In this document: positions 1 through 50,519 of the stretch, one piece after another
How positions within the stretch are numbered: the stretch's first letter is position 1
Layout of the letters: every line of letters begins with the position of its first letter
DNA from: Acholeplasmatales bacterium
GTDB taxonomy: Bacteria > Bacillota_I > Bacilli_A > Acholeplasmatales > Acholeplasmataceae
Reading direction: 5' to 3'
DNA: 50,519 bases
Assembly (NCBI GenBank): GCA_031284745.1
Contig: JAITXJ010000019.1
Span: 1-50,519 of the forward strand
Position numbers and translations under genes: made by a program
Notes under the pieces: model-generated
The model's input: the letters and a program-made list of their open reading frames with translations, nothing else
Database searches by the model: none
Told to the model about the DNA's origin: nothing

Positions 1-40
1 TAGGAAGTTGCCTGCTTAAAAGATTAATCCTTCATTTGTT

Positions 41-117
41 GCCTACCTAGCTCAGTTGGTTAGAGCATCTGACTGTTAATCAGAGGGTCGCGTGTTCGAG
101 TCACGCGGTGGGCGCCA
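41..117 (+). tRNA. tRNA-Asn (anticodon GTT)
   Basis: Full cloverleaf. The acceptor stem GCCTACC (41-47) pairs with GGTGGGC (107-113, one G-U), followed by discriminator G and an encoded CCA at 115-117. The D-stem is GCTC/GAGC. The anticodon stem TCTGA/TCAGA encloses the loop CTGTTAA with anticodon GTT at 75-77. The T-loop has the normal TTCGAGT core. No promoter is visible in the 40 bases upstream, so it may be the last gene of a transcript that starts before the window. Confidence 0.97.
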
Positions 118-129
118 AAGGAAATTAAA

Positions 130-172
130 AAAAGAGATTACGATAAAATTGTAAGTCTCTTTTCTTTTTTTT
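130..172. terminator. Bidirectional intrinsic terminator
   Basis: An AAAGAGATTAC arm pairs with GTAAGTCTCTTT (one bulge) around an AATTTTAT-type loop. A T-run follows on the plus strand and another on the minus strand. It sits between tRNA-Asn (plus) and the convergent TasA-like gene (minus), so it probably ends both transcripts. Confidence 0.75.
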
Positions 173-228
173 TATTTTATTTTAATAATGAATTTTAATT
201 AAAAATATTATTTATTTTTCCAAAAATT

Positions 229-885
229 TTAATTCCAGTTAAGAGGAATTTGTGAATTATTATTTCGATATTGAACAGCTTCGACCAATAATATTAGTTG
301 GAAAGTTGGTATAACCGCATTGCTAGCACTAGGATTAAAATAAATCGTGATATAGTGATTGGTAGTATTGCTAGCAGTCACACTATATTGACTTTCCTGT
401 CGAGGAGTTTCAATTTCGGCATCACTTAAGTTAGGGTTTCCACTAACAACTAAAATATTACTAGAAAATTCGAGACTTGTTCCACTAATATTTGTTCCTA
501 AATTTACATTGTTTTGACAAAAACTTAAGTCCCTATTTCCTTTAAATAATATTAAAGCATCATCAGCGATGTTGACCGTCGAAGTTATTTCCGCCACCGC
601 TTTGGTCCAGGCACTCTTATTTCCTAGATTGGATGTTTCAAAACAAATAACCAGCACATCACCCGCACTATATTGATCAAGTGCTGAAATTTCTTGACCA
701 TTAAGCTTATATTTTACTTGAGCATCAATAATAAGGTTCCCAGCTTTGATATCTAAACTATCGCTATGGGAGTCACTAAAAAAAGCATATCCCATGGAGA
801 TTAAACATAAAACAGTAAAACTTAAAATTGATCCCACAAAGTAACTTATCCAAAGTCCTTTTTTCTTTTTCATAATTGATTGCAT
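229..885 (-). CDS. TasA/CalY-like exported protein with SipW-type signal peptide
   Basis: 218 residues. The N-terminus is basic (MKKKK at residues 5-9), then a hydrophobic segment (about residues 12-35) ending in the pattern YAFFSDS, then LDIKAGNLIID. That arrangement is typical of TasA, camelysin and related proteins whose signal peptide is cut by a SipW-type signal peptidase and which may form extracellular fibres or coats. The rest is a beta-rich, Ser/Thr/Asn-rich domain with no catalytic motif. The in-frame codon just before residue 1 is a TGA stop, so translation starts at residue 1 or at Met5; neither has a good ribosome-binding site. The nearest AAGGAG lies at 922-917, inside a leader hairpin. 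No sipW gene is in the window. The family call rests on the signal and post-signal pattern, not on the whole length. Confidence 0.6.
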   Translation of the reverse strand: MQSIMKKKKGLWISYFVGSILSFTVLCLISMGYAFFSDSHSDSLDIKAGNLIIDAQVKYKLNGQEISALDQYSAGDVLVICFETSNLGNKSAWTKAVAEITSTVNIADDALILFKGNRDLSFCQNNVNLGTNISGTSLEFSSNILVVSGNPNLSDAEIETPRQESQYSVTASNTTNHYITIYFNPSASNAVIPTFQLILLVEAVQYRNNNSQIPLNWN

Positions 886-1016
886 TCACTTAAGCTAGTA
901 AGTCTTTGAATGCCGGCTCCTTAAAATTCAACTTCTAGCTAGGACGATGATCAACGATTTAATCATCGATGGTCGATCATTTCCTCGACCATTTTATTCC
1001 TTTTACAATTATATCA
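886..1016 (-). promoter_or_regulatory. Promoter and structured 5' leader of the TasA-like gene
   Basis: On the minus strand an extended -10 TGATATAAT lies at 1016-1008, predicting a start near 1001 and a leader of about 115 nt. The leader holds three hairpins: TGGTCGA/TCGACCA with loop GGAAATGA; CGATGAT/ATCATCG; and a longer stem AGCTAG-AAGT-TGAA pairing with TTCA-ACTT-CTAGCT. The apical loop of the third contains AAGGAG followed by CCGGCATT. I do not recognise a named riboswitch class. The only good Shine-Dalgarno sequence of the transcript lies in that loop, so translational control is plausible but inferred. Confidence 0.5.
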
Positions 1017-1108
1017 TATATGTTTAGATAGATATAATTTACGCTCAAACGTACAAAAGTAATGTATATAAGTCCAAAAGCGTTATTTACACAAAAATAG
1101 TAAATTAG

Positions 1109-1116
1109 TGTATAAT
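1109..1116 (+). promoter_or_regulatory. -10 element for the RCC1-repeat gene
   Basis: TGTATAAT, with TATAAT at 1111-1116, about 45 nt before the ATG at 1161. It is divergent from the TasA-like promoter, so both exported-protein genes are read from one intergenic region. Confidence 0.55.
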
Positions 1117-1160
1117 TGATATGAGTTAAATTACTTTTGATTTGGCTCAAGAGGTGTTTT

Positions 1161-2612
1161 ATGAAAAAATATGTCATTATTGTCAGTTGCGCACTTGTGC
1201 TCTTCTTAACAATTTGTCTACTACCTGTTGCATTTAGCTTTTTTAGCTCATATAAATTAATCGATATTGCTTATATTACCAAAAGCAACCCCGTTAATGA
1301 GGAAGTTGATGTTTATATCGGCGATGTTCCTCGCATTGATTTTACGCAATATGTTAGTAGTTCCGTCCAAAATCTATCCCACTCTATTCAAGGATACGAC
1401 CCTCAAAATCCTATAATCGGTGAATATACGGTCCATTATTCTGGTCAGGAACAAGGTCATCAATTTTCTAAGGATATTTTATTTACATTTTGGGGTTTCA
1501 CGAAATTTGCTCCGGGAGGGGAACATGTTTTAGGTTTGACTTCCAAGGGTGAAGTTTATGTTTGGGGGAGCAATCAATATTCTCAACTAGGTTTAACTGG
1601 CGTTACTTATGTTAGTACGCCCACCAAGTTAACTAGTCTTCCAAAAATCAAAGATATTGCAGCCACGAATTCGTCTAGTTTTGCTTTAGATGAAAGTGGA
1701 GCCATTTGGAGTTGGGGACGAAATATTGATAATGTTTTGGGTGATAACGGTTCTACTCGCAGCACTCCTCAAACAATTAATTATTCCGTTAGTTTTAAAA
1801 GTTTAGCTGGTGGTGGTTATAATACCATGGGCGCAATCGGCACTGATAATTATCTCTATGCTTGGGGAAATGGGAAAAATGGGGCTTTAGGTAATGGCGT
1901 GAATAAGGAGTCCAATACTGTTACGCGCATTTATACTGGTGGTACTAAAATGGCTCAATATTCTTTTAATGGTGGAATGTTCACTAACCTAAATGATGAA
2001 TTATTCATCTTTGGTTCGAATGACTATGGGGAAATGATGAGTACCAATTACTCTTTACATAATCAGCTTCCCAATAAAGTTACTTTTCTTGGTAATATTA
2101 AAAAACTGGCTGCCGGATATGGGATGCGGATGATTTTGAATACGAACAATAATGTTTGGACTTGGGGTGATTCGCGTTATAATGCGGTTGGTCATAATAT
2201 CTCCAGTGGCGAAAGACCAAATCCCCAACAAATAGCCACGAATGCCAAAGACATCGCTATGAATATTGGTCAAGGAATGGTCTTAAAAAATGATGGTTCG
2301 ATTATTATGTTCGGAGAAAATTTTAGCGGACAAAATGCTTCTGGTAGTACGGCCTATACCTTCTCTAATAGTATTTATAACCCAACATTTTCCACCGACG
2401 CCATCTATTGTTTAAATGAAACCAATCTCTTCTTTTCGAAACATCAGATGTATGGTGTGGGACAAGGTACCTATGGCGTTTTAGCCAATGGCAGTACGGC
2501 TGATCAACTAGCTACTGTGCAATGGGTATTTAATCCTAATCCTAACGCTCCATTTTCTCGAAGAATGATAGCTTTGAAAATGGTCTTGAAAAAAGAAGAA
2601 TATTCTTTATAA
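1161..2612 (+). CDS. Exported RCC1-repeat (beta-propeller) protein
   Basis: 483 residues from the ATG at 1161, which has AAGAGGTG just upstream. An in-frame TTG further 5' (1137) has no ribosome site. An N-terminal signal peptide or membrane anchor (MKKYVIIVSCALVLF) is followed by a short Ig-like region ending near GEYTVHYSG. Then come about seven RCC1/BNR-like blades, recognisable by W-x-W-G-x-N and LGxNG units such as VYVWGSNQYSQLG, IWSWGRN, LYAWGNGKNGALGNG and VWTWGDSRYNAVG. RCC1 propellers are protein-interaction folds, and in exported bacterial proteins the partner is usually unknown. There is no LPxTG or lipobox, so anchoring would be by the uncleaved N-terminal helix, or the protein is secreted. 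It is divergent from the TasA-like gene and may share its surface role. Confidence 0.8.
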   Translation: MKKYVIIVSCALVLFLTICLLPVAFSFFSSYKLIDIAYITKSNPVNEEVDVYIGDVPRIDFTQYVSSSVQNLSHSIQGYDPQNPIIGEYTVHYSGQEQGHQFSKDILFTFWGFTKFAPGGEHVLGLTSKGEVYVWGSNQYSQLGLTGVTYVSTPTKLTSLPKIKDIAATNSSSFALDESGAIWSWGRNIDNVLGDNGSTRSTPQTINYSVSFKSLAGGGYNTMGAIGTDNYLYAWGNGKNGALGNGVNKESNTVTRIYTGGTKMAQYSFNGGMFTNLNDELFIFGSNDYGEMMSTNYSLHNQLPNKVTFLGNIKKLAAGYGMRMILNTNNNVWTWGDSRYNAVGHNISSGERPNPQQIATNAKDIAMNIGQGMVLKNDGSIIMFGENFSGQNASGSTAYTFSNSIYNPTFSTDAIYCLNETNLFFSKHQMYGVGQGTYGVLANGSTADQLATVQWVFNPNPNAPFSRRMIALKMVLKKEEYSL

Positions 2613-2753
2613 TAATAAATATTTGCTTCCATTACAATATCATTGTTTGTCGGATGTTTTGTCTATCCCGCACTAATTTTTACTAACGTTACTTTTAGAA
2701 GTTACTCTTAATTTTTACTAATACTTCTTTAAAATTCCTAAATTCGTTTTTTT

Positions 2754-2762
2754 TGATAGAAT
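2754..2762 (+). promoter_or_regulatory. Extended -10 promoter of the GNAT-udk operon
   Basis: TGATAGAAT preceded by an eight-base T-tract (2747-2754). The predicted start near 2769 leaves a leader of about 13 nt carrying AAGGA before the ATG at 2782. No clear -35. Confidence 0.5.
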
Positions 2763-2781
2763 TTTAATAAGGATTTGGGTA

Positions 2782-3048
2782 ATGTTTAAAATTGATCATC
2801 ATAAATTAATCTTCATAATCAATGACCAAGAAGTCGGCCATATTGAATTTAGCCAGAAATCAGGAATAATGAGCATTTTGCATACCATCATCAAAAGTGA
2901 GTATGAGGGTTTAGGTTACGCTAGCCAATTGACCAGTGAGATTTTTCGATATGCCCAAGAAAATCATTTTAAAATCATTCCACTATGTTCTTATACCCAA
3001 TCCTGGCTAAAAAGACATCCAGAGTGGCAGGAGCTAATATATGAATAA
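2782..3048 (+). CDS. YjdJ-type small GNAT N-acetyltransferase
   Basis: 88 residues, the usual length of the short GCN5-related acetyltransferase family (YjdJ/YidJ type), which keeps only the acetyl-CoA-binding half of the fold. Visible signals are the beta-strand I-G-H-I-E-F, then YEGLGYASQLTSEIF (the pantetheine-binding loop and following helix, residues 38-52), and a C-terminal CSYTQSWLKRHPEW block that is highly characteristic of the family. The acceptor is unknown. It overlaps udk by 8 nt and opens the four-gene operon. Confidence 0.85.
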   Translation: MFKIDHHKLIFIINDQEVGHIEFSQKSGIMSILHTIIKSEYEGLGYASQLTSEIFRYAQENHFKIIPLCSYTQSWLKRHPEWQELIYE

Positions 3049-3670
3049 ACCCTATATTATTTTAGTTGCCGGTGGTTCCGCCGGGGGGAAGACTACCGTG
3101 GTGGCGGAAATTTTAGCTAAATTATCCAATAAAGATATTTTGGTTATTAAACATGATGACTACTACAAAAGACGTGATGACTTAAATCACGAAGAGCGTA
3201 AAAAACTCAATTATGATCATCCAAGTAGTCTCGATAATGAATTGCTACTGACTCATTTACAAGCCCTGATCAATGGTTTTGCGGTCCAAAAGCCAATTTA
3301 TGATTTTGTTTTAAATAATCGCAAAGAAGAATATGAAACTATTACCGGTAAAGAAGTCATTATTATCGAAGGTATTTTAACTCTAGAAAATGAAAAATTA
3401 CGCGAACTGGCTGATCTGAAGATCTTCGTTGATAGTGATGACGATACGCGTTTAATTCGCCGAATTAAGCGAGATATTGAAGAAAGAGGCCGTGATTTAG
3501 CCCGGGTAATTGAACAATACTTAAAAACTGTTAAACCGATGTATCATAAATATATCCGTCCATCAAAACGCTATGCTGATATTATTATTCTTAACGATAT
3601 TAAACATCAAGCGGCCGTCGAGCTAGTTGCTGGACATATTAAAAATCACTTAGGAGAACAACATGAGTAA
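3041..3670 (+). CDS. udk: Uridine kinase
   Basis: 209 residues, normal for bacterial Udk, which phosphorylates uridine and cytidine to UMP and CMP in pyrimidine salvage. The P-loop GGSAGGKTT is at residues 11-19 and the substrate-binding HDDYYKRRDDL follows at about 39-49. Next come YDHPSSLDNELL and a Walker-B-like VIIIEGILTL strand. The lid region carries RLIRRIKRDIEERGR, the usual uridine kinase signature. AGGAG lies upstream of the ATG. It overlaps both neighbours by 8 nt, consistent with translational coupling with the nucleosidase downstream. Confidence 0.95.
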   Translation: MNKPYIILVAGGSAGGKTTVVAEILAKLSNKDILVIKHDDYYKRRDDLNHEERKKLNYDHPSSLDNELLLTHLQALINGFAVQKPIYDFVLNNRKEEYETITGKEVIIIEGILTLENEKLRELADLKIFVDSDDDTRLIRRIKRDIEERGRDLARVIEQYLKTVKPMYHKYIRPSKRYADIIILNDIKHQAAVELVAGHIKNHLGEQHE

Positions 3671-4319
3671 AATATTAATCGTGGCAGCGGTGGAAAATGA
3701 AACCCTGGTCTTAACCCGTAAATTGCGCTTAACCAAGTCTAAAAATAACCCTCTATTATACCATGGAACCTATCATCAACATGAAATCGATTTAATTGAA
3801 GTTGGTATTGGTAAAGTTAATACCGCTTTAAATCTTTCGCGAGCGATTACCCAAAAAAACTATGATTATGCCCTAAATTTAGGCTCCGCTGGGGGAACTA
3901 AATCTTTTAAACAAGGTGATAAAATCATCGTATCTCAGGCGAAATACCATGATTTTGACTTACAAATATTTGGCTATAAAAAAGGTCAAGTTCCTGGCTA
4001 CCCCGAATATTTCATGGTACCTCATAAGGAAATTAATGACTTTAAGGCCTTAATTCCGACCTTAAAAGAATCTTTACTATATAGTGGCGATCGTTTCGTG
4101 GAAACTAGTCCTAATATTGATGAAGAATATGTTGTTGACATGGAAGCCACCGCTTTTTTTCAAGTTCTTTATCTTTCTGGCATTAAAGCCTACGCCTTTA
4201 AAATCGTCTCTGACATTATTAATGGTAGCAATTATGATACTTATTCTTCCTTCGAGGAAAAGAAAATTGGCAATTACCTCTATGATTTTTTCTTAGAGAT
4301 TATTGAAGGCATCAAATGA
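3663..4319 (+). CDS. mtnN: 5'-methylthioadenosine/S-adenosylhomocysteine nucleosidase-like protein
   Basis: 218 residues with the phosphorylase/nucleosidase (PNP_UDP_1) fold. VAAVENE (residues 7-13) matches the catalytic-site start of MTA/SAH nucleosidases. VGIGKVNTA (47-55), NLGSAGG (72-78) and VVDMEATAFFQV (157-168) align with the family, with Glu161 in the ME motif and Asp184 in IVSDI corresponding to the ribose-binding Glu and the base-protonating Asp. It would hydrolyse MTA and SAH to adenine plus a thioribose. The shortened middle and the VDMEATA (not VEMEGAA) motif leave room for another nucleoside substrate. Its TGA stop overlaps the next ATG (ATGA). Confidence 0.8.
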   Translation: MSKILIVAAVENETLVLTRKLRLTKSKNNPLLYHGTYHQHEIDLIEVGIGKVNTALNLSRAITQKNYDYALNLGSAGGTKSFKQGDKIIVSQAKYHDFDLQIFGYKKGQVPGYPEYFMVPHKEINDFKALIPTLKESLLYSGDRFVETSPNIDEEYVVDMEATAFFQVLYLSGIKAYAFKIVSDIINGSNYDTYSSFEEKKIGNYLYDFFLEIIEGIK

Positions 4320-4858
4320 AAGGCTTAATTTTATTTTCCCATAATATGGAAGATAGTGAGGCTATTTTTACCAGAGATCTTTTGCTACGGGGCGGTTTAT
4401 CCATTCAAAGTTTTAGCTTTGAAAGTCGACAAGTAACCACTGCTTATGGTTTAACTTTAAACGTTGATCTTTTGGCTAGTGAATTAGGTGAGGTTAAAAA
4501 TTATGATTTTTTGGTCATTCCCGGTGGCAAATATGTGACTATGCATCCCCCATTTAAAAAGGCTCTTCAAAATCTTTTAAGCGAATTTCATCGTCAAAAT
4601 AAACTTTTAGCTGCAATTTGTGCTGCTCCTTGCTTTTTAGATGGATTAGCTATTTTAGGTAATTATACTTGTTATGGTAATTTATTTGAAGAAATTAAGG
4701 ATGGACACTATCAAAGAGTTCATCTGGTACAAGATGGCAATCTCATCACCGCGCAAAGTGCTGGCTATATTATGGAATTTTCTCTGCAAATTATTCGCAC
4801 TCTTTTAGGCGAAGCTAAGGTCGAAGCGGTAAAAAAACAATTATTACTCAAAATATAA
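4316..4858 (+). CDS. DJ-1/PfpI (ThiJ/YajL) family protein
   Basis: 180 residues. The family fold is clear: the N-terminal strand MKGLILFSHNMEDSEA with conserved Glu15, the YDFLVIPGG strand (63-71), and the nucleophile elbow AAICAAPCFL with Cys102. This superfamily includes DJ-1-type glyoxalase/deglycase proteins and redox-sensing chaperones; the exact reaction cannot be read from the sequence. ATGA overlap with the upstream gene shows co-translation. It is the last gene of the operon, directly before the tRNA-Arg promoter. Confidence 0.88.
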   Translation: MKGLILFSHNMEDSEAIFTRDLLLRGGLSIQSFSFESRQVTTAYGLTLNVDLLASELGEVKNYDFLVIPGGKYVTMHPPFKKALQNLLSEFHRQNKLLAAICAAPCFLDGLAILGNYTCYGNLFEEIKDGHYQRVHLVQDGNLITAQSAGYIMEFSLQIIRTLLGEAKVEAVKKQLLLKI

Positions 4859-4864
4859 GTTTTT

Positions 4865-4873
4865 TGATAAAAT
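4865..4873 (+). promoter_or_regulatory. Extended -10 promoter of tRNA-Arg
   Basis: TGATAAAAT after a T-tract. The predicted start near 4880 is 4 nt before the mature tRNA end. The promoter lies immediately after the stop codon of the DJ-1-like gene. Confidence 0.6.
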
Positions 4874-4883
4874 ATTTAGGCAC

Positions 4884-4960
4884 GCACTCATAGATCAACT
4901 GGATAGATCGTTTGACTACGGATCAAAAGGCTGCGGGTTCGAATCCTGCTGGGTGCGCCA
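4884..4960 (+). tRNA. tRNA-Arg (anticodon ACG)
   Basis: The acceptor GCACTCA pairs with TGGGTGC (one T-G wobble), followed by discriminator G and an encoded CCA at 4958-4960. The D-stem is the palindromic GATC/GATC. The anticodon stem TTTGA/TCAAA holds the loop CTACGGA with anticodon ACG, normally deaminated to ICG. The T-arm GCGGG-TTCGAAT-CCTGC is standard. Confidence 0.96.
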
Positions 4961-4992
4961 TTTAATAAATAAAATATTTATTTTCGGTTTTG

Positions 4993-5073
4993 TGTTATAA
5001 TCATTGTTGCGTTTAACACCGTAGTGGGAGAGAAATCGTTTAACCACATACCAAATTTACAAGGAGGATTGTT
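4993..5073 (+). promoter_or_regulatory. rplK promoter and 5' leader
   Basis: Extended -10 TGTTATAAT at 4993-5001, predicted start near 5008, leader of about 65 nt. The leader contains GTAGTGGGAGAGAAATC, with GTGG able to pair with a later CCAC. In many bacteria L1 represses L11-L1 synthesis by binding this leader, so this may be the L1 target; that is inference. AAGGAGG lies 8-9 nt before the ATG. Confidence 0.6.
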
Positions 5074-5502
5074 ATGGCAAAAAAATTAGTAAAAGTTGTA
5101 AAATTACAAATTGCGGCAGGAAAAGCGACACCCGCTCCCCCCGTAGGTCCGGCTCTCGGCCAGGCACAAGTTAATATCCCGCAATTTATTGCAAGATTTA
5201 ACGAGGAAACCAAGGATAAAATTGGTTATGTGGTGCCAGTTGTAATTTCTGTATTTGATGATCGTAGTTTCACTTTCATCGTTAAAACCCCACCGGCTAG
5301 TGACTTACTTAAAAAAGCGGCTGGTATTGAACATGGATCGGCTTCCGCGGCGAAAACCAAAGTTGCAACCATTTCCAAAGCGAAGATTCGAGAAATCGCC
5401 ACTCTAAAATTACCTGACTTAAATGCCGTTGATGTGGAAGGCGCGATGAAGATCATCGAAGGTACTGCTCGTAATATGGGCATTGTCGTGGAGGATAAGT
5501 AA
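5074..5502 (+). CDS. rplK: 50S ribosomal protein L11
   Basis: 142 residues, full length. Starts [18 protein letters not shown], followed by the proline-rich [11 protein letters not shown] hinge (about residues 20-30) typical of the thiostrepton-binding N-domain, and ends with the rRNA-binding C-domain (LPDLNA ... EGTARNMGI). It forms the GTPase-associated centre with 23S rRNA and contacts L10/L12. First gene of the L11-L1 unit. No nusG or secE lies upstream, unlike most Bacillota; a tRNA takes that place. Confidence 0.98.
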
Positions 5503-5503
5503 G

Positions 5504-6193
5504 ATGTTTCACGGAAAAAAATATGTTAACGTTGCTAAACTTGTTGTTCATGATAAGGCTTATGCGCTTAGTGAAGCGGTTGATTTAGTTAAAAAAACTA
5601 GTTATGTAAAATTTGATGCGACTGTTGAAGTAGCCTTCAAATTAAATTTAGATCCGAAAAAAGCTGATCAAAAGTTAAGAGGAGCTTCAGTCTTACCCCA
5701 TGGTACTGGTAAAACCCAAAAAGTTTGTGTTGTGGCCGTTGGTGATAAAGCCAAAGAAGCTAGTGAAGCGGGAGCCGATATCGTTGGTGATGATGAATTA
5801 ATCGCTAAGATTGCTGGCGGTTGGTTTGAATTTGATGTTTTAGTTGCTACTCCTGATATGATGCCAAAACTTTCCAAGCTAGGTAAAATCCTCGGACCAA
5901 AAGGCTTAATGCCTAATCCAAAAACGGGAACCGCTACTATTAATGTTGGTCAAGCCGTTCGTGAACTTCACAATGGTAAAATCTCTTATGATACCGATAA
6001 AGCTGGCAATATTCATGCCCCAGTTGGCCTTGTATCCTTTGGAGTTGAACAATTAAAAGAAAATATCATCTCTTTATATCAACTCTTTATTAAGTTAAAA
6101 CCAACCACCGTCAAGGGTACTTATGTGAAAAATATTACCATTGCTTCGACAATGGGCCCTGGTATTCGGATTAACGAAGAATCACTAAGATAG
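5504..6193 (+). CDS. rplA: 50S ribosomal protein L1
   Basis: 229 residues from the ATG at 5504, which follows the L11 stop by 1 nt and has GGAGG about 10 nt upstream; an in-frame GTG at 5483 is less likely. Recognised by [10 protein letters not shown], the [20 protein letters not shown] segment, [15 protein letters not shown] (the L1 signature) and the C-terminal GPGIRIN. L1 forms the mobile stalk of the large subunit and represses its own operon. A terminator-containing L10 leader follows. Confidence 0.98.
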
Positions 6194-6210
6194 TATTAAT
6201 TAAATATTTC

Positions 6211-6308
6211 CATAGACAGTAGAGATCTTTTAGATGTAAAAATTCTACCGAGGATTAATGAAAATTGCCCTCTTTATTGTCTATAAAAAATAAAGAGGAA
6301 TTTTTTTT
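6211..6308 (+). promoter_or_regulatory. L10 leader (L10/L12 autoregulatory element)
   Basis: ATAGACAG plus GTAGA pairs with TCTACCGAGG, giving the kink-turn-like L10-binding structure known from Bacillota L10 leaders. TGTCTAT at 6278-6284 can close the ATAGACA stem or enter the downstream terminator, so the two folds compete. In the family, L10-L12 bound to the leader favours termination. Placed exactly between rplA and rplJ. Confidence 0.88.
6269..6308 (+). terminator. Attenuator terminator of the L10 leader
   Basis: CCTCTTTATT (6269-6278) pairs perfectly with AATAAAGAGG (6289-6298), followed by eight Ts (6301-6308). The rplJ ribosome-binding site GGAGG begins immediately after the T-run. 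Confidence 0.85.
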
Positions 6309-6319
6309 GGAGGAACGAA

Positions 6320-6802
6320 ATGAAACAAGAATTATTAAACAAAAAACAAAATGATGTAGTTGAGCTAAAAGAACGATTTTCTAAGGCTAAAACCATAATT
6401 GTTTTCGATTATCAGGGTTTAACCGATGAACAAAATAAAGATGTTCGTAAGAAATTACGCTCTCAACATACAGAAATGAAAATCTACAAGAATAATATTG
6501 CCCGCCGAGCGGCCGCTGCTGCCGGTTATGATGAGTTAGTAAGTTCACTTGCTGGCCCTAAGGCAATCGCTATTTCTTATAGTGATCCGGTCGCACCTGC
6601 TAAAGTGTTATTTGAATATGCGAAGACCAATAATAAGGTGCGTTTAACAGCTGGGGTAGTCGAAGGAAAAGTTATTGGTGTTGATTCCATCATTGAACTA
6701 GCCACTCTACCAACTCGAGAAGTATTACTTACGCAACTTGCGGTGGGATTACTTGCTCCATTAACACAATTAGCCCTTGGTTTGAATTTGATAGAAAAAT
6801 AA
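6320..6802 (+). CDS. rplJ: 50S ribosomal protein L10
   Basis: 160 residues. Shows the L10 pattern: an N-terminal basic helix, TIIVFDYQGLTDEQ, LRSQHTEMKIYKNNIARRAA, the GPKAIAISYSDPVAPAKVL block, and a C-terminal helix that carries L12 dimers. L10 anchors the L12 stalk and, with L12, binds its own mRNA leader upstream. GGAGG is 6 nt before the ATG; rplL follows after 18 nt. Confidence 0.97.
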   Translation: MKQELLNKKQNDVVELKERFSKAKTIIVFDYQGLTDEQNKDVRKKLRSQHTEMKIYKNNIARRAAAAAGYDELVSSLAGPKAIAISYSDPVAPAKVLFEYAKTNNKVRLTAGVVEGKVIGVDSIIELATLPTREVLLTQLAVGLLAPLTQLALGLNLIEK

Positions 6803-6820
6803 TATAAGGAGATAAATATC

Positions 6821-7195
6821 ATGGCAAAATTAACAAAAAAAGAATTTGTAGAAGCGTTAAAAGAAATGACCCTCTTAGAGATTAAAGCTCTCGTTGATGG
6901 TCTAAAAGAGGAATTTGGTATTGATCCAACTGCAGTTGCGGTTGCTGGTCCAGTAGCTGCTGAAGCGGCAGTAGTCGAAGAAAAAACAGAATTTGATGTT
7001 ATTCTTAAGAGTTTCGGAGCGGAAAAGATTAAAGTAATTAAGGTTGTTAAAGAAGCTACCCAATTAGGTTTAGCCGAATCCAAAGCCTTAACTGAAACAC
7101 CAGATGCAAAGATTAAAGAAAATCTGAAGAAAGAAGAAGCTCAAGCTCTTAAAACTAAACTTGAAGAAGCTGGCGCCACTGTTGAAATTAAGTAA
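6821..7195 (+). CDS. rplL: 50S ribosomal protein L7/L12
   Basis: 124 residues. The N-terminal dimerisation helix (MTLLEIKALVDGLKEEFGI) is followed by an Ala/Val/Pro-rich hinge (about residues 37-54) and a C-terminal factor-binding domain containing EKIKVIKVVKE, LGLAESKAL and GATVEIK. AAGGAG precedes the ATG. A strong terminator follows the stop codon. Confidence 0.98.
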   Translation: MAKLTKKEFVEALKEMTLLEIKALVDGLKEEFGIDPTAVAVAGPVAAEAAVVEEKTEFDVILKSFGAEKIKVIKVVKEATQLGLAESKALTETPDAKIKENLKKEEAQALKTKLEEAGATVEIK

Positions 7196-7210
7196 TCATT
7201 TATCGTAAGA

Positions 7211-7239
7211 AAAAAACCAAGTTTGAAACTTGGTTTTTT
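7211..7239 (+). terminator. Intrinsic terminator after rplL
   Basis: AACCAAGTT/AACTTGGTT with a three-base loop, flanked by A-run and T-run. Some read-through must occur, or the next gene has its own undetected promoter, because the methyltransferase gene starts only 12 nt later. Confidence 0.85.
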
Positions 7240-7250
7240 CCGTTATAAAG

Positions 7251-7859
7251 ATGCAAAAGCAACATTATTTTATTGATAGTCCGCTATCAAGCAACTTAAT
7301 AGAATTTAAAGTCGTAATCAATGGTCTGGAAGTGCTTATAAATAGTGATGAAGGTATTTTTTCGAAAAACAAATTGGATGCTGGTACCGCCATCATGTTA
7401 GAAAGCATCAACTATCCAGCTAGAAAAAACATCTTAGATTTGGGTTGTGGTTACGGAATCGTGGGGCTTTATTTAGCCAAACGATATCCCGATAGTCAGG
7501 TTTTTCTCCGAGATATTAATGTCAAAGCCATTGAATTATCGAAGATGAATATTCAGAAAAATCAGTTAACGAATATTCAGGCTAACTTCGAAGATGCGAG
7601 CCTTAAAATTCATGCTTCCAAAAAATATGATTTAATCGCTTTCAATCCTCCGATTAAAGCTGGCAAGAAGACCATCTTTGCAATTATTAAAAATACCACT
7701 TTCGTTCTGAATAAAAGAACTGGTAAATTAGTGATCGTTAATCTTAAAAGTCAGGGAGCTCCCTCCACAATTAAATTTTTGGCTGAGCTTTACCAAGATG
7801 TGAAAGTAATTAAAAAGAAAGCAGGATACTTTGTAATTGAAGCATCCAAACCCATATAA
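7251..7859 (+). CDS. RsmC/YbxB-like SAM-dependent methyltransferase
   Basis: 202 residues from the ATG at 7251; an in-frame TTG at 7230 lies inside the terminator and is rejected. The protein starts MQKQHYFIDSP, as in YbxB-type proteins, and has the class I SAM motif ILDLGCGYGIVGLYLA (about residues 53-68), an acidic motif LRDINVKAIELSK, and the catalytic NPP in FNPPIKAG, typical of 16S rRNA guanine-N2 methyltransferases such as RsmC. The usual last residue of the NPPF motif is Ile here. The position between rplL and rpoB matches ybxB of Bacillus subtilis. The Shine-Dalgarno site is weak. Confidence 0.85.
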   Translation: MQKQHYFIDSPLSSNLIEFKVVINGLEVLINSDEGIFSKNKLDAGTAIMLESINYPARKNILDLGCGYGIVGLYLAKRYPDSQVFLRDINVKAIELSKMNIQKNQLTNIQANFEDASLKIHASKKYDLIAFNPPIKAGKKTIFAIIKNTTFVLNKRTGKLVIVNLKSQGAPSTIKFLAELYQDVKVIKKKAGYFVIEASKPI

Positions 7860-7879
7860 AAATAAATTATTAAATTTTA

Positions 7880-7888
7880 TGTTATAAT
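7880..7888 (+). promoter_or_regulatory. Extended -10 promoter of rpoBC
   Basis: TGTTATAAT, nearly the same string as at rplK. The predicted start near 7895 gives a leader of about 50 nt with GTGAGG before the ATG. No convincing -35. Confidence 0.65.
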
Positions 7889-7944
7889 ATTTGGTGCGTT
7901 AATTTTAATAATTTAGGTAAAAAATTAAAAAAAGTGAGGTAAAA

Positions 7945-10900
7945 ATGGAAGGAAAAGTAATACAATTTGGTAAAAAAGCGAAAAGAACCCTCTTTTCAAG
8001 GATGAATTATGAAGTTGAATTACCTAATCTTTTAGAGATTCAAAGAAATAGCTTTGATTCTTTTATTAAAGAAGGTGTCAAAAAAGTTATTGAAGAAGTT
8101 AATCCCTTCTTAGGACATACTAAAAATGGTAACATTAAATTAATAATGGGAGAACCAATTTTCGATAATCCCGACAAAACCATGGAAGAGGCGAAGAAAT
8201 ATGATGCTAATTATAAATTTCTCGTGACAACTATGGTTACTCCAATTGTTGAAGGGGAAGAATTAATTCCGGAAAAATGTACCCTCTGCGAAATTCCTAT
8301 GATGACTCCTAGTGCAACATTTATTATCAATGGGGCCGAAAGAGTTATTGTTTCGCAAATTGTGCGTTCCTCGGGTGTTTATTTTGCCAAAGCAGAAGGT
8401 AAGACTTTAACTGGTGATTTAATTCCTAATCGTGGTGACTGGATTCAAATCCTCCAAGATGCGAAAGGCGCCTATGTCATCAATTTTGATAAATCGATTA
8501 AAGTACCTCTTACTTTATTTTTAAGAGCACTAGGTTTAGTAAAATATAGTGATATTAAAAAAGTTTTAGGGAATATTAATCTTTTAGAAACGCTTAAAAA
8601 AGAAGAAAAGATTTTTTCGCATTTATATCAATATATCAGTAACGATGAAATTAAATACTTACAACAAGAAATTTATGATTTTAAAGATAATGATGATGAT
8701 TTTAGTTTTTATAGTCTTTATCCTGATCGTAAGGTTTTATCATTTGCGGAAAGTCCTTATAAGGACATTACCTATATGCAATTATTTACCGATGAAGAAC
8801 AGAAATATCATGACCTTGATGCCAAATATCAAGACGTGGCCCAAGCCTATCTTTATGGAAAGATTAAAAAGAATGAAAAATTTCCTTCGAATGAGGTTTA
8901 CAGCTTATACTTCCATGAAAATCTTTTCGACAATAAAAAGTATGATTTAGGTTCCGTAGGTCGCTATAAGTTTAATCAAAAATTAGATATTACTCGCCGT
9001 ATTTTTGGAAAATATCTGGCTAAAGATTTAAAAAATGGTTCGGAAACCATCTTAGAAAAAGGAACATTCATCGATGAAGAAGTTCTTAAAATCATCGAAA
9101 GTAATCGTCATCTTCTTCAAAGAGTGGCCGTCTTGAAAGAACGTTCCCTGGAAAACCCTTCTAAAGATGAAATGTTTGCTCGGGTGGAAAACATTCGCGG
9201 CGTCGATCGTATTTTTTTAACTAAAGATATTTATAATATTGAAAGCAACGAAATAATCGCCAAAGAAAAACAAGAACTTGATGCCACTTTATTACAAAAA
9301 CTTTCGAATAATCGTACTAATTTAAAAGATAATGTTCAGCGATTTTTCTTAGAAAATGAACCGCACGAAACCTTAAAAAATTATAATGATGTTTATGTAG
9401 AAGCCTTAGAAGTAAAAATTAAAAAAGACGCTAAGGAAGCCATTTTAGTCGTTGGTTCTTCCGCTCAAAGTAATGTGGTCTATCATTATAATCAAGACAG
9501 CGAAACCTTTGATGAACCATCGAAAAAACTTAATATTTCCATCTCGGATATTATCGCTGGCATCAATTATTATTTTAATTTACTTTTTGATATTGGTTCT
9601 TTAGATGATATCGATAATCTACAAAATCGTCGGGTTCGTCCAGTAGGTGAATTGCTTTTAAATCAATTTAGAACTGGTCTCAGAGCTTGTAAAAAAGATA
9701 TTGAAGCCAAATTAAATTCTACTGATTTTAAAGATAAAGATGGTGTTATGAAAGAAGGAATCGTGAAAAATTGTATTGTTGTTTCCAAGTTGGATTCCGC
9801 AATTCGTTCCTTTTTTAACTCCTCCCAATTATCGCAGTTCATGGATCAAATAAACCCACTGGCCGAATTAACGCAAAAACGTCGTATTAGTGCGCTGGGC
9901 CCCGGTGGTTTGACGAGAGAACATACCGGCGTGGAGGTGCGTGACGTTCATCCGACGCATTATGGTCGTATTTGTCCAATTGAAACTCCGGAAGGACAAT
10001 CCATTGGTTTAATTACTTCCTTGGCTAGCTATGCAAAAATTGATGAATATGGTTTTATCAAAACGCCTTATTTAAAAATTAATGCTGGTAAAGTGGATAT
10101 TAATTCCCAAGAACAATATTTAAGTGCCGTTAATGAACAAGATAAAATTATCGCTTCCGCCGCAACTAAAATTGACCTCGAGGGGAATATTATTAGTGAT
10201 ATTATTGTCGGACGTTTAAATGGCGAAACTGGTTTTTATCGGAAGGAAGATGCGGATTACATCGATGTTTCTTCCAAACAAGTTGTTTCGATTGCTACTT
10301 CGACCATTCCTTTTTTGGAGCATGATGATGCGACCAGAGCTTTGATGGGAGCCAATATGCAACGACAAGCGGTTCCAGTTATCGAACCAGAAAGTCCGAT
10401 TGTCGGTACTGGTATCGAACACCGAGCAGCCAAAGATTCGGGTGTCACCGTCGTATCCGATGTCGAAGGTTTTGTGACTTTCGTGGATGCTAATAAAATT
10501 ACCATCGCTGCTGGGTCTTCTTTAGAAGAAGCTCTGCTTGATAATGAACCAAAAGTTTTTGAACTTAATGTTTTTGAAAGAAGTAATCAAGAATCTTGTA
10601 TTTTACAAAGACCAATTGTTAATCATGGTGAATGGGTTGATCGCGGAGATATCATCGCTGATGGTTCATCTACGCAAAATGGGGAATTAGCTTTAGGACG
10701 AAATGTCGTGGTTGGTTTCATGACCCATGAAGGTTATAATTATGAAGATGCGGTTATCATGTGCGAAGATATTGTCAAAAAAGATTATTTTACTTCTATT
10801 CATATTGAAAAGCACCAAACCGAAACCCGAACCATTAAGGGTCTGACTTCCAAAGAAGAAATTCGGCGGGATATTGCTGGCGTTTCTAAGGAAAAACTCG

Positions 10901-11958
10901 CGGTGCTCGATGAAGATGGCCTACCAATTAAAGGTTTAGAAGTTGCCGAAGGGGATATTCTAGTTGGTAAAATCACTCCTAAAGATAGTGATGATGAAAC
11001 CGGTGAAAGAGATCTCTTAAATGTGATCTTTGAAAAAAAATCAACAGATTATCGTGATACATCTTTAAAAGTTCCTCATGGTTCCTCAGGTTTCGTTCAT
11101 AAGGTGCAAGTTTTTAATCGTAAAGAAAAGAAAGCTGAGCTTAAAGATGGGGTAATTGATAAAATCAATGTCTTCACCATTAAAAAACGTAAAATTCAAG
11201 AAGGCGATAAAATGGCTGGTCGTCATGGTAATAAAGGGGTTATCTCTAAGATTTTACCACGTGAAGATATGCCTTACCTCGAAGATGGTACTCCGATTGA
11301 TATTTTATTAAATCCGCTAGGCGTACCTAGTCGAATGAATATTGGTCAAATTTTGGAAGTTCATTTAGGCTTGGCAGCGAAAAATCAAAATATTAAAGTG
11401 GCTACTCCGGTTTTTGATGGGGTTACTGATGAAGTCTTAAATGAAGAAATGGCGAAAGGTCATGTCTCACCTAATGGAAAAGTTACCGTTTATAACGGAC
11501 GCACTGGTCAACCATTTGCTAACAAAATTACGGTTGGGGTGATGTATATGTTAAAACTATCCCACATGGTGGAAGATAAGCTTCATGCTCGTAACAACCA
11601 TCCTTATTCCTTAGTTACGCAACAACCAATGGGCGGAAAAGCTCGTAATGGTGGTCAAAGATTTGGAGAAATGGAAGTTTGGGCTCTTTATGCCTATGGG
11701 GCTGCTCAGACGCTGCGAGAAATTCTGACCATTAAATCTGATGATATGGAAGGCCGAGTTAGTGCTTATACTAATATATCTAAAGGACTGCCATTAAAAG
11801 AACCTTCTTTACCAGAATCCTTTATGGTTCTGACCAAAGAATTGCAATCCTTAGGCCTTTATGTAGAATTAATTGATGCTAAGACGCAAGCTAATATCGT
11901 TTATAAATCAAAAGCCTTTCAAGATACAAAAGGCAAAAGAAATGGAGGCAATGATTAA
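7945..11958 (+). CDS. rpoB: DNA-directed RNA polymerase subunit beta
   Basis: 1337 residues, longer than the roughly 1190 of B. subtilis; extra sequence appears around residues 230-330 and 440-560. Core motifs are intact: the SSQLSQFMDQINPLAEL rifampicin-pocket region, RRISALGPGGL, DVHPTHYGRICPIETPEGQ, GRNVVVGFM, GDKMAGRHGNKGV and the C-terminal QRFGEMEVWALYAYGAA. At the position of E. coli His526 the codon at 9874-9876 is CAA, giving Gln644 in LTQKRRIS. This pocket residue contacts rifampicin, and changes there lower susceptibility in other bacteria. rpoC follows after 2 nt. Confidence 0.98.
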   Translation: MEGKVIQFGKKAKRTLFSRMNYEVELPNLLEIQRNSFDSFIKEGVKKVIEEVNPFLGHTKNGNIKLIMGEPIFDNPDKTMEEAKKYDANYKFLVTTMVTPIVEGEELIPEKCTLCEIPMMTPSATFIINGAERVIVSQIVRSSGVYFAKAEGKTLTGDLIPNRGDWIQILQDAKGAYVINFDKSIKVPLTLFLRALGLVKYSDIKKVLGNINLLETLKKEEKIFSHLYQYISNDEIKYLQQEIYDFKDNDDDFSFYSLYPDRKVLSFAESPYKDITYMQLFTDEEQKYHDLDAKYQDVAQAYLYGKIKKNEKFPSNEVYSLYFHENLFDNKKYDLGSVGRYKFNQKLDITRRIFGKYLAKDLKNGSETILEKGTFIDEEVLKIIESNRHLLQRVAVLKERSLENPSKDEMFARVENIRGVDRIFLTKDIYNIESNEIIAKEKQELDATLLQKLSNNRTNLKDNVQRFFLENEPHETLKNYNDVYVEALEVKIKKDAKEAILVVGSSAQSNVVYHYNQDSETFDEPSKKLNISISDIIAGINYYFNLLFDIGSLDDIDNLQNRRVRPVGELLLNQFRTGLRACKKDIEAKLNSTDFKDKDGVMKEGIVKNCIVVSKLDSAIRSFFNSSQLSQFMDQINPLAELTQKRRISALGPGGLTREHTGVEVRDVHPTHYGRICPIETPEGQSIGLITSLASYAKIDEYGFIKTPYLKINAGKVDINSQEQYLSAVNEQDKIIASAATKIDLEGNIISDIIVGRLNGETGFYRKEDADYIDVSSKQVVSIATSTIPFLEHDDATRALMGANMQRQAVPVIEPESPIVGTGIEHRAAKDSGVTVVSDVEGFVTFVDANKITIAAGSSLEEALLDNEPKVFELNVFERSNQESCILQRPIVNHGEWVDRGDIIADGSSTQNGELALGRNVVVGFMTHEGYNYEDAVIMCEDIVKKDYFTSIHIEKHQTETRTIKGLTSKEEIRRDIAGVSKEKLAVLDEDGLPIKGLEVAEGDILVGKITPKDSDDETGERDLLNVIFEKKSTDYRDTSLKVPHGSSGFVHKVQVFNRKEKKAELKDGVIDKINVFTIKKRKIQEGDKMAGRHGNKGVISKILPREDMPYLEDGTPIDILLNPLGVPSRMNIGQILEVHLGLAAKNQNIKVATPVFDGVTDEVLNEEMAKGHVSPNGKVTVYNGRTGQPFANKITVGVMYMLKLSHMVEDKLHARNNHPYSLVTQQPMGGKARNGGQRFGEMEVWALYAYGAAQTLREILTIKSDDMEGRVSAYTNISKGLPLKEPSLPESFMVLTKELQSLGLYVELIDAKTQANIVYKSKAFQDTKGKRNGGND

Positions 11959-11960
11959 TT

Positions 11961-14900
11961 ATGGCTAATGTTATTCGTCGAAAAGATTTAAGTACCTATG
12001 GAATCTCCAATATTTTATTAGATAAACTCATCTCGATTGGTTATAGTAGTTTAGAACAATTCGATACTGACTATACGAGTTTAGTTAGTTTTATTAATAC
12101 TAATTTTTTTACCGAGGAAGAGGTAGCCGAATTAAATGCCATCTTCTTAAAAGAATATTTTCCTTCCAGTTTAGTTTTAAACGGGGTTGGTAGTGAATTA
12201 GCTGCTAAACTAGATGCCATTAATGTTAAAAACATTAAACTGTTAGTGACCGCCAAAGACCGCAAAGAAATCTATGAAATCGTGGTAAATTATCCGGAAG
12301 ATTTAATAAAAATCAATGAACTTTATGAAAAGTATGGAAAAAATCCGCTTAGTGCTCAACATGATGGTCGTCCAGTGGTTAATATTGAAAGTGTTCCCGA
12401 TGATATTATTGGTTTAGATGAAGAAAATATTGAAGAACCAGAAATTGATATTAAAAAGAGAATTGCTTTAGAAATTCCTCATTCCCGTGAAGTTCTCACA
12501 AATCGTAAGTATTCCCATATGAAGATTCGTTTAGCCTCCCCGAATGAAATTCGAATTTGGAGTTATGGTGTCGTTAAAAATCATGAAACTATTCATTATC
12601 GAACCGGTAAACCCGTACGTGAAGGTTTATTTGCGGAAGAGATTTTTGGTCCAATTAAAGATTATAAATGTGCCTGTGGAAATAAAAACCTTCCTCATGG
12701 GACAGTTTGTGAAAAATGTCACGTGGAAATTACTTCGAAAAATGTTCGTCGTGAAAGAATGGGCCGGATTGAACTTTCCGCGAAAATTGTTCATCCTTGG
12801 TATGCAAAGTCTTCCAATGTCCTCCCTTCCCTTTTAAGTGTTTTTGGGAAAAATACCAAAAAGATTACCCGCTACGACATTGATCAAATTATTAATCTTC
12901 GTCAATTTGTGGTAACTGACCCTGGTACGGTGACTGGTTTATTAAAAAATAACTTCATCGATGAACGAATATTCTCGGATTTATCGACCGTCTTTGGCGA
13001 TAGTTTTGTGGCTATCACTGGGGCGGAAGCGATTGAATACATGCTCTCATCGATTGATCTGAAAAAAGAAATCAATCATCTAAAACATCATTTGTCAGCA
13101 ATTCAAAAGAAAATTACCTCCCGTGAAGGCAAAGTTCAACCCAATGTTGATAAAAGAGTTAATAGCATTTGGAAAAAACTTCAATTGTTGGAAGATTTCT
13201 ACTCTTCCGATAATAAATTATCTTGGATGGTAACCGATGTTATTCCCGTTTTACCGCCAGATTTACGACCAATTGTTGCCCTTGATGGTGGAAAACTAGC
13301 CACTAATGGGATTAACAATCTTTATCGTGATATCATCAACCGAAATAATCGTTTAGAAATTCTTAAACGTTATCAATCGCCTTCCATGCTAATCAACAAT
13401 GAACGTCGACAATTACAAAATGCTATTCAAAAGCTTTATCTTGGTGAAGATCCTCAACCCGGCACGACTAAAAAATCGCGTCCAACTAAATCCTTATCGG
13501 AAATCTTAAAGGGTAAACAAGGTCGTTTCCGTCAGAATCTTTTGGGTAAACGGGTGGACTATTCAGCCCGTAGTGTTATTATTGTCGGTCCAGATTTAAA
13601 AATGTATCAATGCGGTATTCCTCGAGAAATGGCGGTTATTTTATTTAAACCTTTTATTCTCCAAAAACTTCGTGAAAATGTTACCGATGCTAAAGGCAAC
13701 GAAAGAACCATTTATAAAGATTTAAATAAGAAATACGAAATGATGAAACATGACGTTTGGGAAGCCCTCGAAGAAGTGGTGAAAGAACATCCCGTTTTGT
13801 TAAATCGTGCGCCAACCCTCCACCGTTTAGGTATTCAAGCTTTTGAACCTAAATTAATTGATGGGAAAGCCATTCGTTTACACCCTCTAGTATGTAGCGC
13901 ATTTAATGCCGACTTTGATGGTGACCAAATGGCGGTTCATTTACCATTATCGATTGAAGCCCAAGCCGAAGCTCGTCTTTTAATGTTAGCTTCTAATAAT
14001 ATTTTAAAACCTAGTGATGGGAAACCAATCGTGACCCCATCCCAAGATATGGTTATTGGTAATTATTATTTGACGATGGAAATCCCCGCTAATTTACAAA
14101 GTTTAAAAACTTATTTAGGTCGTGGAGTTATTGAGGCTAATATTGAGAAGTACCTTTATGAAAATCGTAACGAAGGGCGCATATTTGCGGACTTTGAGGA
14201 AGTTGAGTTTGCTTTTGAAGCTAAGGAAATTGGCCTGCATACCAGAATTTTAATTGCGGCTAGTTCGATTACCAGCCATTTAGCGGACTATCAACGATCC
14301 AGCTTATTGATTACAACTTATGGTAAACTTTTATTTAACCAGATCTTACCGAACAATTTATATTATTTGCAGGAACCAGAGGTTAAGAACTTACAAAGTG
14401 GCGTACGCGATGTCTTTTTCTACAAGAAAGAAGATTATGCTAAACTAACTATTAAAGAAAAATTAGATAGCTTGCCAATCGTTAGTCCTTTTGATAAGAA
14501 ATTTTTAAGCCACATTATCTCGCAAATATTCAAACAATTTGGTAATAGTGAAACCGCCACCATGTTAGATAAGTTAAAAGATTTAGGCTTTATGTATTCC
14601 ACAGTTTCTGGCTTGTCGATTAGTGCCTTTGATGTCAATGTTTATTCAGGAAAAGAAGAATTATTGAAGGTTTCCGAAGATGTGGTAGCCAAAATCGAAA
14701 ACCAATATGATTTAGGTTTACTTTCCAAGGGAGAAAAGAACCAAAAGACCAATGCCGTTTGGAAGGATTTAACCGAAGAAATTAAAAATGCCTTGATGAA
14801 AGAATTTAAGTTTGATAATCCAGTCTTTATGATGTCAAATAGTGGAGCTCGTGGTACCTCTTCCAACTTCTCACAATTAATTGGGATGCGGGGTTTGATG

Positions 14901-16268
14901 AATAATCCAAAAGGTGATATCATTGAAGTACCGGTTAAATCTTCCTTCCGTGAAGGTTTAACAGTTTCCGAATTCTTTATTTCCACCCATGGAGCTAGAA
15001 AGGGTTCGACCGATACCGCTTTAAAAACCGCTGAATCTGGTTATTTAACTCGAAGATTAGTTGATGTCTCCCAAGATGTCATCGTCACCGAAGAAGATTG
15101 TGGTTCGGATAAAGGTTTTATTATGAAAGAACTTAACTATGGAAAAACTTCAGTTCCTCTTGTTGATCGAATTATTGGTCGTTATGTTGCCTCGGATGTT
15201 TTGCATCCAGAAACCAAAGAAGTCCTAGTTGCCCGCAATACCTTAATTGATCAAGATTTAGCGGATGTAATTACCAATGCCGGAGTTTTAGAAGTTGAAG
15301 TACGAAGTATTTTGACTTGTAACTCGAAACATGGGGTTTGTGTTAAATGTTATGGCCAAAATCTGGCGACCAATAAACCAATTGAAGTTGGTGAAGCGGT
15401 GGGGGTTATTGCTGCTCAATCCATTGGTGAACCAGGTACCCAATTAACCATGAGAACCTTCCATACTGGTGGTGTGGCTTCAACTTCTGATATTACCCAA
15501 GGCTTGCCAAGGGTTCAAGAATTATTAGAAAGTCGAGAACCAAAAGGGGCGGCTGTTGTTTCGGAATTTGATGGTAAAATTACCAATATTGAACAATATC
15601 GTAATAAGATGAAAATTACCATTGATTCCAAAGACGAGAAGAAACAAAAGAATGATTACAGCATCGATAACAATAAAAATATTATTGTCAAAAAAGGTGA
15701 TGAAGTCCAAGCTGGTCAAGCTCTTACTGATGGACCAATAAGTCCTAAATTAAAATTAAAGTATGGTTCCATCTTAGATGCACAAACTTATATTTTAGAA
15801 GAAGTTAAGAAAGTATACAAGGCCCAAGACGTGGATATTTCGGATAAGCATATTGAAATTATTATTCGTCAGATGTCGAAATTTGTTCGAATAGTTTCGG
15901 CCGGAGATTCCAATCTTTTACCAGGTACGGAAGTAAGTATTCCTGAATACAAAAAAGTAATTGAAAGTTGCTTACAAAATGGCCAAGTTCCGCCATTTGC
16001 GAATCGAACCATTAAGGGTATTGGTATTGCTGCTCGTCATTCGGACTCCTTTTTATCCGCGGTTTCCTTCCAGTATACCATTATGCATTTTATTGAAGCT
16101 ACCAATAAGGGTAAAACTGATGAGCTCTTTGGCTTAAAGGAAAATGCGATTGTCGGAGATTTAATTCCTTGTGGGACCGGTCTTTTATCAGCTAGTGAGA
16201 TAACCTATCTTACTCCTTCCAAAGAAAATATTAGTCTTCCAAAAAAAGATGCTAAGGATTTTAAGTAA
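11961..16268 (+). CDS. rpoC: DNA-directed RNA polymerase subunit beta' with N-terminal extension
   Basis: 1435 residues. The conserved beta' start (KYSHMKIRLASPNEIRIWSYG) begins only near residue 183. Before it lies a ~182-residue extension with two helix-rich, helix-hairpin-helix-like units (about residues 9-48 and 72-110) and an acidic linker (about 145-170). Core motifs are present: the zinc ribbon CACG...CEKC (residues 237-253), GRFRQNLLGKRVDYSARSV, NADFDGDQMAVH (metal-binding Asp triad), the bridge-helix region, and a second four-Cys site (DCG...TCNSKHGVCVKC). GGAGG lies 13 nt before the ATG, and no better start is visible nearer the core. Co-transcribed with rpoB. Confidence 0.96.
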   Translation: MANVIRRKDLSTYGISNILLDKLISIGYSSLEQFDTDYTSLVSFINTNFFTEEEVAELNAIFLKEYFPSSLVLNGVGSELAAKLDAINVKNIKLLVTAKDRKEIYEIVVNYPEDLIKINELYEKYGKNPLSAQHDGRPVVNIESVPDDIIGLDEENIEEPEIDIKKRIALEIPHSREVLTNRKYSHMKIRLASPNEIRIWSYGVVKNHETIHYRTGKPVREGLFAEEIFGPIKDYKCACGNKNLPHGTVCEKCHVEITSKNVRRERMGRIELSAKIVHPWYAKSSNVLPSLLSVFGKNTKKITRYDIDQIINLRQFVVTDPGTVTGLLKNNFIDERIFSDLSTVFGDSFVAITGAEAIEYMLSSIDLKKEINHLKHHLSAIQKKITSREGKVQPNVDKRVNSIWKKLQLLEDFYSSDNKLSWMVTDVIPVLPPDLRPIVALDGGKLATNGINNLYRDIINRNNRLEILKRYQSPSMLINNERRQLQNAIQKLYLGEDPQPGTTKKSRPTKSLSEILKGKQGRFRQNLLGKRVDYSARSVIIVGPDLKMYQCGIPREMAVILFKPFILQKLRENVTDAKGNERTIYKDLNKKYEMMKHDVWEALEEVVKEHPVLLNRAPTLHRLGIQAFEPKLIDGKAIRLHPLVCSAFNADFDGDQMAVHLPLSIEAQAEARLLMLASNNILKPSDGKPIVTPSQDMVIGNYYLTMEIPANLQSLKTYLGRGVIEANIEKYLYENRNEGRIFADFEEVEFAFEAKEIGLHTRILIAASSITSHLADYQRSSLLITTYGKLLFNQILPNNLYYLQEPEVKNLQSGVRDVFFYKKEDYAKLTIKEKLDSLPIVSPFDKKFLSHIISQIFKQFGNSETATMLDKLKDLGFMYSTVSGLSISAFDVNVYSGKEELLKVSEDVVAKIENQYDLGLLSKGEKNQKTNAVWKDLTEEIKNALMKEFKFDNPVFMMSNSGARGTSSNFSQLIGMRGLMNNPKGDIIEVPVKSSFREGLTVSEFFISTHGARKGSTDTALKTAESGYLTRRLVDVSQDVIVTEEDCGSDKGFIMKELNYGKTSVPLVDRIIGRYVASDVLHPETKEVLVARNTLIDQDLADVITNAGVLEVEVRSILTCNSKHGVCVKCYGQNLATNKPIEVGEAVGVIAAQSIGEPGTQLTMRTFHTGGVASTSDITQGLPRVQELLESREPKGAAVVSEFDGKITNIEQYRNKMKITIDSKDEKKQKNDYSIDNNKNIIVKKGDEVQAGQALTDGPISPKLKLKYGSILDAQTYILEEVKKVYKAQDVDISDKHIEIIIRQMSKFVRIVSAGDSNLLPGTEVSIPEYKKVIESCLQNGQVPPFANRTIKGIGIAARHSDSFLSAVSFQYTIMHFIEATNKGKTDELFGLKENAIVGDLIPCGTGLLSASEITYLTPSKENISLPKKDAKDFK

Positions 16269-16340
16269 TTATTTATACTTAAAATCCTCAGTATTAAGTG
16301 CTACTCTATTTTTTAAAGATTTAACAATGATCTGAAAATA

Positions 16341-16373
16341 AAAACCAAGTTGTTTATAAACTTGGTTTTTTTG
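16341..16373 (+). terminator. Intrinsic terminator of rpoBC
   Basis: AAAACCAAGT and ACTTGGTTTT arms around an internal GTTT/AAAC pairing, followed by a T-run. The arms resemble those of the rplL terminator. Confidence 0.8.
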
Positions 16374-16381
16374 TTAAAAAT

Positions 16382-16468
16382 CTAAAGCAACATTATTTAA
16401 AAATTGATTATTTTAGGCTAAAGAACAATAACACAATAAAATTTAGGATTATTTTGTGCGCCTTTTGA
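16382..16468 (+). pseudogene. Remnant of a second YbxB-like methyltransferase N-terminus
   Basis: Reads LKQHY, two residues, ID, then NTIKFRIIL before a TGA stop, against MQKQHYFID...NLIEFKVVI at the start of the intact gene at 7251. The two loci share the 15-mer AAAGCAACATTATTT, and both follow a CCAAGT/ACTTGG terminator at a similar distance. The start codon is CTA here. The fragment is too short to be functional. It looks like a decayed partial duplication of the rplL-ybxB junction, though independent origin cannot be excluded. Confidence 0.55.
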
Positions 16469-16685
16469 CTTCTCTGATTTATTTTTACCACCAAAATCTT
16501 TATTTTTTTAAACATCACTAATAATATGGTAATCCTTAGAGGGTACTAAACTGCTAGTTTGTGATGTTGGATTCATACTTTTAATATCCAAGGAAGCAGA
16601 ACTTTCTAAAAGTTATCAAGAGGATTTAATAAAAATCCTTGAATTCACTTGTTTAAATATTAATAGTTGTCAAGAATATAATTTG

Positions 16686-18188
16686 TTAAATTGCTTGATA
16701 AATCGCGAGGGAATTAGTTGCGATTAGCGTTTTTGTGACTTTGCCGATCAGCGTTACTAATTTTAAATTAGTTAAATCAATATTAATTTTAAGATCACTT
16801 TTTAAGGGATTAACGATAATTATCAAATTATTTCTTTTCATAGTAATGGGATAATCCCTCGTTAAAAATTCTATTTCTTCGCCTATTAAATCCTTGGAAG
16901 ACTTTCGAAATTCAATCATTCTTTTGATGGTATTTAATAAAGAATTAGGGTCTTTGATTTGTTGATCAACACAGTTAGTCCCTTTTTCTAGAGGAATCAA
17001 AGGTTTTGTTTCACTAAATCCATAAAACTTTTGATTATTCCATTTCATGGGGGTTCGACTACCAGTTCTGGTATAAGCTCCTTCGAAACTTTTTAAATTT
17101 TTAAGATACTTCAATCCGATTTCATCGCCATAATAGATAAAGGGGACTCCTGGTAAACAAAGCAAAAATGCGATAATAATTTTACATTGTTCTTGACTAT
17201 ATTGGGGACATAAACGCTCAAAATCATGGTTACCAGAAATATTGCCGATTAAGCCATGACCTTTGATTTGTTGGTACCAATTTAAGTACTCATCAATAAA
17301 TTTTCCTAAATCCCCACCCTGAGGATTAAAAACACTGGGCTGCCCATGTTTTTCTAAACGCAATAAACGGCTATAGGGATTCCAAGAATGATCGAGCATA
17401 AAGTCAACATCAAAGCCGGCTTCATTTAGAGCCTGGCAATGACTCCACTCGCTAATAAAGACTGCCTCGGGATATTTTGGCCGAAGCTCGCTAAATATTT
17501 TTCGCCAGAGCCAACAAGTGGCTTGTTTTTGTGGATCATTTTTTACTAGAGAATCGGCCATATCAACGCGAAAGCCATCGATGCCTTTGTTTAACCAAAA
17601 TTGAATAATTTTAATTAAACGATGGTAATTTTTTTCAGCCCGCGGGTCAAGATAGGATATTTGCCATTGAGGATGATCGATTTGTTGAAAACCATAATTA
17701 AGGGCTGGTTGAGTGGAGAAAAAATTAACTAAGTAATTACCATTTCTTTCATAACGACCAGAGATAAATTTATAATCATTAGGGCTTTCAAACCAGTGAT
17801 TGGACCAAATGTATGAATCACTTTCAAAATTCCTATTAGCCTGGGAACTCTTGATAAAATTAGGATGTTGTTCACTTGTATGTCCGCAAACTAAATCTAA
17901 AATCACTCTTAACTGCTTCTTTTTTGCAACTTTAATTAAATTATTAAAATCTTGCATCGTACCAAAGCGGGGATCAATTTGGAAATAATCGACGATATCG
18001 TAGCCACCATCCATCATTGGACTAGTAAAAATAGGATTAATCCAAAGAGCATTTATTCCTAAATCCAGAAGATAGGGAATTTTTTGGATAATTCCGACCA
18101 AATCTCCCCGTCCGTCTTGGTTGCTATCTTTAAAGGAAGAGGGATAGATTTGATAAAAAATACGATCTTTAATCCATTTATTATTCAT
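16686..18188 (-). CDS. GH13 family alpha-glucosidase / oligo-1,6-glucosidase-like
   Basis: 500 residues, slightly short of the usual 530-560. The TIM-barrel and GH13 motifs are clear: IYPSSFKDSNQDGRGDL near the N-terminus (the QDGxGD calcium or stability loop), region I DLVCGHTSEQH (98-108), GIDGFRVDMAD with nucleophile Asp209, FISEW with acid/base Glu247, and SGNHDFERL with Asp322. There is no signal peptide, so it is cytoplasmic and probably hydrolyses short imported alpha-glucosides to glucose. The ROK glucokinase encoded about 1 kb away could use that glucose. TAGGAG lies 5 nt before the ATG. Linkage specificity cannot be assigned. Confidence 0.9.
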   Translation of the reverse strand: MNNKWIKDRIFYQIYPSSFKDSNQDGRGDLVGIIQKIPYLLDLGINALWINPIFTSPMMDGGYDIVDYFQIDPRFGTMQDFNNLIKVAKKKQLRVILDLVCGHTSEQHPNFIKSSQANRNFESDSYIWSNHWFESPNDYKFISGRYERNGNYLVNFFSTQPALNYGFQQIDHPQWQISYLDPRAEKNYHRLIKIIQFWLNKGIDGFRVDMADSLVKNDPQKQATCWLWRKIFSELRPKYPEAVFISEWSHCQALNEAGFDVDFMLDHSWNPYSRLLRLEKHGQPSVFNPQGGDLGKFIDEYLNWYQQIKGHGLIGNISGNHDFERLCPQYSQEQCKIIIAFLLCLPGVPFIYYGDEIGLKYLKNLKSFEGAYTRTGSRTPMKWNNQKFYGFSETKPLIPLEKGTNCVDQQIKDPNSLLNTIKRMIEFRKSSKDLIGEEIEFLTRDYPITMKRNNLIIIVNPLKSDLKINIDLTNLKLVTLIGKVTKTLIATNSLAIYQAI

Positions 18189-18201
18189 GGTCGACTCCTA
18201 C

Positions 18202-18232
18202 AAAAAACCAATTTCCGAAGAAATTGGTTTTC
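18202..18232 (-). terminator. Terminator between the DUF2188-like gene and the GH13 gene
   Basis: On the minus strand AAAACCAATTT/AAATTGGTTTT arms with a short CTTCGG-type loop and a T-run. It ends the transcript of the upstream gene and lies just before the GH13 ribosome-binding site, so the GH13 gene depends on read-through or on an unseen promoter. Confidence 0.75.
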
Positions 18233-18239
18233 AATTAAA

Positions 18240-19133
18240 TTAAATTTGTTCGCGAATCTTGCCGTTAACACCGTGAATTACTACCCGGCCATTATTGTTA
18301 TTCCGAGCTAGTACTTTTGCAGCGTCAATTGCTTCTTTTTGAGTTGGAAAATATTGAATAGTTTTTTGGGAACCTTGTTTGCGAATGCGCCATTCACGAT
18401 AATGAGTTTTCGAAAGATCCTTTTGTTGCGAAATATGATAAATATTTTGAGGTTCGGAAGTATCTTTATCGTCTTCATCTTCATCAAAATCTTTAGGAGT
18501 TTCTTTTTTAGCTTGAACCTTTTCTTCATCTTCTTTCTTTCCATATTTATGAAGAGTTGAGAGATTAACCTTTTCGCCAGAGATATCAGTTTGTTTAGCT
18601 GATTCTTTGAAATAAATTTCACTACCATCTTCGCGAGTAGCTACTGTTTCTTCTTTAACTGTTGTAACTGGTTTAGCAGGTTTAGTTTCTTGATAAACTG
18701 TTGTAGTTGTTTTGGTAACTTTAACTGGTTCTTTAACTGGTTCTTTGACTGGTTCCTTAACCGGTTCTTTTACGGGTTCTTTAGCGGCTTGCACTGGTGC
18801 TACATAAACTCTTTCTTCTGTAGTGACTTTTTCTTCTTTTACCACTTTTGGTTGCTCGTTAACTACTTCTTCTTTTGTGGTAACTGTTGTGGTTGTCACA
18901 GTTCTAACTACTGGTGCACTTTGTTCATGCGACTCTTCGCTAACTTGTTGCTCCTGCTCTTTTGCGGCTTTCTTTTTCTTTTTGGCCTTTACAGTAACAG
19001 CAATCACAATAATAATAATGATTAAAAGTAATAAACCGACCCCAACGACTAATCCATTCCATACACCAAAATCACCGATCTTGAATAGCGGTGTAATTAA
19101 CCAATCCCAAATTTTTTCGAATAATTCTCTCAT
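18240..19133 (-). CDS. Membrane-anchored protein with repeat linker and C-terminal DUF2188-like domain
   Basis: 297 residues. One transmembrane helix (about residues 25-48, very Ile/Leu/Val-rich) is followed by KAKKKKK, which puts the rest in the cytoplasm by the positive-inside rule. The middle (about 55-225) is low-complexity Glu/Lys/Val/Thr, with five exact or near-exact KEPV units around residues 117-137. The last 60 residues, with YREWRIRKQG and the block FPTQKEAIDAAKVLARNN, match the DUF2188 pattern (a small alpha/beta domain of unknown function). GGAGG precedes the ATG. A scaffold or nucleoid- or envelope-linked role is possible but not shown. Confidence 0.75.
   Translation of the reverse strand: MRELFEKIWDWLITPLFKIGDFGVWNGLVVGVGLLLLIIIIIVIAVTVKAKKKKKAAKEQEQQVSEESHEQSAPVVRTVTTTTVTTKEEVVNEQPKVVKEEKVTTEERVYVAPVQAAKEPVKEPVKEPVKEPVKEPVKVTKTTTTVYQETKPAKPVTTVKEETVATREDGSEIYFKESAKQTDISGEKVNLSTLHKYGKKEDEEKVQAKKETPKDFDEDEDDKDTSEPQNIYHISQQKDLSKTHYREWRIRKQGSQKTIQYFPTQKEAIDAAKVLARNNNNGRVVIHGVNGKIREQI
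18723..18783 (-). repeat. Tandem 12-base repeat encoding KEPV units
   Basis: Five units of about AACTGGTTCTTT on the plus strand, in frame within the membrane-anchored protein gene. Copies differ at one or two bases, mostly at synonymous positions, so the array is under protein-level constraint or moderately old. Confidence 0.85.
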
Positions 19134-19164
19134 TTTGATTCCTCCAAAATTATAACCCGTTAAT

Positions 19165-19173
19165 ATTATAACA
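19165..19173 (-). promoter_or_regulatory. Extended -10 promoter of the DUF2188-like gene
   Basis: Minus-strand TGTTATAAT; the predicted start lies about 25 nt before the ATG, leaving room for the GGAGG site. Divergent from the glucokinase promoter 20 bases away. Confidence 0.6.
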
Positions 19174-19190
19174 AAAAATGAAAAATATAT

Positions 19191-19196
19191 TATAAT
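19191..19196 (+). promoter_or_regulatory. -10 element of the glucokinase-rqcH transcript
   Basis: TATAAT preceded by A/T-rich sequence, without the TG extension. AAGGAG follows at 19205-19210 and the ATG is at 19220. Confidence 0.5.
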
Positions 19197-19219
19197 TATA
19201 TACGAAGGAGTATTGACTT

Positions 19220-20098
19220 ATGATATATCTTATTGGGATTGATATCGGAGGAACCAATATTAAGTATGGTTATTTCTCATTAAATGGCGAACTTTTAAGT
19301 TCCTATAAAATTCCCACCCCCGCTGAAAATGTTTTGAAAAATATTGTAAAATTTTTCAATGAAAATTTTTCCCTCCAAGATTGTCAAGGAATAGCTATCG
19401 GGGTACCAGGAATTATTGTTAATAATCAATTAATTCGCCGACCAAATAATATAAATTGTCCTTTAAATTTATTAGAAGAGCTTCAAAGTTTAATTCCTTC
19501 TTCGATTCCTCTATATTTTATTAATGATGCTAATTTAGCGGCATATGGAGAATTTTTCCATAATGAGCGCCGTCAAAGTAGTGCGGTGATGATAACTCTG
19601 GGAACCGGAGTCGGGGGTGGTATTATCATTAATAAGCAACTAATTGAAGGGCGAGCGGGAAAGGCGGGAGAAATCGGTCATATTGTGGCCCCCACAAATC
19701 ATAAAACTGTTTGTGGATGTGGTGAATTTAATCATTTAGAAAGTTATATTGGTTCTAAACAACTCATTCTTCGCTATGAAAAATTAACGAAGCAAACTCA
19801 TCAAAGTATCGCCTCGATTGTTGAGGCCTTAAAAAATAAAGATTCTTCGGCTGAACTAGTTTTTAATTATTTAGTTAAAAAGTTGATCTATCTTATTAAA
19901 ACGCTCGATACTATTTTAAATCCCGAGATTTTCATCATTGGTGGTGGGGTAGCGGAAGCTTTTAGTGAGCAATTACTACCAGCTCTGCAAAAATTCTTAG
20001 ATCCCTCGATAGATGTTTGTCTAGCTAAATTAAAAAACCAGGCCGCTCTTTACGGAGCTTATTACTATTTAAAGTATCAATTAAATCATGGGGTTTGA
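19220..20098 (+). CDS. glcK: ROK family glucokinase
   Basis: 292 residues. ROK features: the ATP-binding GIDIGGTNIKYG (residues 6-17), catalytic Asp103 in INDANLAAYGE, the GTGVGGG loop (128-134), and a zinc region GEIGHIV with His154, then CGCG (Cys165, Cys167). The usual third cysteine of CxCGxxGCxE is His172 here; His could still bind zinc. It would phosphorylate glucose to glucose-6-phosphate. ROK sugar specificity is hard to read, so another hexose is possible. AAGGAG lies upstream. It ends in TGA and overlaps rqcH by 11 nt. Confidence 0.85.
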   Translation: MIYLIGIDIGGTNIKYGYFSLNGELLSSYKIPTPAENVLKNIVKFFNENFSLQDCQGIAIGVPGIIVNNQLIRRPNNINCPLNLLEELQSLIPSSIPLYFINDANLAAYGEFFHNERRQSSAVMITLGTGVGGGIIINKQLIEGRAGKAGEIGHIVAPTNHKTVCGCGEFNHLESYIGSKQLILRYEKLTKQTHQSIASIVEALKNKDSSAELVFNYLVKKLIYLIKTLDTILNPEIFIIGGGVAEAFSEQLLPALQKFLDPSIDVCLAKLKNQAALYGAYYYLKYQLNHGV

Positions 20099-21608
20099 TG
20101 GTCTTTTCTTACAACAAATACTTTTAGAGATCAGTCCCCAAATCTTAAAAGGAAGAATTGATAGCCTTATTCCCATTAAAAGTGGTTTTGTTTTAGGCGT
20201 CTACCATCTTCAAAGTTATAATTTAATTTTTGACCTTAATCCACAAACTGCCTCCTTATATTTAACCACCACTTCTCACCCCAAGTATTTAGATAATCAT
20301 GCCTTAAATAGTTTTTTAGAATCTCTAGCGAAAATTATTTTAGGAGCAATCATTGTGAGTGTTGAACAATATTCGACTGATCGCCTGGTCATCTTTAATT
20401 TGGAAAAGAAAGACTTTCTGCTAGGAGTTGTTAATTACCATCTAATTTTTGAAATCTTTGGTAAGCGAGCTAATGTTATTTTAACCAGCGAGCAAGATCT
20501 TATTTTACATACCTATAAAAGAGATTTGAATAATCTCGGTCGAACGATTATTCCGCGGGCCCGATATGTGGTACCATTAGAAACTTCCCAATTAAAAAAG
20601 CTCGGTTTTCCCCCGGTGATTAACTACGCGGATTTTCTTTCATCTGATGATTTACAACATCATTATTTTGGACTTAGCCCCAACGCGGCTCTTTATTTTT
20701 TTAATAAGCAATTGCAACCATCACAAATTAAACTTCAACCTTGTGTTTTTCAAGATGATTACTATTTTTTTAATATATTCGATACCACGGAAGTGATTAC
20801 TTATCCAACTTTAAGCCAATTATTAGCCTCCCGCCAAAAAGAGGTTTTTAGCAATACTTATTTGAAATATTTAGATTCCACTATCACTAAATATCGTAAC
20901 ACCGCCATCAAATTACTTACCACTATTCAAACCAACACCAATGCTAATTTTACCCAAATGGCCGAAAAACTAACCCCATTTTATCAGTATTATCACCTAT
21001 ATCTAGATAGTTTTGAAGGGATTAGTTTAGATAAGAAATATACCCTTCGTCAAAATATTAATATTTTTTATCAAAAAGCTAAAAAGTATGCGGCCTCAAT
21101 TGCTAAGTTACAAAATCAATTACTTACCACGCAGGATCATTTAACTAATTTAGAAGATATTCGTTACAATTATCTCTTTATTAGCCAGTCCAATGACCCC
21201 CAAATTGAGTCGCTTTTAATCCCCTATGGTTATGCTAAAAACCATCAAAGTAGCAAAATTATTAAAAAAGGTAATTACTTATCGCGCACCTTCCAAGGGG
21301 TTAATATCTATATTGGTAAAAATGCCCCCCAAAACGAAGAACTCATTAAAAAATCCCCCGATTTTTACTGGTTTCATTTACAAAATGCCCCAGGAGCTCA
21401 TCTTATTTATGCCAGTAAAACTATCACCCCAGAAGCTATAGTATTTTGTGCAAATTTAGTAGCTAGTTTTTCTTTGAAAACTTCGACCCCTCATGTCGCG
21501 GTGGATTATACCATTTTAAAAAATGTTAAAAGAATTGCGAACCTGCATACTTTTAAAGTAAGTATAAAAAATTATCAGACAATTATCATCGATTACCTCG
21601 CAAATTAA
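20088..21608 (+). CDS. rqcH: Ribosome quality control factor RqcH (NFACT/Rqc2 homologue)
   Basis: 506 residues, a bit short of the usual 560-570. The NFACT-N domain is at about 1-170, with the Asp98-Arg99 pair in STDRLVIF at the place of the conserved DR motif needed for alanine tailing in B. subtilis RqcH. A helical/coiled-coil middle (about 280-370) is followed by the C-terminal NFACT-R domain (NIYIGKNAPQNEELI ... DFYWFHLQNAPGAH). The protein binds split 50S subunits carrying peptidyl-tRNA and adds C-terminal alanine tails that mark stalled chains. Older annotations call it a fibronectin-binding protein. No clear Shine-Dalgarno; coupling to glcK through the overlap is likely. Confidence 0.93.
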   Translation: MGFDGLFLQQILLEISPQILKGRIDSLIPIKSGFVLGVYHLQSYNLIFDLNPQTASLYLTTTSHPKYLDNHALNSFLESLAKIILGAIIVSVEQYSTDRLVIFNLEKKDFLLGVVNYHLIFEIFGKRANVILTSEQDLILHTYKRDLNNLGRTIIPRARYVVPLETSQLKKLGFPPVINYADFLSSDDLQHHYFGLSPNAALYFFNKQLQPSQIKLQPCVFQDDYYFFNIFDTTEVITYPTLSQLLASRQKEVFSNTYLKYLDSTITKYRNTAIKLLTTIQTNTNANFTQMAEKLTPFYQYYHLYLDSFEGISLDKKYTLRQNINIFYQKAKKYAASIAKLQNQLLTTQDHLTNLEDIRYNYLFISQSNDPQIESLLIPYGYAKNHQSSKIIKKGNYLSRTFQGVNIYIGKNAPQNEELIKKSPDFYWFHLQNAPGAHLIYASKTITPEAIVFCANLVASFSLKTSTPHVAVDYTILKNVKRIANLHTFKVSIKNYQTIIIDYLAN

Positions 21609-21659
21609 AAACAAAATTAATTTATAGACTCGTCTTGTTTTTGAAAAGTTGAAGGTTTT

Positions 21660-21668
21660 TGATAAAAT
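21660..21668 (+). promoter_or_regulatory. Extended -10 promoter of smpB, predicted leaderless
   Basis: TGATAAAAT after a T-tract, with TTGAAA 16 bp upstream as a possible -35. The -10 ends 6 nt before the ATG at 21675, so the expected start of transcription is the A of the start codon. There is no Shine-Dalgarno. Confidence 0.65.
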
Positions 21669-21674
21669 ATTAGT

Positions 21675-22133
21675 ATGAAGGTTATTTATATTACGCAAAA
21701 TAAAAAAGCCTACCATGATTATCATGTTTTTGATACCTATGAGGCAGGTATCCAATTAAGAGGTTCGGAGATTAAGCAAATTCGCCATAATAAGATTGTC
21801 ATCAATGATGCTTATGTGAATATTGAAAATTACCAAGCCTATTTATTGAATGCCGATATTCAAAGTGTGCAAAATTCGAATATTTTTTCTCATCAAGCCA
21901 AGCGTGAACGCAAATTGCTTTTACATAAAAACGAAATCTTGAAATTGAAAATGCAAAAAGAACGCAAGGGTTTTACGATTATTCCCTTGAAGGTATATAT
22001 TAATAATGGCTTATGCAAGGTGCAGATCGCTTTGGTTAAAGGTAAGGACAAAGTTGATAAGCGCCAAGCTTTAAAGGAAAAAGATCAAAAAGATCATTTA
22101 CAAAGAATTTTAACAAGGAGCAAAAGTTTATGA
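21675..22133 (+). CDS. smpB: SsrA (tmRNA)-binding protein SmpB
   Basis: 152 residues. Matches SmpB throughout: NKKAYHDYHVFDTYEAGI, LRGSEIKQIR, INDAYVNIEN, the HQAKRERKLLLHK block, and the basic C-terminal tail GKDKVDKRQALKEKDQKD that reaches the decoding centre. It works with tmRNA in trans-translation. No ssrA gene is visible in the window. It lies directly after rqcH, which encodes the other main nascent-chain rescue factor. Its stop overlaps the patatin ATG by 4 nt. Confidence 0.97.
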   Translation: MKVIYITQNKKAYHDYHVFDTYEAGIQLRGSEIKQIRHNKIVINDAYVNIENYQAYLLNADIQSVQNSNIFSHQAKRERKLLLHKNEILKLKMQKERKGFTIIPLKVYINNGLCKVQIALVKGKDKVDKRQALKEKDQKDHLQRILTRSKSL

Positions 22134-23059
22134 GTACAATTGGTTTAATGTTAGGCGGGGGAGGAGCTAAGGGCTCTTACCAGTTAGGAGTAATTAAAGC
22201 TTTAATTGAAGAAGGCTTATATAAGGATGTCAGTTGTGTCTCGGGTACTTCGATCGGGGCGATTAATGCTTTTTTGTTAGCCAGCATTAAAACCTTCGAT
22301 GAAATTCTGAGTATTTGGAAACTTTTAAATAATAAGAATATTTTTAAGAGTTTTCGGCGTGATTACCAAGGATTTTTTGATTTAAACGCTCTTCGCGATA
22401 CTATCGCTCAACAAATTGATTTAGATTACTTTCATACCTATCCTAAAGATATCTTTGTGACCGCCACCAAAATGCCCAATAGTGATATTTTCAATCAAGT
22501 TAACCTTTTAAAAGTAACTAGGGAAGTTTTTCATTTGAACTATTATGATGATCCCATCGATGCGACGATGGCTAGTGCGGCGATTCCTTATGTTTTTGGA
22601 ACGAAAAAAATTGGGGAAAATTATTATGTTGATGGTGGTTTAGTTGATCAAAACCCTTATGAACCACTTTTGAATATGGGTTGTGATTTAATTTTTAGTG
22701 TGCCTCTTGGTAAAAAGGTTAAAGGTTGGTTTGATTATAAATCGCGAAACTTTATCGATATTGACTTTTTAATTCCCAACCATTTTTTTGTTTCCACCAT
22801 TGGTGACTTAGCGGAGAGTGTTAATTTTTCCTATGTTTTTAAACATAAAAATTTTTGGTTAGGTTATTTTTATGCCCGGGCACTAATCCAAAAACTTTTT
22901 ACCAATAAGACCCTTTTTTATGATGAATTTGGTCATCTAGCAACCAATGCCAAACCTAGTTACAAGCGCTATAATTTAACCTTCAAAGAAATTCTTCTAG
23001 TTAAACAAGCTTTAAGGGTCTTTTTAAAGGAAGACGATGACACAAGAGCTCAAATATAA
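22130..23059 (+). CDS. Patatin-like phospholipase
   Basis: 309 residues. The patatin core is evident: the oxyanion loop LGGGGAKGSYQLG (residues 8-20), nucleophile Ser41 in GTSIGA, and the second member of the Ser-Asp dyad, Asp168, in VDGGLVDQNP. Bacterial members resemble RssA/YchK and act on phospholipids or lysophospholipids in the cytoplasm; the substrate here is unknown. There is no signal peptide. AAGGAG precedes the ATG. It overlaps smpB (4 nt) and uvrC (23 nt), so the three genes form one transcript. Confidence 0.9.
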   Translation: MSTIGLMLGGGGAKGSYQLGVIKALIEEGLYKDVSCVSGTSIGAINAFLLASIKTFDEILSIWKLLNNKNIFKSFRRDYQGFFDLNALRDTIAQQIDLDYFHTYPKDIFVTATKMPNSDIFNQVNLLKVTREVFHLNYYDDPIDATMASAAIPYVFGTKKIGENYYVDGGLVDQNPYEPLLNMGCDLIFSVPLGKKVKGWFDYKSRNFIDIDFLIPNHFFVSTIGDLAESVNFSYVFKHKNFWLGYFYARALIQKLFTNKTLFYDEFGHLATNAKPSYKRYNLTFKEILLVKQALRVFLKEDDDTRAQI

Positions 23060-24788
23060 ATTAAGTAGTCTTCCCCAAAGTAGTGGTTGCTACTTTATGA
23101 AACAAGGATCAACCATTATTTATATTGGTAAAGCTAAGAATTTAAAATCTCGAGTTAACTCTTATTTCGTCGGGTCACATAATAATAAAACCACGATGTT
23201 GGTTCAAGATATTACCGATATTGATTACATTATAGTTGACAATGATAAAGAGGCCTTTATTTTAGAAATTAATTTAATCAAGAAACATCGTCCCAAATAT
23301 AACATTTTATTAGTTGATGATAAATCTTATCCTTATATTGAAATTACGGCGGAAAAATATCCTTTATTAAAATTAAACCGCGAAGTCAAACAAAAACACA
23401 AAAATGTTTTTGGTCCCTATCCCACTAATTATTCGGCCTATTATTTGCATAAGATTCTCAATGAAATTTATCCTTTTCGTAAATGTGAAACTCTTCCCAA
23501 AAAAGAGTGTATTTACTATCACCTGCACCAATGCCTAGCTCCCTGTATTCATCCCGAGGTTGATTACGCCCCCATTGTTAATGAAGTCGTCCAAATTATG
23601 AAAGGCTCTAACCAAGAGTTATTGAGTTCTTTGCAAACACAGATGCTTAAACAAAGTGAATTATTGAATTATGAACTGGCTTTAAAAATCCGCGATCTAA
23701 TTGAACACATTAAACTGGCCCAAGTAAAACAAGTTGTTGAAAGCAGGGATTCCTTGGATCGTGATGTCATTAGTTATGCTAATAACGATAATTATTTAGC
23801 AATTAACATTTTAATGGTCCGCAAGGGTCAACTCATCGATAATTATACCCAAGTATTTAGTATTCTTGATGAAGTAGACTTAGAAATTAGTAAGATTCTC
23901 TGTGAATATTATTTGGAAAAGATTGATTACTTGGACGAAATTTTAATTAGTGATGATTTGGCTTATGAGGATTTTAGGTTATTTAATGAGAAGAAAATTA
24001 AGGTTGTCAAAAAGGGTCCGAAGTTTAAATTGTTAAGTATTAGCCATGAAAACGCCTTAAATACCTTAAATAATTATCATCTTTTACATATGGCAAAAGC
24101 CGATTTGATTCTTGATTCTCTTAAGGAATTATCGACTTACGTAAATCATCCCCTAACTTATTTAGAAATTTTTGATAATGCTCATCTTTTTGGGGTCGAT
24201 GCCGTCTCCAGTGTGGTTGTTTTTAAAAATAATAGTTTTTCCAAAAAAGATTATCGAAAGTTTCATTTAAAGACTTCGACAAATGATGATTTAAAATCTT
24301 TAAGTGAAGTTATATATCGTAGATATTTTCGTTTATTAAGCGAAAATTCACCATTACCAGATTTAGTACTGGTCGATGGTGGAACTAATCAAGTCCAAGC
24401 TGCTCAAAAAGTTTTAGAAAGTCTAGGGCTAAATATTAGTGTTTTGGGATTGGTTAAAAATGAAAATCACAAATTACGTGGCTTTATTGTTCACCAACAA
24501 GAGATTAAACTCGATAAAAATAGTTCTTTATTTAAGTTTTTACTTTCACTTTCGGAAGAAGTTCATCGTTTTACCATCAATTTCCATCGCCAAGTTCATC
24601 AAAGTTCCCCTTACTTGGGTATTTTAACAAAAATAAAATCCATCGGACCCATTACCAAAAATAAGCTTTTAAAGCGTTGTAATAGTTTAAGTGAAATAAA
24701 GGCACTAACTGATGATGAGTTGGTAGAAATTGGGCTTAATAAGGCGCAAATAACACAATTAAGAAAGGGATTGAAGTATTATGATTAA
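23037..24788 (+). CDS. uvrC: Excinuclease ABC subunit C
   Basis: 583 residues. The N-terminal GIY-YIG nuclease (SGCYFMKQGSTIIYIGKAKN, about residues 16-35, then NSYF) makes the 3' incision. The UVR helical motif that binds UvrB is at about 205-240. The central RNase H-like endonuclease domain contains LVLVDGGTNQVQAA with its catalytic Asp. The C-terminus has a helix-hairpin-helix pair (KIKSIGPITKNKLLKR ... VEIGLNKAQ). Nucleotide excision repair with UvrAB. AAGGAAG lies upstream of the ATG, which is inside the patatin gene. Confidence 0.97.
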   Translation: MTQELKYKLSSLPQSSGCYFMKQGSTIIYIGKAKNLKSRVNSYFVGSHNNKTTMLVQDITDIDYIIVDNDKEAFILEINLIKKHRPKYNILLVDDKSYPYIEITAEKYPLLKLNREVKQKHKNVFGPYPTNYSAYYLHKILNEIYPFRKCETLPKKECIYYHLHQCLAPCIHPEVDYAPIVNEVVQIMKGSNQELLSSLQTQMLKQSELLNYELALKIRDLIEHIKLAQVKQVVESRDSLDRDVISYANNDNYLAINILMVRKGQLIDNYTQVFSILDEVDLEISKILCEYYLEKIDYLDEILISDDLAYEDFRLFNEKKIKVVKKGPKFKLLSISHENALNTLNNYHLLHMAKADLILDSLKELSTYVNHPLTYLEIFDNAHLFGVDAVSSVVVFKNNSFSKKDYRKFHLKTSTNDDLKSLSEVIYRRYFRLLSENSPLPDLVLVDGGTNQVQAAQKVLESLGLNISVLGLVKNENHKLRGFIVHQQEIKLDKNSSLFKFLLSLSEEVHRFTINFHRQVHQSSPYLGILTKIKSIGPITKNKLLKRCNSLSEIKALTDDELVEIGLNKAQITQLRKGLKYYD

Positions 24789-25668
24789 GGGGATGATTTC
24801 TAATTTAAATATTAATTTACAATATTTTAGTATCGAAAATAATGGGATTAAAAATTACTACTACCTCCCTGCTCGTTTATTTTCTGTTTTTGGTCACTCG
24901 CTTTTAGATGGCCAAATAGTTGCTTTGACGATTACCGAAAATACAAAAATTATCAATCATATTCGGATGTATCAAATCGGAAGCTTCTTAACGATTTCTT
25001 ATCCGAATTCTTCGAAAATTTTGTATAATGCTCAGGCTCTTCAACGAAAGGTTTATGAAGTTTTAAAAAATAATTCCTATTATTTAATCATCGATTTTGA
25101 AGTATCGATGGCCCGTTTTCGGGAAAAGAATTTTCAAGGTCAAATCTTACAGGCTGGCTATCTTTTAGTAAAGTTAGGCCAGGGGGAACAAAATGTTCTT
25201 AGTGGTGCCCAATATACGAAGGAAATACGACGGGATAATTTATTTTTAAAACCGACAAATATGGATATCCATAATCCGAAGATTTTTAATTTGATCCGTG
25301 CCTCCAAGGAAGAGTATTTTCGGCTTTGTGTTGATTATATGGTCTTTTATGAACAATTAAAAACAATTATGAAAGAATATAATCCGAAGATTGTTATTTG
25401 GGGAGCCAATGATATTCAAACTCTCAATAATAGTTATCTCTTTAATCAGGTTGAACCCTTGACCACCAAAGATAATTTTATTAATTTATTGAAACTTCAT
25501 CGAGATTTTTATAATTTAACTGATGATCTTGGTTTATATAGTGCTTATAATTTATATTATGATAGTTCCCATGTGCAAGACCATGACGCCCTCAACGATG
25601 CCCTCAAAACGGCTTTCGTTTTAGATGCTTTTTATGGGGTTTTACGTAATATTTTTGAAGATGAATAA
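24781..25668 (+). CDS. DEDDh-type 3'-5' exonuclease-like protein
   Basis: 295 residues. The first ~95 residues are not recognised. An RNase H-like exonuclease domain follows: YLIIDFEVSMARF gives the Exo I D-x-E pair, KIVIWGANDIQTL the Exo II Asp, and QDHDALNDALKTA the Exo III His...Asp, so all DEDDh residues are present. The layout resembles KapD/Eri1-like exonucleases of Bacilli, which trim RNA or DNA 3' ends; the substrate is unknown. It overlaps uvrC by 8 nt and ends the operon. Confidence 0.75.
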   Translation: MIKGMISNLNINLQYFSIENNGIKNYYYLPARLFSVFGHSLLDGQIVALTITENTKIINHIRMYQIGSFLTISYPNSSKILYNAQALQRKVYEVLKNNSYYLIIDFEVSMARFREKNFQGQILQAGYLLVKLGQGEQNVLSGAQYTKEIRRDNLFLKPTNMDIHNPKIFNLIRASKEEYFRLCVDYMVFYEQLKTIMKEYNPKIVIWGANDIQTLNNSYLFNQVEPLTTKDNFINLLKLHRDFYNLTDDLGLYSAYNLYYDSSHVQDHDALNDALKTAFVLDAFYGVLRNIFEDE

Positions 25669-25746
25669 ATTGACTAAATTTTCGCGGTTTATCTTTGCTG
25701 TTTGGGAGTTGGGAATACTCGATAAGTCACTTCTGCTAGCAAGTTA

Positions 25747-25779
25747 GGAGTCTAAAAGTCTAGTTTTGAGCCTTTTTTT
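25747..25779 (+). terminator. Probable terminator after the exonuclease gene
   Basis: An imperfect stem (CTAAAA pairing with TTTTGAG, extended by GG/CC) is followed by seven Ts. It separates the smpB-to-exonuclease transcript from the gmk promoter. Confidence 0.45.
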
Positions 25780-25819
25780 GCTTAATATTGCAATAAAAAT
25801 TAAAATATTATATAATTAT

Positions 25820-25825
25820 TATAAT
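25820..25825 (+). promoter_or_regulatory. -10 element of gmk-rpoZ
   Basis: TATAAT (a second TATAAT lies at 25811-25816). The predicted start near 25832 gives a leader of about 12 nt that is mostly the GGGGAGG ribosome site. Confidence 0.5.
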
Positions 25826-25843
25826 CTTTACGGGGAGGGATTA

Positions 25844-26467
25844 GTGAAATTAAACCAAAAAGGATTGCTAATAATTATATCTGGACCTAGTGGTGTCGGA
25901 AAATCTACCGTTCGAAAAGCCCTCTTTAGTTTGCCAAACCATCATTTAGTTTATTCGATTTCTATGACTACGAGACCACCCAGGGATAATGAAGTTGAAG
26001 GGGTTGATTACTACTTCGTATCCCATGAAGAATTTCTTGGTCGAATTAAGGAAGACAAATTTCTTGAGTACGCTAACTTCGTCGGTAATTACTATGGAAC
26101 TCCGAAGGATATGGTGGATAATAACTTAGAAAAAGGTAACGAAGTCATCCTGGAAATCGAAGTTGATGGTGCTCAACAAGTTATGCAAAAGAAAAGAGAT
26201 GCCGTTTCCATCTTTCTAGTGCCTCCATCCAAAAAAGCCCTTATTGAACGTTTACAAACGCGGAAAACTGATTCTAAAGAGGTGATGGAAGCCCGTTTAG
26301 AAAAAGCCAACCGTGAATTTAGTTTAGCCCATAAGTATGATTATATTGTGGTTAATGATGATGTAAAAAATGCTGCCGATCGTATTATGGCGATCATTCG
26401 TGCGGAGCATGCGCGCACGGCCCGAAGTATTTACAAATATAAAAAATTATTGGAGGATGTTATATGA
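25844..26467 (+). CDS. gmk: Guanylate kinase
   Basis: 207 residues from a GTG start at 25844 with GGGGAGGG 7 nt upstream; an in-frame ATG at 25766 lies inside the upstream terminator and promoter and is rejected. P-loop ISGPSGVGKST, then the GMP-binding segments SISMTTRPPRDNEVEGVDYYFVS (split here as SISMTTRPPRDNE and VEGVDYYFVS) and FLEYANFVGNYYGTP, then VILEIEVDGAQQV and a basic lid region. Converts GMP to GDP. It overlaps rpoZ by 4 nt, an order common in Bacillota. Confidence 0.97.
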   Translation: MKLNQKGLLIIISGPSGVGKSTVRKALFSLPNHHLVYSISMTTRPPRDNEVEGVDYYFVSHEEFLGRIKEDKFLEYANFVGNYYGTPKDMVDNNLEKGNEVILEIEVDGAQQVMQKKRDAVSIFLVPPSKKALIERLQTRKTDSKEVMEARLEKANREFSLAHKYDYIVVNDDVKNAADRIMAIIRAEHARTARSIYKYKKLLEDVI

Positions 26468-26670
26468 GCAAAGGTATTGACTACCCATCGATTGATGAAT
26501 TATTAACGAAATTTAATTCAAAGTACAAATTAGCTTATTTAGCTGGTGTTTTAGCTAAATATATTAAAGAGGAAAAATTAGAATTTGATAGTTCGGATTA
26601 TCAATGTAAAAGCCCTATCGGGATTGCTTTAGAAGAAATTCTAAAAGGCAATCTTAAATCGAATATCTAA
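26464..26670 (+). CDS. rpoZ: RNA polymerase omega subunit
   Basis: 68 residues, normal for omega in Bacillota. Starts MSKGIDYPSIDELLTKFNSKY, matching the R/KYPSIDxLL pattern of the family, though the usual alanine-arginine run of the central helix is LAGVLAKYI here. GGAGG is upstream within gmk, and the ATG overlaps the gmk stop. It helps assemble and stabilise beta'. A strong terminator follows. Confidence 0.88.
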   Translation: MSKGIDYPSIDELLTKFNSKYKLAYLAGVLAKYIKEEKLEFDSSDYQCKSPIGIALEEILKGNLKSNI

Positions 26671-26690
26671 GTTGAAGGTTTATCAATAAA

Positions 26691-26720
26691 AAAAAGAATC
26701 TTCGCGGGGATTCTTTTTTT
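26691..26720. terminator. Bidirectional terminator between rpoZ and tRNA-Cys
   Basis: AAAGAATC/GATTCTTT stem with loop TTCGCGGG. A T-run follows on the plus strand and another on the minus strand, so it can end both gmk-rpoZ and tRNA-Cys transcripts. Confidence 0.85.
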
Positions 26721-26724
26721 GTTA

Positions 26725-26798
26725 TGGAGGCTCCAAACGGATTTGAACCGATGATGAGGCAGTTGCAGTGCCTTGCCTTACCACTTGGCTATAGAGCC
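26725..26798 (-). tRNA. tRNA-Cys (anticodon GCA)
   Basis: On the minus strand the acceptor GGCTCTA pairs with TGGAGCC (one wobble), followed by discriminator T and an encoded CCA. The anticodon stem AGGCA/TGCCT holds the loop CTGCAAC with anticodon GCA. The T-arm has GGTTCAAATCC. Discriminator U is expected for tRNA-Cys. Confidence 0.97.
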
Positions 26799-26805
26799 AT
26801 AAATT

Positions 26806-26814
26806 ATTATATCA
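26806..26814 (-). promoter_or_regulatory. Extended -10 promoter of tRNA-Cys
   Basis: Minus-strand TGATATAAT ending 7 nt before the mature 5' end of the tRNA, so there is almost no 5' leader to remove. Confidence 0.65.
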
Positions 26815-26948
26815 AAGTTCAAGAAATTGGTACTTTTTTGATGATTCAAGAAAATTTATCGGTAAATTAGAAGAAAATTTATGTTTCTTTTTTATACAAT
26901 TTGCGAAATATGTATCATAAGCATCAGATTTAAGAATAATTTTTTTTG

Positions 26949-26988
26949 TGATATAATATTCTTGGCACTTATAAAGTTAGAGTGCCAA
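26949..26988 (+). promoter_or_regulatory. clpB promoter with CIRCE-like HrcA operator
   Basis: Extended -10 TGATATAAT (26949-26957), then TTGGCACTT-N9-GAGTGCCAA (26962-26988). The CIRCE consensus is TTAGCACTC-N9-GAGTGCTAA: the 9-9-9 geometry and the GCACT/AGTGC cores match, with compensating G/C changes at the third and seventh positions that keep the arms paired. The predicted start of transcription lies inside the element, so HrcA binding would block initiation. hrcA is not in the window. Confidence 0.88.
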
Positions 26989-27001
26989 AAAGGAGATAAA
27001 T

Positions 27002-29125
27002 ATGAATAATAATCAACAGGAAAACTATGAAAACGATCCAAAAATCTTAGAACGTTTTGGTCGCAATTTAAATGAAGAAATAAATAAAGGAAAAATTGAC
27101 CCAGTTATTGGTCGCGATGATGAAATTCGTTCACTAATTAAAGTTCTTTCCCGCAAAACTAAAAATAATCCGGTCTTAATTGGCGAACCAGGAGTTGGTA
27201 AAACCGCGATTGTCGAAGGGTTAGCCCGTCGTATTGTGAGCAAGGATGTCCCATCGGGTTTAATTAGTAAAACAGTTTATGAATTAGATCTGGCTTCTTT
27301 GGTAGCCGGAGCGAAATACCGAGGAGAATTTGAAGAACGTTTAAAATCCGTCTTACAAAAAATAAAAGAATCATCAGGAGAAATTATCTTATTCATTGAT
27401 GAATTACATACCATTGTTGGAACCGGGGCCGCGGAGGGATCTTTGGATGCTTCTAATATGTTAAAGCCCATGCTAGCCCGTGGCGAACTTCATTGTGTAG
27501 GAGCTACCACCATCAATGAATACCGCAAATATATTGAAAAAGATGCGGCCTTGGAACGGCGATTTCAACCTATTTTAGTCAATGAACCAACGGTTGATGA
27601 TACAATCTCGATTTTACGAGGTCTAAAAGACCGTTTTGAAGCCTATCATGGCGTTCAAATCAGCGATGAAGCTTTAATCGCGGCAACTGTGCTTTCCAAT
27701 CGTTATATTACTGATCGTTTTTTACCTGATAAAGCCATCGACTTAATTGATGAAGCCTGTGCTTCTATTCGAATTCAAATTGATTCAATGCCAGTTAGTT
27801 TAGATGAGGTATTGCGAAAGATTATGGCCTTGGAAATTGAAAAAAGTGCCTTGATCAAAGAAGACAATGATTTAAGTAAAAATCGTCTTTTAGTCATTGA
27901 AAAAGAACTCACCAAATTGCGCGTTGAAGAAGCTTCCATTCGTCAAAAATGGAATCGTGATAAAGACTCTTTACATCTTATTAAAACTAAGAAAAATAAG
28001 TTGGAAGAATTACGTTTTGAATTAAATAATGCTTTTAATAAGGGCGATTATAATCGGGCTTCGGAGCTCAACTATGCCCAAATACCCTCATTAGAAAAAG
28101 AAATAAAGCGCTTAAGTAGTGATTATCAGAAAAATTCCTTGGTTAGTGAAGTTGTTGATATTAATACTATTACGGCCGTTATCTCCAAGTGGACATCAAT
28201 TCCCGTATCTAAACTTAATGAAAGTGAAAGTGCTAAATTACTTAATTTAGAAGCCGAATTACAAAAAAGAGTGATCGGCCAAGATTATGCTTTAAGTTTG
28301 GTTAGTGACGCCATAATCCGTCAGAGAAGTGGGGTAAAAAATGATGCCCGACCAATTGGAACATTCTTATTTTTAGGTCCGACTGGGGTCGGAAAAACGG
28401 AGGTCGCTAGATCGCTTGCGGATATTTTATTTTCGGGAACCTCCCATATTATTCGTTTAGATATGAGTGAATATATGGAAGCTTTTAATGTTTCTAAATT
28501 AATAGGCTCCGCTCCTGGTTATGTTGGCTATGAGGATGGTGGTCAGTTAACGGAAGCCGTTCGTCGCCAACCATATTCCATTATCTTATTTGATGAAATT
28601 GAAAAAGCTCACCCTGATGTGTATAATATTTTATTACAAATTTTCGAAGATGGTCGTTTAACAGACTCTCATGGTCGTTTAGTGGACTTTAAAAATACTA
28701 TTATTATTATGACTTCCAATTTAGCCTCGGATATCTTATTATCCACCAAAGAAAATAAAAATCAAGAAGTCTTAAAGGTAGTGGGAAAGACCTTTAAACC
28801 CGAATTAATTAACCGAATTGATGAGATCGTTATTTTTAATCCTTTGAGTTTTAATGACCAAGTTAAAATTGTTGATAAGTTAATCAATGAGTTGACCTTA
28901 AAAAATCAGGAAAATGAACTCTATATTACCTTTGATCAAAGTGTTGCCCGTTATGTGATGAAATATGGCTATGATGTCACCTATGGTGCTCGACCTTTAA
29001 AACGTTTTATTACCAAAAACATCGAAACCTTTATTGCAAAAGCCATTTTACATTCGACTATTCAACCACGAAAACATTATTTAATGTCTTATGATGGCCA
29101 ACTGGTTCTTCAAGAAATTAAATAG
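27002..29125 (+). CDS. clpB: ClpB disaggregase lacking the N-terminal domain
   Basis: 707 residues against about 860 for full ClpB. The protein begins where the first AAA+ module starts ([20 protein letters not shown]). Walker A1 GEPGVGKT (61-68), Walker B1 [10 protein letters not shown], a full-length ClpB-type coiled-coil M domain (about 280-400, including [18 protein letters not shown]), Walker A2 GPTGVGKTE (about 459-467), [12 protein letters not shown] and the C-terminal YGARPLKR are all present. The M-domain length shows ClpB rather than ClpC, and no ClpP-binding IGF loop was seen. Mycoplasma ClpB also lacks the N-domain. AAAGGAG precedes the ATG, and a CIRCE operator controls it. Confidence 0.93.
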
Positions 29126-29925
29126 TCACCTTTATTACGGCGAAATTGCTGACTTTTTGCTTGGGGAAGTTTAAATAATTTAGTAGCTAATAAATAGATA
29201 AAATATAGGGCAACAATGATTATAACCCCTAAAAGACAAATCGCCATCAAATAAATAATATTTATATGATACCAACCACCAAGGATTCTTTCATTTCCTA
29301 AAGCAAAAAGTGTGGTCATGGGAAAGCCAGGATTGGGTTTAACCGCAAAAAAATAATTAGCTTTTTCATATTCTGGCAGATCAACCCTATTCATTAAATT
29401 GCATAGGGGATTGGCGAGCAAAAACATTATAACGGTTAAAGTACTGGTTAAAACGATTGTTTTAATATTTAAGTAAAACATCCCTTTCACTAGTGCAAAA
29501 ATAGGCATGACAATTAATAAGAGGTGTCCAACAAAATAAGCTAGTCCATGAAAAGAGATAATCGTTGCGTATTGTTCCACACCACCGGCGAAGATTAAGG
29601 CTAAAATGGCGGCTGGCAAATTAATGGTAAAGCCATAAGAATAGAGAACTTTCGAACGAAAGATAAAAGCAAATAAAAAGAAAAAGTTGGCAAAGTGACA
29701 TAATTGCAAAGGAATCGCATCCGGCAAAAAAGCCCAATTATTTTGTAGTTCTAAATTGATGTTTCTTAATAAAAGAATTAAAATACCTAAAATACTTAAA
29801 ATGATGCCGATAATTTGATTAGTTTTTTGAGAAGATTTTCGTGTCAGTAATAGTAAGGTCGCCACCACGATAAAAGGGGCAATTATCGCTATAAAATGAA
29901 AGGCACTCCACAGATGAAATTGCAT
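29110..29925 (-). CDS. YwaF/TIGR02206-family integral membrane protein
   Basis: 271 residues from the ATG at 29925, which has GGAGG 6 nt upstream on the minus strand; the longer reading frame up to 30045 has no ribosome site. About seven hydrophobic segments. Family-like features are a polar PLQLCHFANFFFL motif inside a membrane helix, a conserved NPGFP loop, and WYHINIIYL near the C-terminus. Function is unknown in the family. It converges on clpB, and the two 3' ends overlap by 16 nt with no terminator between them. Confidence 0.75.
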   Translation of the reverse strand: MQFHLWSAFHFIAIIAPFIVVATLLLLTRKSSQKTNQIIGIILSILGILILLLRNINLELQNNWAFLPDAIPLQLCHFANFFFLFAFIFRSKVLYSYGFTINLPAAILALIFAGGVEQYATIISFHGLAYFVGHLLLIVMPIFALVKGMFYLNIKTIVLTSTLTVIMFLLANPLCNLMNRVDLPEYEKANYFFAVKPNPGFPMTTLFALGNERILGGWYHINIIYLMAICLLGVIIIVALYFIYLLATKLFKLPQAKSQQFRRNKGDYLIS

Positions 29926-29946
29926 AGAACCTCCAAATGCAATATA

Positions 29947-29955
29947 ATTATAACA
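29947..29955 (-). promoter_or_regulatory. Extended -10 promoter of the YwaF-like gene
   Basis: Minus-strand TGTTATAAT. The predicted start near 29940 gives a short leader containing GGAGG. Confidence 0.6.
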
Positions 29956-30077
29956 AAATTTTTTTCCAAAAATAAGAAGAAGATAAAAATTACTTTTGGC
30001 TAGTATAACTTTTATGATTTTTCTTTTAAAGCCGAAATTGTTCATTAAGATAATATATTTTTTTATTAATATTTATT

Positions 30078-30086
30078 TGATATAAT
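30078..30086 (+). promoter_or_regulatory. Extended -10 promoter, predicted leaderless
   Basis: TGATATAAT whose last base is 6 nt before the ATG at 30093. The expected start of transcription is the A of the ATG, and no Shine-Dalgarno lies upstream. Confidence 0.65.
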
Positions 30087-30092
30087 TTAAGT

Positions 30093-31058
30093 ATGAAAAG
30101 ATTATTATTAGTATTAACAATTCTATGTTCAACCTTTCTCTTAATTGCTTGTAGCAACCAATTTTCCTATGTTTTATTAGCCAATACCGGTGGTACTGTT
30201 AGCGGCAGCATCAGTGGTACCTATGCGAAAGGAACTACTTTATCTTGTGGGGCGCAGGCTGATGAAGGATTTTATTTTGATGGTTGGTATTTAAACAATA
30301 AACTGGTCAGTACCGAAAACCCCTATAATTTTACTTTGACCAAAAACTCACAGATGGTTGGTCGATTTTCTTATACTGAATATAACATCATTTATCATCT
30401 AGGTTCACAAGGAACCCTAGGCCCTAATAGTCCATTAACCTTTACCATTAACAGCAATTTTGATTTAGAAAATGCCGTAGCTAATACTGGCTATCTCTTT
30501 AATGGTTGGTATAGTGAAAGTAATTTCGTTCATCAGATAACTCATATTTCCCGAGGAACCAATCATGATGTCGAACTATGGGCAAAATATAGTCAAACTA
30601 ATGCCTTTGAGCAATTATGGTTATCTTATTATCCCAACATGACCCCTCCTCCTCATTTGAATTTCTTTGAAGTCCTCGAACCAAGTCCTACTCCTCCGGC
30701 TTCCAATTACCAATTTATGGCTGGTGGTTTAGCAACGGTACAGGAATTCAATCAATGGATTAACAGTGTCGGAGGTATCGATATGACTTCGGTGATGCTC
30801 AGCGCCATGGAAACTCAGTTACAATCCATTCTTCCCGGCTTTGCTTTCCCCGATGGTTATGACATCGGGATAAAATATTATGTAACTAATTTTGGAACTG
30901 GACCAATGGCAATTTATATTGAAGATGATATGGAAGAAACCGTCGCAGCATTTTTAGCTTCTCTTCCCGCCGAACAACGAGCTCTTGTGGAAATTTTGTT
31001 TGCTGGTCTGACCAACGGCATTGATCTTTCGGTTGCTAATTATAGCGTAGTTGGTTAA
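30093..31058 (+). CDS. Lipoprotein with InlB B-type (Listeria-Bacteroides) repeats
   Basis: 321 residues. A type II signal peptide with lipobox LLIAC (lipidated Cys20) is followed by two beta-grasp InlB B-repeat-like units, seen as GFYFDGWYLNN (about 59-69) and GYLFNGWYSESN with following LWAKY (about 130-170). The C-terminal ~150 residues (from PPPHLNFFEVL) are not recognised; they include a proline-rich hinge and a stretch EETVAAFLASLPAEQRALV. It is expected to sit on the outer face of the membrane as an adhesin-like or binding protein. No Shine-Dalgarno; predicted leaderless. Confidence 0.82.
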   Translation: MKRLLLVLTILCSTFLLIACSNQFSYVLLANTGGTVSGSISGTYAKGTTLSCGAQADEGFYFDGWYLNNKLVSTENPYNFTLTKNSQMVGRFSYTEYNIIYHLGSQGTLGPNSPLTFTINSNFDLENAVANTGYLFNGWYSESNFVHQITHISRGTNHDVELWAKYSQTNAFEQLWLSYYPNMTPPPHLNFFEVLEPSPTPPASNYQFMAGGLATVQEFNQWINSVGGIDMTSVMLSAMETQLQSILPGFAFPDGYDIGIKYYVTNFGTGPMAIYIEDDMEETVAAFLASLPAEQRALVEILFAGLTNGIDLSVANYSVVG

Positions 31059-31077
31059 AACTTATCTTTAAAAAAAT

Positions 31078-31108
31078 AAAAGGCACGAATTTCGTGCCTT
31101 TTATTTTT
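31078..31108. terminator. Bidirectional terminator between the lipoprotein gene and rpmF
   Basis: AAAAGGCACGA/TCGTGCCTTTT perfect 11-bp stem with a three-base loop and T-runs on both strands. Confidence 0.9.
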
Positions 31109-31114
31109 GAAGAA

Positions 31115-31309
31115 TTACTTTTCTTCTTTTTTGGTCTTTTTAGGGAGAACCAATTGCCCTTTGTAGTAACCACTATTAGGAGTAACTCGGTGGGGAAGAG
31201 TATATTCTCCAGTGTTAGGACAAACAACTAATGTTGGTGCCTCTAATTTATAGTGACTACGACGGCGTCTTTTTTGCGCTTTACTGTGTCGGCGAAAAGG
31301 AATAGCCAT
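31115..31309 (-). CDS. rpmF: 50S ribosomal protein L32, cysteine-depleted form
   Basis: 64 residues. The N-terminus [22 protein letters not shown] is classic L32. The usual zinc ribbon (CPNCGEY ... CKNCGSY) reads CPNTGEY ... TPNSGYY: the first Cys remains, the other three are Thr, Thr and Ser. So it should not bind zinc in the normal way, like the Cys-less paralogues that some Bacillota use under zinc limitation. A Cys-containing copy elsewhere in the genome cannot be excluded. AAGGAG lies upstream; it is co-transcribed with yceD, 16 nt away. Confidence 0.95.
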
Positions 31310-31325
31310 ATAATCTCCTTTTTAT

Positions 31326-31700
31326 CTAAATCTCTTCAATATTTACCGAAGAGTGATAAACAACGTACGGTTTTTCACTGACTATGTAACCATATACTAA
31401 CTCATCCAAATCAATCTCTTCCGTTAGTGGATAATCACAATCAAGTGTTTTACCGAATTTTAAGTCTTCCATAACATCCAAATTAGATTCTACTCCTTTT
31501 CCGGTTACATCACAAGCCAAAACTAATTGACAAGTAATATTCAAACCCAAATCAAGAATATCCTCACTTTTCTGATAGTCGACTTTTACCTTAACCATTT
31601 TAAAGGCTAAGATGTCGATGGATTTTGCTAAATATTTTGTCAAATCACACTCATATTCAATTGTTCCTGTATTCATTAAATCCAAGTACCGCAAAACCAT
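31326..31700 (-). CDS. yceD: YceD/DUF177 family protein
   Basis: 124 residues, short for the family (about 170). YceD proteins are nearly always encoded just before rpmF, as here, and are linked to large-subunit assembly or 23S rRNA maturation. Visible family features are the LNITCQLVLACDVTG segment, where the conserved Cys pair is spaced C-x6-C, and an acidic C-terminal TEEIDLDELVYGYI. The N-terminal part is reduced. The ATG follows the -10 by exactly 6 nt with no Shine-Dalgarno, so the mRNA is predicted leaderless. Assignment leans on gene order. Confidence 0.75.
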   Translation of the reverse strand: MVLRYLDLMNTGTIEYECDLTKYLAKSIDILAFKMVKVKVDYQKSEDILDLGLNITCQLVLACDVTGKGVESNLDVMEDLKFGKTLDCDYPLTEEIDLDELVYGYIVSEKPYVVYHSSVNIEEI

Positions 31701-31706
31701 ACAATG

Positions 31707-31715
31707 ATTATATCA
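31707..31715 (-). promoter_or_regulatory. Extended -10 promoter of yceD-rpmF, predicted leaderless
   Basis: Minus-strand TGATATAAT ending 6 nt before the ATG at 31700, the same geometry as at 30078 on the other strand. Confidence 0.65.
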
Positions 31716-31963
31716 AAATCTCCAAATAATAAATTAATAAAGTATTCTTGATCCTGACAAATATCGAACTACCACTCGATCTTTTAAATTATAATAACCA
31801 AACTTACCAATAATTATCATCTTTAAGCCTATAATCAAAAATGATTAGCAGATTTAATTTTCGATGAAAAATTATAATTTTTCTTAAATTACTAATTATT
31901 AGTTAATAATAACATTTTTATTTATAAATAATGTCAGAAATGATAAAAAATGCAAAAAAGTAG

Positions 31964-31969
31964 TATAAT
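31964..31969 (+). promoter_or_regulatory. -10 element of the unknown two-gene module
   Basis: TATAAT. The predicted start near 31976 gives a leader of about 10 nt with GAGG before the ATG at 31986. The ~250 bases between this and the yceD promoter are very AT-rich, with short inverted repeats (ACTAATTATTAGT) and no gene. Confidence 0.5.
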
Positions 31970-31985
31970 TATTAATGAGGTTTTT

Positions 31986-32474
31986 ATGCCAAGAAAACAA
32001 ACAGTTCAAGAAGAATTACGTTACGAAGACTTAAATGAAGAAAGAAAAACATTTCAAAGTGTAGTTGATAAAAAAAGCACTACTCATTTTAAGTATAATA
32101 TTTATATTGTCATAAAAATTGAAAAAAGGACCGATGGCAAAAATGGCTTTAAGGATATTTTTCATGTCCTTGATGACCTTAGAAAGGCTCTGCCGGAATC
32201 CGAAAGAGCCGCCCTTTTTTGTAACGACCTGAATTTTCGTTCCACGATTAAGCAAACTATTACTTATCCAAAGAAATGGTTTAATGATATTCATCTTTTA
32301 GAAAAGTATTACTATCAACTTTCTAAAAGTTTAAATCTTTTTCTTTATAATGAAGAGGGTACTAATCGTTTTATTGAAAGGGATTACCGGGTTATCGACT
32401 ATGATGTCTATATCACTGATGTTGAAGCTAATAAAGTTTTGCCAATTGATGAAATTCAAGAGTTGTTTAATTAA
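31986..32474 (+). CDS. Protein of unknown function, first gene of a two-gene module
   Basis: 162 residues from the ATG at 31986 with GAGG upstream; an in-frame ATG at 31950 precedes the -10 and is rejected. Not recognised. The sequence is soluble and charged, with a mixed alpha/beta look: a strand FKYNIYIVIKIEKR (about 35-48), helices DIFHVLDDLRKAL and IHLLEKYYYQLSKSLNLFL, then DYRVIDYDVYITDVE. No signal peptide, membrane helix or catalytic motif is visible. Its stop and the next start overlap (TAATG), so both proteins are probably made together. Confidence 0.7.
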   Translation: MPRKQTVQEELRYEDLNEERKTFQSVVDKKSTTHFKYNIYIVIKIEKRTDGKNGFKDIFHVLDDLRKALPESERAALFCNDLNFRSTIKQTITYPKKWFNDIHLLEKYYYQLSKSLNLFLYNEEGTNRFIERDYRVIDYDVYITDVEANKVLPIDEIQELFN

Positions 32475-33172
32475 TGTCTTATAAGAGGGAGCTCTCCTTT
32501 GAACAAGTTAATAAATTAGAATCGATCTATAAAAACTCATTTATTTACCATGGCACCAATAAAGTTGTCAAAAATGAGAATTTTACCCTTTTACTACACG
32601 CTAATAACCAGATGTCCATCGATGGGGATAATACCTCAAGTATTATTTATGATATTGTTTCAACCCTAGGAATTGAAGATTTTGACGGAATATTTTGTAG
32701 TGAAGCGAAAGATGAAGATAATATTGGCTTTACTTCCATTGTGGCGGTGGAGGTGCGAAGTAATAACTACTTAGCCTTACCAAATCCCTTTGAAGTTGAT
32801 TTGATCAACGATAACGAAGTAATTAAATCCGGTCGAATTTTAACGAAAGTTTTACCTTATAAATTTTATTTTCTTAATCGTCAAGAAAACGCTTTTTTGA
32901 ATAAGAATAAAGTTAGTACTTTAAAATTACGAGTTTTAAGTTATAATACGGTGATCCTTAGTTTATTAAATGTTACACAAGTGAAGTTTCCCGTCTTTAT
33001 TGAACCTTTTTGTCATCGAGATGCTTACATTAAAAATCTGTCCGAACAAGCTAAGCGTTATGTAGATGTCGTAATGATTGATAAAATATCCAAAAATATT
33101 GGCTATCTGTATGCTAAAATTATTGCTCGTTATTTGATGATCATTAAAAAACAAACCCTGGCTAAAAGATAA
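32474..33172 (+). CDS. Protein of unknown function, second gene of the two-gene module
   Basis: 232 residues, translationally coupled to the gene before it. Not recognised with confidence. Near the N-terminus FIYHGTNKVVKNENFTLL recalls the H-G-T strand of ADP-ribosyltransferase-like folds, and IVAVEVRSNNYLALPNPF has the look of their Y-containing strand, but I cannot place a catalytic Glu. The C-terminal third (EPFCHRDAYIKNLSEQAKRYVDVVMIDKI and the following helix, quoted here in parts) is basic and helical. No signal or membrane segment. The adjacent nusB has its own promoter, so the pair is a separate unit. Confidence 0.65.
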   Translation: MSYKRELSFEQVNKLESIYKNSFIYHGTNKVVKNENFTLLLHANNQMSIDGDNTSSIIYDIVSTLGIEDFDGIFCSEAKDEDNIGFTSIVAVEVRSNNYLALPNPFEVDLINDNEVIKSGRILTKVLPYKFYFLNRQENAFLNKNKVSTLKLRVLSYNTVILSLLNVTQVKFPVFIEPFCHRDAYIKNLSEQAKRYVDVVMIDKISKNIGYLYAKIIARYLMIIKKQTLAKR

Positions 33173-33237
33173 GCAATTATCATTTTAAAGTTTAATTGTA
33201 TTTTAAAAGACATAACTTGGGCGTTTATCTCTTTTTT

Positions 33238-33246
33238 TGATAAAAT
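33238..33246 (+). promoter_or_regulatory. Extended -10 promoter of nusB-xseAB-dxs, predicted leaderless
   Basis: TGATAAAAT after a seven-base T-tract, with TTGGGC 18 bp upstream as a weak -35. The -10 ends 6 nt before the GTG at 33253. Confidence 0.65.
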
Positions 33247-33252
33247 AATCTT

Positions 33253-33699
33253 GTGTCTAAGTTAGTATTTCGGGAAGATCTTATCAAAAAACTTTATATC
33301 TTTGATTTATTAGGAGCCAAAAATTACTCAAAGCAAACTGCGCCTGATTTTTTAATTGAAGTTGATGACGAAGAAAAAGATTTCCCCTTAATTTTAAGCG
33401 ACGCTGATCAAGAAAACTTTTTTCAAATTACTCAAAACATTTCCCAAATCGATGAAATCATTAAAGATTGTTTAATTGAATATCATTTGGCTCGTTTATC
33501 TTATCTAGATCGGGCGATCATCCGCCTGGCGACTTATAGCCTGGTTTTTGAACCTCAAAAAGCTAGTTCTTTTATTTTTACCGAAATGTTAGAATTAACT
33601 AAAACCTACACGGATTTAGGTGATTCGAAACAAAAGAATTTCAATCATCGTTTATTAACAAATATTAAAGCTAAAATTGGTAGGGTCGACAATGGATAA
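33253..33699 (+). CDS. nusB: Transcription antitermination factor NusB
   Basis: 148 residues starting at a GTG directly after the promoter. The all-helical NusB fold is recognised from its C-terminal half: LARLSYLDRAIIRLATYSL (about 78-96) and FTEMLELTKTYTDLGDSKQKNF ending in NHRLLTNI (about 116-140). NusB with S10 (NusE) promotes rRNA antitermination. The N-terminal half, with ISQIDEIIKDCL, is divergent. Followed by xseA, xseB and dxs, the standard Bacillota order. It overlaps xseA by 8 nt. Confidence 0.9.
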   Translation: MSKLVFREDLIKKLYIFDLLGAKNYSKQTAPDFLIEVDDEEKDFPLILSDADQENFFQITQNISQIDEIIKDCLIEYHLARLSYLDRAIIRLATYSLVFEPQKASSFIFTEMLELTKTYTDLGDSKQKNFNHRLLTNIKAKIGRVDNG

Positions 33700-34888
33700 A
33701 ATCTTAAGTGTTAGTCAAATTAATAGTTCGATTAAAGAAGCGCTAAATACGGAAGCTTTTACCAATATTATCATCGAAGGGGAAATCTCTAATTTTAAAA
33801 ATCATCAGACGGGGAATTTATATTTTGCTTTAAAAGATGCTCTTTCCCAAATCAATGCCAATATGTGGTCATCTTATGTTCGACTCTTACAATTTTCTCC
33901 TAAAGACGGCGATAAAGTTATTTGTTATGGTTCAGTTAGTGTTTATGAAAAGGGTGGTTCTTACGCCTTTAACGTTTATAAAATGGAAGTAAAAGGAGAG
34001 GGTGATCTTTTTAAACGCTATCAAGAAACTCTAAAATATTATGAACAAAAGGGCTATTATGAAGCAAGGTATAAAATTAGTATTCCTAAATACCCAACAA
34101 GTATTGGTTTAATCACTAGTGCCACGGGGGCGGTCATTCAAGATTTTATCAGGACAATTAATCGCCGCTATCGCCTTTGTGAGGTGGTTTTATATCCAGC
34201 AATTGTTCAAGGTCCCGATTGTCCTTTGAGTGTGAGCTCTTGTATAAAAAAAGCTAACCTTGATAAAAGATGTAATGTCCTTTTAGTAGGAAGAGGTGGT
34301 GGCTCATTCGAAGATTTATTTGGTTTTAATGATTCATTGATCATCGAAGCTATTCATGATTCGGTAATTCCGATCATCACTTGTATTGGTCATGGCACTG
34401 ATAAGTCGATTGCGGACTATGTAGCCGATTTAGAAGCTCCCACTCCCACCGCCGCGGCCGAACTAGCCACTCCGGATAGTTTAAATTTAATTAAAGCTTT
34501 AGGCAATGTGGAAGAAACCATTCGACGAAACCTCAAAAATAAAATTGAAAGCTTACAGAATGAAGTGAGCAATAATATTAATTTATTGGAGGCTTTGAGT
34601 CCTAGTGCCCAAATACTTAGTTGCCAAACCAAAAACGAGAGTTTAACGGTAACCTTGCAAAACCTCCTGAAAAATTATCTAGCAACCAAATCTGACCTAG
34701 TGTTAAAATATGCTAGTAACATCGAGGCACTAAACCCCCAGGCGATTTTGGCTCGCGGTTATAGTTTAGTTTACCAAGGTGATCATATTTTAAATAGTAT
34801 TAAAAATTTAAAGGTTAGTGAAGATGTAAGGGTAAAACTTAGTGATGGAACCATAAAGACAACCATCAAAGAAATAAAAGGAGAATAG
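33692..34888 (+). CDS. xseA: Exodeoxyribonuclease VII large subunit
   Basis: 398 residues from the ATG at 33692. The N-terminal OB-fold (SVSQINSSIKEAL, IIIEGEISNFK, GNLYFALKD) is followed by the catalytic core with SIGLITSATGAVIQDFIRTINRRY, VLLVGRGGGSFEDLFGFND, ITCIGHGTDKSIADYVADLEAPTPTAAAE and a coiled-coil C-terminus. Exo VII degrades single-stranded DNA and needs XseB. The nearest Shine-Dalgarno-like string is GGTAGGG. xseB follows after 1 nt. Confidence 0.96.
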   Translation: MDKILSVSQINSSIKEALNTEAFTNIIIEGEISNFKNHQTGNLYFALKDALSQINANMWSSYVRLLQFSPKDGDKVICYGSVSVYEKGGSYAFNVYKMEVKGEGDLFKRYQETLKYYEQKGYYEARYKISIPKYPTSIGLITSATGAVIQDFIRTINRRYRLCEVVLYPAIVQGPDCPLSVSSCIKKANLDKRCNVLLVGRGGGSFEDLFGFNDSLIIEAIHDSVIPIITCIGHGTDKSIADYVADLEAPTPTAAAELATPDSLNLIKALGNVEETIRRNLKNKIESLQNEVSNNINLLEALSPSAQILSCQTKNESLTVTLQNLLKNYLATKSDLVLKYASNIEALNPQAILARGYSLVYQGDHILNSIKNLKVSEDVRVKLSDGTIKTTIKEIKGE

Positions 34889-34889
34889 A

Positions 34890-35072
34890 ATGGAAAAAAC
34901 ATTTGAAGAGTTATTAAATGATTTGGAACAAATTGTTAACAAATTAAAGGGCGAAAATACCCCTTTAGAAGAAGCCTTGGCTCTTTATAAAAAAGGAATA
35001 TCTTTATCTAAGTTGTTAACTACCAAACTTAATAGTGCTAAAGAAATTATTATCCGCGATGCCAACGAATAA
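34890..35072 (+). CDS. xseB: Exodeoxyribonuclease VII small subunit
   Basis: 60 residues, slightly shorter than usual (70-80). Family pattern: FEELLNDLEQIVNKL, then PLEEALALYKKGISLSKLLTTKLNSAK (two helices forming a hairpin). Binds the XseA coiled coil. AAAGGAG precedes the ATG. Its 3' end overlaps the dxs start by 14 nt. Confidence 0.94.
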   Translation: MEKTFEELLNDLEQIVNKLKGENTPLEEALALYKKGISLSKLLTTKLNSAKEIIIRDANE

Positions 35073-36768
35073 ATTTTTAGAGCCCAACTTTAATCTAAAA
35101 ACTTTAAGTGCCAACGAATTACAAGAATTAGTCGCCGATATTCGAGGCTTTATTTATCAAGAAGTCAACCATCATGGTGGTCATTTAGCTTCTAATTTAG
35201 CAAGTATTGAGTTTATTTGTGCCCTGCATTATGTTTACGACTTAAATAAAACCCGCTTAATATTTGATGTTGGTCATCAAGCTTATACTCATAAAATATT
35301 GACTGGTCGTCATGATTTTTCCAAGTTTCGTCAAGGAGGCATGAGTGGTTTTATTCGCGAAAGTGAATCTCCTTATGATATTTTTGAATCTGGTCACGCC
35401 GGTAATGCTTTAGGGGCCTTAAGTGCTTATCGGGCCCTAGATTTAAATAATAAGGTCGGAAAAGAAAACATCGCTATTATTGGCGATCAAAGTTTTTTAA
35501 ATGGTCATTCCTTAGAATCTTTTAGCTACCTTTTAGAAACCACTGCAGCCAAAAATTGTCCCAACCAAGGGAAAGTTACGATTGTTTATAACGATAATTC
35601 TCCGCAAATTAAAACTTCTAATTTTGACCCTAGCTTGGTCTTAAAAAACCTTTGCCAAAACGTTGGTTGGTCTTATATTGAAGTTCACCAAGGAAATGAT
35701 GTCCTTGATGGTATTCAAGCCTTAGAAAGTGCTCAAAAAAAGTCGGGTAGTGTTTTTGTGCATTTTCACACTCTGCGGGGTTATGGTTATCCCGAAATTG
35801 TTTCTCAACCAGATCTTTACCATTCCATTGGACCTAGTCATCGAAGGATTACTTTAAGTATGGCCGATGTTTTAGAGAAACTCAACACCCCCCAAACCCC
35901 TCTATATTGTTTTAACTCGGCGATGACAAGAGCTCAACATTTGGTTAGTTATCAACAAAATCATCCCCACCTTTATTTTGATCTAGGTATTCGGGAAGAT
36001 CATAGTTTAACGAGCGCCACCATCTTTGCCAAAGAAGGACACCGGGTTTATGTGACCTATTATTCGACTTTTTTTCAAAGAGTTATCGATGGCCTCATCA
36101 ATGAAATTCTACGGACCAAAACGAAGATTATTATTGGTATCGATGCCTGTGGAATCGCTGATTATAATGGATCAACACATCAAGGCTTATTCGATTTAGG
36201 CCTCTTGTATGCTCTGGATATTCCCATCGTAAGTCCCTTTAATTTAAATGAAGCCTATTATTTGATGGATAAATTTTATCGTAGTTCGCTTGCTGGACCG
36301 CTTGCCTTACGCTTTTCGAAAGATTTTACCCAGAATAAGCCCATCACTCCTACGAAGCCTACATATGAGCTTAATGCCCAGGTACTAGCTCCACAAGCGG
36401 TAATTTTAACTTATGGTCGCGTAGCTTCTTTAATTTTAGATTATGTTACGAGCCATCATTATCCGTTCTTAGTTCTTAATTGTTATCAACTTAATCCTTT
36501 AGAAGAACAACTTTTAACGATAATTGGGGATCATAAGATCATTGTTTATGAAGAAACTTTTTATGGTGGAGGTTTATATCATAAATTAATTGAGGCTTTG
36601 TTTGTTCGCGGACGCCATAATAAAGTTTATCAGGTTGCCATTGATAAACCCTTTGTTGAAGGTCTTCCCGATGATTCATTTTTTGATAATCTTCACCTTT
36701 GGAATCAACGTTTAAAAGCCATCATTGAGGAAATATTGAATCAATCTTCGCCTCGTACTAATTTTTGA
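35059..36768 (+). CDS. dxs: 1-deoxy-D-xylulose-5-phosphate synthase, divergent
   Basis: 569 residues from the ATG at 35059 (MPTNKFLEPN); an in-frame GTG at 35035 is less likely. Typical start region LSANELQELVADIRGFI, then HHGGHLASNL (catalytic His42), DVGHQAYTHKILTGR (His73), E313 in IREDHS, YYSTFFQR, and THQG (His374). Departures from the family: the thiamine-site GDG is GDQ (143-144) although NDN (178-180) is kept, GHSSTS is GHAGNA (112-117), and the DRAG motif is DACG (362-365), replacing its Arg. About 50-60 residues shorter than usual. First step of the MEP isoprenoid route if active. Placement after xseB supports the name. Confidence 0.82.
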   Translation: MPTNKFLEPNFNLKTLSANELQELVADIRGFIYQEVNHHGGHLASNLASIEFICALHYVYDLNKTRLIFDVGHQAYTHKILTGRHDFSKFRQGGMSGFIRESESPYDIFESGHAGNALGALSAYRALDLNNKVGKENIAIIGDQSFLNGHSLESFSYLLETTAAKNCPNQGKVTIVYNDNSPQIKTSNFDPSLVLKNLCQNVGWSYIEVHQGNDVLDGIQALESAQKKSGSVFVHFHTLRGYGYPEIVSQPDLYHSIGPSHRRITLSMADVLEKLNTPQTPLYCFNSAMTRAQHLVSYQQNHPHLYFDLGIREDHSLTSATIFAKEGHRVYVTYYSTFFQRVIDGLINEILRTKTKIIIGIDACGIADYNGSTHQGLFDLGLLYALDIPIVSPFNLNEAYYLMDKFYRSSLAGPLALRFSKDFTQNKPITPTKPTYELNAQVLAPQAVILTYGRVASLILDYVTSHHYPFLVLNCYQLNPLEEQLLTIIGDHKIIVYEETFYGGGLYHKLIEALFVRGRHNKVYQVAIDKPFVEGLPDDSFFDNLHLWNQRLKAIIEEILNQSSPRTNF

Positions 36769-36899
36769 TCTATGCAAACTATTTAGCCTTATTGGATTAT
36801 TATATTTAATCTAAGAAAATATAGTTTGGGAATTCGTGCTGATTTATCAAATAACCAGAATAATTTTTGCATAAAATCTGAAAGATATCACGAAATAAA

Positions 36900-36925
36900 A
36901 AAAGAATCCTTAAAAGGACTCTTTT
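36900..36925 (+). terminator. Probable terminator after dxs
   Basis: AAAAGAATCC pairs with GGACTCTTTT (one mismatch) around TTAAAA. The T-run is short (four), so termination may be partial. Confidence 0.5.
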
Positions 36926-36979
36926 AAATTATCTTCCATCAAGGGGGTCGTGGTGGACTAATAAAAAATTAAATGTTGA

Positions 36980-37219
36980 TTATATGCCTCCGGCATTATT
37001 GACAATTGAAATAACTAAGGCGACTATAATTAAAGCGCCCATCCCAAAAATTAAAATCCAAACAATTATTTTTCCCCAAAGAGTTTTCGTAGGGTCTTTA
37101 AAAACTGGAACTTTAGCGGTCGTAGAGACCGCGTCTTTGGCGGAATCTTTAGAATCCTTCTTGGCTGGTTTTTTCTTCTTTTTAGTTTCTCGGTTCGATT
37201 TTTGTTCTTTGTTCGCCAT
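36980..37219 (-). CDS. Small single-pass membrane protein, unknown function
   Basis: 79 residues. The first ~40 are very basic and Ser/Thr-rich (KKKKKPAKKDSKDSAKD), followed by KDPTKTLWGKIIVW and one hydrophobic helix (about 50-74), so the basic tail is cytoplasmic. I considered SecE, but the conserved KxxWP-type amphipathic motif is absent. AAGGAG lies 5 nt before the ATG, and an extended -10 TGATATAAT is at 37251-37243. The good ribosome site and promoter argue for a real gene. Confidence 0.7.
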   Translation of the reverse strand: MANKEQKSNRETKKKKKPAKKDSKDSAKDAVSTTAKVPVFKDPTKTLWGKIIVWILIFGMGALIIVALVISIVNNAGGI

Positions 37220-37557
37220 AATAACTCCTTATATGTACTAAAATTATATCAAATTTATGGATAAAAAAATAAATAATATAATGATTGAAATTTAGCCAGA
37301 AAATTCTCATGAGGAAGTTTTTTAAACTTAAACCTTTTTGGTCTTGATTTCCTCAAGAAAGTAACATTATTGGCAAAATTTTCAATGTAAATTATTCTTT
37401 CACGATTTTTTGATAAAATATTAGAGTTGGGATCGCAAAACTAGCAAATTAGGTCAATCTAATCGAGATTTCCCAATGAAGATTAATGGGTTATCACAAT
37501 ATTGTAAAAAGTAATAGAACAAAGGATAACTATCATTGAAAAACTTTAGGAGAATTT
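37220..37557. promoter_or_regulatory. Divergent promoters and thrS structured leader
   Basis: Minus strand: TGATATAAT at 37251-37243 for the small membrane protein. Plus strand: TGATAAAAT at 37411-37419 after a T-tract, predicted start near 37426, leader of about 130 nt for thrS. The leader begins with TTGGGAT (37427-37433), which pairs with ATTTCCCAA (37468-37476) around an inner ATTAG/CTAAT hairpin. The same CCCAAT can instead pair with ATTAATGGG (37482-37490). The T-box signature was not found. The stretch 37260-37400 holds nothing I recognise. Confidence 0.55.
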
Positions 37558-39306
37558 ATGAATTTTAAAGAAGATCTTGAACTGAACAAATTAAATCACT
37601 CGTGTGCCCACTTGTTAGCCCAGGCGGTTAAACGTCTCTATCCGCAAAGTAAATTTTGGGTGGGACCGGTTATTGAGAGTGGTTTTTATTATGATATGGA
37701 TTTACAAGATGTGGTGATCAAAGAAGCTGATTTAGCTAATATTGAAGCCATGATGAAAAAAATTTCGAAAGAAGCCAAATATATTATTCGCCAAGAACTA
37801 AGCAAAGCTCAAGCCTTGGAGATTTTTGCTGGCGATGAATATAAACTAGATTTAATTGAAAATTTACCGGAAAGCGAAATTATTAGTGTTTATCGCCAGG
37901 GAGAGTTTATCGATTTATGTCGCGGTCCTCACGTGGCTTCCACCAAAGAAATTAAGTATTTTAAACTTTTAAAGGTGAGTGGAGCCTACTATAAAGGCGA
38001 CTCCCATAATAAGGTCTTACAAAGAATTTATGGAGTTTGCTTTTTTAGTGAAGAAGAACTCAATCAGTACTTACAATTATTAGAAGAAGCCAAAAGAAGA
38101 GATCATCGTAAGTTGGGAAAGGAACTGGATTTATTTATGAATCATGAATTAGTCGGTTCTGGTCTGCCGATTTTTTTACCTAATGGGGCTTTGATTCGTC
38201 GGAAATTAGAACGTTATATTTTAGATAAGGAAACCGCCCTGGGTTATCAACATGTCTATAGTCCTTCTTTGGCCACTGTCGAACTTTATAAGACCTCCGG
38301 CCATTGGGATCACTATCATGAAAATATGTTTCCCGTCATGAAAATGGAGGGCGAAGATCTTGTTTTGCGTCCCATGAATTGCCCACATCATATGTTGGTT
38401 TATAAAAATGCCCTGCGTTCCTACAAAGAGTTGCCCTTACGAATTGGCGAACTGGCTCATGATTTTCGCTATGAGGCCAGTGGAGCAGTTAGCGGAATTG
38501 AAAGAGTTCGTCAGATGTGTCAAAACGATGCTCATATCTTTGTGACACCGGAACAAATCAAAGAAGAGTTTGGCCGAGTAGTCAATTTAATTTTGGATGT
38601 TTACCAGGACTTTCATTTTACAGATTATACTTTTCGTTTATCTTTAAGAGACAAGGCCAATAAAGCGAAATATTTTGATGATGATGAAATGTGGGAAAAA
38701 GCGGAAAATGAATTACGAACTGTCTTAAAAGATTTGCAATTGAATTTTTATGAAGCACCAGGAGAAGCGGCTTTTTATGGTCCTAAACTGGATGTGGAAG
38801 TGAAAACCGCCATTGGTCATGAAATAACTCTGTCGACCTGTCAGTTAGATTTTTTGCTTCCTCAAAGATTTGATTTAACGTTTGTTGATGCTGATGGTAG
38901 TAAAAAACGACCAGTAGTTTTACATCGAGCAATTTTAGGATCGATTGAAAGATTTATGGCCTTTTTAATTGAACAATATGCCGGAGCCTTTCCCTTATGG
39001 TTGGCCCCCTTACAAATTGAAATTATTCCCGTGCATGCGACCAAACATTTAAAGTATGCCCAAAACATTCAAAAAAGATTAGATAAATTGGGCCTTACCA
39101 CTTATCTAAATGCTAGCGAAGAAAAATTTAATTATCGTCTTCGCCAATCGCAATTAAAAAAGGTACCATTCACCTTAATCATCGGTGATCAAGAAATTCT
39201 CTCAAAAGAAGTTAATTTACGATCCTTCGGTACCAGCGATTCGACCAACATAAAGTTTGTTGATTTTCTAAAGTTAGTCAAAAAACGTCTTGAGGATCAT
39301 CTTTAA
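37558..39306 (+). CDS. thrS: Threonyl-tRNA synthetase lacking the TGS domain
   Basis: 582 residues against about 640. The ~60-residue N-terminal TGS domain is missing, and the protein opens in the editing domain with HSCAH (His14, His18) and later DLCRGPHV, so the HxxxH...CxxxH editing site is complete. The class II catalytic domain has MNCPHHM (zinc Cys), DFRYEASGAVSGIERVRQM (motif 2), the LSTCQLDFLLP region, and RAILGSIERFMAFLIE (motif 3); the anticodon-binding domain ends the protein. Mycoplasma ThrRS proteins are also TGS-less. TAGGAG precedes the ATG. Its stop overlaps the TetR start (TAATG). Confidence 0.97.
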   Translation: MNFKEDLELNKLNHSCAHLLAQAVKRLYPQSKFWVGPVIESGFYYDMDLQDVVIKEADLANIEAMMKKISKEAKYIIRQELSKAQALEIFAGDEYKLDLIENLPESEIISVYRQGEFIDLCRGPHVASTKEIKYFKLLKVSGAYYKGDSHNKVLQRIYGVCFFSEEELNQYLQLLEEAKRRDHRKLGKELDLFMNHELVGSGLPIFLPNGALIRRKLERYILDKETALGYQHVYSPSLATVELYKTSGHWDHYHENMFPVMKMEGEDLVLRPMNCPHHMLVYKNALRSYKELPLRIGELAHDFRYEASGAVSGIERVRQMCQNDAHIFVTPEQIKEEFGRVVNLILDVYQDFHFTDYTFRLSLRDKANKAKYFDDDEMWEKAENELRTVLKDLQLNFYEAPGEAAFYGPKLDVEVKTAIGHEITLSTCQLDFLLPQRFDLTFVDADGSKKRPVVLHRAILGSIERFMAFLIEQYAGAFPLWLAPLQIEIIPVHATKHLKYAQNIQKRLDKLGLTTYLNASEEKFNYRLRQSQLKKVPFTLIIGDQEILSKEVNLRSFGTSDSTNIKFVDFLKLVKKRLEDHL

Positions 39307-39902
39307 TGTCGACACATCAACCCGAAAGAGTGGATGGGATTACGACTTATAATCGCATTATTAAAACCGCTAAATCTTTATTTTCCAAAAAAGGTTTTCA
39401 TGCTACTTCGACTAATGAAATTATTTTAAAAGCCAAGATTGCGACAGGAACCTTTTATCAGTATTTTGATTCCAAAAGAGATCTTTATAATTATTTAGTT
39501 AAAGATTATCGAACCAGAATTTTTAAAACGATTAAGGAATCGATTACTAATTATACGAAAAGAGAAGATATTGAATACTATGGAATTAAGGCTTATTTAG
39601 ATTTCGTCATCAAAGATCGACTAGCTTATAAAATTATTTGGGAATCGCTTTTTGTCGATGAAGAATTTTTCTTTAATTATTATGTCACTTTTGCCCGAAA
39701 ATATGCTCAACAATTAGCTCTTTTTTCGGATGTAAATCAAAATATAGATTTAGAAGTGATGAGTTTTGTGTTAATTGGTATTTCCAATTTCGTTGGTATT
39801 GAATTACTATCGAAAAAAAATCCCTTGGAAATAGATACCAATTTTTACGTGGAAGAAATTCTCAAAATTTTACGAAAAGGTATTTTTAGTGAATCTCACT
39901 AG
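39306..39902 (+). CDS. TetR/AcrR family transcriptional regulator
   Basis: 198 residues. The helix-turn-helix is clear: IIKTAKSLFSKKGFHATSTNEI, then AKIATGTFYQYFDSKRDLYNYLV (together about residues 18-66). The ligand domain is helical and divergent, so the effector is unknown. It sits between thrS and the AlkD-like gene and overlaps both. A candidate target is the palindrome TGAATAAATATTCA upstream of the acyl-CoA operon 3.5 kb away, which resembles the FadR (TetR-type) site of B. subtilis; that link is inference. Confidence 0.9.
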   Translation: MSTHQPERVDGITTYNRIIKTAKSLFSKKGFHATSTNEIILKAKIATGTFYQYFDSKRDLYNYLVKDYRTRIFKTIKESITNYTKREDIEYYGIKAYLDFVIKDRLAYKIIWESLFVDEEFFFNYYVTFARKYAQQLALFSDVNQNIDLEVMSFVLIGISNFVGIELLSKKNPLEIDTNFYVEEILKILRKGIFSESH

Positions 39903-40608
39903 AAGCCACTGGGACGGTCCTTCCCTAGCGGAGTTTCGAATTTACTTAGCATCTTTAGCGGATGCTAAAAATGCAAATTTTTCCCAAAAAATATTCAATA
40001 GTCCGCATCATCCAATTTTAGGCCTCAAAACTTCCCTCCTTAAAGACCTGGTCAAGCAAGTAGGATCCGGCAATTACCTAAGCTTTTTAGCCTATTGCTC
40101 TTATGATTATTTCGAAGAAGTCTCTATTAACCTTAATCTTTGGTCGAAAATCAATGATTTAAACCAATTAGTAGCGATGATTGCCGCCCATGCCGATAGT
40201 TGGGCTTTGATCGATGGCTTGAAGTTTGATTTTATCAAAACATCCCCCCAAGAGTTTTTTGAACCTTTAAAAAAGTTATTTGTTCATCCTAACGTTTGGG
40301 TTACTCGTTTTAGCATCCTGTGTTTTATGCGTTATTATCTGACCTCGGATTATTTACCACCAATAATTAATTTAATGTTAGACCATCCTTCGCAGGAGTA
40401 CTATATTAATATGGCTTTAGCCTGGTTTTTACAAGTTGTATTTTTAAAATCAAGGGATGACTACTTTAATTATATTACTTCACCAAAGGCTAAGGCTTGG
40501 GTTGTAAATAAGTCTATTTCTAAAATTCGTGATTCTTTACAGGTTCCTCAAGAGCAAAAAGATCAATTGCGCTTCTTTCGAATTACCAAGGCCCAACAAC
40601 TTCATTAA
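39889..40608 (+). CDS. AlkD-like DNA alkylation repair protein (HEAT-like repeats)
   Basis: 239 residues from a GTG with AAAGG upstream, inside the TetR 3' end. Pattern of AlkD-type glycosylases: HHPILGLKTSLLKDLVKQV, then AAHADSWALIDGL with the W..xxD pair, VWVTRFSILCFMRYYL with the conserved Arg, and a run of helical HEAT-like units. AlkD excises positively charged N3/N7-alkylated purines. Many relatives have lost activity, so repair function is likely but not certain. Confidence 0.82.
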   Translation: MNLTRSHWDGPSLAEFRIYLASLADAKNANFSQKIFNSPHHPILGLKTSLLKDLVKQVGSGNYLSFLAYCSYDYFEEVSINLNLWSKINDLNQLVAMIAAHADSWALIDGLKFDFIKTSPQEFFEPLKKLFVHPNVWVTRFSILCFMRYYLTSDYLPPIINLMLDHPSQEYYINMALAWFLQVVFLKSRDDYFNYITSPKAKAWVVNKSISKIRDSLQVPQEQKDQLRFFRITKAQQLH

Positions 40609-40610
40609 TC

Positions 40611-40931
40611 ATGAGTACTAGTTTAGAATGCCTCAATTATATCGTTGCGGCGTTAAAAAATTTTAGCCAGGTTACTTATTTAAAAATGTTTGGGGAATAC
40701 ATGATCTACATTAATGGTAAACCGCTTATTTTAGTTTGTGATAATACGGCTTTTATTAAAAAGTATGTAGAAATTGCGCAGTTAATGCTTAATGCTGAGG
40801 AAGGTTACCCTTATAAAGGTGCTAAACTACATTATATTTTGGATATCGATGATGCCCAATTGACTGTTCAAGTTATCACAATTTTAGACAAAATCATCGC
40901 GATTAAACCCAAAAAAAGTTCGCAGAAATAA
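40611..40931 (+). CDS. TfoX N-terminal domain protein
   Basis: 106 residues. It has the TfoX/Sxy N-terminal pattern: VTYLKMFGEYMIYINGKPLILVCDNTAFIKKY (read in two parts: KMFGEYMIYINGKP and LVCDNTAFIKKY), then EGYPYKGAKLHYIL. The C-terminal TfoX helical domain is absent. Stand-alone N-domains are common in Bacillota with no proven role; a competence function should not be assumed. It follows the AlkD-like gene by 2 nt. Confidence 0.82.
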   Translation: MSTSLECLNYIVAALKNFSQVTYLKMFGEYMIYINGKPLILVCDNTAFIKKYVEIAQLMLNAEEGYPYKGAKLHYILDIDDAQLTVQVITILDKIIAIKPKKSSQK

Positions 40932-40953
40932 TTGAATAATGGAAATTATTTTT
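40926..40953 (+). terminator. Probable terminator of the thrS operon
   Basis: AAATAATT/AATTATTT stem with a nine-base loop followed by Ts. All A-T pairs, so weak. Confidence 0.45.
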
Positions 40954-41286
40954 AACTAATATTGGCTTTAATTTACCCCTAAAAACACCATTGGTTAATC
41001 TTCCAAATTTAGCGATTACTATCGTATAAAAATCCCTAAAAAAGCGGAAATTATTTTAGCGGAAAAATCCCTTAAAAAAATATTATAAAATATTTATTTT
41101 CCAAAAATAAATGTGGTATAATCATTGATGTGAATAAGGTTTTGGTTGGTAGTGTTTCTAAAATATTTACACAATTATCAAAGGCCGCTTTAAAAAATGA
41201 GATAGCGAAAAAAAATATCTTTTTTTATCTTGTTCACCAAACAGATTTCGATCATTTTAATGATAATATGAGATAAGGAGAAATAA
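40932..41286 (+). promoter_or_regulatory. 355-base region with promoter and long leader of the repeat lipoprotein gene
   Basis: No gene. Besides the terminator at its 5' edge it holds an extended -10 TGGTATAAT at 41114-41122 (predicted start near 41129) and a leader of about 158 nt. The leader has GTTTTGGT and ACCAAAC blocks that could pair over a long range, an AGATA/TATCT hairpin followed by seven Ts (about 41201-41231) that could act as a weak attenuator, and AAGGAG before the ATG at 41287. Confidence 0.55.
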
Positions 41287-43152
41287 ATGAAAAAAGGCAT
41301 TTTGTTTGTTTTTGTATTAAGTGTTTTAGGACTATTTTTATTAAGTTGTCAAAGTCATCCTGGTGCTAGTTATACTATTACTTGGGTCAATTGGGATGGC
41401 ACAGTTTTAGAAGTTGATAACAATGTGGCCAGTGGTGTAACTCCAACCTATGATGGAGTTGTTCCTTCTCGGCCATCTGACTTGAGTTATAATTATACTT
41501 TTAGTGGTTGGAACCCCAGTGTGAGCACTGTTAGTGCCGATGCTACTTATATGGCAACTTTTGAAGCAAGTTGGATTATTCCTCATTATAATGTAAATTG
41601 GTATGATGAAAATGGGCTTTTATTAGCTACCACTTATGTGGCGGAAAATACGATTCCTAGTTATCCTTATAGTGGTTTAGCAGATAGTGCCCAGTGGGAT
41701 TATACTTTCCTTGGTTGGAGTGATACTCACAATGGAGCTGTGGTAAATATCGGCTTAGTTAACGCTAATAGCAACTATTATGCTGTTAGTTCCCAGGTTT
41801 TAAGAAATTATTCCATAACCTGGTGGGATGAAAATGAACAAGTTATAATTGTCGATAATCTCGATTATGGTCAATTAGCCCAAAACTCTTACACTGGACC
41901 GCAAGATGATCTCGAATGGGATTATACCTTCTTAGGCTGGAGCTTAACCCCAGATGGCGAGGTAATCACTATTCCTAGCGTTAGTGCAGAGGCTAATTAT
42001 TATGCCGTTGTCCAAAAGATAAAGATTCAATATCCGATATCTTGGTATGATGAAAATGGCGTTTTTCTAGAAACAACTTTAGTTGATTATGGGGAAATTC
42101 CCACTTCTACTTATGATGGACCTCTAGATAGCGTCCAATGGGATTACTATGTAGCCGGCTGGGCTAGTATTCCAGGATCAACAATGTATAGTCTTATTCC
42201 CGTCGTTGGTCCCGCTAGTTATTATGCTTTTATTGGAGTAAATCCTCAAAAATATTTTGTTTCTTGGTATGATGAATTCGATAATTTAATTGAAGATACG
42301 ATTGTTCTTTATGGAGTTACTCCAAGTAGTTCTTATTTGGGAGCAACTGATGATGCGCAGTGGGATTATACTTTCCTGGGATGGAGTGACATAAGCGGGG
42401 GAAGCGTCCTTGGTTCTTTACCGATAGTTGAGGGAGCGGCAAGTTATTATGCTATTTCTTCCAAAACCTTAAAAAGTTATATGGTGAAATGGTTTGATGA
42501 ACTGGGTAATGTTTTAACCTCAAATACCTGGTTTTATGGTGATTTGCCAACCAATCCTTATACTGGTCCCGCCGATACTGCACAATGGGATTATACTTTA
42601 ATCGGTTGGAGTACTTTCTCAGGCGGTTTGATTGATGAACTAGATATTGTGGTGGGTGATGTGGCTTATTTTGCGATTGTCACACAGGTACTGCAAACCT
42701 TAGAAATTACTTGGTATGATGAGAATCAAGTTTTACTAGGTTACACCTATATTTTATATGGAGATGCTCCCACTCATCCTTATACTGGCTTACCAAATAC
42801 CATTCAATATACTTATACTTTTAAAGGTTGGTCCACAACTCCTGGAGGAATCGCTAATTTAGTTTTACCTAATACCTATGTTAATAGTATTTTTTATGCG
42901 GTTAGCATTCAATATCTTGCCGAATATAGTGTTTCCTGGGTTGATTATAATGGTCTTGATTTAGCCGTTGTAACCTACTTTTATGGCGATACTCCTAGTT
43001 ACAGTTATGTTTTGCCTCCGGATACCGCTCAGTTTACTTATACTTTTTTAGGTTGGTCGGAAAGTCCTCAAGGAAGTGTCTTAACTAGCTTACCAATGGT
43101 CAGTGGCGATATTATCTATTATGCTATTGTATTAGTGACTCCCGTTGTCTAA
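41287..43152 (+). CDS. Surface lipoprotein of eight tandem InlB B-like repeats
   Basis: 621 residues. A type II signal peptide (hydrophobic MKKGILFVFVLSVLG) with lipobox LLSC gives lipidated Cys21. From about residue 29 to the C-terminus the protein consists of eight repeats of roughly 70-75 residues, each starting Y-x-I/V-x-W-Y-D-E-N-G and containing YG..P...YTGP.D..QWDYTFLGWS and a closing V..N/A-x-YYA. The TFLGWS core is the InlB B-repeat (Flg_new) signature. There is no enzymatic domain and no cell-wall sorting signal. Probably an elongated adhesin held by its lipid. AAGGAG precedes the ATG. Confidence 0.88.
   Translation: MKKGILFVFVLSVLGLFLLSCQSHPGASYTITWVNWDGTVLEVDNNVASGVTPTYDGVVPSRPSDLSYNYTFSGWNPSVSTVSADATYMATFEASWIIPHYNVNWYDENGLLLATTYVAENTIPSYPYSGLADSAQWDYTFLGWSDTHNGAVVNIGLVNANSNYYAVSSQVLRNYSITWWDENEQVIIVDNLDYGQLAQNSYTGPQDDLEWDYTFLGWSLTPDGEVITIPSVSAEANYYAVVQKIKIQYPISWYDENGVFLETTLVDYGEIPTSTYDGPLDSVQWDYYVAGWASIPGSTMYSLIPVVGPASYYAFIGVNPQKYFVSWYDEFDNLIEDTIVLYGVTPSSSYLGATDDAQWDYTFLGWSDISGGSVLGSLPIVEGAASYYAISSKTLKSYMVKWFDELGNVLTSNTWFYGDLPTNPYTGPADTAQWDYTLIGWSTFSGGLIDELDIVVGDVAYFAIVTQVLQTLEITWYDENQVLLGYTYILYGDAPTHPYTGLPNTIQYTYTFKGWSTTPGGIANLVLPNTYVNSIFYAVSIQYLAEYSVSWVDYNGLDLAVVTYFYGDTPSYSYVLPPDTAQFTYTFLGWSESPQGSVLTSLPMVSGDIIYYAIVLVTPVV
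41371..43131 (+). repeat. Eight in-frame ~220-base repeats in the lipoprotein gene
   Basis: Repeats begin near YTITWVNWDG, YNVNWYDENG, YSITWWDENE, YPISWYDENG, YFVSWYDEFD, YMVKWFDELG, LEITWYDENQ and YSVSWVDYNG. DNA identity between copies is only moderate apart from short blocks such as CAATGGGATTATACTTT, so the array is old and diversified. Unequal exchange could still change copy number. Confidence 0.85.
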
Positions 43153-43364
43153 ACTTTTTGGATGATAAGACATTTTAAGAAAAAATGATATTTTTTAAAT
43201 ATTTTTGTTTAATTAGATAGACAAATTCAGACTTAAAAATAAAAGAAATCGTTTTCATGAATATTATAAAATAATATGATATAATTAAATTAGTTTAGTA
43301 TTACCGCCTTTTACTTAATAAATTAGGTAAAATTATCAAAAATTTCAATATTTTTATTAAAAGG

Positions 43365-43387
43365 TGTATAATATGAATAAATATTCA
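43365..43387 (+). promoter_or_regulatory. Promoter and palindromic operator of the acyl-CoA operon
   Basis: -10 TATAAT at 43367-43372 with TG directly before it. The inverted repeat TGAATAAATATTCA (43374-43387) covers the predicted start of transcription, a standard repressor position. The same core plus CATTAAA recurs at 48833. It resembles the TGAATGA...TCATTCA FadR site of B. subtilis fatty-acid degradation genes. Confidence 0.7.
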
Positions 43388-43402
43388 CATTAAAGGAGAA
43401 TT

Positions 43403-43819
43403 ATGGGGTTGACGTTTGATGAAATTAAGGTAGGAGATGTAGCACAAGTGGTTAAAACCTTTACTTCGGAACAAGTAATTGATTTTGCGATTGTCACTGG
43501 GGATCAAAATCCGATCCATGTCAATGAAGAAGCTGGTAGGGCCTCTATTTTTGGAGCACGAGTAGTTCATGGTGCTTTTGTAGCAAGTTTGTTTTCTCGC
43601 GTCTTAGGAACACAACTTCCCGGTGATGGGTGTATTTATTTATCCCAAAATTGTAGTTTCCGTCGACCAGTTTTTATTGGTGATACGATTACGGCGGTGG
43701 TTAAAGTTTTAGAAAAAATTGAAGACAAAGGTTTTGTTAAATTAGAAACTATTGCTTATAATCAAAGAGGGGAAAAGGTCATCGTTGGTGATGCTCTTTT
43801 GAAACCAAGGAGTAAATAA
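43403..43819 (+). CDS. MaoC-like (R)-specific enoyl-CoA hydratase
   Basis: 138 residues, the length of single-domain PhaJ-type hydratases. The hot-dog fold hydratase-2 motif is present: FAIVTGDQNPIHVNEEAG with catalytic Asp34 and His39, then GARVVHGAFVASLFSRVLG. These enzymes interconvert crotonyl-CoA (or longer enoyl-CoA) and the (R)-3-hydroxyacyl-CoA. AAAGGAG precedes the ATG. First gene of a six-gene operon; the next ATG starts at the last base of its stop codon. It takes the place that the unrelated, S-specific crotonase has in clostridial butyrate operons. Confidence 0.92.
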   Translation: MGLTFDEIKVGDVAQVVKTFTSEQVIDFAIVTGDQNPIHVNEEAGRASIFGARVVHGAFVASLFSRVLGTQLPGDGCIYLSQNCSFRRPVFIGDTITAVVKVLEKIEDKGFVKLETIAYNQRGEKVIVGDALLKPRSK

Positions 43820-44943
43820 TGGCCGAAAAAGAACTATTAGTTGAAATGTTAGAAAAATTTGCGCATGAGGTGGTTAAACCCATAGCAGCGGAAATCGATG
43901 AAGAGGAAAAGTTTCCGGTAAATACCGTTAAATTGATGGCCAAATATGGTATCTTAGGTTTACCATACCCCAAGGAATATGGGGGAGTAGGGGCGCCTTA
44001 TAGTTCTTACATCGATGCCGTCCGTATTTTATCTAAATATTGTGCTACCACCGGAGTTATTTTAAGTGCTCATACCTCTTTAGCTTGTTATCCAATTTAT
44101 CAATATGGAACTCCCGAACAAAAAGCCAAATATTTACCGAAATTATTAAGTGGTGAGCAACTTGGAGGTTTTGGTTTAACTGAGAGTGAAGCTGGAACTG
44201 ATGCTTCTAATCAAAGAACCAAAGCTTATGATTGTGGGGACTATTATGAAATTACTGGTTCGAAGATTTTCATCACCAATTCCGGATATGCCTCCGTTTA
44301 CGTTATTTTTGCGGCTACTAGTCCAGAATTAAAATTAAAAGGGATTAGTGCTTTTATCATCACTTCGGATATGCCGGGTTTTAGTGTTGGTCCGAAAGAA
44401 AAGAAAATGGGAATTCGTGGTTCAGCCACCGCGGAACTTTTATTTGATCATATCAAGGTTCCGAAAGAGAACATGATTGGCAAACCTGGAGAAGGCTTTA
44501 AGATTGCCATGGCTACTTTAGATGGTGGCCGTATTGGTATAGCTGCTCAAGCTCTAGGGATTGCGGAAGGGGCTTATGAAAAAGCCATCGAATATATTAA
44601 AACCCGTAAGCAATTTGGTCAAACTATTGCCTCTTTTCAGAACTCTCAATTCGTGATTGCGGAATTGAAAACCAAAATTGAAGCAGCTCGTTTGCTTCTA
44701 TATAAAGCCGCTGATGATAAAGAAAAAGGTTTAAATATCAATCAAAGTGCCGCCATGGCCAAGTTATTTTGTTCAAGTGTGGCGATGGAAGTAGCCAATA
44801 AGGCTATTCAGTTACATGGTGGTTATGGTTATATTCGTGATTATGAAATTGAGCGCTATTTAAGAGATGCTAAAATCACCGAGATTTATGAAGGAACTAG
44901 TGAAGTTCAAAAGATGGTTATTTCCGCCAAGGAGTTAAGATGA
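43819..44943 (+). CDS. Acyl-CoA dehydrogenase (butyryl-CoA dehydrogenase type)
   Basis: 374 residues, typical for short-chain acyl-CoA dehydrogenases. Motifs: EKFPVNTVKLMAKYGILGLPYPKEYGG, GGFGLTESEAGTDAS (FAD/substrate), KIFITNSGYASV, MGIRGSATAEL, RKQFGQTIASFQ, QLHGGYGYIRDYEIERYLRDAKI, and the catalytic Glu in EIYEGTSEVQ near residue 362. Followed by etfB and etfA, the standard bcd-etfBA arrangement. Can reduce crotonyl-CoA to butyryl-CoA, by electron bifurcation if the EtfAB is of that type, or run in the oxidative direction. It overlaps etfB by 4 nt. Confidence 0.93.
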   Translation: MAEKELLVEMLEKFAHEVVKPIAAEIDEEEKFPVNTVKLMAKYGILGLPYPKEYGGVGAPYSSYIDAVRILSKYCATTGVILSAHTSLACYPIYQYGTPEQKAKYLPKLLSGEQLGGFGLTESEAGTDASNQRTKAYDCGDYYEITGSKIFITNSGYASVYVIFAATSPELKLKGISAFIITSDMPGFSVGPKEKKMGIRGSATAELLFDHIKVPKENMIGKPGEGFKIAMATLDGGRIGIAAQALGIAEGAYEKAIEYIKTRKQFGQTIASFQNSQFVIAELKTKIEAARLLLYKAADDKEKGLNINQSAAMAKLFCSSVAMEVANKAIQLHGGYGYIRDYEIERYLRDAKITEIYEGTSEVQKMVISAKELR

Positions 44944-45737
44944 ATATTGTTGTTTTAGTTAAGCAAGTTCCTGATGTTTCGAAAGTTAAAATTGATCCAA
45001 TAACTAATACCATTATCCGAGTTGGTGTTCCTAATATTATCAACCCTGATGATTTAGCCGCCGTGGAAGAAGCTTTAAAAATTAAAGATTCTCTGGGTGC
45101 TAAAGTTACAACTGTCACCATGGGTCCTCCGCAAGCTGAGGCGATGATTAGAGAATTATATTCTTTAGGGGTTGATGAAGCTTATTTATTAACTGATCGT
45201 AAGTTTGCTGGCAGTGATACTTTAGCCACTTCGACCATTTTAGCCGCATTTTTACAAAAATTAAATAAATCTCATAAAATAGACTTAATACTCGGTGGCT
45301 ATCAAGCAGTCGATGGTGATACTGCCCAAGTTGGTCCGCAGGTAGCTGAACTTCTCGATTTACCACAAGTAACGCATATTAGTTCCATTAATAAAGTTTT
45401 TTCCCGCAAAATTCGGGTGGTCAAGGATTATGAATCAACCGAAATTCTTTATGAAGTTAAATTACCAGCTTTAATCACCTGTGTTAATACGATGAACACC
45501 CCTCGTCTAATGAATGCTTTTAATATTTGGGGAGCTTTTCAAAAATCCTTTCATACCATTACTTTTGATGATTTAAAAGTTGACGAAACAACTATTGGGT
45601 TGAAGGGCTCACCTACCAATGTCAAAGCCACTTTTACGAAGCCACCATTTATTAAAGCACCCAAAGAGGTACTTAGTGCTTCGGAAGCTTGTGAAAAGTT
45701 AGTCAATGTATTAAAAGATTATATTGGAGGTAAGTAA
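44940..45737 (+). CDS. etfB: Electron transfer flavoprotein beta subunit
   Basis: 265 residues. Starts MNIVVLVKQVPDVSKVKIDP, as do EtfB proteins, then INPDDLAAVEEALKIKDS, VTTVTMGPPQAEAMIRELYSLGVDEAYLLTD and LILGGYQAVDGDTAQVGPQVAELL. The long GP(P)QAE segment and the genomic link to an acyl-CoA dehydrogenase agree with the clostridial, NADH-linked type. Both flanking joints overlap (4 nt and 1 nt). Confidence 0.95.
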   Translation: MNIVVLVKQVPDVSKVKIDPITNTIIRVGVPNIINPDDLAAVEEALKIKDSLGAKVTTVTMGPPQAEAMIRELYSLGVDEAYLLTDRKFAGSDTLATSTILAAFLQKLNKSHKIDLILGGYQAVDGDTAQVGPQVAELLDLPQVTHISSINKVFSRKIRVVKDYESTEILYEVKLPALITCVNTMNTPRLMNAFNIWGAFQKSFHTITFDDLKVDETTIGLKGSPTNVKATFTKPPFIKAPKEVLSASEACEKLVNVLKDYIGGK

Positions 45738-46738
45738 TGAAAAAAGTTGCCATCTTTTTAGAAAATAAATTACCTAATGTTATCGCTTCGGTTGGCCTGG
45801 AATTAATTTCGGAAACTAAACGAATTGTTAGTGATATCGATGTGGAAGTAGTGGGCATTTGGTTAGGAGAAAGTCTAACTCTAGAACAACAAACCCGAAT
45901 TCAAAGGGCAGGTGCTAATCGTGTAATTTTAGTAGAACACCATGATTTATATGACTATGATACCGATTTCTATGCTAATACCTTACAAAAAATTGCCCAA
46001 AGTGAAAACTTTGATATTCTCTTATTAGGTTCTTCTTTAATTGGTCGTGATTTAGGGCCCCGATTAAGTGCTAAATTGCGTACCGGCCTAACCGCTGATG
46101 CTACCAAATTAGAAATTGAGATCGTCGAAGATAAATTAACCCTTTTTGCAACACGTCCTGCTTTAGGTGGAAATATTTTTGCAACAATTATTTGTCCACG
46201 AACCATTCCTCAAATGGCTACCATTCACCCTGGGGTTTTTAAAGTTAGTGAAGATTATAATGCCCACTTAATTGTGGAGAAATTTGCTTATGAAAGCCGT
46301 CCTTTAAGAGTCAATATTTTAAAGAGAATTCCCAAAATTCATCAGGCAGTTGACTTAACCAAGGCTAAATTAATTGTTTCTGGTGGCCGAGGAGTAGCTG
46401 ATAAATATTATTTAATCAAAGAATTAGCTGCCCTCTTACAAGTAGAATTCGCTTCTAGTCGGGCCTTAGTTGATGCCCAGATTGCTCCACGAGCTCATTT
46501 AGTTGGACAAACTGGTACCACCGTTCAACCGCTCATTTATTTATCTTTTGGAATTAGTGGCGCTATTCAACATTTAGCCGGAATGGATAAATCAGATAAG
46601 ATAATTGCCATTAATATCGATCCAAATGCTTCTATTTTTGAAGTTGCCGATATTGGAATTGTTAGCGACGCGAAAGAATTATTACCATTATTAATTAAAC
46701 GAATCAAAGATATTAAGGGCCTCGAGGTCAAGGAGTAA
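45737..46738 (+). CDS. etfA: Electron transfer flavoprotein alpha subunit
   Basis: 333 residues. N-terminal domain DVEVVGIWLGESL ... ILLLGSSLIGRDLGPRLSAKLRTGLTAD; the C-terminal FAD domain has LIVSGGRGVADKYYLIKELAALL, SRALVDAQIAPRAHLVGQTGTTVQP and IYLSFGISGAIQHLAGM, all hallmarks of EtfA. There is no ferredoxin-like extension. Forms a heterodimer with EtfB and passes electrons to or from the acyl-CoA dehydrogenase. Confidence 0.96.
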   Translation: MKKVAIFLENKLPNVIASVGLELISETKRIVSDIDVEVVGIWLGESLTLEQQTRIQRAGANRVILVEHHDLYDYDTDFYANTLQKIAQSENFDILLLGSSLIGRDLGPRLSAKLRTGLTADATKLEIEIVEDKLTLFATRPALGGNIFATIICPRTIPQMATIHPGVFKVSEDYNAHLIVEKFAYESRPLRVNILKRIPKIHQAVDLTKAKLIVSGGRGVADKYYLIKELAALLQVEFASSRALVDAQIAPRAHLVGQTGTTVQPLIYLSFGISGAIQHLAGMDKSDKIIAINIDPNASIFEVADIGIVSDAKELLPLLIKRIKDIKGLEVKE

Positions 46739-46740
46739 TT

Positions 46741-47952
46741 ATGAAGAAAAAAGTTTATATTGTAGCGGCTAAAAGAACAGCTACGGGGTCATTCCTAGGC
46801 GGATTAGCCAATTTAAGTCCTAGTGAATTTGGGAGTGCTGTGGTCAAAGAGTTATTGATTAGTGCTCATGTTAATCCGCAAAATATTGATACTCTCATTT
46901 GTGGAAATATTTTAAGTGCCGGGCTAGGTCAAGGAATTGCTCGACAAATTGCTATTAAAGCGGGGATTCCTCAAGAAGTTACTGCTTATTCATTGAATAT
47001 GTTATGTGGCTCTGGTTTGAAAGCTGTGATGAACGCTTATCAAGAAATTATTAGTGGATATGCTAATTTAATTGTGGCTGGTGGTAGCGAGTCGATGAGT
47101 GGTGCTCCCTTTTTAGTTAGTTCCGCTAACCGAAGTGGTAGCAAAATGGGTGAACAAAAATTAGTTGACCACCTGATTTATGATGCTTTAACTGATGCTT
47201 TTAATGGCTATCATATGGGTATTACGGCCGAAAACATTGCGGAAAAATATCATATCTCCCGCTTAGAACAAGATGAATTTGCTTATAATTCGCAACTTAA
47301 AGCCCGCCGAGCTAATGATGCTGGTTTATTTAAAGATGAAATTGTACCGATTGTCCAAAATACTCGTAAAGGAGAAGTAATCTTCGATAAAGATGAGTAT
47401 ATAAACTATCAAACTGATTTAACTAAATTATCCGCTTTGCGTCCTGCCTTTAAAAAAGATGGGACCGTCACCGCTGGTAATGCTTCGGGAATTAATGATG
47501 CTGCTAGTTTTGTTCTTGTAGCAAGTGAAGAAGCCGTTAAAAAATATAATTTAACCCCGCTGGTAGAAATTGTGGGCCTTGGTCAAGGGGGAGTTGATCC
47601 TGCTTTCATGGGTTTAGGTCCGGTTCCGGCTGTCAAAGCGGCACTAAAAGATGCGAAATTAAAATTAGAAGATATTGATGTTTTGGAATTAAATGAGGCC
47701 TTTGCTGCTCAAAGTTTAGGAGTTGTTAAATTATTGGCCAAAGCTAATAATATTCCTGAAGAGGATTTAAAAGCTAAAATTAATCCCTTGGGCGGAGCTA
47801 TCGCCCTTGGTCACCCCGTGGGAGCCTCTGGCAATCGTATTTTGGTGACCTTAATTCATAATTTATTAAAAAGTGATGTTAACACTTATGGTTTAGCAAG
47901 TCTTTGTATCGGTGGCGGTATGGGTGCTTGTTTAATAGTTAAAAAAATCTAA
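46741..47952 (+). CDS. Acetyl-CoA C-acetyltransferase (thiolase)
   Basis: 403 residues. The full thiolase triad is visible: nucleophile Cys89 in LNMLCGSGLKAV, His358 in GHPVGASGN, and Cys389 in SLCIGGGMG; GGSESMSGAP and ELNEAFAAQ are also present. The sequence is of the biosynthetic AtoB/ThlA/PhaA type, joining two acetyl-CoA to acetoacetyl-CoA, although thiolases are reversible. AAGGAG precedes the ATG. Fifth gene of the operon, 2 nt after etfA. Confidence 0.94.
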   Translation: MKKKVYIVAAKRTATGSFLGGLANLSPSEFGSAVVKELLISAHVNPQNIDTLICGNILSAGLGQGIARQIAIKAGIPQEVTAYSLNMLCGSGLKAVMNAYQEIISGYANLIVAGGSESMSGAPFLVSSANRSGSKMGEQKLVDHLIYDALTDAFNGYHMGITAENIAEKYHISRLEQDEFAYNSQLKARRANDAGLFKDEIVPIVQNTRKGEVIFDKDEYINYQTDLTKLSALRPAFKKDGTVTAGNASGINDAASFVLVASEEAVKKYNLTPLVEIVGLGQGGVDPAFMGLGPVPAVKAALKDAKLKLEDIDVLELNEAFAAQSLGVVKLLAKANNIPEEDLKAKINPLGGAIALGHPVGASGNRILVTLIHNLLKSDVNTYGLASLCIGGGMGACLIVKKI

Positions 47953-47964
47953 AAGGAGATTTAT

Positions 47965-48765
47965 ATGGCAAAGAGATTACAAGGTAAAGTAGCAATTATT
48001 ACGGGAGCAGCCCGAGGTTTAGGTTTAGCGATGGCTAAATTATTTGCAAGTGAAGGGGCCCAAGTTTTGGCCTGTGATATGGCACCTGTGATTAGTGAAG
48101 AGGTAAAAGGCGTAAAATATTTCGTTTTAAATGTAACGAATGTGGCTGATATTACGAAATTTACTAGTTTAGTGGTTAAAAAATATGGTCATGTTGATGT
48201 TTTAGTCAATAATGCTGGTATTACTCGCGATGCTTTCACCGCTAAAATGAGTGATGATCAATGGAATTTAGTTATTGATGTTAATCTCAAGGGTGTTTTT
48301 AATGTAACGAGAGCTTTTGGTCCTTTAATGGTGGAACAAGGTAGTGGTTCAATTATCAATATTGCCTCGGTTGTCGGTGAATATGGTAATGTTGGCCAAG
48401 CTAATTATGCGGCTTCTAAAGCGGGTGTAATTGGACTTTCTAAAACTTGGGCGAAAGAATTTTCCACTAAACGGGTGACAGTTTTAGATGAAAGTGGCGC
48501 ACCAGTGGTTGGTCCTGATGGTAAAGAAGTTAAGCAAGTAGTTTATACCAAGGTTCGTTGCAATGCGATTGCTCCTGGTTATATCAATACGGATATGATG
48601 AAGACAGTTCCTGAACCACTTCTCGTAAGTTTCCGAAAATTGACGATGTTAGGTCGACTTGGAGAAGCTGATGAGATCGCTAAAGCGGCACTTTTTCTTG
48701 CTAGTGATGATGCTTCTTATGTTACCGGACATGTTTTATCCGTCAACGGCGGAATGCGTTTATAA
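47965..48765 (+). CDS. SDR-family 3-oxoacyl-CoA/ACP reductase (FabG/PhaB-like) with insert
   Basis: 266 residues, about 20 more than usual. TGAARGLG nucleotide-binding loop (13-20), NNAG (82-85), catalytic Ser135, Tyr148 and Lys152 in the ASV ... YAASK pattern, and NAIAPGYINT. An unusual acidic/glycine-rich insert (VLDESGAPVVGPDGKEV, about residues 172-188) lies just before the NAIAPG strand. In this operon the likely reaction is acetoacetyl-CoA to (R)-3-hydroxybutyryl-CoA, matching the (R)-specific hydratase. A stand-alone FabG role is less likely because no fab genes are nearby. AAGGAG precedes the ATG. Confidence 0.9.
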   Translation: MAKRLQGKVAIITGAARGLGLAMAKLFASEGAQVLACDMAPVISEEVKGVKYFVLNVTNVADITKFTSLVVKKYGHVDVLVNNAGITRDAFTAKMSDDQWNLVIDVNLKGVFNVTRAFGPLMVEQGSGSIINIASVVGEYGNVGQANYAASKAGVIGLSKTWAKEFSTKRVTVLDESGAPVVGPDGKEVKQVVYTKVRCNAIAPGYINTDMMKTVPEPLLVSFRKLTMLGRLGEADEIAKAALFLASDDASYVTGHVLSVNGGMRL

Positions 48766-48830
48766 TTTTTTATAATTTATACGATTTAATTTGCTAAAAT
48801 TCTTAATTTCTATCTAAAAGTGTACTTATT

Positions 48831-48848
48831 TGTGAATAAATATTCACA
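48831..48848 (+). promoter_or_regulatory. Palindromic operator upstream of the FabH-like/LivH operon
   Basis: TGTGAATAAATATTCACA has 8-bp perfect arms around AA and is followed by CATTAAA-like sequence exactly as at 43374. A GTGTACTTAT string 5' of it may hold the -10. The shared 20-base core (TGAATAAATATTCACATTAA) predicts that one repressor controls both operons. Confidence 0.75.
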
Positions 48849-48870
48849 TTAAACAAAACATGGAGGTTAT

Positions 48871-49908
48871 ATGGAAAATGATATAAAAGTGGGGATAGTT
48901 GCTACCGGCATCTACTTACCCAAAAAGAAAATGACTGCCAAACAAATTGCGGCCAAAACTTTAGGAGTTTGGAGCGAAGATGCAGTAATTAATAAGTTGG
49001 GGATTCGTAAAAAATACCTCGCAACTATTTTGCCTGATGATGGTAGTCAAGAAATGGGTGCTTCAGCAGCGCTCGACTTAATCAAAAAAAATAACATTGA
49101 TCCTTTAAGCATTGATGTGATTATTTCAATTACCGAAGAATATAAAGAATATCCTTTAACAACGAGTGCTCTTTATATTCAAGATAAAATAGGGGCTTTG
49201 AAGGCCTGGGGAATTGATGTGCAAAATCGTTGCTGTACCTGTGTCAGTGCGATGAAAATGGCTAAAGATATGTTAATTGCTGATGAAGAAATTAATCGAA
49301 TTTTAGTGGTTGGTGGTTATCGCAATGGAGACTTTGTCGATTATACGGATAAAAATATGTCGATGATGTATAACTTAAGTGCCGGTGGTGGAGCCCTTTT
49401 ACTAGAAAAAAATTATCCTCATAATCTTTTACTGGGTTCTCATATTATTTCCGATGGCAGTTTATCACGCACTGCTGGGGTAGAAATTGGTGGACAAATT
49501 AATCCGATTACCGCTAAGAACCTAAAAGAATCTCGTCATTCCTTGCGATTACTAGACGCTAATAAGATGAAAAATCGCCTGAACGAAGTATCGATGCCTA
49601 ATTGGTATCGTTGTATTGATGAATCTTTAAGAAAGGCTGGAGTCTCGCGGGAAGAATTTAGTAAAAATGGCTACTTAGCTATTTTGCATATTAAGCGTAG
49701 TGGTCACCTGGAAATGCTTAAAGAATTGAATCTTCAAGAAAATCAAACCATATATTTAGAAGATTATGGTCACATTGGTCAAATTGATCAAATCCTTAGT
49801 TTACATTTAGCTTTAAAGCAAAAGAAAGTAAAAAAAGGAAGTCTTGTTTGTATGCTAGCTGCCGGTATTGGTTATGTTTGGGCGGCTAATATTATAAGGT
49901 GGGGTTAA
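48871..49908 (+). CDS. FabH-like beta-ketoacyl synthase III family protein
   Basis: 345 residues with the KASIII/thiolase fold. The N-terminal VGIVATGIYLPKKKMT and LGIRKKY match FabH-like proteins. The nucleophile aligns to Cys121 in NRCCTCVSAM. The usual His of HQAN is in ILHIKRSGH, and the Asn of YGNTS is replaced (DYGHIGQID), giving a Cys-His-His rather than Cys-His-Asn set. So it probably condenses or transfers acyl-CoA groups but is not a housekeeping FabH. TGGAGG lies upstream of the ATG. It is next to livH and shares the operator of the acyl-CoA operon; the substrate is unknown. Confidence 0.78.
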   Translation: MENDIKVGIVATGIYLPKKKMTAKQIAAKTLGVWSEDAVINKLGIRKKYLATILPDDGSQEMGASAALDLIKKNNIDPLSIDVIISITEEYKEYPLTTSALYIQDKIGALKAWGIDVQNRCCTCVSAMKMAKDMLIADEEINRILVVGGYRNGDFVDYTDKNMSMMYNLSAGGGALLLEKNYPHNLLLGSHIISDGSLSRTAGVEIGGQINPITAKNLKESRHSLRLLDANKMKNRLNEVSMPNWYRCIDESLRKAGVSREEFSKNGYLAILHIKRSGHLEMLKELNLQENQTIYLEDYGHIGQIDQILSLHLALKQKKVKKGSLVCMLAAGIGYVWAANIIRWG

Positions 49909-49909
49909 A

Positions 49910-50519
49910 ATGATATCTGTTTTTCAAAGCATTATTAATGCCTTTATGGCTTTTTCCTTTTTATCCTTAGCTACTTTTGGGATTACTCTTATTTTTAAAA
50001 CTAGTTCGACTACTAACTTTGCTCAAGGAATGTTGGGAATTGTGGGTGCGTATATTACATCTAGTTTAATTAATCCCAGCGGTATTGATGAAATCAGTGG
50101 ATTGCCCATTGAAACAGTAAACTCTGCTTTTCAATTGATTCTACCTATTTTAGCAGGTGTTGCTGTATCTTTTATTTTTGGCTTTCTCATTGAGGTGGTT
50201 ATTTTTCGAAATGCGAAATATACTAATGCGGCGACCAAACAAATAATTACCATGGGTTTAGTAATCATTATTACTGGTTTTGTTCCTCTAGCTTTTAATG
50301 GTTTAATTCGTCGTCAGAGCTTTCCATTCACAAATCAGAGCATTCCTTTCTTTGGTTTAAATAATCTTCCGGTTCATAATATTATTACTTTAATTTTATC
50401 ATTAGTGATTATTGGTGGACTATTTATAACCTTGAAATACACTAAATGGGGATTAGCTGTGAGAAGTGTAGCGTCCAATGAACGCGTATCCGGTTTAATG
50501 GGTGTCAATACAGGAATGA
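49910..50519 (+). CDS. Branched-chain amino acid ABC transporter permease, LivH type (partial)
   Basis: 203 codons, open at the window edge. Starts at an ATG 1 nt after the FabH-like stop with AAGGTGGGG upstream. Several membrane helices. LivH pattern: FGITLIFKTSSTTNFAQGMLG (first helix pair, read as ITLIFKT and NFAQGMLG), IITMGLVIIITG, and the cytoplasmic EAA-like loop KWGLAVRSVASNERVSGLMGVN. Transports branched-chain or other small carboxylic substrates with LivM, G, F and a binding protein that should lie beyond the window. Its link to acyl-CoA genes suggests a short-chain acid or amino acid feeding that pathway. Confidence 0.9.
   Translation, partial: MISVFQSIINAFMAFSFLSLATFGITLIFKTSSTTNFAQGMLGIVGAYITSSLINPSGIDEISGLPIETVNSAFQLILPILAGVAVSFIFGFLIEVVIFRNAKYTNAATKQIITMGLVIIITGFVPLAFNGLIRRQSFPFTNQSIPFFGLNNLPVHNIITLILSLVIIGGLFITLKYTKWGLAVRSVASNERVSGLMGVNTGM

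Follow-up and report, generated by a model that had tools for sequence, protein, structure and literature searches.

In bistable translational leaders (the platforms of translational riboswitches) two mutually exclusive hairpins with a common arm decide whether the initiation site is accessible. Hairpin-bridged ribosome sites, in which the Shine-Dalgarno (SD) site and the start codon are split, have been described for T4 genes (PMC3014915). According to that source, a hairpin reduces the SD-to-start distance of 22 nt to 5 nt in gene 38 and that of 27 nt to 11 nt in gene 25, and initiation at such split sites loses efficiency when the structure is destabilised (PMC3014915).

In this work we analyzed the leader of a TasA-like gene of an Acholeplasmatales bacterium, which resembles T4 genes 25 and 38 as characterised in that source in that a distant SD site and start codon are joined by an intervening hairpin, here a predicted one (PMC3014915). 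The sequence feature typical of T4 gene 25, a strong SD site located too far upstream with none nearby, was found here, and the effective distance of 11 nt given for gene 25 (PMC3014915) would also be 11 nt in our leader. Unlike the T4 genes as they are presented there, the gene studied here is a chromosomal bacterial one, the looped-out region is longer (32 and 53 nt in two paralogous leaders), a further in-frame ATG lies in the stem and there is a competing upstream hairpin. What appears to be new, judging from sequence, is this bacterial and paralogous split-site geometry combined with a competing hairpin. Like bistable translational leaders, the locus is predicted to contain two exclusive hairpins (H3 and H4) with one common arm, but no aptamer or ligand was recognised for it and no Rfam family matched. 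Like leader-peptide attenuators, it carries a short SD-led frame overlapping the first hairpin; unlike them, it lacks this frame in the paralogue, and no intrinsic terminator was found on the leader's strand. Among the papers listed in literature searches, none dealt with a TasA leader of such kind.

The window, i.e., the whole stretch of 50,519 nucleotides that was analyzed, carries on its minus strand a gene for a TasA/camelysin-like protein (229..885; 218 aa from the first ATG). Its leader occupies positions from about 1002 to 886 of the same strand, upstream of the ORF, and measures about 116 nt, close to the 115 nt estimated in a sequence-only reading of this DNA. A putative promoter, ATGATATAATTGT with the extended -10 element TGATATAAT (1016-1008), was read from the sequence at 1005..1017 on the minus strand, and transcription would start at about 1002. 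Two abutting minus-strand hairpins follow, H1 (992-969; 8 perfect pairs and an 8-nt loop) and H2 (968-945; 10 pairs including one G-U, with a 4-nt loop), and then the imperfect hairpin H3 (940-893), which contains AAGGAG in its loop. The succession of three hairpins announced by the sequence-only reading was thus borne out, with H1 perfect, H2 containing one G-U pair, H3 imperfect, and the leader as a whole folding better than nearly all of its shuffles.

The AAGGAG motif (922-917) is the sole strong SD site of the leader and occurs in it once. It is separated by 31 nt from the first in-frame ATG (885-883) and by 43 nt from the second one (873-871), which opens the sequence MKKKK and is our proposed start; the earlier statement that the only AAGGAG lies in the loop of the third hairpin, 30 nt or more before the possible starts, is therefore correct. 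Exactly 3 nt past AAGGAG begins the predicted hairpin H4 (913-882), a 7-bp stem GCATTCA/TGAATGC that excludes H3. Its 3' arm contains the first ATG, which would thus be paired, and H4 extends beyond that ATG. In addition, the leader holds two short frames. One of them, noticed previously, is opened by an ATT codon 5 nt past AAGGAG and comprises 13 codons (911-870), its TGA (872-870) overlapping the ATG at 873. The other, a 9-codon ATG frame encoding MVEEMIDHR and followed by a stop (992-963), overlaps H1, is preceded at 6 nt by the SD-like AAAAGG (1004-999) and has no counterpart in the paralogue.

The window protein itself matched no family of Pfam or NCBIfam, and it was assigned via a paralogue from the same genome (G000:C7, L035:4521-5189), to which it is 37% identical. 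The paralogue matches the camelysin family PF12389 (E 9e-8; 32.6 bits vs a cut-off of 22.5), while the leader has no Rfam family at gathering score, so that the description of an unclassified leader before a TasA-like gene holds. The gene directly behind the paralogue encodes a signal peptidase of the SipW type, with the only over-cut-off match to TIGR02228 in the genome; such a gene is absent beside the window gene. The window gene is divergent to a gene for an RCC1-repeat protein (1161..2612, plus strand), which is 33% identical over 477 aligned positions to the RCC1 gene divergent to the paralogue. Since both TasA-like genes are divergent to RCC1 genes related in this way, the divergent pair must have been duplicated. 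The longest frames of both TasA-like genes begin with ATG-CAA. An AlphaFold model of the window protein was set aside (mean pLDDT 48), and a profile search of solved structures gave no match.

The leader of the paralogue is mostly different, yet it contains the same elements in the same order: ATGATATAATTGT, AAGGAG, GCATTCAAA, TTAAGT and GAATGCAA, with the same 13 letters of ATGATATAATTGT preceding it and the stem core GCATTC/GAATGC common to both leaders. In each leader AAGGAG is the only strong SD site, at a linear distance from the second ATG of 43 nt (window) and 66 nt (paralogue), and in each exactly 3 nt separate AAGGAG from the 7-bp stem, with a further 8 or 10 nt between the end of the stem and the second ATG. 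With the predicted H4 looped out, which removes 32 nt in the window and 53 nt in the paralogue, the effective distance would be 11 and 13 nt, respectively, the latter a long spacing for an SD site. The spacer of the paralogue is 23 nt longer and accommodates the surplus in a small inner hairpin. Thus, the arms and the looped-out distance differ little between the leaders although the spacer length does, which fits loop-out rather than linear spacing.

In the genome, two sites and no others carry the pattern GCATTCAAA..TTAAGT..GAATGC, both of them at starts of TasA-like genes. Spacer shuffles that kept dinucleotides, 20000 for each leader, produced a bridge of this kind 153 times for the window and 89 times for the paralogue; the criteria for both the pattern and the bridge were chosen post hoc, when the two sequences had already been seen. 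The reversed control pattern had no match in the genome. When the two leaders were compared by generic local alignment, their score of 28 was without significance: 126 of 2000 shuffled pairs and 259 of 1176 real pairs of upstream regions scored at least as high; for the alignment anchored at the start codon the corresponding figure was 5 of 600. Nothing in the paralogue corresponds in sequence to H1 and H2, and the 5' domains of the two leaders have no visible sequence or shape in common.

The use of SD sites is common in this genome: of 195 crude ORF starts, 95 have the SD core motif at working distance, vs 17 of 195 internal ATGs. A search for further hairpin-bridged starts among the same number of crude ORFs (195, in 278 kb of the genome) revealed eight candidates; these include the window and paralogue leaders, the only ones with the shared arms. 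In another of the eight, at the start of the frame L069 1744-3471 (minus strand), inside the end of the preceding frame, AAGGAG is followed by a TTATGCG/CGCATAA hairpin and then by ATG; this is possibly another hairpin-bridged or coupled start.

H3 and H4 are mutually exclusive, because H3 uses, within its 3' arm, the nucleotides that make up the 5' arm of H4. According to folding software, the best energy of the window leader is -34.4 kcal/mol with H3 enforced and -35.2 kcal/mol with H4 enforced, and that of the paralogue leader -33.7 and -32.6 kcal/mol, so the predicted gap is about 1 kcal/mol in each. In the predicted ensemble at 37 C, H4 prevails in the window (0.54 vs 0.23 for H3) and H3 in the paralogue (0.40 vs 0.08 for H4). 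When the 5' arm was shuffled, the pairing of the H3 arms was reached in 199 of 3000 cases for the window and in 16 of 3000 for the paralogue. Both leaders are thus predicted to hold both folds at similar cost, with moderate statistical support. An RNA thermometer was rejected for the window leader, in which the balance of H3 and H4 hardly shifts from 20 to 55 C. The term 'sequestered', used for the ribosome site in the sequence-only reading, needs qualification: the SD site does lie within H3, but this term is too strong because the site is in the loop and unpaired, and the competing H4 had been overlooked.

The whole leader folds at -34.4 kcal/mol vs a shuffle mean of -21.9 (z -3.9; one of 1000 shuffles as low), and none of the 41 ORF starts tested in the window had a lower z. 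This strength is owed mostly to H1 and H2, which together give z -4.9 with none of 1000 shuffles as low. H3 of the window by itself is without significance (z -0.4), because 322 of 1000 shuffles were as low, and isolated H4 shows only mild stability once its composition is allowed for: its energy was reached by 33 of 1000 shuffles for the window and by 98 of 1000 for the paralogue. The 5' domain of the paralogue leader is also paired (z -2.65). No Rfam family reached its gathering score in the leader in searches at gathering and permissive thresholds, and a match to a known family, against which the unclassified status was to be checked, was thus not obtained.

Relatives of the window protein were found in 3 of 41 genomes by a protein search and in 16 of 88 by a profile search, where the strong matches were the two own proteins and one from the same genus, all the remainder having E 1e-5 or worse. 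The only other strong homologue found comes from a same-genus Acholeplasmatales MAG (JAITXV010000114.1), and a scan of genome contigs gave one locus, again in this MAG. The same-genus homologue scores 22.0 bits against PF12389, just under the cut-off of 22.5. In the same genome (L036 4628-7086, minus strand) TasA-like, SipW-like and RCC1-like frames, the latter two judged by eye, are collinear. Given the divergent RCC1 gene in our genome, we conclude that the module has been rearranged. The leader of the same-genus gene is short and plain, with an ordinary SD site AAGAGG near the ATG, and has nothing in common with the window leader.

The pattern GCATTCAAA..TTAAGT..GAATGC was found in none of 159 other genomes of the order, and the search in the 88-genome family set agrees with this. 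A covariance model built from the two sites, on a MAFFT alignment that places a long gap in the loop, matched 18 of 160 genomes when E values up to 0.5 were admitted; no sites but the two source ones fell below 0.04, and the other 17 sites, read by eye, had no GCATTC/GAATGC arms. An earlier MAFFT alignment of longer leaders was misaligned and was dropped. A search of 41 genomes with the whole leader as DNA returned, besides itself, short and mostly AT-rich matches (best E 0.0017) that were taken as chance. As to the conservation of the stems that the sequence-only reading suggested looking for, none is kept in related genomes, and one stem is common to the within-genome paralogue.

A displaced sole SD site, a bridging stem, the common use of SD sites in the genome and the T4 geometry lead us to propose that H4 assembles the ribosome site. 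AAGGAG would stand 43 nt before the true start, presumably ATG 873; H4 would fold out 32 nt and bring the SD site and the start to about 11 nt from each other, so that the 30S subunit could use both. When H3 captures the 5' arm of H4, the bridge would be dissolved and the SD site stranded in a loop, probably the low-translation state. As the predicted energies are nearly equal, the leader appears poised between the two folds, and the balance might be tipped by co-transcriptional folding, by a bound factor or by the upstream H1/H2 domain. We favor this split, hairpin-bridged site (H4, on) competing with H3 (off) tentatively and with a confidence below one half, because the evidence consists of two paralogues in one genome. 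An extended version, in which the competition of H3 and H4 would assemble or dissolve the initiation site rather than mask it, the 5' hairpins would act as a sensor and the two fibre-like genes would be co-controlled, seems unlikely to us.

Several other explanations have to be weighed against the bridging role of H4. If ATG 885, paired in H4, were the true start, H4 would shut translation off, and its unfolding by a factor or by translation would be the on state. In both leaders the stem indeed includes the first ATG in its 3' arm, and ATG-CAA begins both longest frames; however, with H4 open the only strong SD site would stand too far from this ATG, at 31 nt in the window and about 51 nt in the paralogue, and a masking hairpin has no need to begin exactly 3 nt past the SD site. 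We judge such masking to be rather improbable, and similarly give only a limited chance to the view that the leaders have no function, the shared arms being a remnant of the duplication and the hairpins incidental. This view accords with the duplication of the whole divergent pair (RCC1 33% and TasA-like proteins 37% identical), with the insignificant generic alignment and with the lack of any resemblance in the same-genus relative. With the proteins at 33-37% identity, however, leader DNA not under selection would be expected to have diverged beyond recognition; the two leaders nevertheless match in AAGGAG and in both arms, by sequence as well as by position, and H1 plus H2 beat all 1000 shuffles.

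Initiation at ATT 911 or ATG 992, with the gene reached via ATGA termination-reinitiation or attenuation, would turn one of the short frames into a leader peptide. The position of ATT 5 nt past AAGGAG, the overlap of its TGA with ATG 873 and the SD-like AAAAGG 6 nt before the ATG 992 frame speak for it. The coupled ATT-led peptide suggested by the sequence-only reading did not hold up in the paralogue, where the ATT frame ends after 6 codons without reaching the start; moreover, ATT is a rare start codon, the paralogue has no SD-led short ATG frame like MVEEMIDHR, and the leader's strand showed no terminator-like site. A leader peptide of either type is thus doubtful, more so than masking. Least probable of all is a riboswitch-like or operator-like leader sensing a ligand or protein, with H1/H2 as the sensor and H3/H4 as the expression platform. 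The paired 5' domains (z -4.9 for H1+H2, z -2.65 in the paralogue) and the presence in each leader of two downstream folds that exclude each other and differ little in energy would suit such a leader, but the 5' domains lack visible common sequence or shape, Rfam gave no match, and the near-constant balance of H3 and H4 from 20 to 55 C leaves no thermometer in the window.

If the bridging by H4 is true, a chromosomal pair of such sites would point to an ability of bacteria to retain the arrangement when genes are duplicated, and gene finders that rely on SD sites would pick the wrong start (the first ATG) for such genes. Should the competition of H3 and H4 be regulatory, it would represent a switch whose action consists in putting the initiation site together. 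This would also give a first lead on the control of these TasA-like proteins in Acholeplasmatales and a modest, testable case of translation control shaped by RNA in an uncultured bacterium.

Two other sites of the window should be mentioned. An ordinary L10_leader of Rfam (55.3 bits, over gathering) was detected at 6192-6314 on the plus strand, before a frame at 6320. At 26962-26988 on the plus strand, right before an AAGGAG, lies the inverted repeat TTGGCACT / AGTGCCAA, which resembles a CIRCE/HrcA operator by its likeness to the consensus; downstream of it is a 707-aa frame (27002-29125) judged by eye to encode a Clp-type ATPase.

Follow-up and report, generated by a model that had tools for sequence, protein, structure and literature searches.

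Four genes with one promoter-to-start spacing

The window, the whole 50,519-nucleotide stretch of an Acholeplasmatales genome analysed here, contains four genes in which direct reading places an extended -10 promoter element exactly 6 nt before the start codon. The element of smpB lies at 21660–21668 on the plus strand, where positions 21660–21677 read TGATAAAAT-ATTAGT-ATG. A lipoprotein gene on the same strand has its element at 30078–30086 (30078–30095, TGATATAAT-TTAAGT-ATG), the gene before rpmF on the minus strand at 31707–31715 (31715–31698, TGATATAAT-CATTGT-ATG), and nusB on the plus strand at 33238–33246 (33238–33255, TGATAAAAT-AATCTT-GTG). By direct reading and pattern search, the -10 hexamer is TAAAAT or TATAAT at all four sites, with TGA directly before it. 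A consensus scan also places a -35-like TTGAAA 16 nt before the smpB -10 hexamer (21641–21646, plus strand), weak evidence when taken alone. Reading of the sequence found no Shine–Dalgarno motif in position at any of the four sites. Both the exact gap and the missing Shine–Dalgarno motif had been reported for these genes in an initial annotation, and both hold.

The identities of three of the four genes come from profile matches. smpB (21675–22133, plus strand; Pfam SmpB, E = 2.5e-51; NCBIfam equivalog above cut-off) has an N terminus that can be aligned with those of relatives, and its ATG at 21675 is the predicted first base of the mRNA. The lipoprotein gene (30093–31058, plus strand), with Flg_new/InlB-type repeats (Pfam Flg_new_2 and Flg_new), is predicted to be leaderless from its ATG at 30093, and nusB (33253–33699, plus strand; Pfam NusB, E = 6.8e-10; TIGR01951, E = 4e-14, below the curated cut-off) from its GTG at 33253. 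The fourth, also predicted to be leaderless, from an ATG at 31700, encodes a 124-aa protein (31326–31700, minus strand) that stands in the yceD position and is named from that position only; the protein had no match in Pfam, in NCBIfam or among viral contigs. It is followed by rpmF (ribosomal protein L32; 31115–31309, minus strand; Pfam Ribosomal_L32p, E = 4e-24), the second gene of the unit, which has its own Shine–Dalgarno sequence, AGGAG. The lipoprotein gene forms a divergent pair with a minus-strand gene starting at 30045; 47 nt separate the two start codons, but the minus-strand box is TATATT. That neighbour (29110–30045) and a gene on L146 that belongs to the same-spacing class described below encode two proteins of the Pfam TMEM164 family in one bacterial genome.

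The 6-nt gap exceeds chance at reading-frame starts

The spacing was surveyed in a 379-kb sample made up of the window and a further 329 kb of its genome (34% GC; 39% of a 0.97-Mb genome), which holds 303 ORFs whose 5′ end is closed. Only the first possible start of each ORF was considered. TANAAT ended 6 nt before 21 of the 303 starts, whereas the remaining gaps between 0 and 13 averaged 1.77 (Poisson, ~6e-16). Dinucleotide shuffles averaged 2.1 at gap 6 and never exceeded 7. The extended box TGNTANAAT behaved in the same way, with 11 ORF starts at gap 6 and 0–3 at each other gap from 0 to 13. The 21 starts comprise 18 ATG and 3 GTG codons, and about two members of the set are expected by chance.

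The genome-wide scan proposed in the initial annotation fails in its raw form and succeeds when restricted to ORF starts. Searched anywhere in the genome, TGNTANAAT-N6-NTG occurs 20 times at gap 6 and 22 times at gap 5, with no peak, because AT-rich background masks the signal; a raw scan for TGNTANAAT-N{3,12}-ATG was likewise swamped by background, and its reversed-pattern control is not composition-matched. The peak emerges once the scan is limited to ORF starts or to sites with GT before the ATG. The raw counts are what could be expected if TANAAT were simply common near ATG in AT-rich intergenic DNA and the matching cases had been picked by the reader, and four cases alone would be weak evidence against such an explanation. 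Yet the peak falls exactly at gap 6 and at ORF starts only, at a height that no shuffle approached; the spacing is conserved in a congener (see below); and the GT-bearing form of the pattern, TANAATN4GTATG, occurs 28 times genome-wide when TANAATN5GTATG occurs 4 times. Chance is thus refuted as an explanation of the class overall, and we give it almost no credence, although individual members can still be chance occurrences.

Translation signals and position in transcription units

A Shine–Dalgarno match of ≥4 nt is present before 1 of the 21 gap-6 starts and before 214 of 282 other genes (76%; Fisher, 5e-11), the latter scored at their best candidate start, which somewhat favours them; such matches also precede 15% of internal ATGs. 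The class is concentrated at the heads of units, with 18 of 122 first-in-unit genes and 2 of 176 genes within units (Fisher, 4e-6). Pfam domains in several of the predicted proteins (miaA, S4, His_Phos and CTP_transf) begin at residues 1–4, which supports the predicted start codons. A search of the whole assembly (G000) found no SSU rRNA, a gap that is common in draft metagenome assemblies.

Two divergent gene pairs have both members in the class, miaA/cinA (L032:14436–14481) and an unnamed 541-aa gene/aminotransferase pair (L041:16622–16667). In each, exactly 44 nt separate the two start codons, and two full promoters are packed into the tiny intergenic region.

GT before ATG as a local signature

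Within the gap-6 class, T occupies position -1 in 19 of 21 members and G occupies position -2 in 13, and +1 is a purine in all 21, as is guaranteed by the selection of ATG and GTG starts. The T at -1 and the purine at +1 are compatible with transcription starting on the start codon. As T at -1 and G at -2 are frequent, the pattern TANAAT-N4-GTATG isolates the class: it occurs 18 times in the 379-kb sample, against 0–3 at other spacings. Among its 28 genome-wide occurrences, 24 sit where an ORF of at least 124 aa has its first start codon, and the remaining 4 open ORFs of at most 56 aa. The frequent GT is a mild local signature of the class.

Two further readings of this dinucleotide were considered. 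TATAAT-N4-GT-ATG in this genus might be one composite signal in which GT holds transcription initiation to the start codon and thereby sets the reading start, giving a lineage-specific fused transcription–translation start absent from leaderless genes elsewhere; we regard this as unlikely. It is quite unlikely, too, that the mRNAs are only nearly leaderless, with transcription beginning 1–3 nt upstream, for instance at the frequent -2 G to give 5′-GUAUG. The enrichment of that G, present in 13 of 21 class members and at the matching position of 13 of 58 distal promoters (Fisher, 0.002), speaks for such a start. However, a -2 start site would be only 5 nt away from the -10 element, whereas 6–7 intervening bases were mapped in Mesoplasma florum (PMC7745072), and the distal promoters of this genome prefer purines at position 7 and G at position 8.

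Spacing shared with a congener

Conservation was assessed in a congener (G001; 657 kb; protein identities mostly 40–60%) through 119 orthologue pairs with usable starts. Four pairs, nusB, rarA, priA and a Gfo/Idh oxidoreductase, have gap 6 in both genomes, 5 have it in the window's genome only and 4 in the congener only; sharing therefore extends to 4 of the 9 sampled cases in the window's genome (Fisher, 0.001). No pair shares a gap of 2–5 or 7–12. Two more genes from the genome-wide set, coaD and one for an ABC transporter, have the same spacing in the two genomes, and GtrA has gap 6 in the congener too, with an uncertain start alignment. The congener's nusB reads TGGTAAAAT-ATAACT-ATG. Flanking bases differ between orthologues, so the -10 box and its distance from the start codon appear to have been kept by selection between these two genomes. 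By the gap-6 test, neither smpB nor the rpmF-linked gene is leaderless in the congener.

Across 198 genomes of the same taxonomic class, the window's genome is the densest in TANAATN4GTATG, as judged by eye, with 28 occurrences in 0.97 Mb. In the scan of relatives, the congener comes next with 24 in 1.3 Mb, but it also has 11 at gap 7. Counts at gap 6 do not usually exceed those at gap 7 among these 198 genomes, most of which show no excess. Two genomes that might have indicated a wider spread were rejected: the gap-6 peak in G014 stems mostly from one repeated insertion sequence, and G038 has a raised pattern count but, over 131 kb, no matching peak at gap 6 among its ORF starts.

The G014 element (L071–L080), present in multiple copies, is an insertion sequence encoding a DDE transposase (Pfam DDE_Tnp_1 and DUF772), with ends GGGACTGTAA and TTACAGTCCC. 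A terminator-like hairpin and T run, a possible shield against read-through, stand just before TGGTATAATTATAGTATG, which is followed by a predicted leaderless transposase gene. A literature search on this insertion sequence and on uncultured Bacilli returned nothing relevant. A separate arrangement is seen at lepA, which is directly leaderless by prediction in the window's species, unlike in the congener. There, the -10 element and 6-nt gap lead to an ATG that opens an upstream frame of 9 codons (ATGAAAGAAATGGAAATTATTAATGGATAG). The stop codon of this frame overlaps the start of lepA, and the frame is possibly a leaderless leader peptide with coupled restart.

Gene context of smpB

In the window (20088–22133), smpB, a trans-translation gene, comes straight after an NFACT/RqcH-like gene of ribosome quality control. 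In 30 relatives, smpB mostly sits close behind another gene, often with a Shine–Dalgarno sequence, and in four relatives read outside the genus the preceding gene encodes an FTSPIRRYPDL-type motif of RNase R, recognised by eye. The congener's smpB has no same-strand neighbour in the stretch read and is preceded by TATAAT and then a leader of ~19 nt containing GAGGT. Leaderless smpB would thus be particular to the window's species. The gene probably became leaderless after leaving an RNase R unit.

Functions of the class

Profile matches identify the class members as mgtE (magnesium transport), GtrA, miaA, cinA, lepA, a histidine phosphatase, a coaD-like gene, nusB, an hpt-like phosphoribosyltransferase, a pseudouridine synthase, a glutamyl/glutaminyl-tRNA synthetase (glnS), an ABC transporter, an aminotransferase, ispH, a PHP/exonuclease protein, glgA, an oxidoreductase, a TMEM164-like protein, a DUF4011 helicase, a HAD protein, rarA, an M20 peptidase, an acyltransferase and an rlmD-like gene; priA was recognised by eye. 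The link that the initial annotation drew to genes of ribosome rescue, ribosome assembly and transcription factors is not supported genome-wide, where the class is functionally mixed. An initiation mode dedicated to such genes could claim smpB, nusB, lepA, glnS, miaA and the pseudouridine synthase; we nonetheless consider it very improbable, given that transport, isoprenoid, glycogen, coenzyme, replication and membrane genes belong to the class as well and that the window's smpB is not leaderless in relatives.

Discussion

We conclude that about 20 genes in 379 kb, including the four in the window, are very probably leaderless and transcribed from sigma-A promoters whose -10 element ends 6 nt before the start codon. 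The class amounts to about 7% of ORFs and about 15% of first-in-unit genes. RNA polymerase usually starts at a purine 7 nt downstream of the -10 element. With a sigma-A -10 element, often extended (TGN), ending 6 nt before the start codon, transcription would begin on the A or G of that codon and yield an mRNA without a leader. Ribosomes would then start on the 5′-terminal AUG or GUG without Shine–Dalgarno contact, presumably as intact 70S particles carrying initiator tRNA. We infer the transcription start base, the promoter activity and the 70S initiation from the arrangement of the sequence; 70S initiation on a 5′-terminal AUG has precedents in other bacteria (cited in PMC12340547). Longer leaders could arise in addition from an unseen upstream promoter.

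The class has every sequence-level feature of the leaderless genes led by TANNNT. In the sections of Zheng et al. (2011, PMC3160421) drawn on here, 207 of 953 bacterial genomes have TANNNT ~12 bp upstream of start codons. Among the 209 Firmicutes, 56 do so, at 2.4–16.6% of their genes, a range within which the ~7% of ORFs in the present genome falls; in five Mycoplasma genomes such genes average 18.3%. As in those genes, the first T of the box here lies at about -12 from a start codon that lacks a Shine–Dalgarno sequence, and the box resembles the TAtAAT of low-GC Firmicutes, which in Lactococcus is preceded by TG. The Firmicutes cases in those sections are Lactobacillales and Mycoplasma, whereas the present genome belongs to a different lineage, and no frequent GT preceding ATG is described there.

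A -10 element adjacent to ORFs is also the arrangement in Deinococcus-Thermus, and in Deinococcus it acts experimentally as a leaderless-gene promoter that requires the spacing (PMC12340547). That phylum is high in GC and uses the arrangement for about one-third of genes (PMC12340547), whereas here it serves a minority beside dominant Shine–Dalgarno use. Further comparisons are Mesoplasma florum and Mycoplasma gallisepticum, small-genome relatives among the Bacilli with nine cases each of 5′ ends on start codons (PMC7745072, PMC4245973). Those cases were mapped on RNA, whereas ours are predicted, and they are fewer than the ~20 found in 39% of the present genome. In the Mollicute M. florum, 6 or 7 bases separate most start sites from the -10 element, and some start sites fall on start codons (PMC7745072).

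Collectively, the spacing, the missing Shine–Dalgarno sequence, the first-in-unit position and the conservation of a subset in the congener strongly support the leaderless half of the earlier proposal of a real second initiation mode. Its novelty is not upheld: leaderless genes with a TANNNT box at about -12 have been described in many bacteria (PMC3160421, PMC12340547, PMC7745072), and genes of this architecture had been predicted or mapped before in Actinobacteria, Deinococcus-Thermus, lactococci, Mycoplasma and Mesoplasma. Our general view of how bacteria initiate translation is unchanged. The finding adds an uncultured small-genome lineage of Bacilli to those that mix Shine–Dalgarno and leaderless expression, and provides a simple rule for start-codon correction and promoter finding in the draft genomes of this lineage. 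Close species pairs in which smpB is leaderless in one member and leadered in the other would be useful for studying how leaders are gained and lost.
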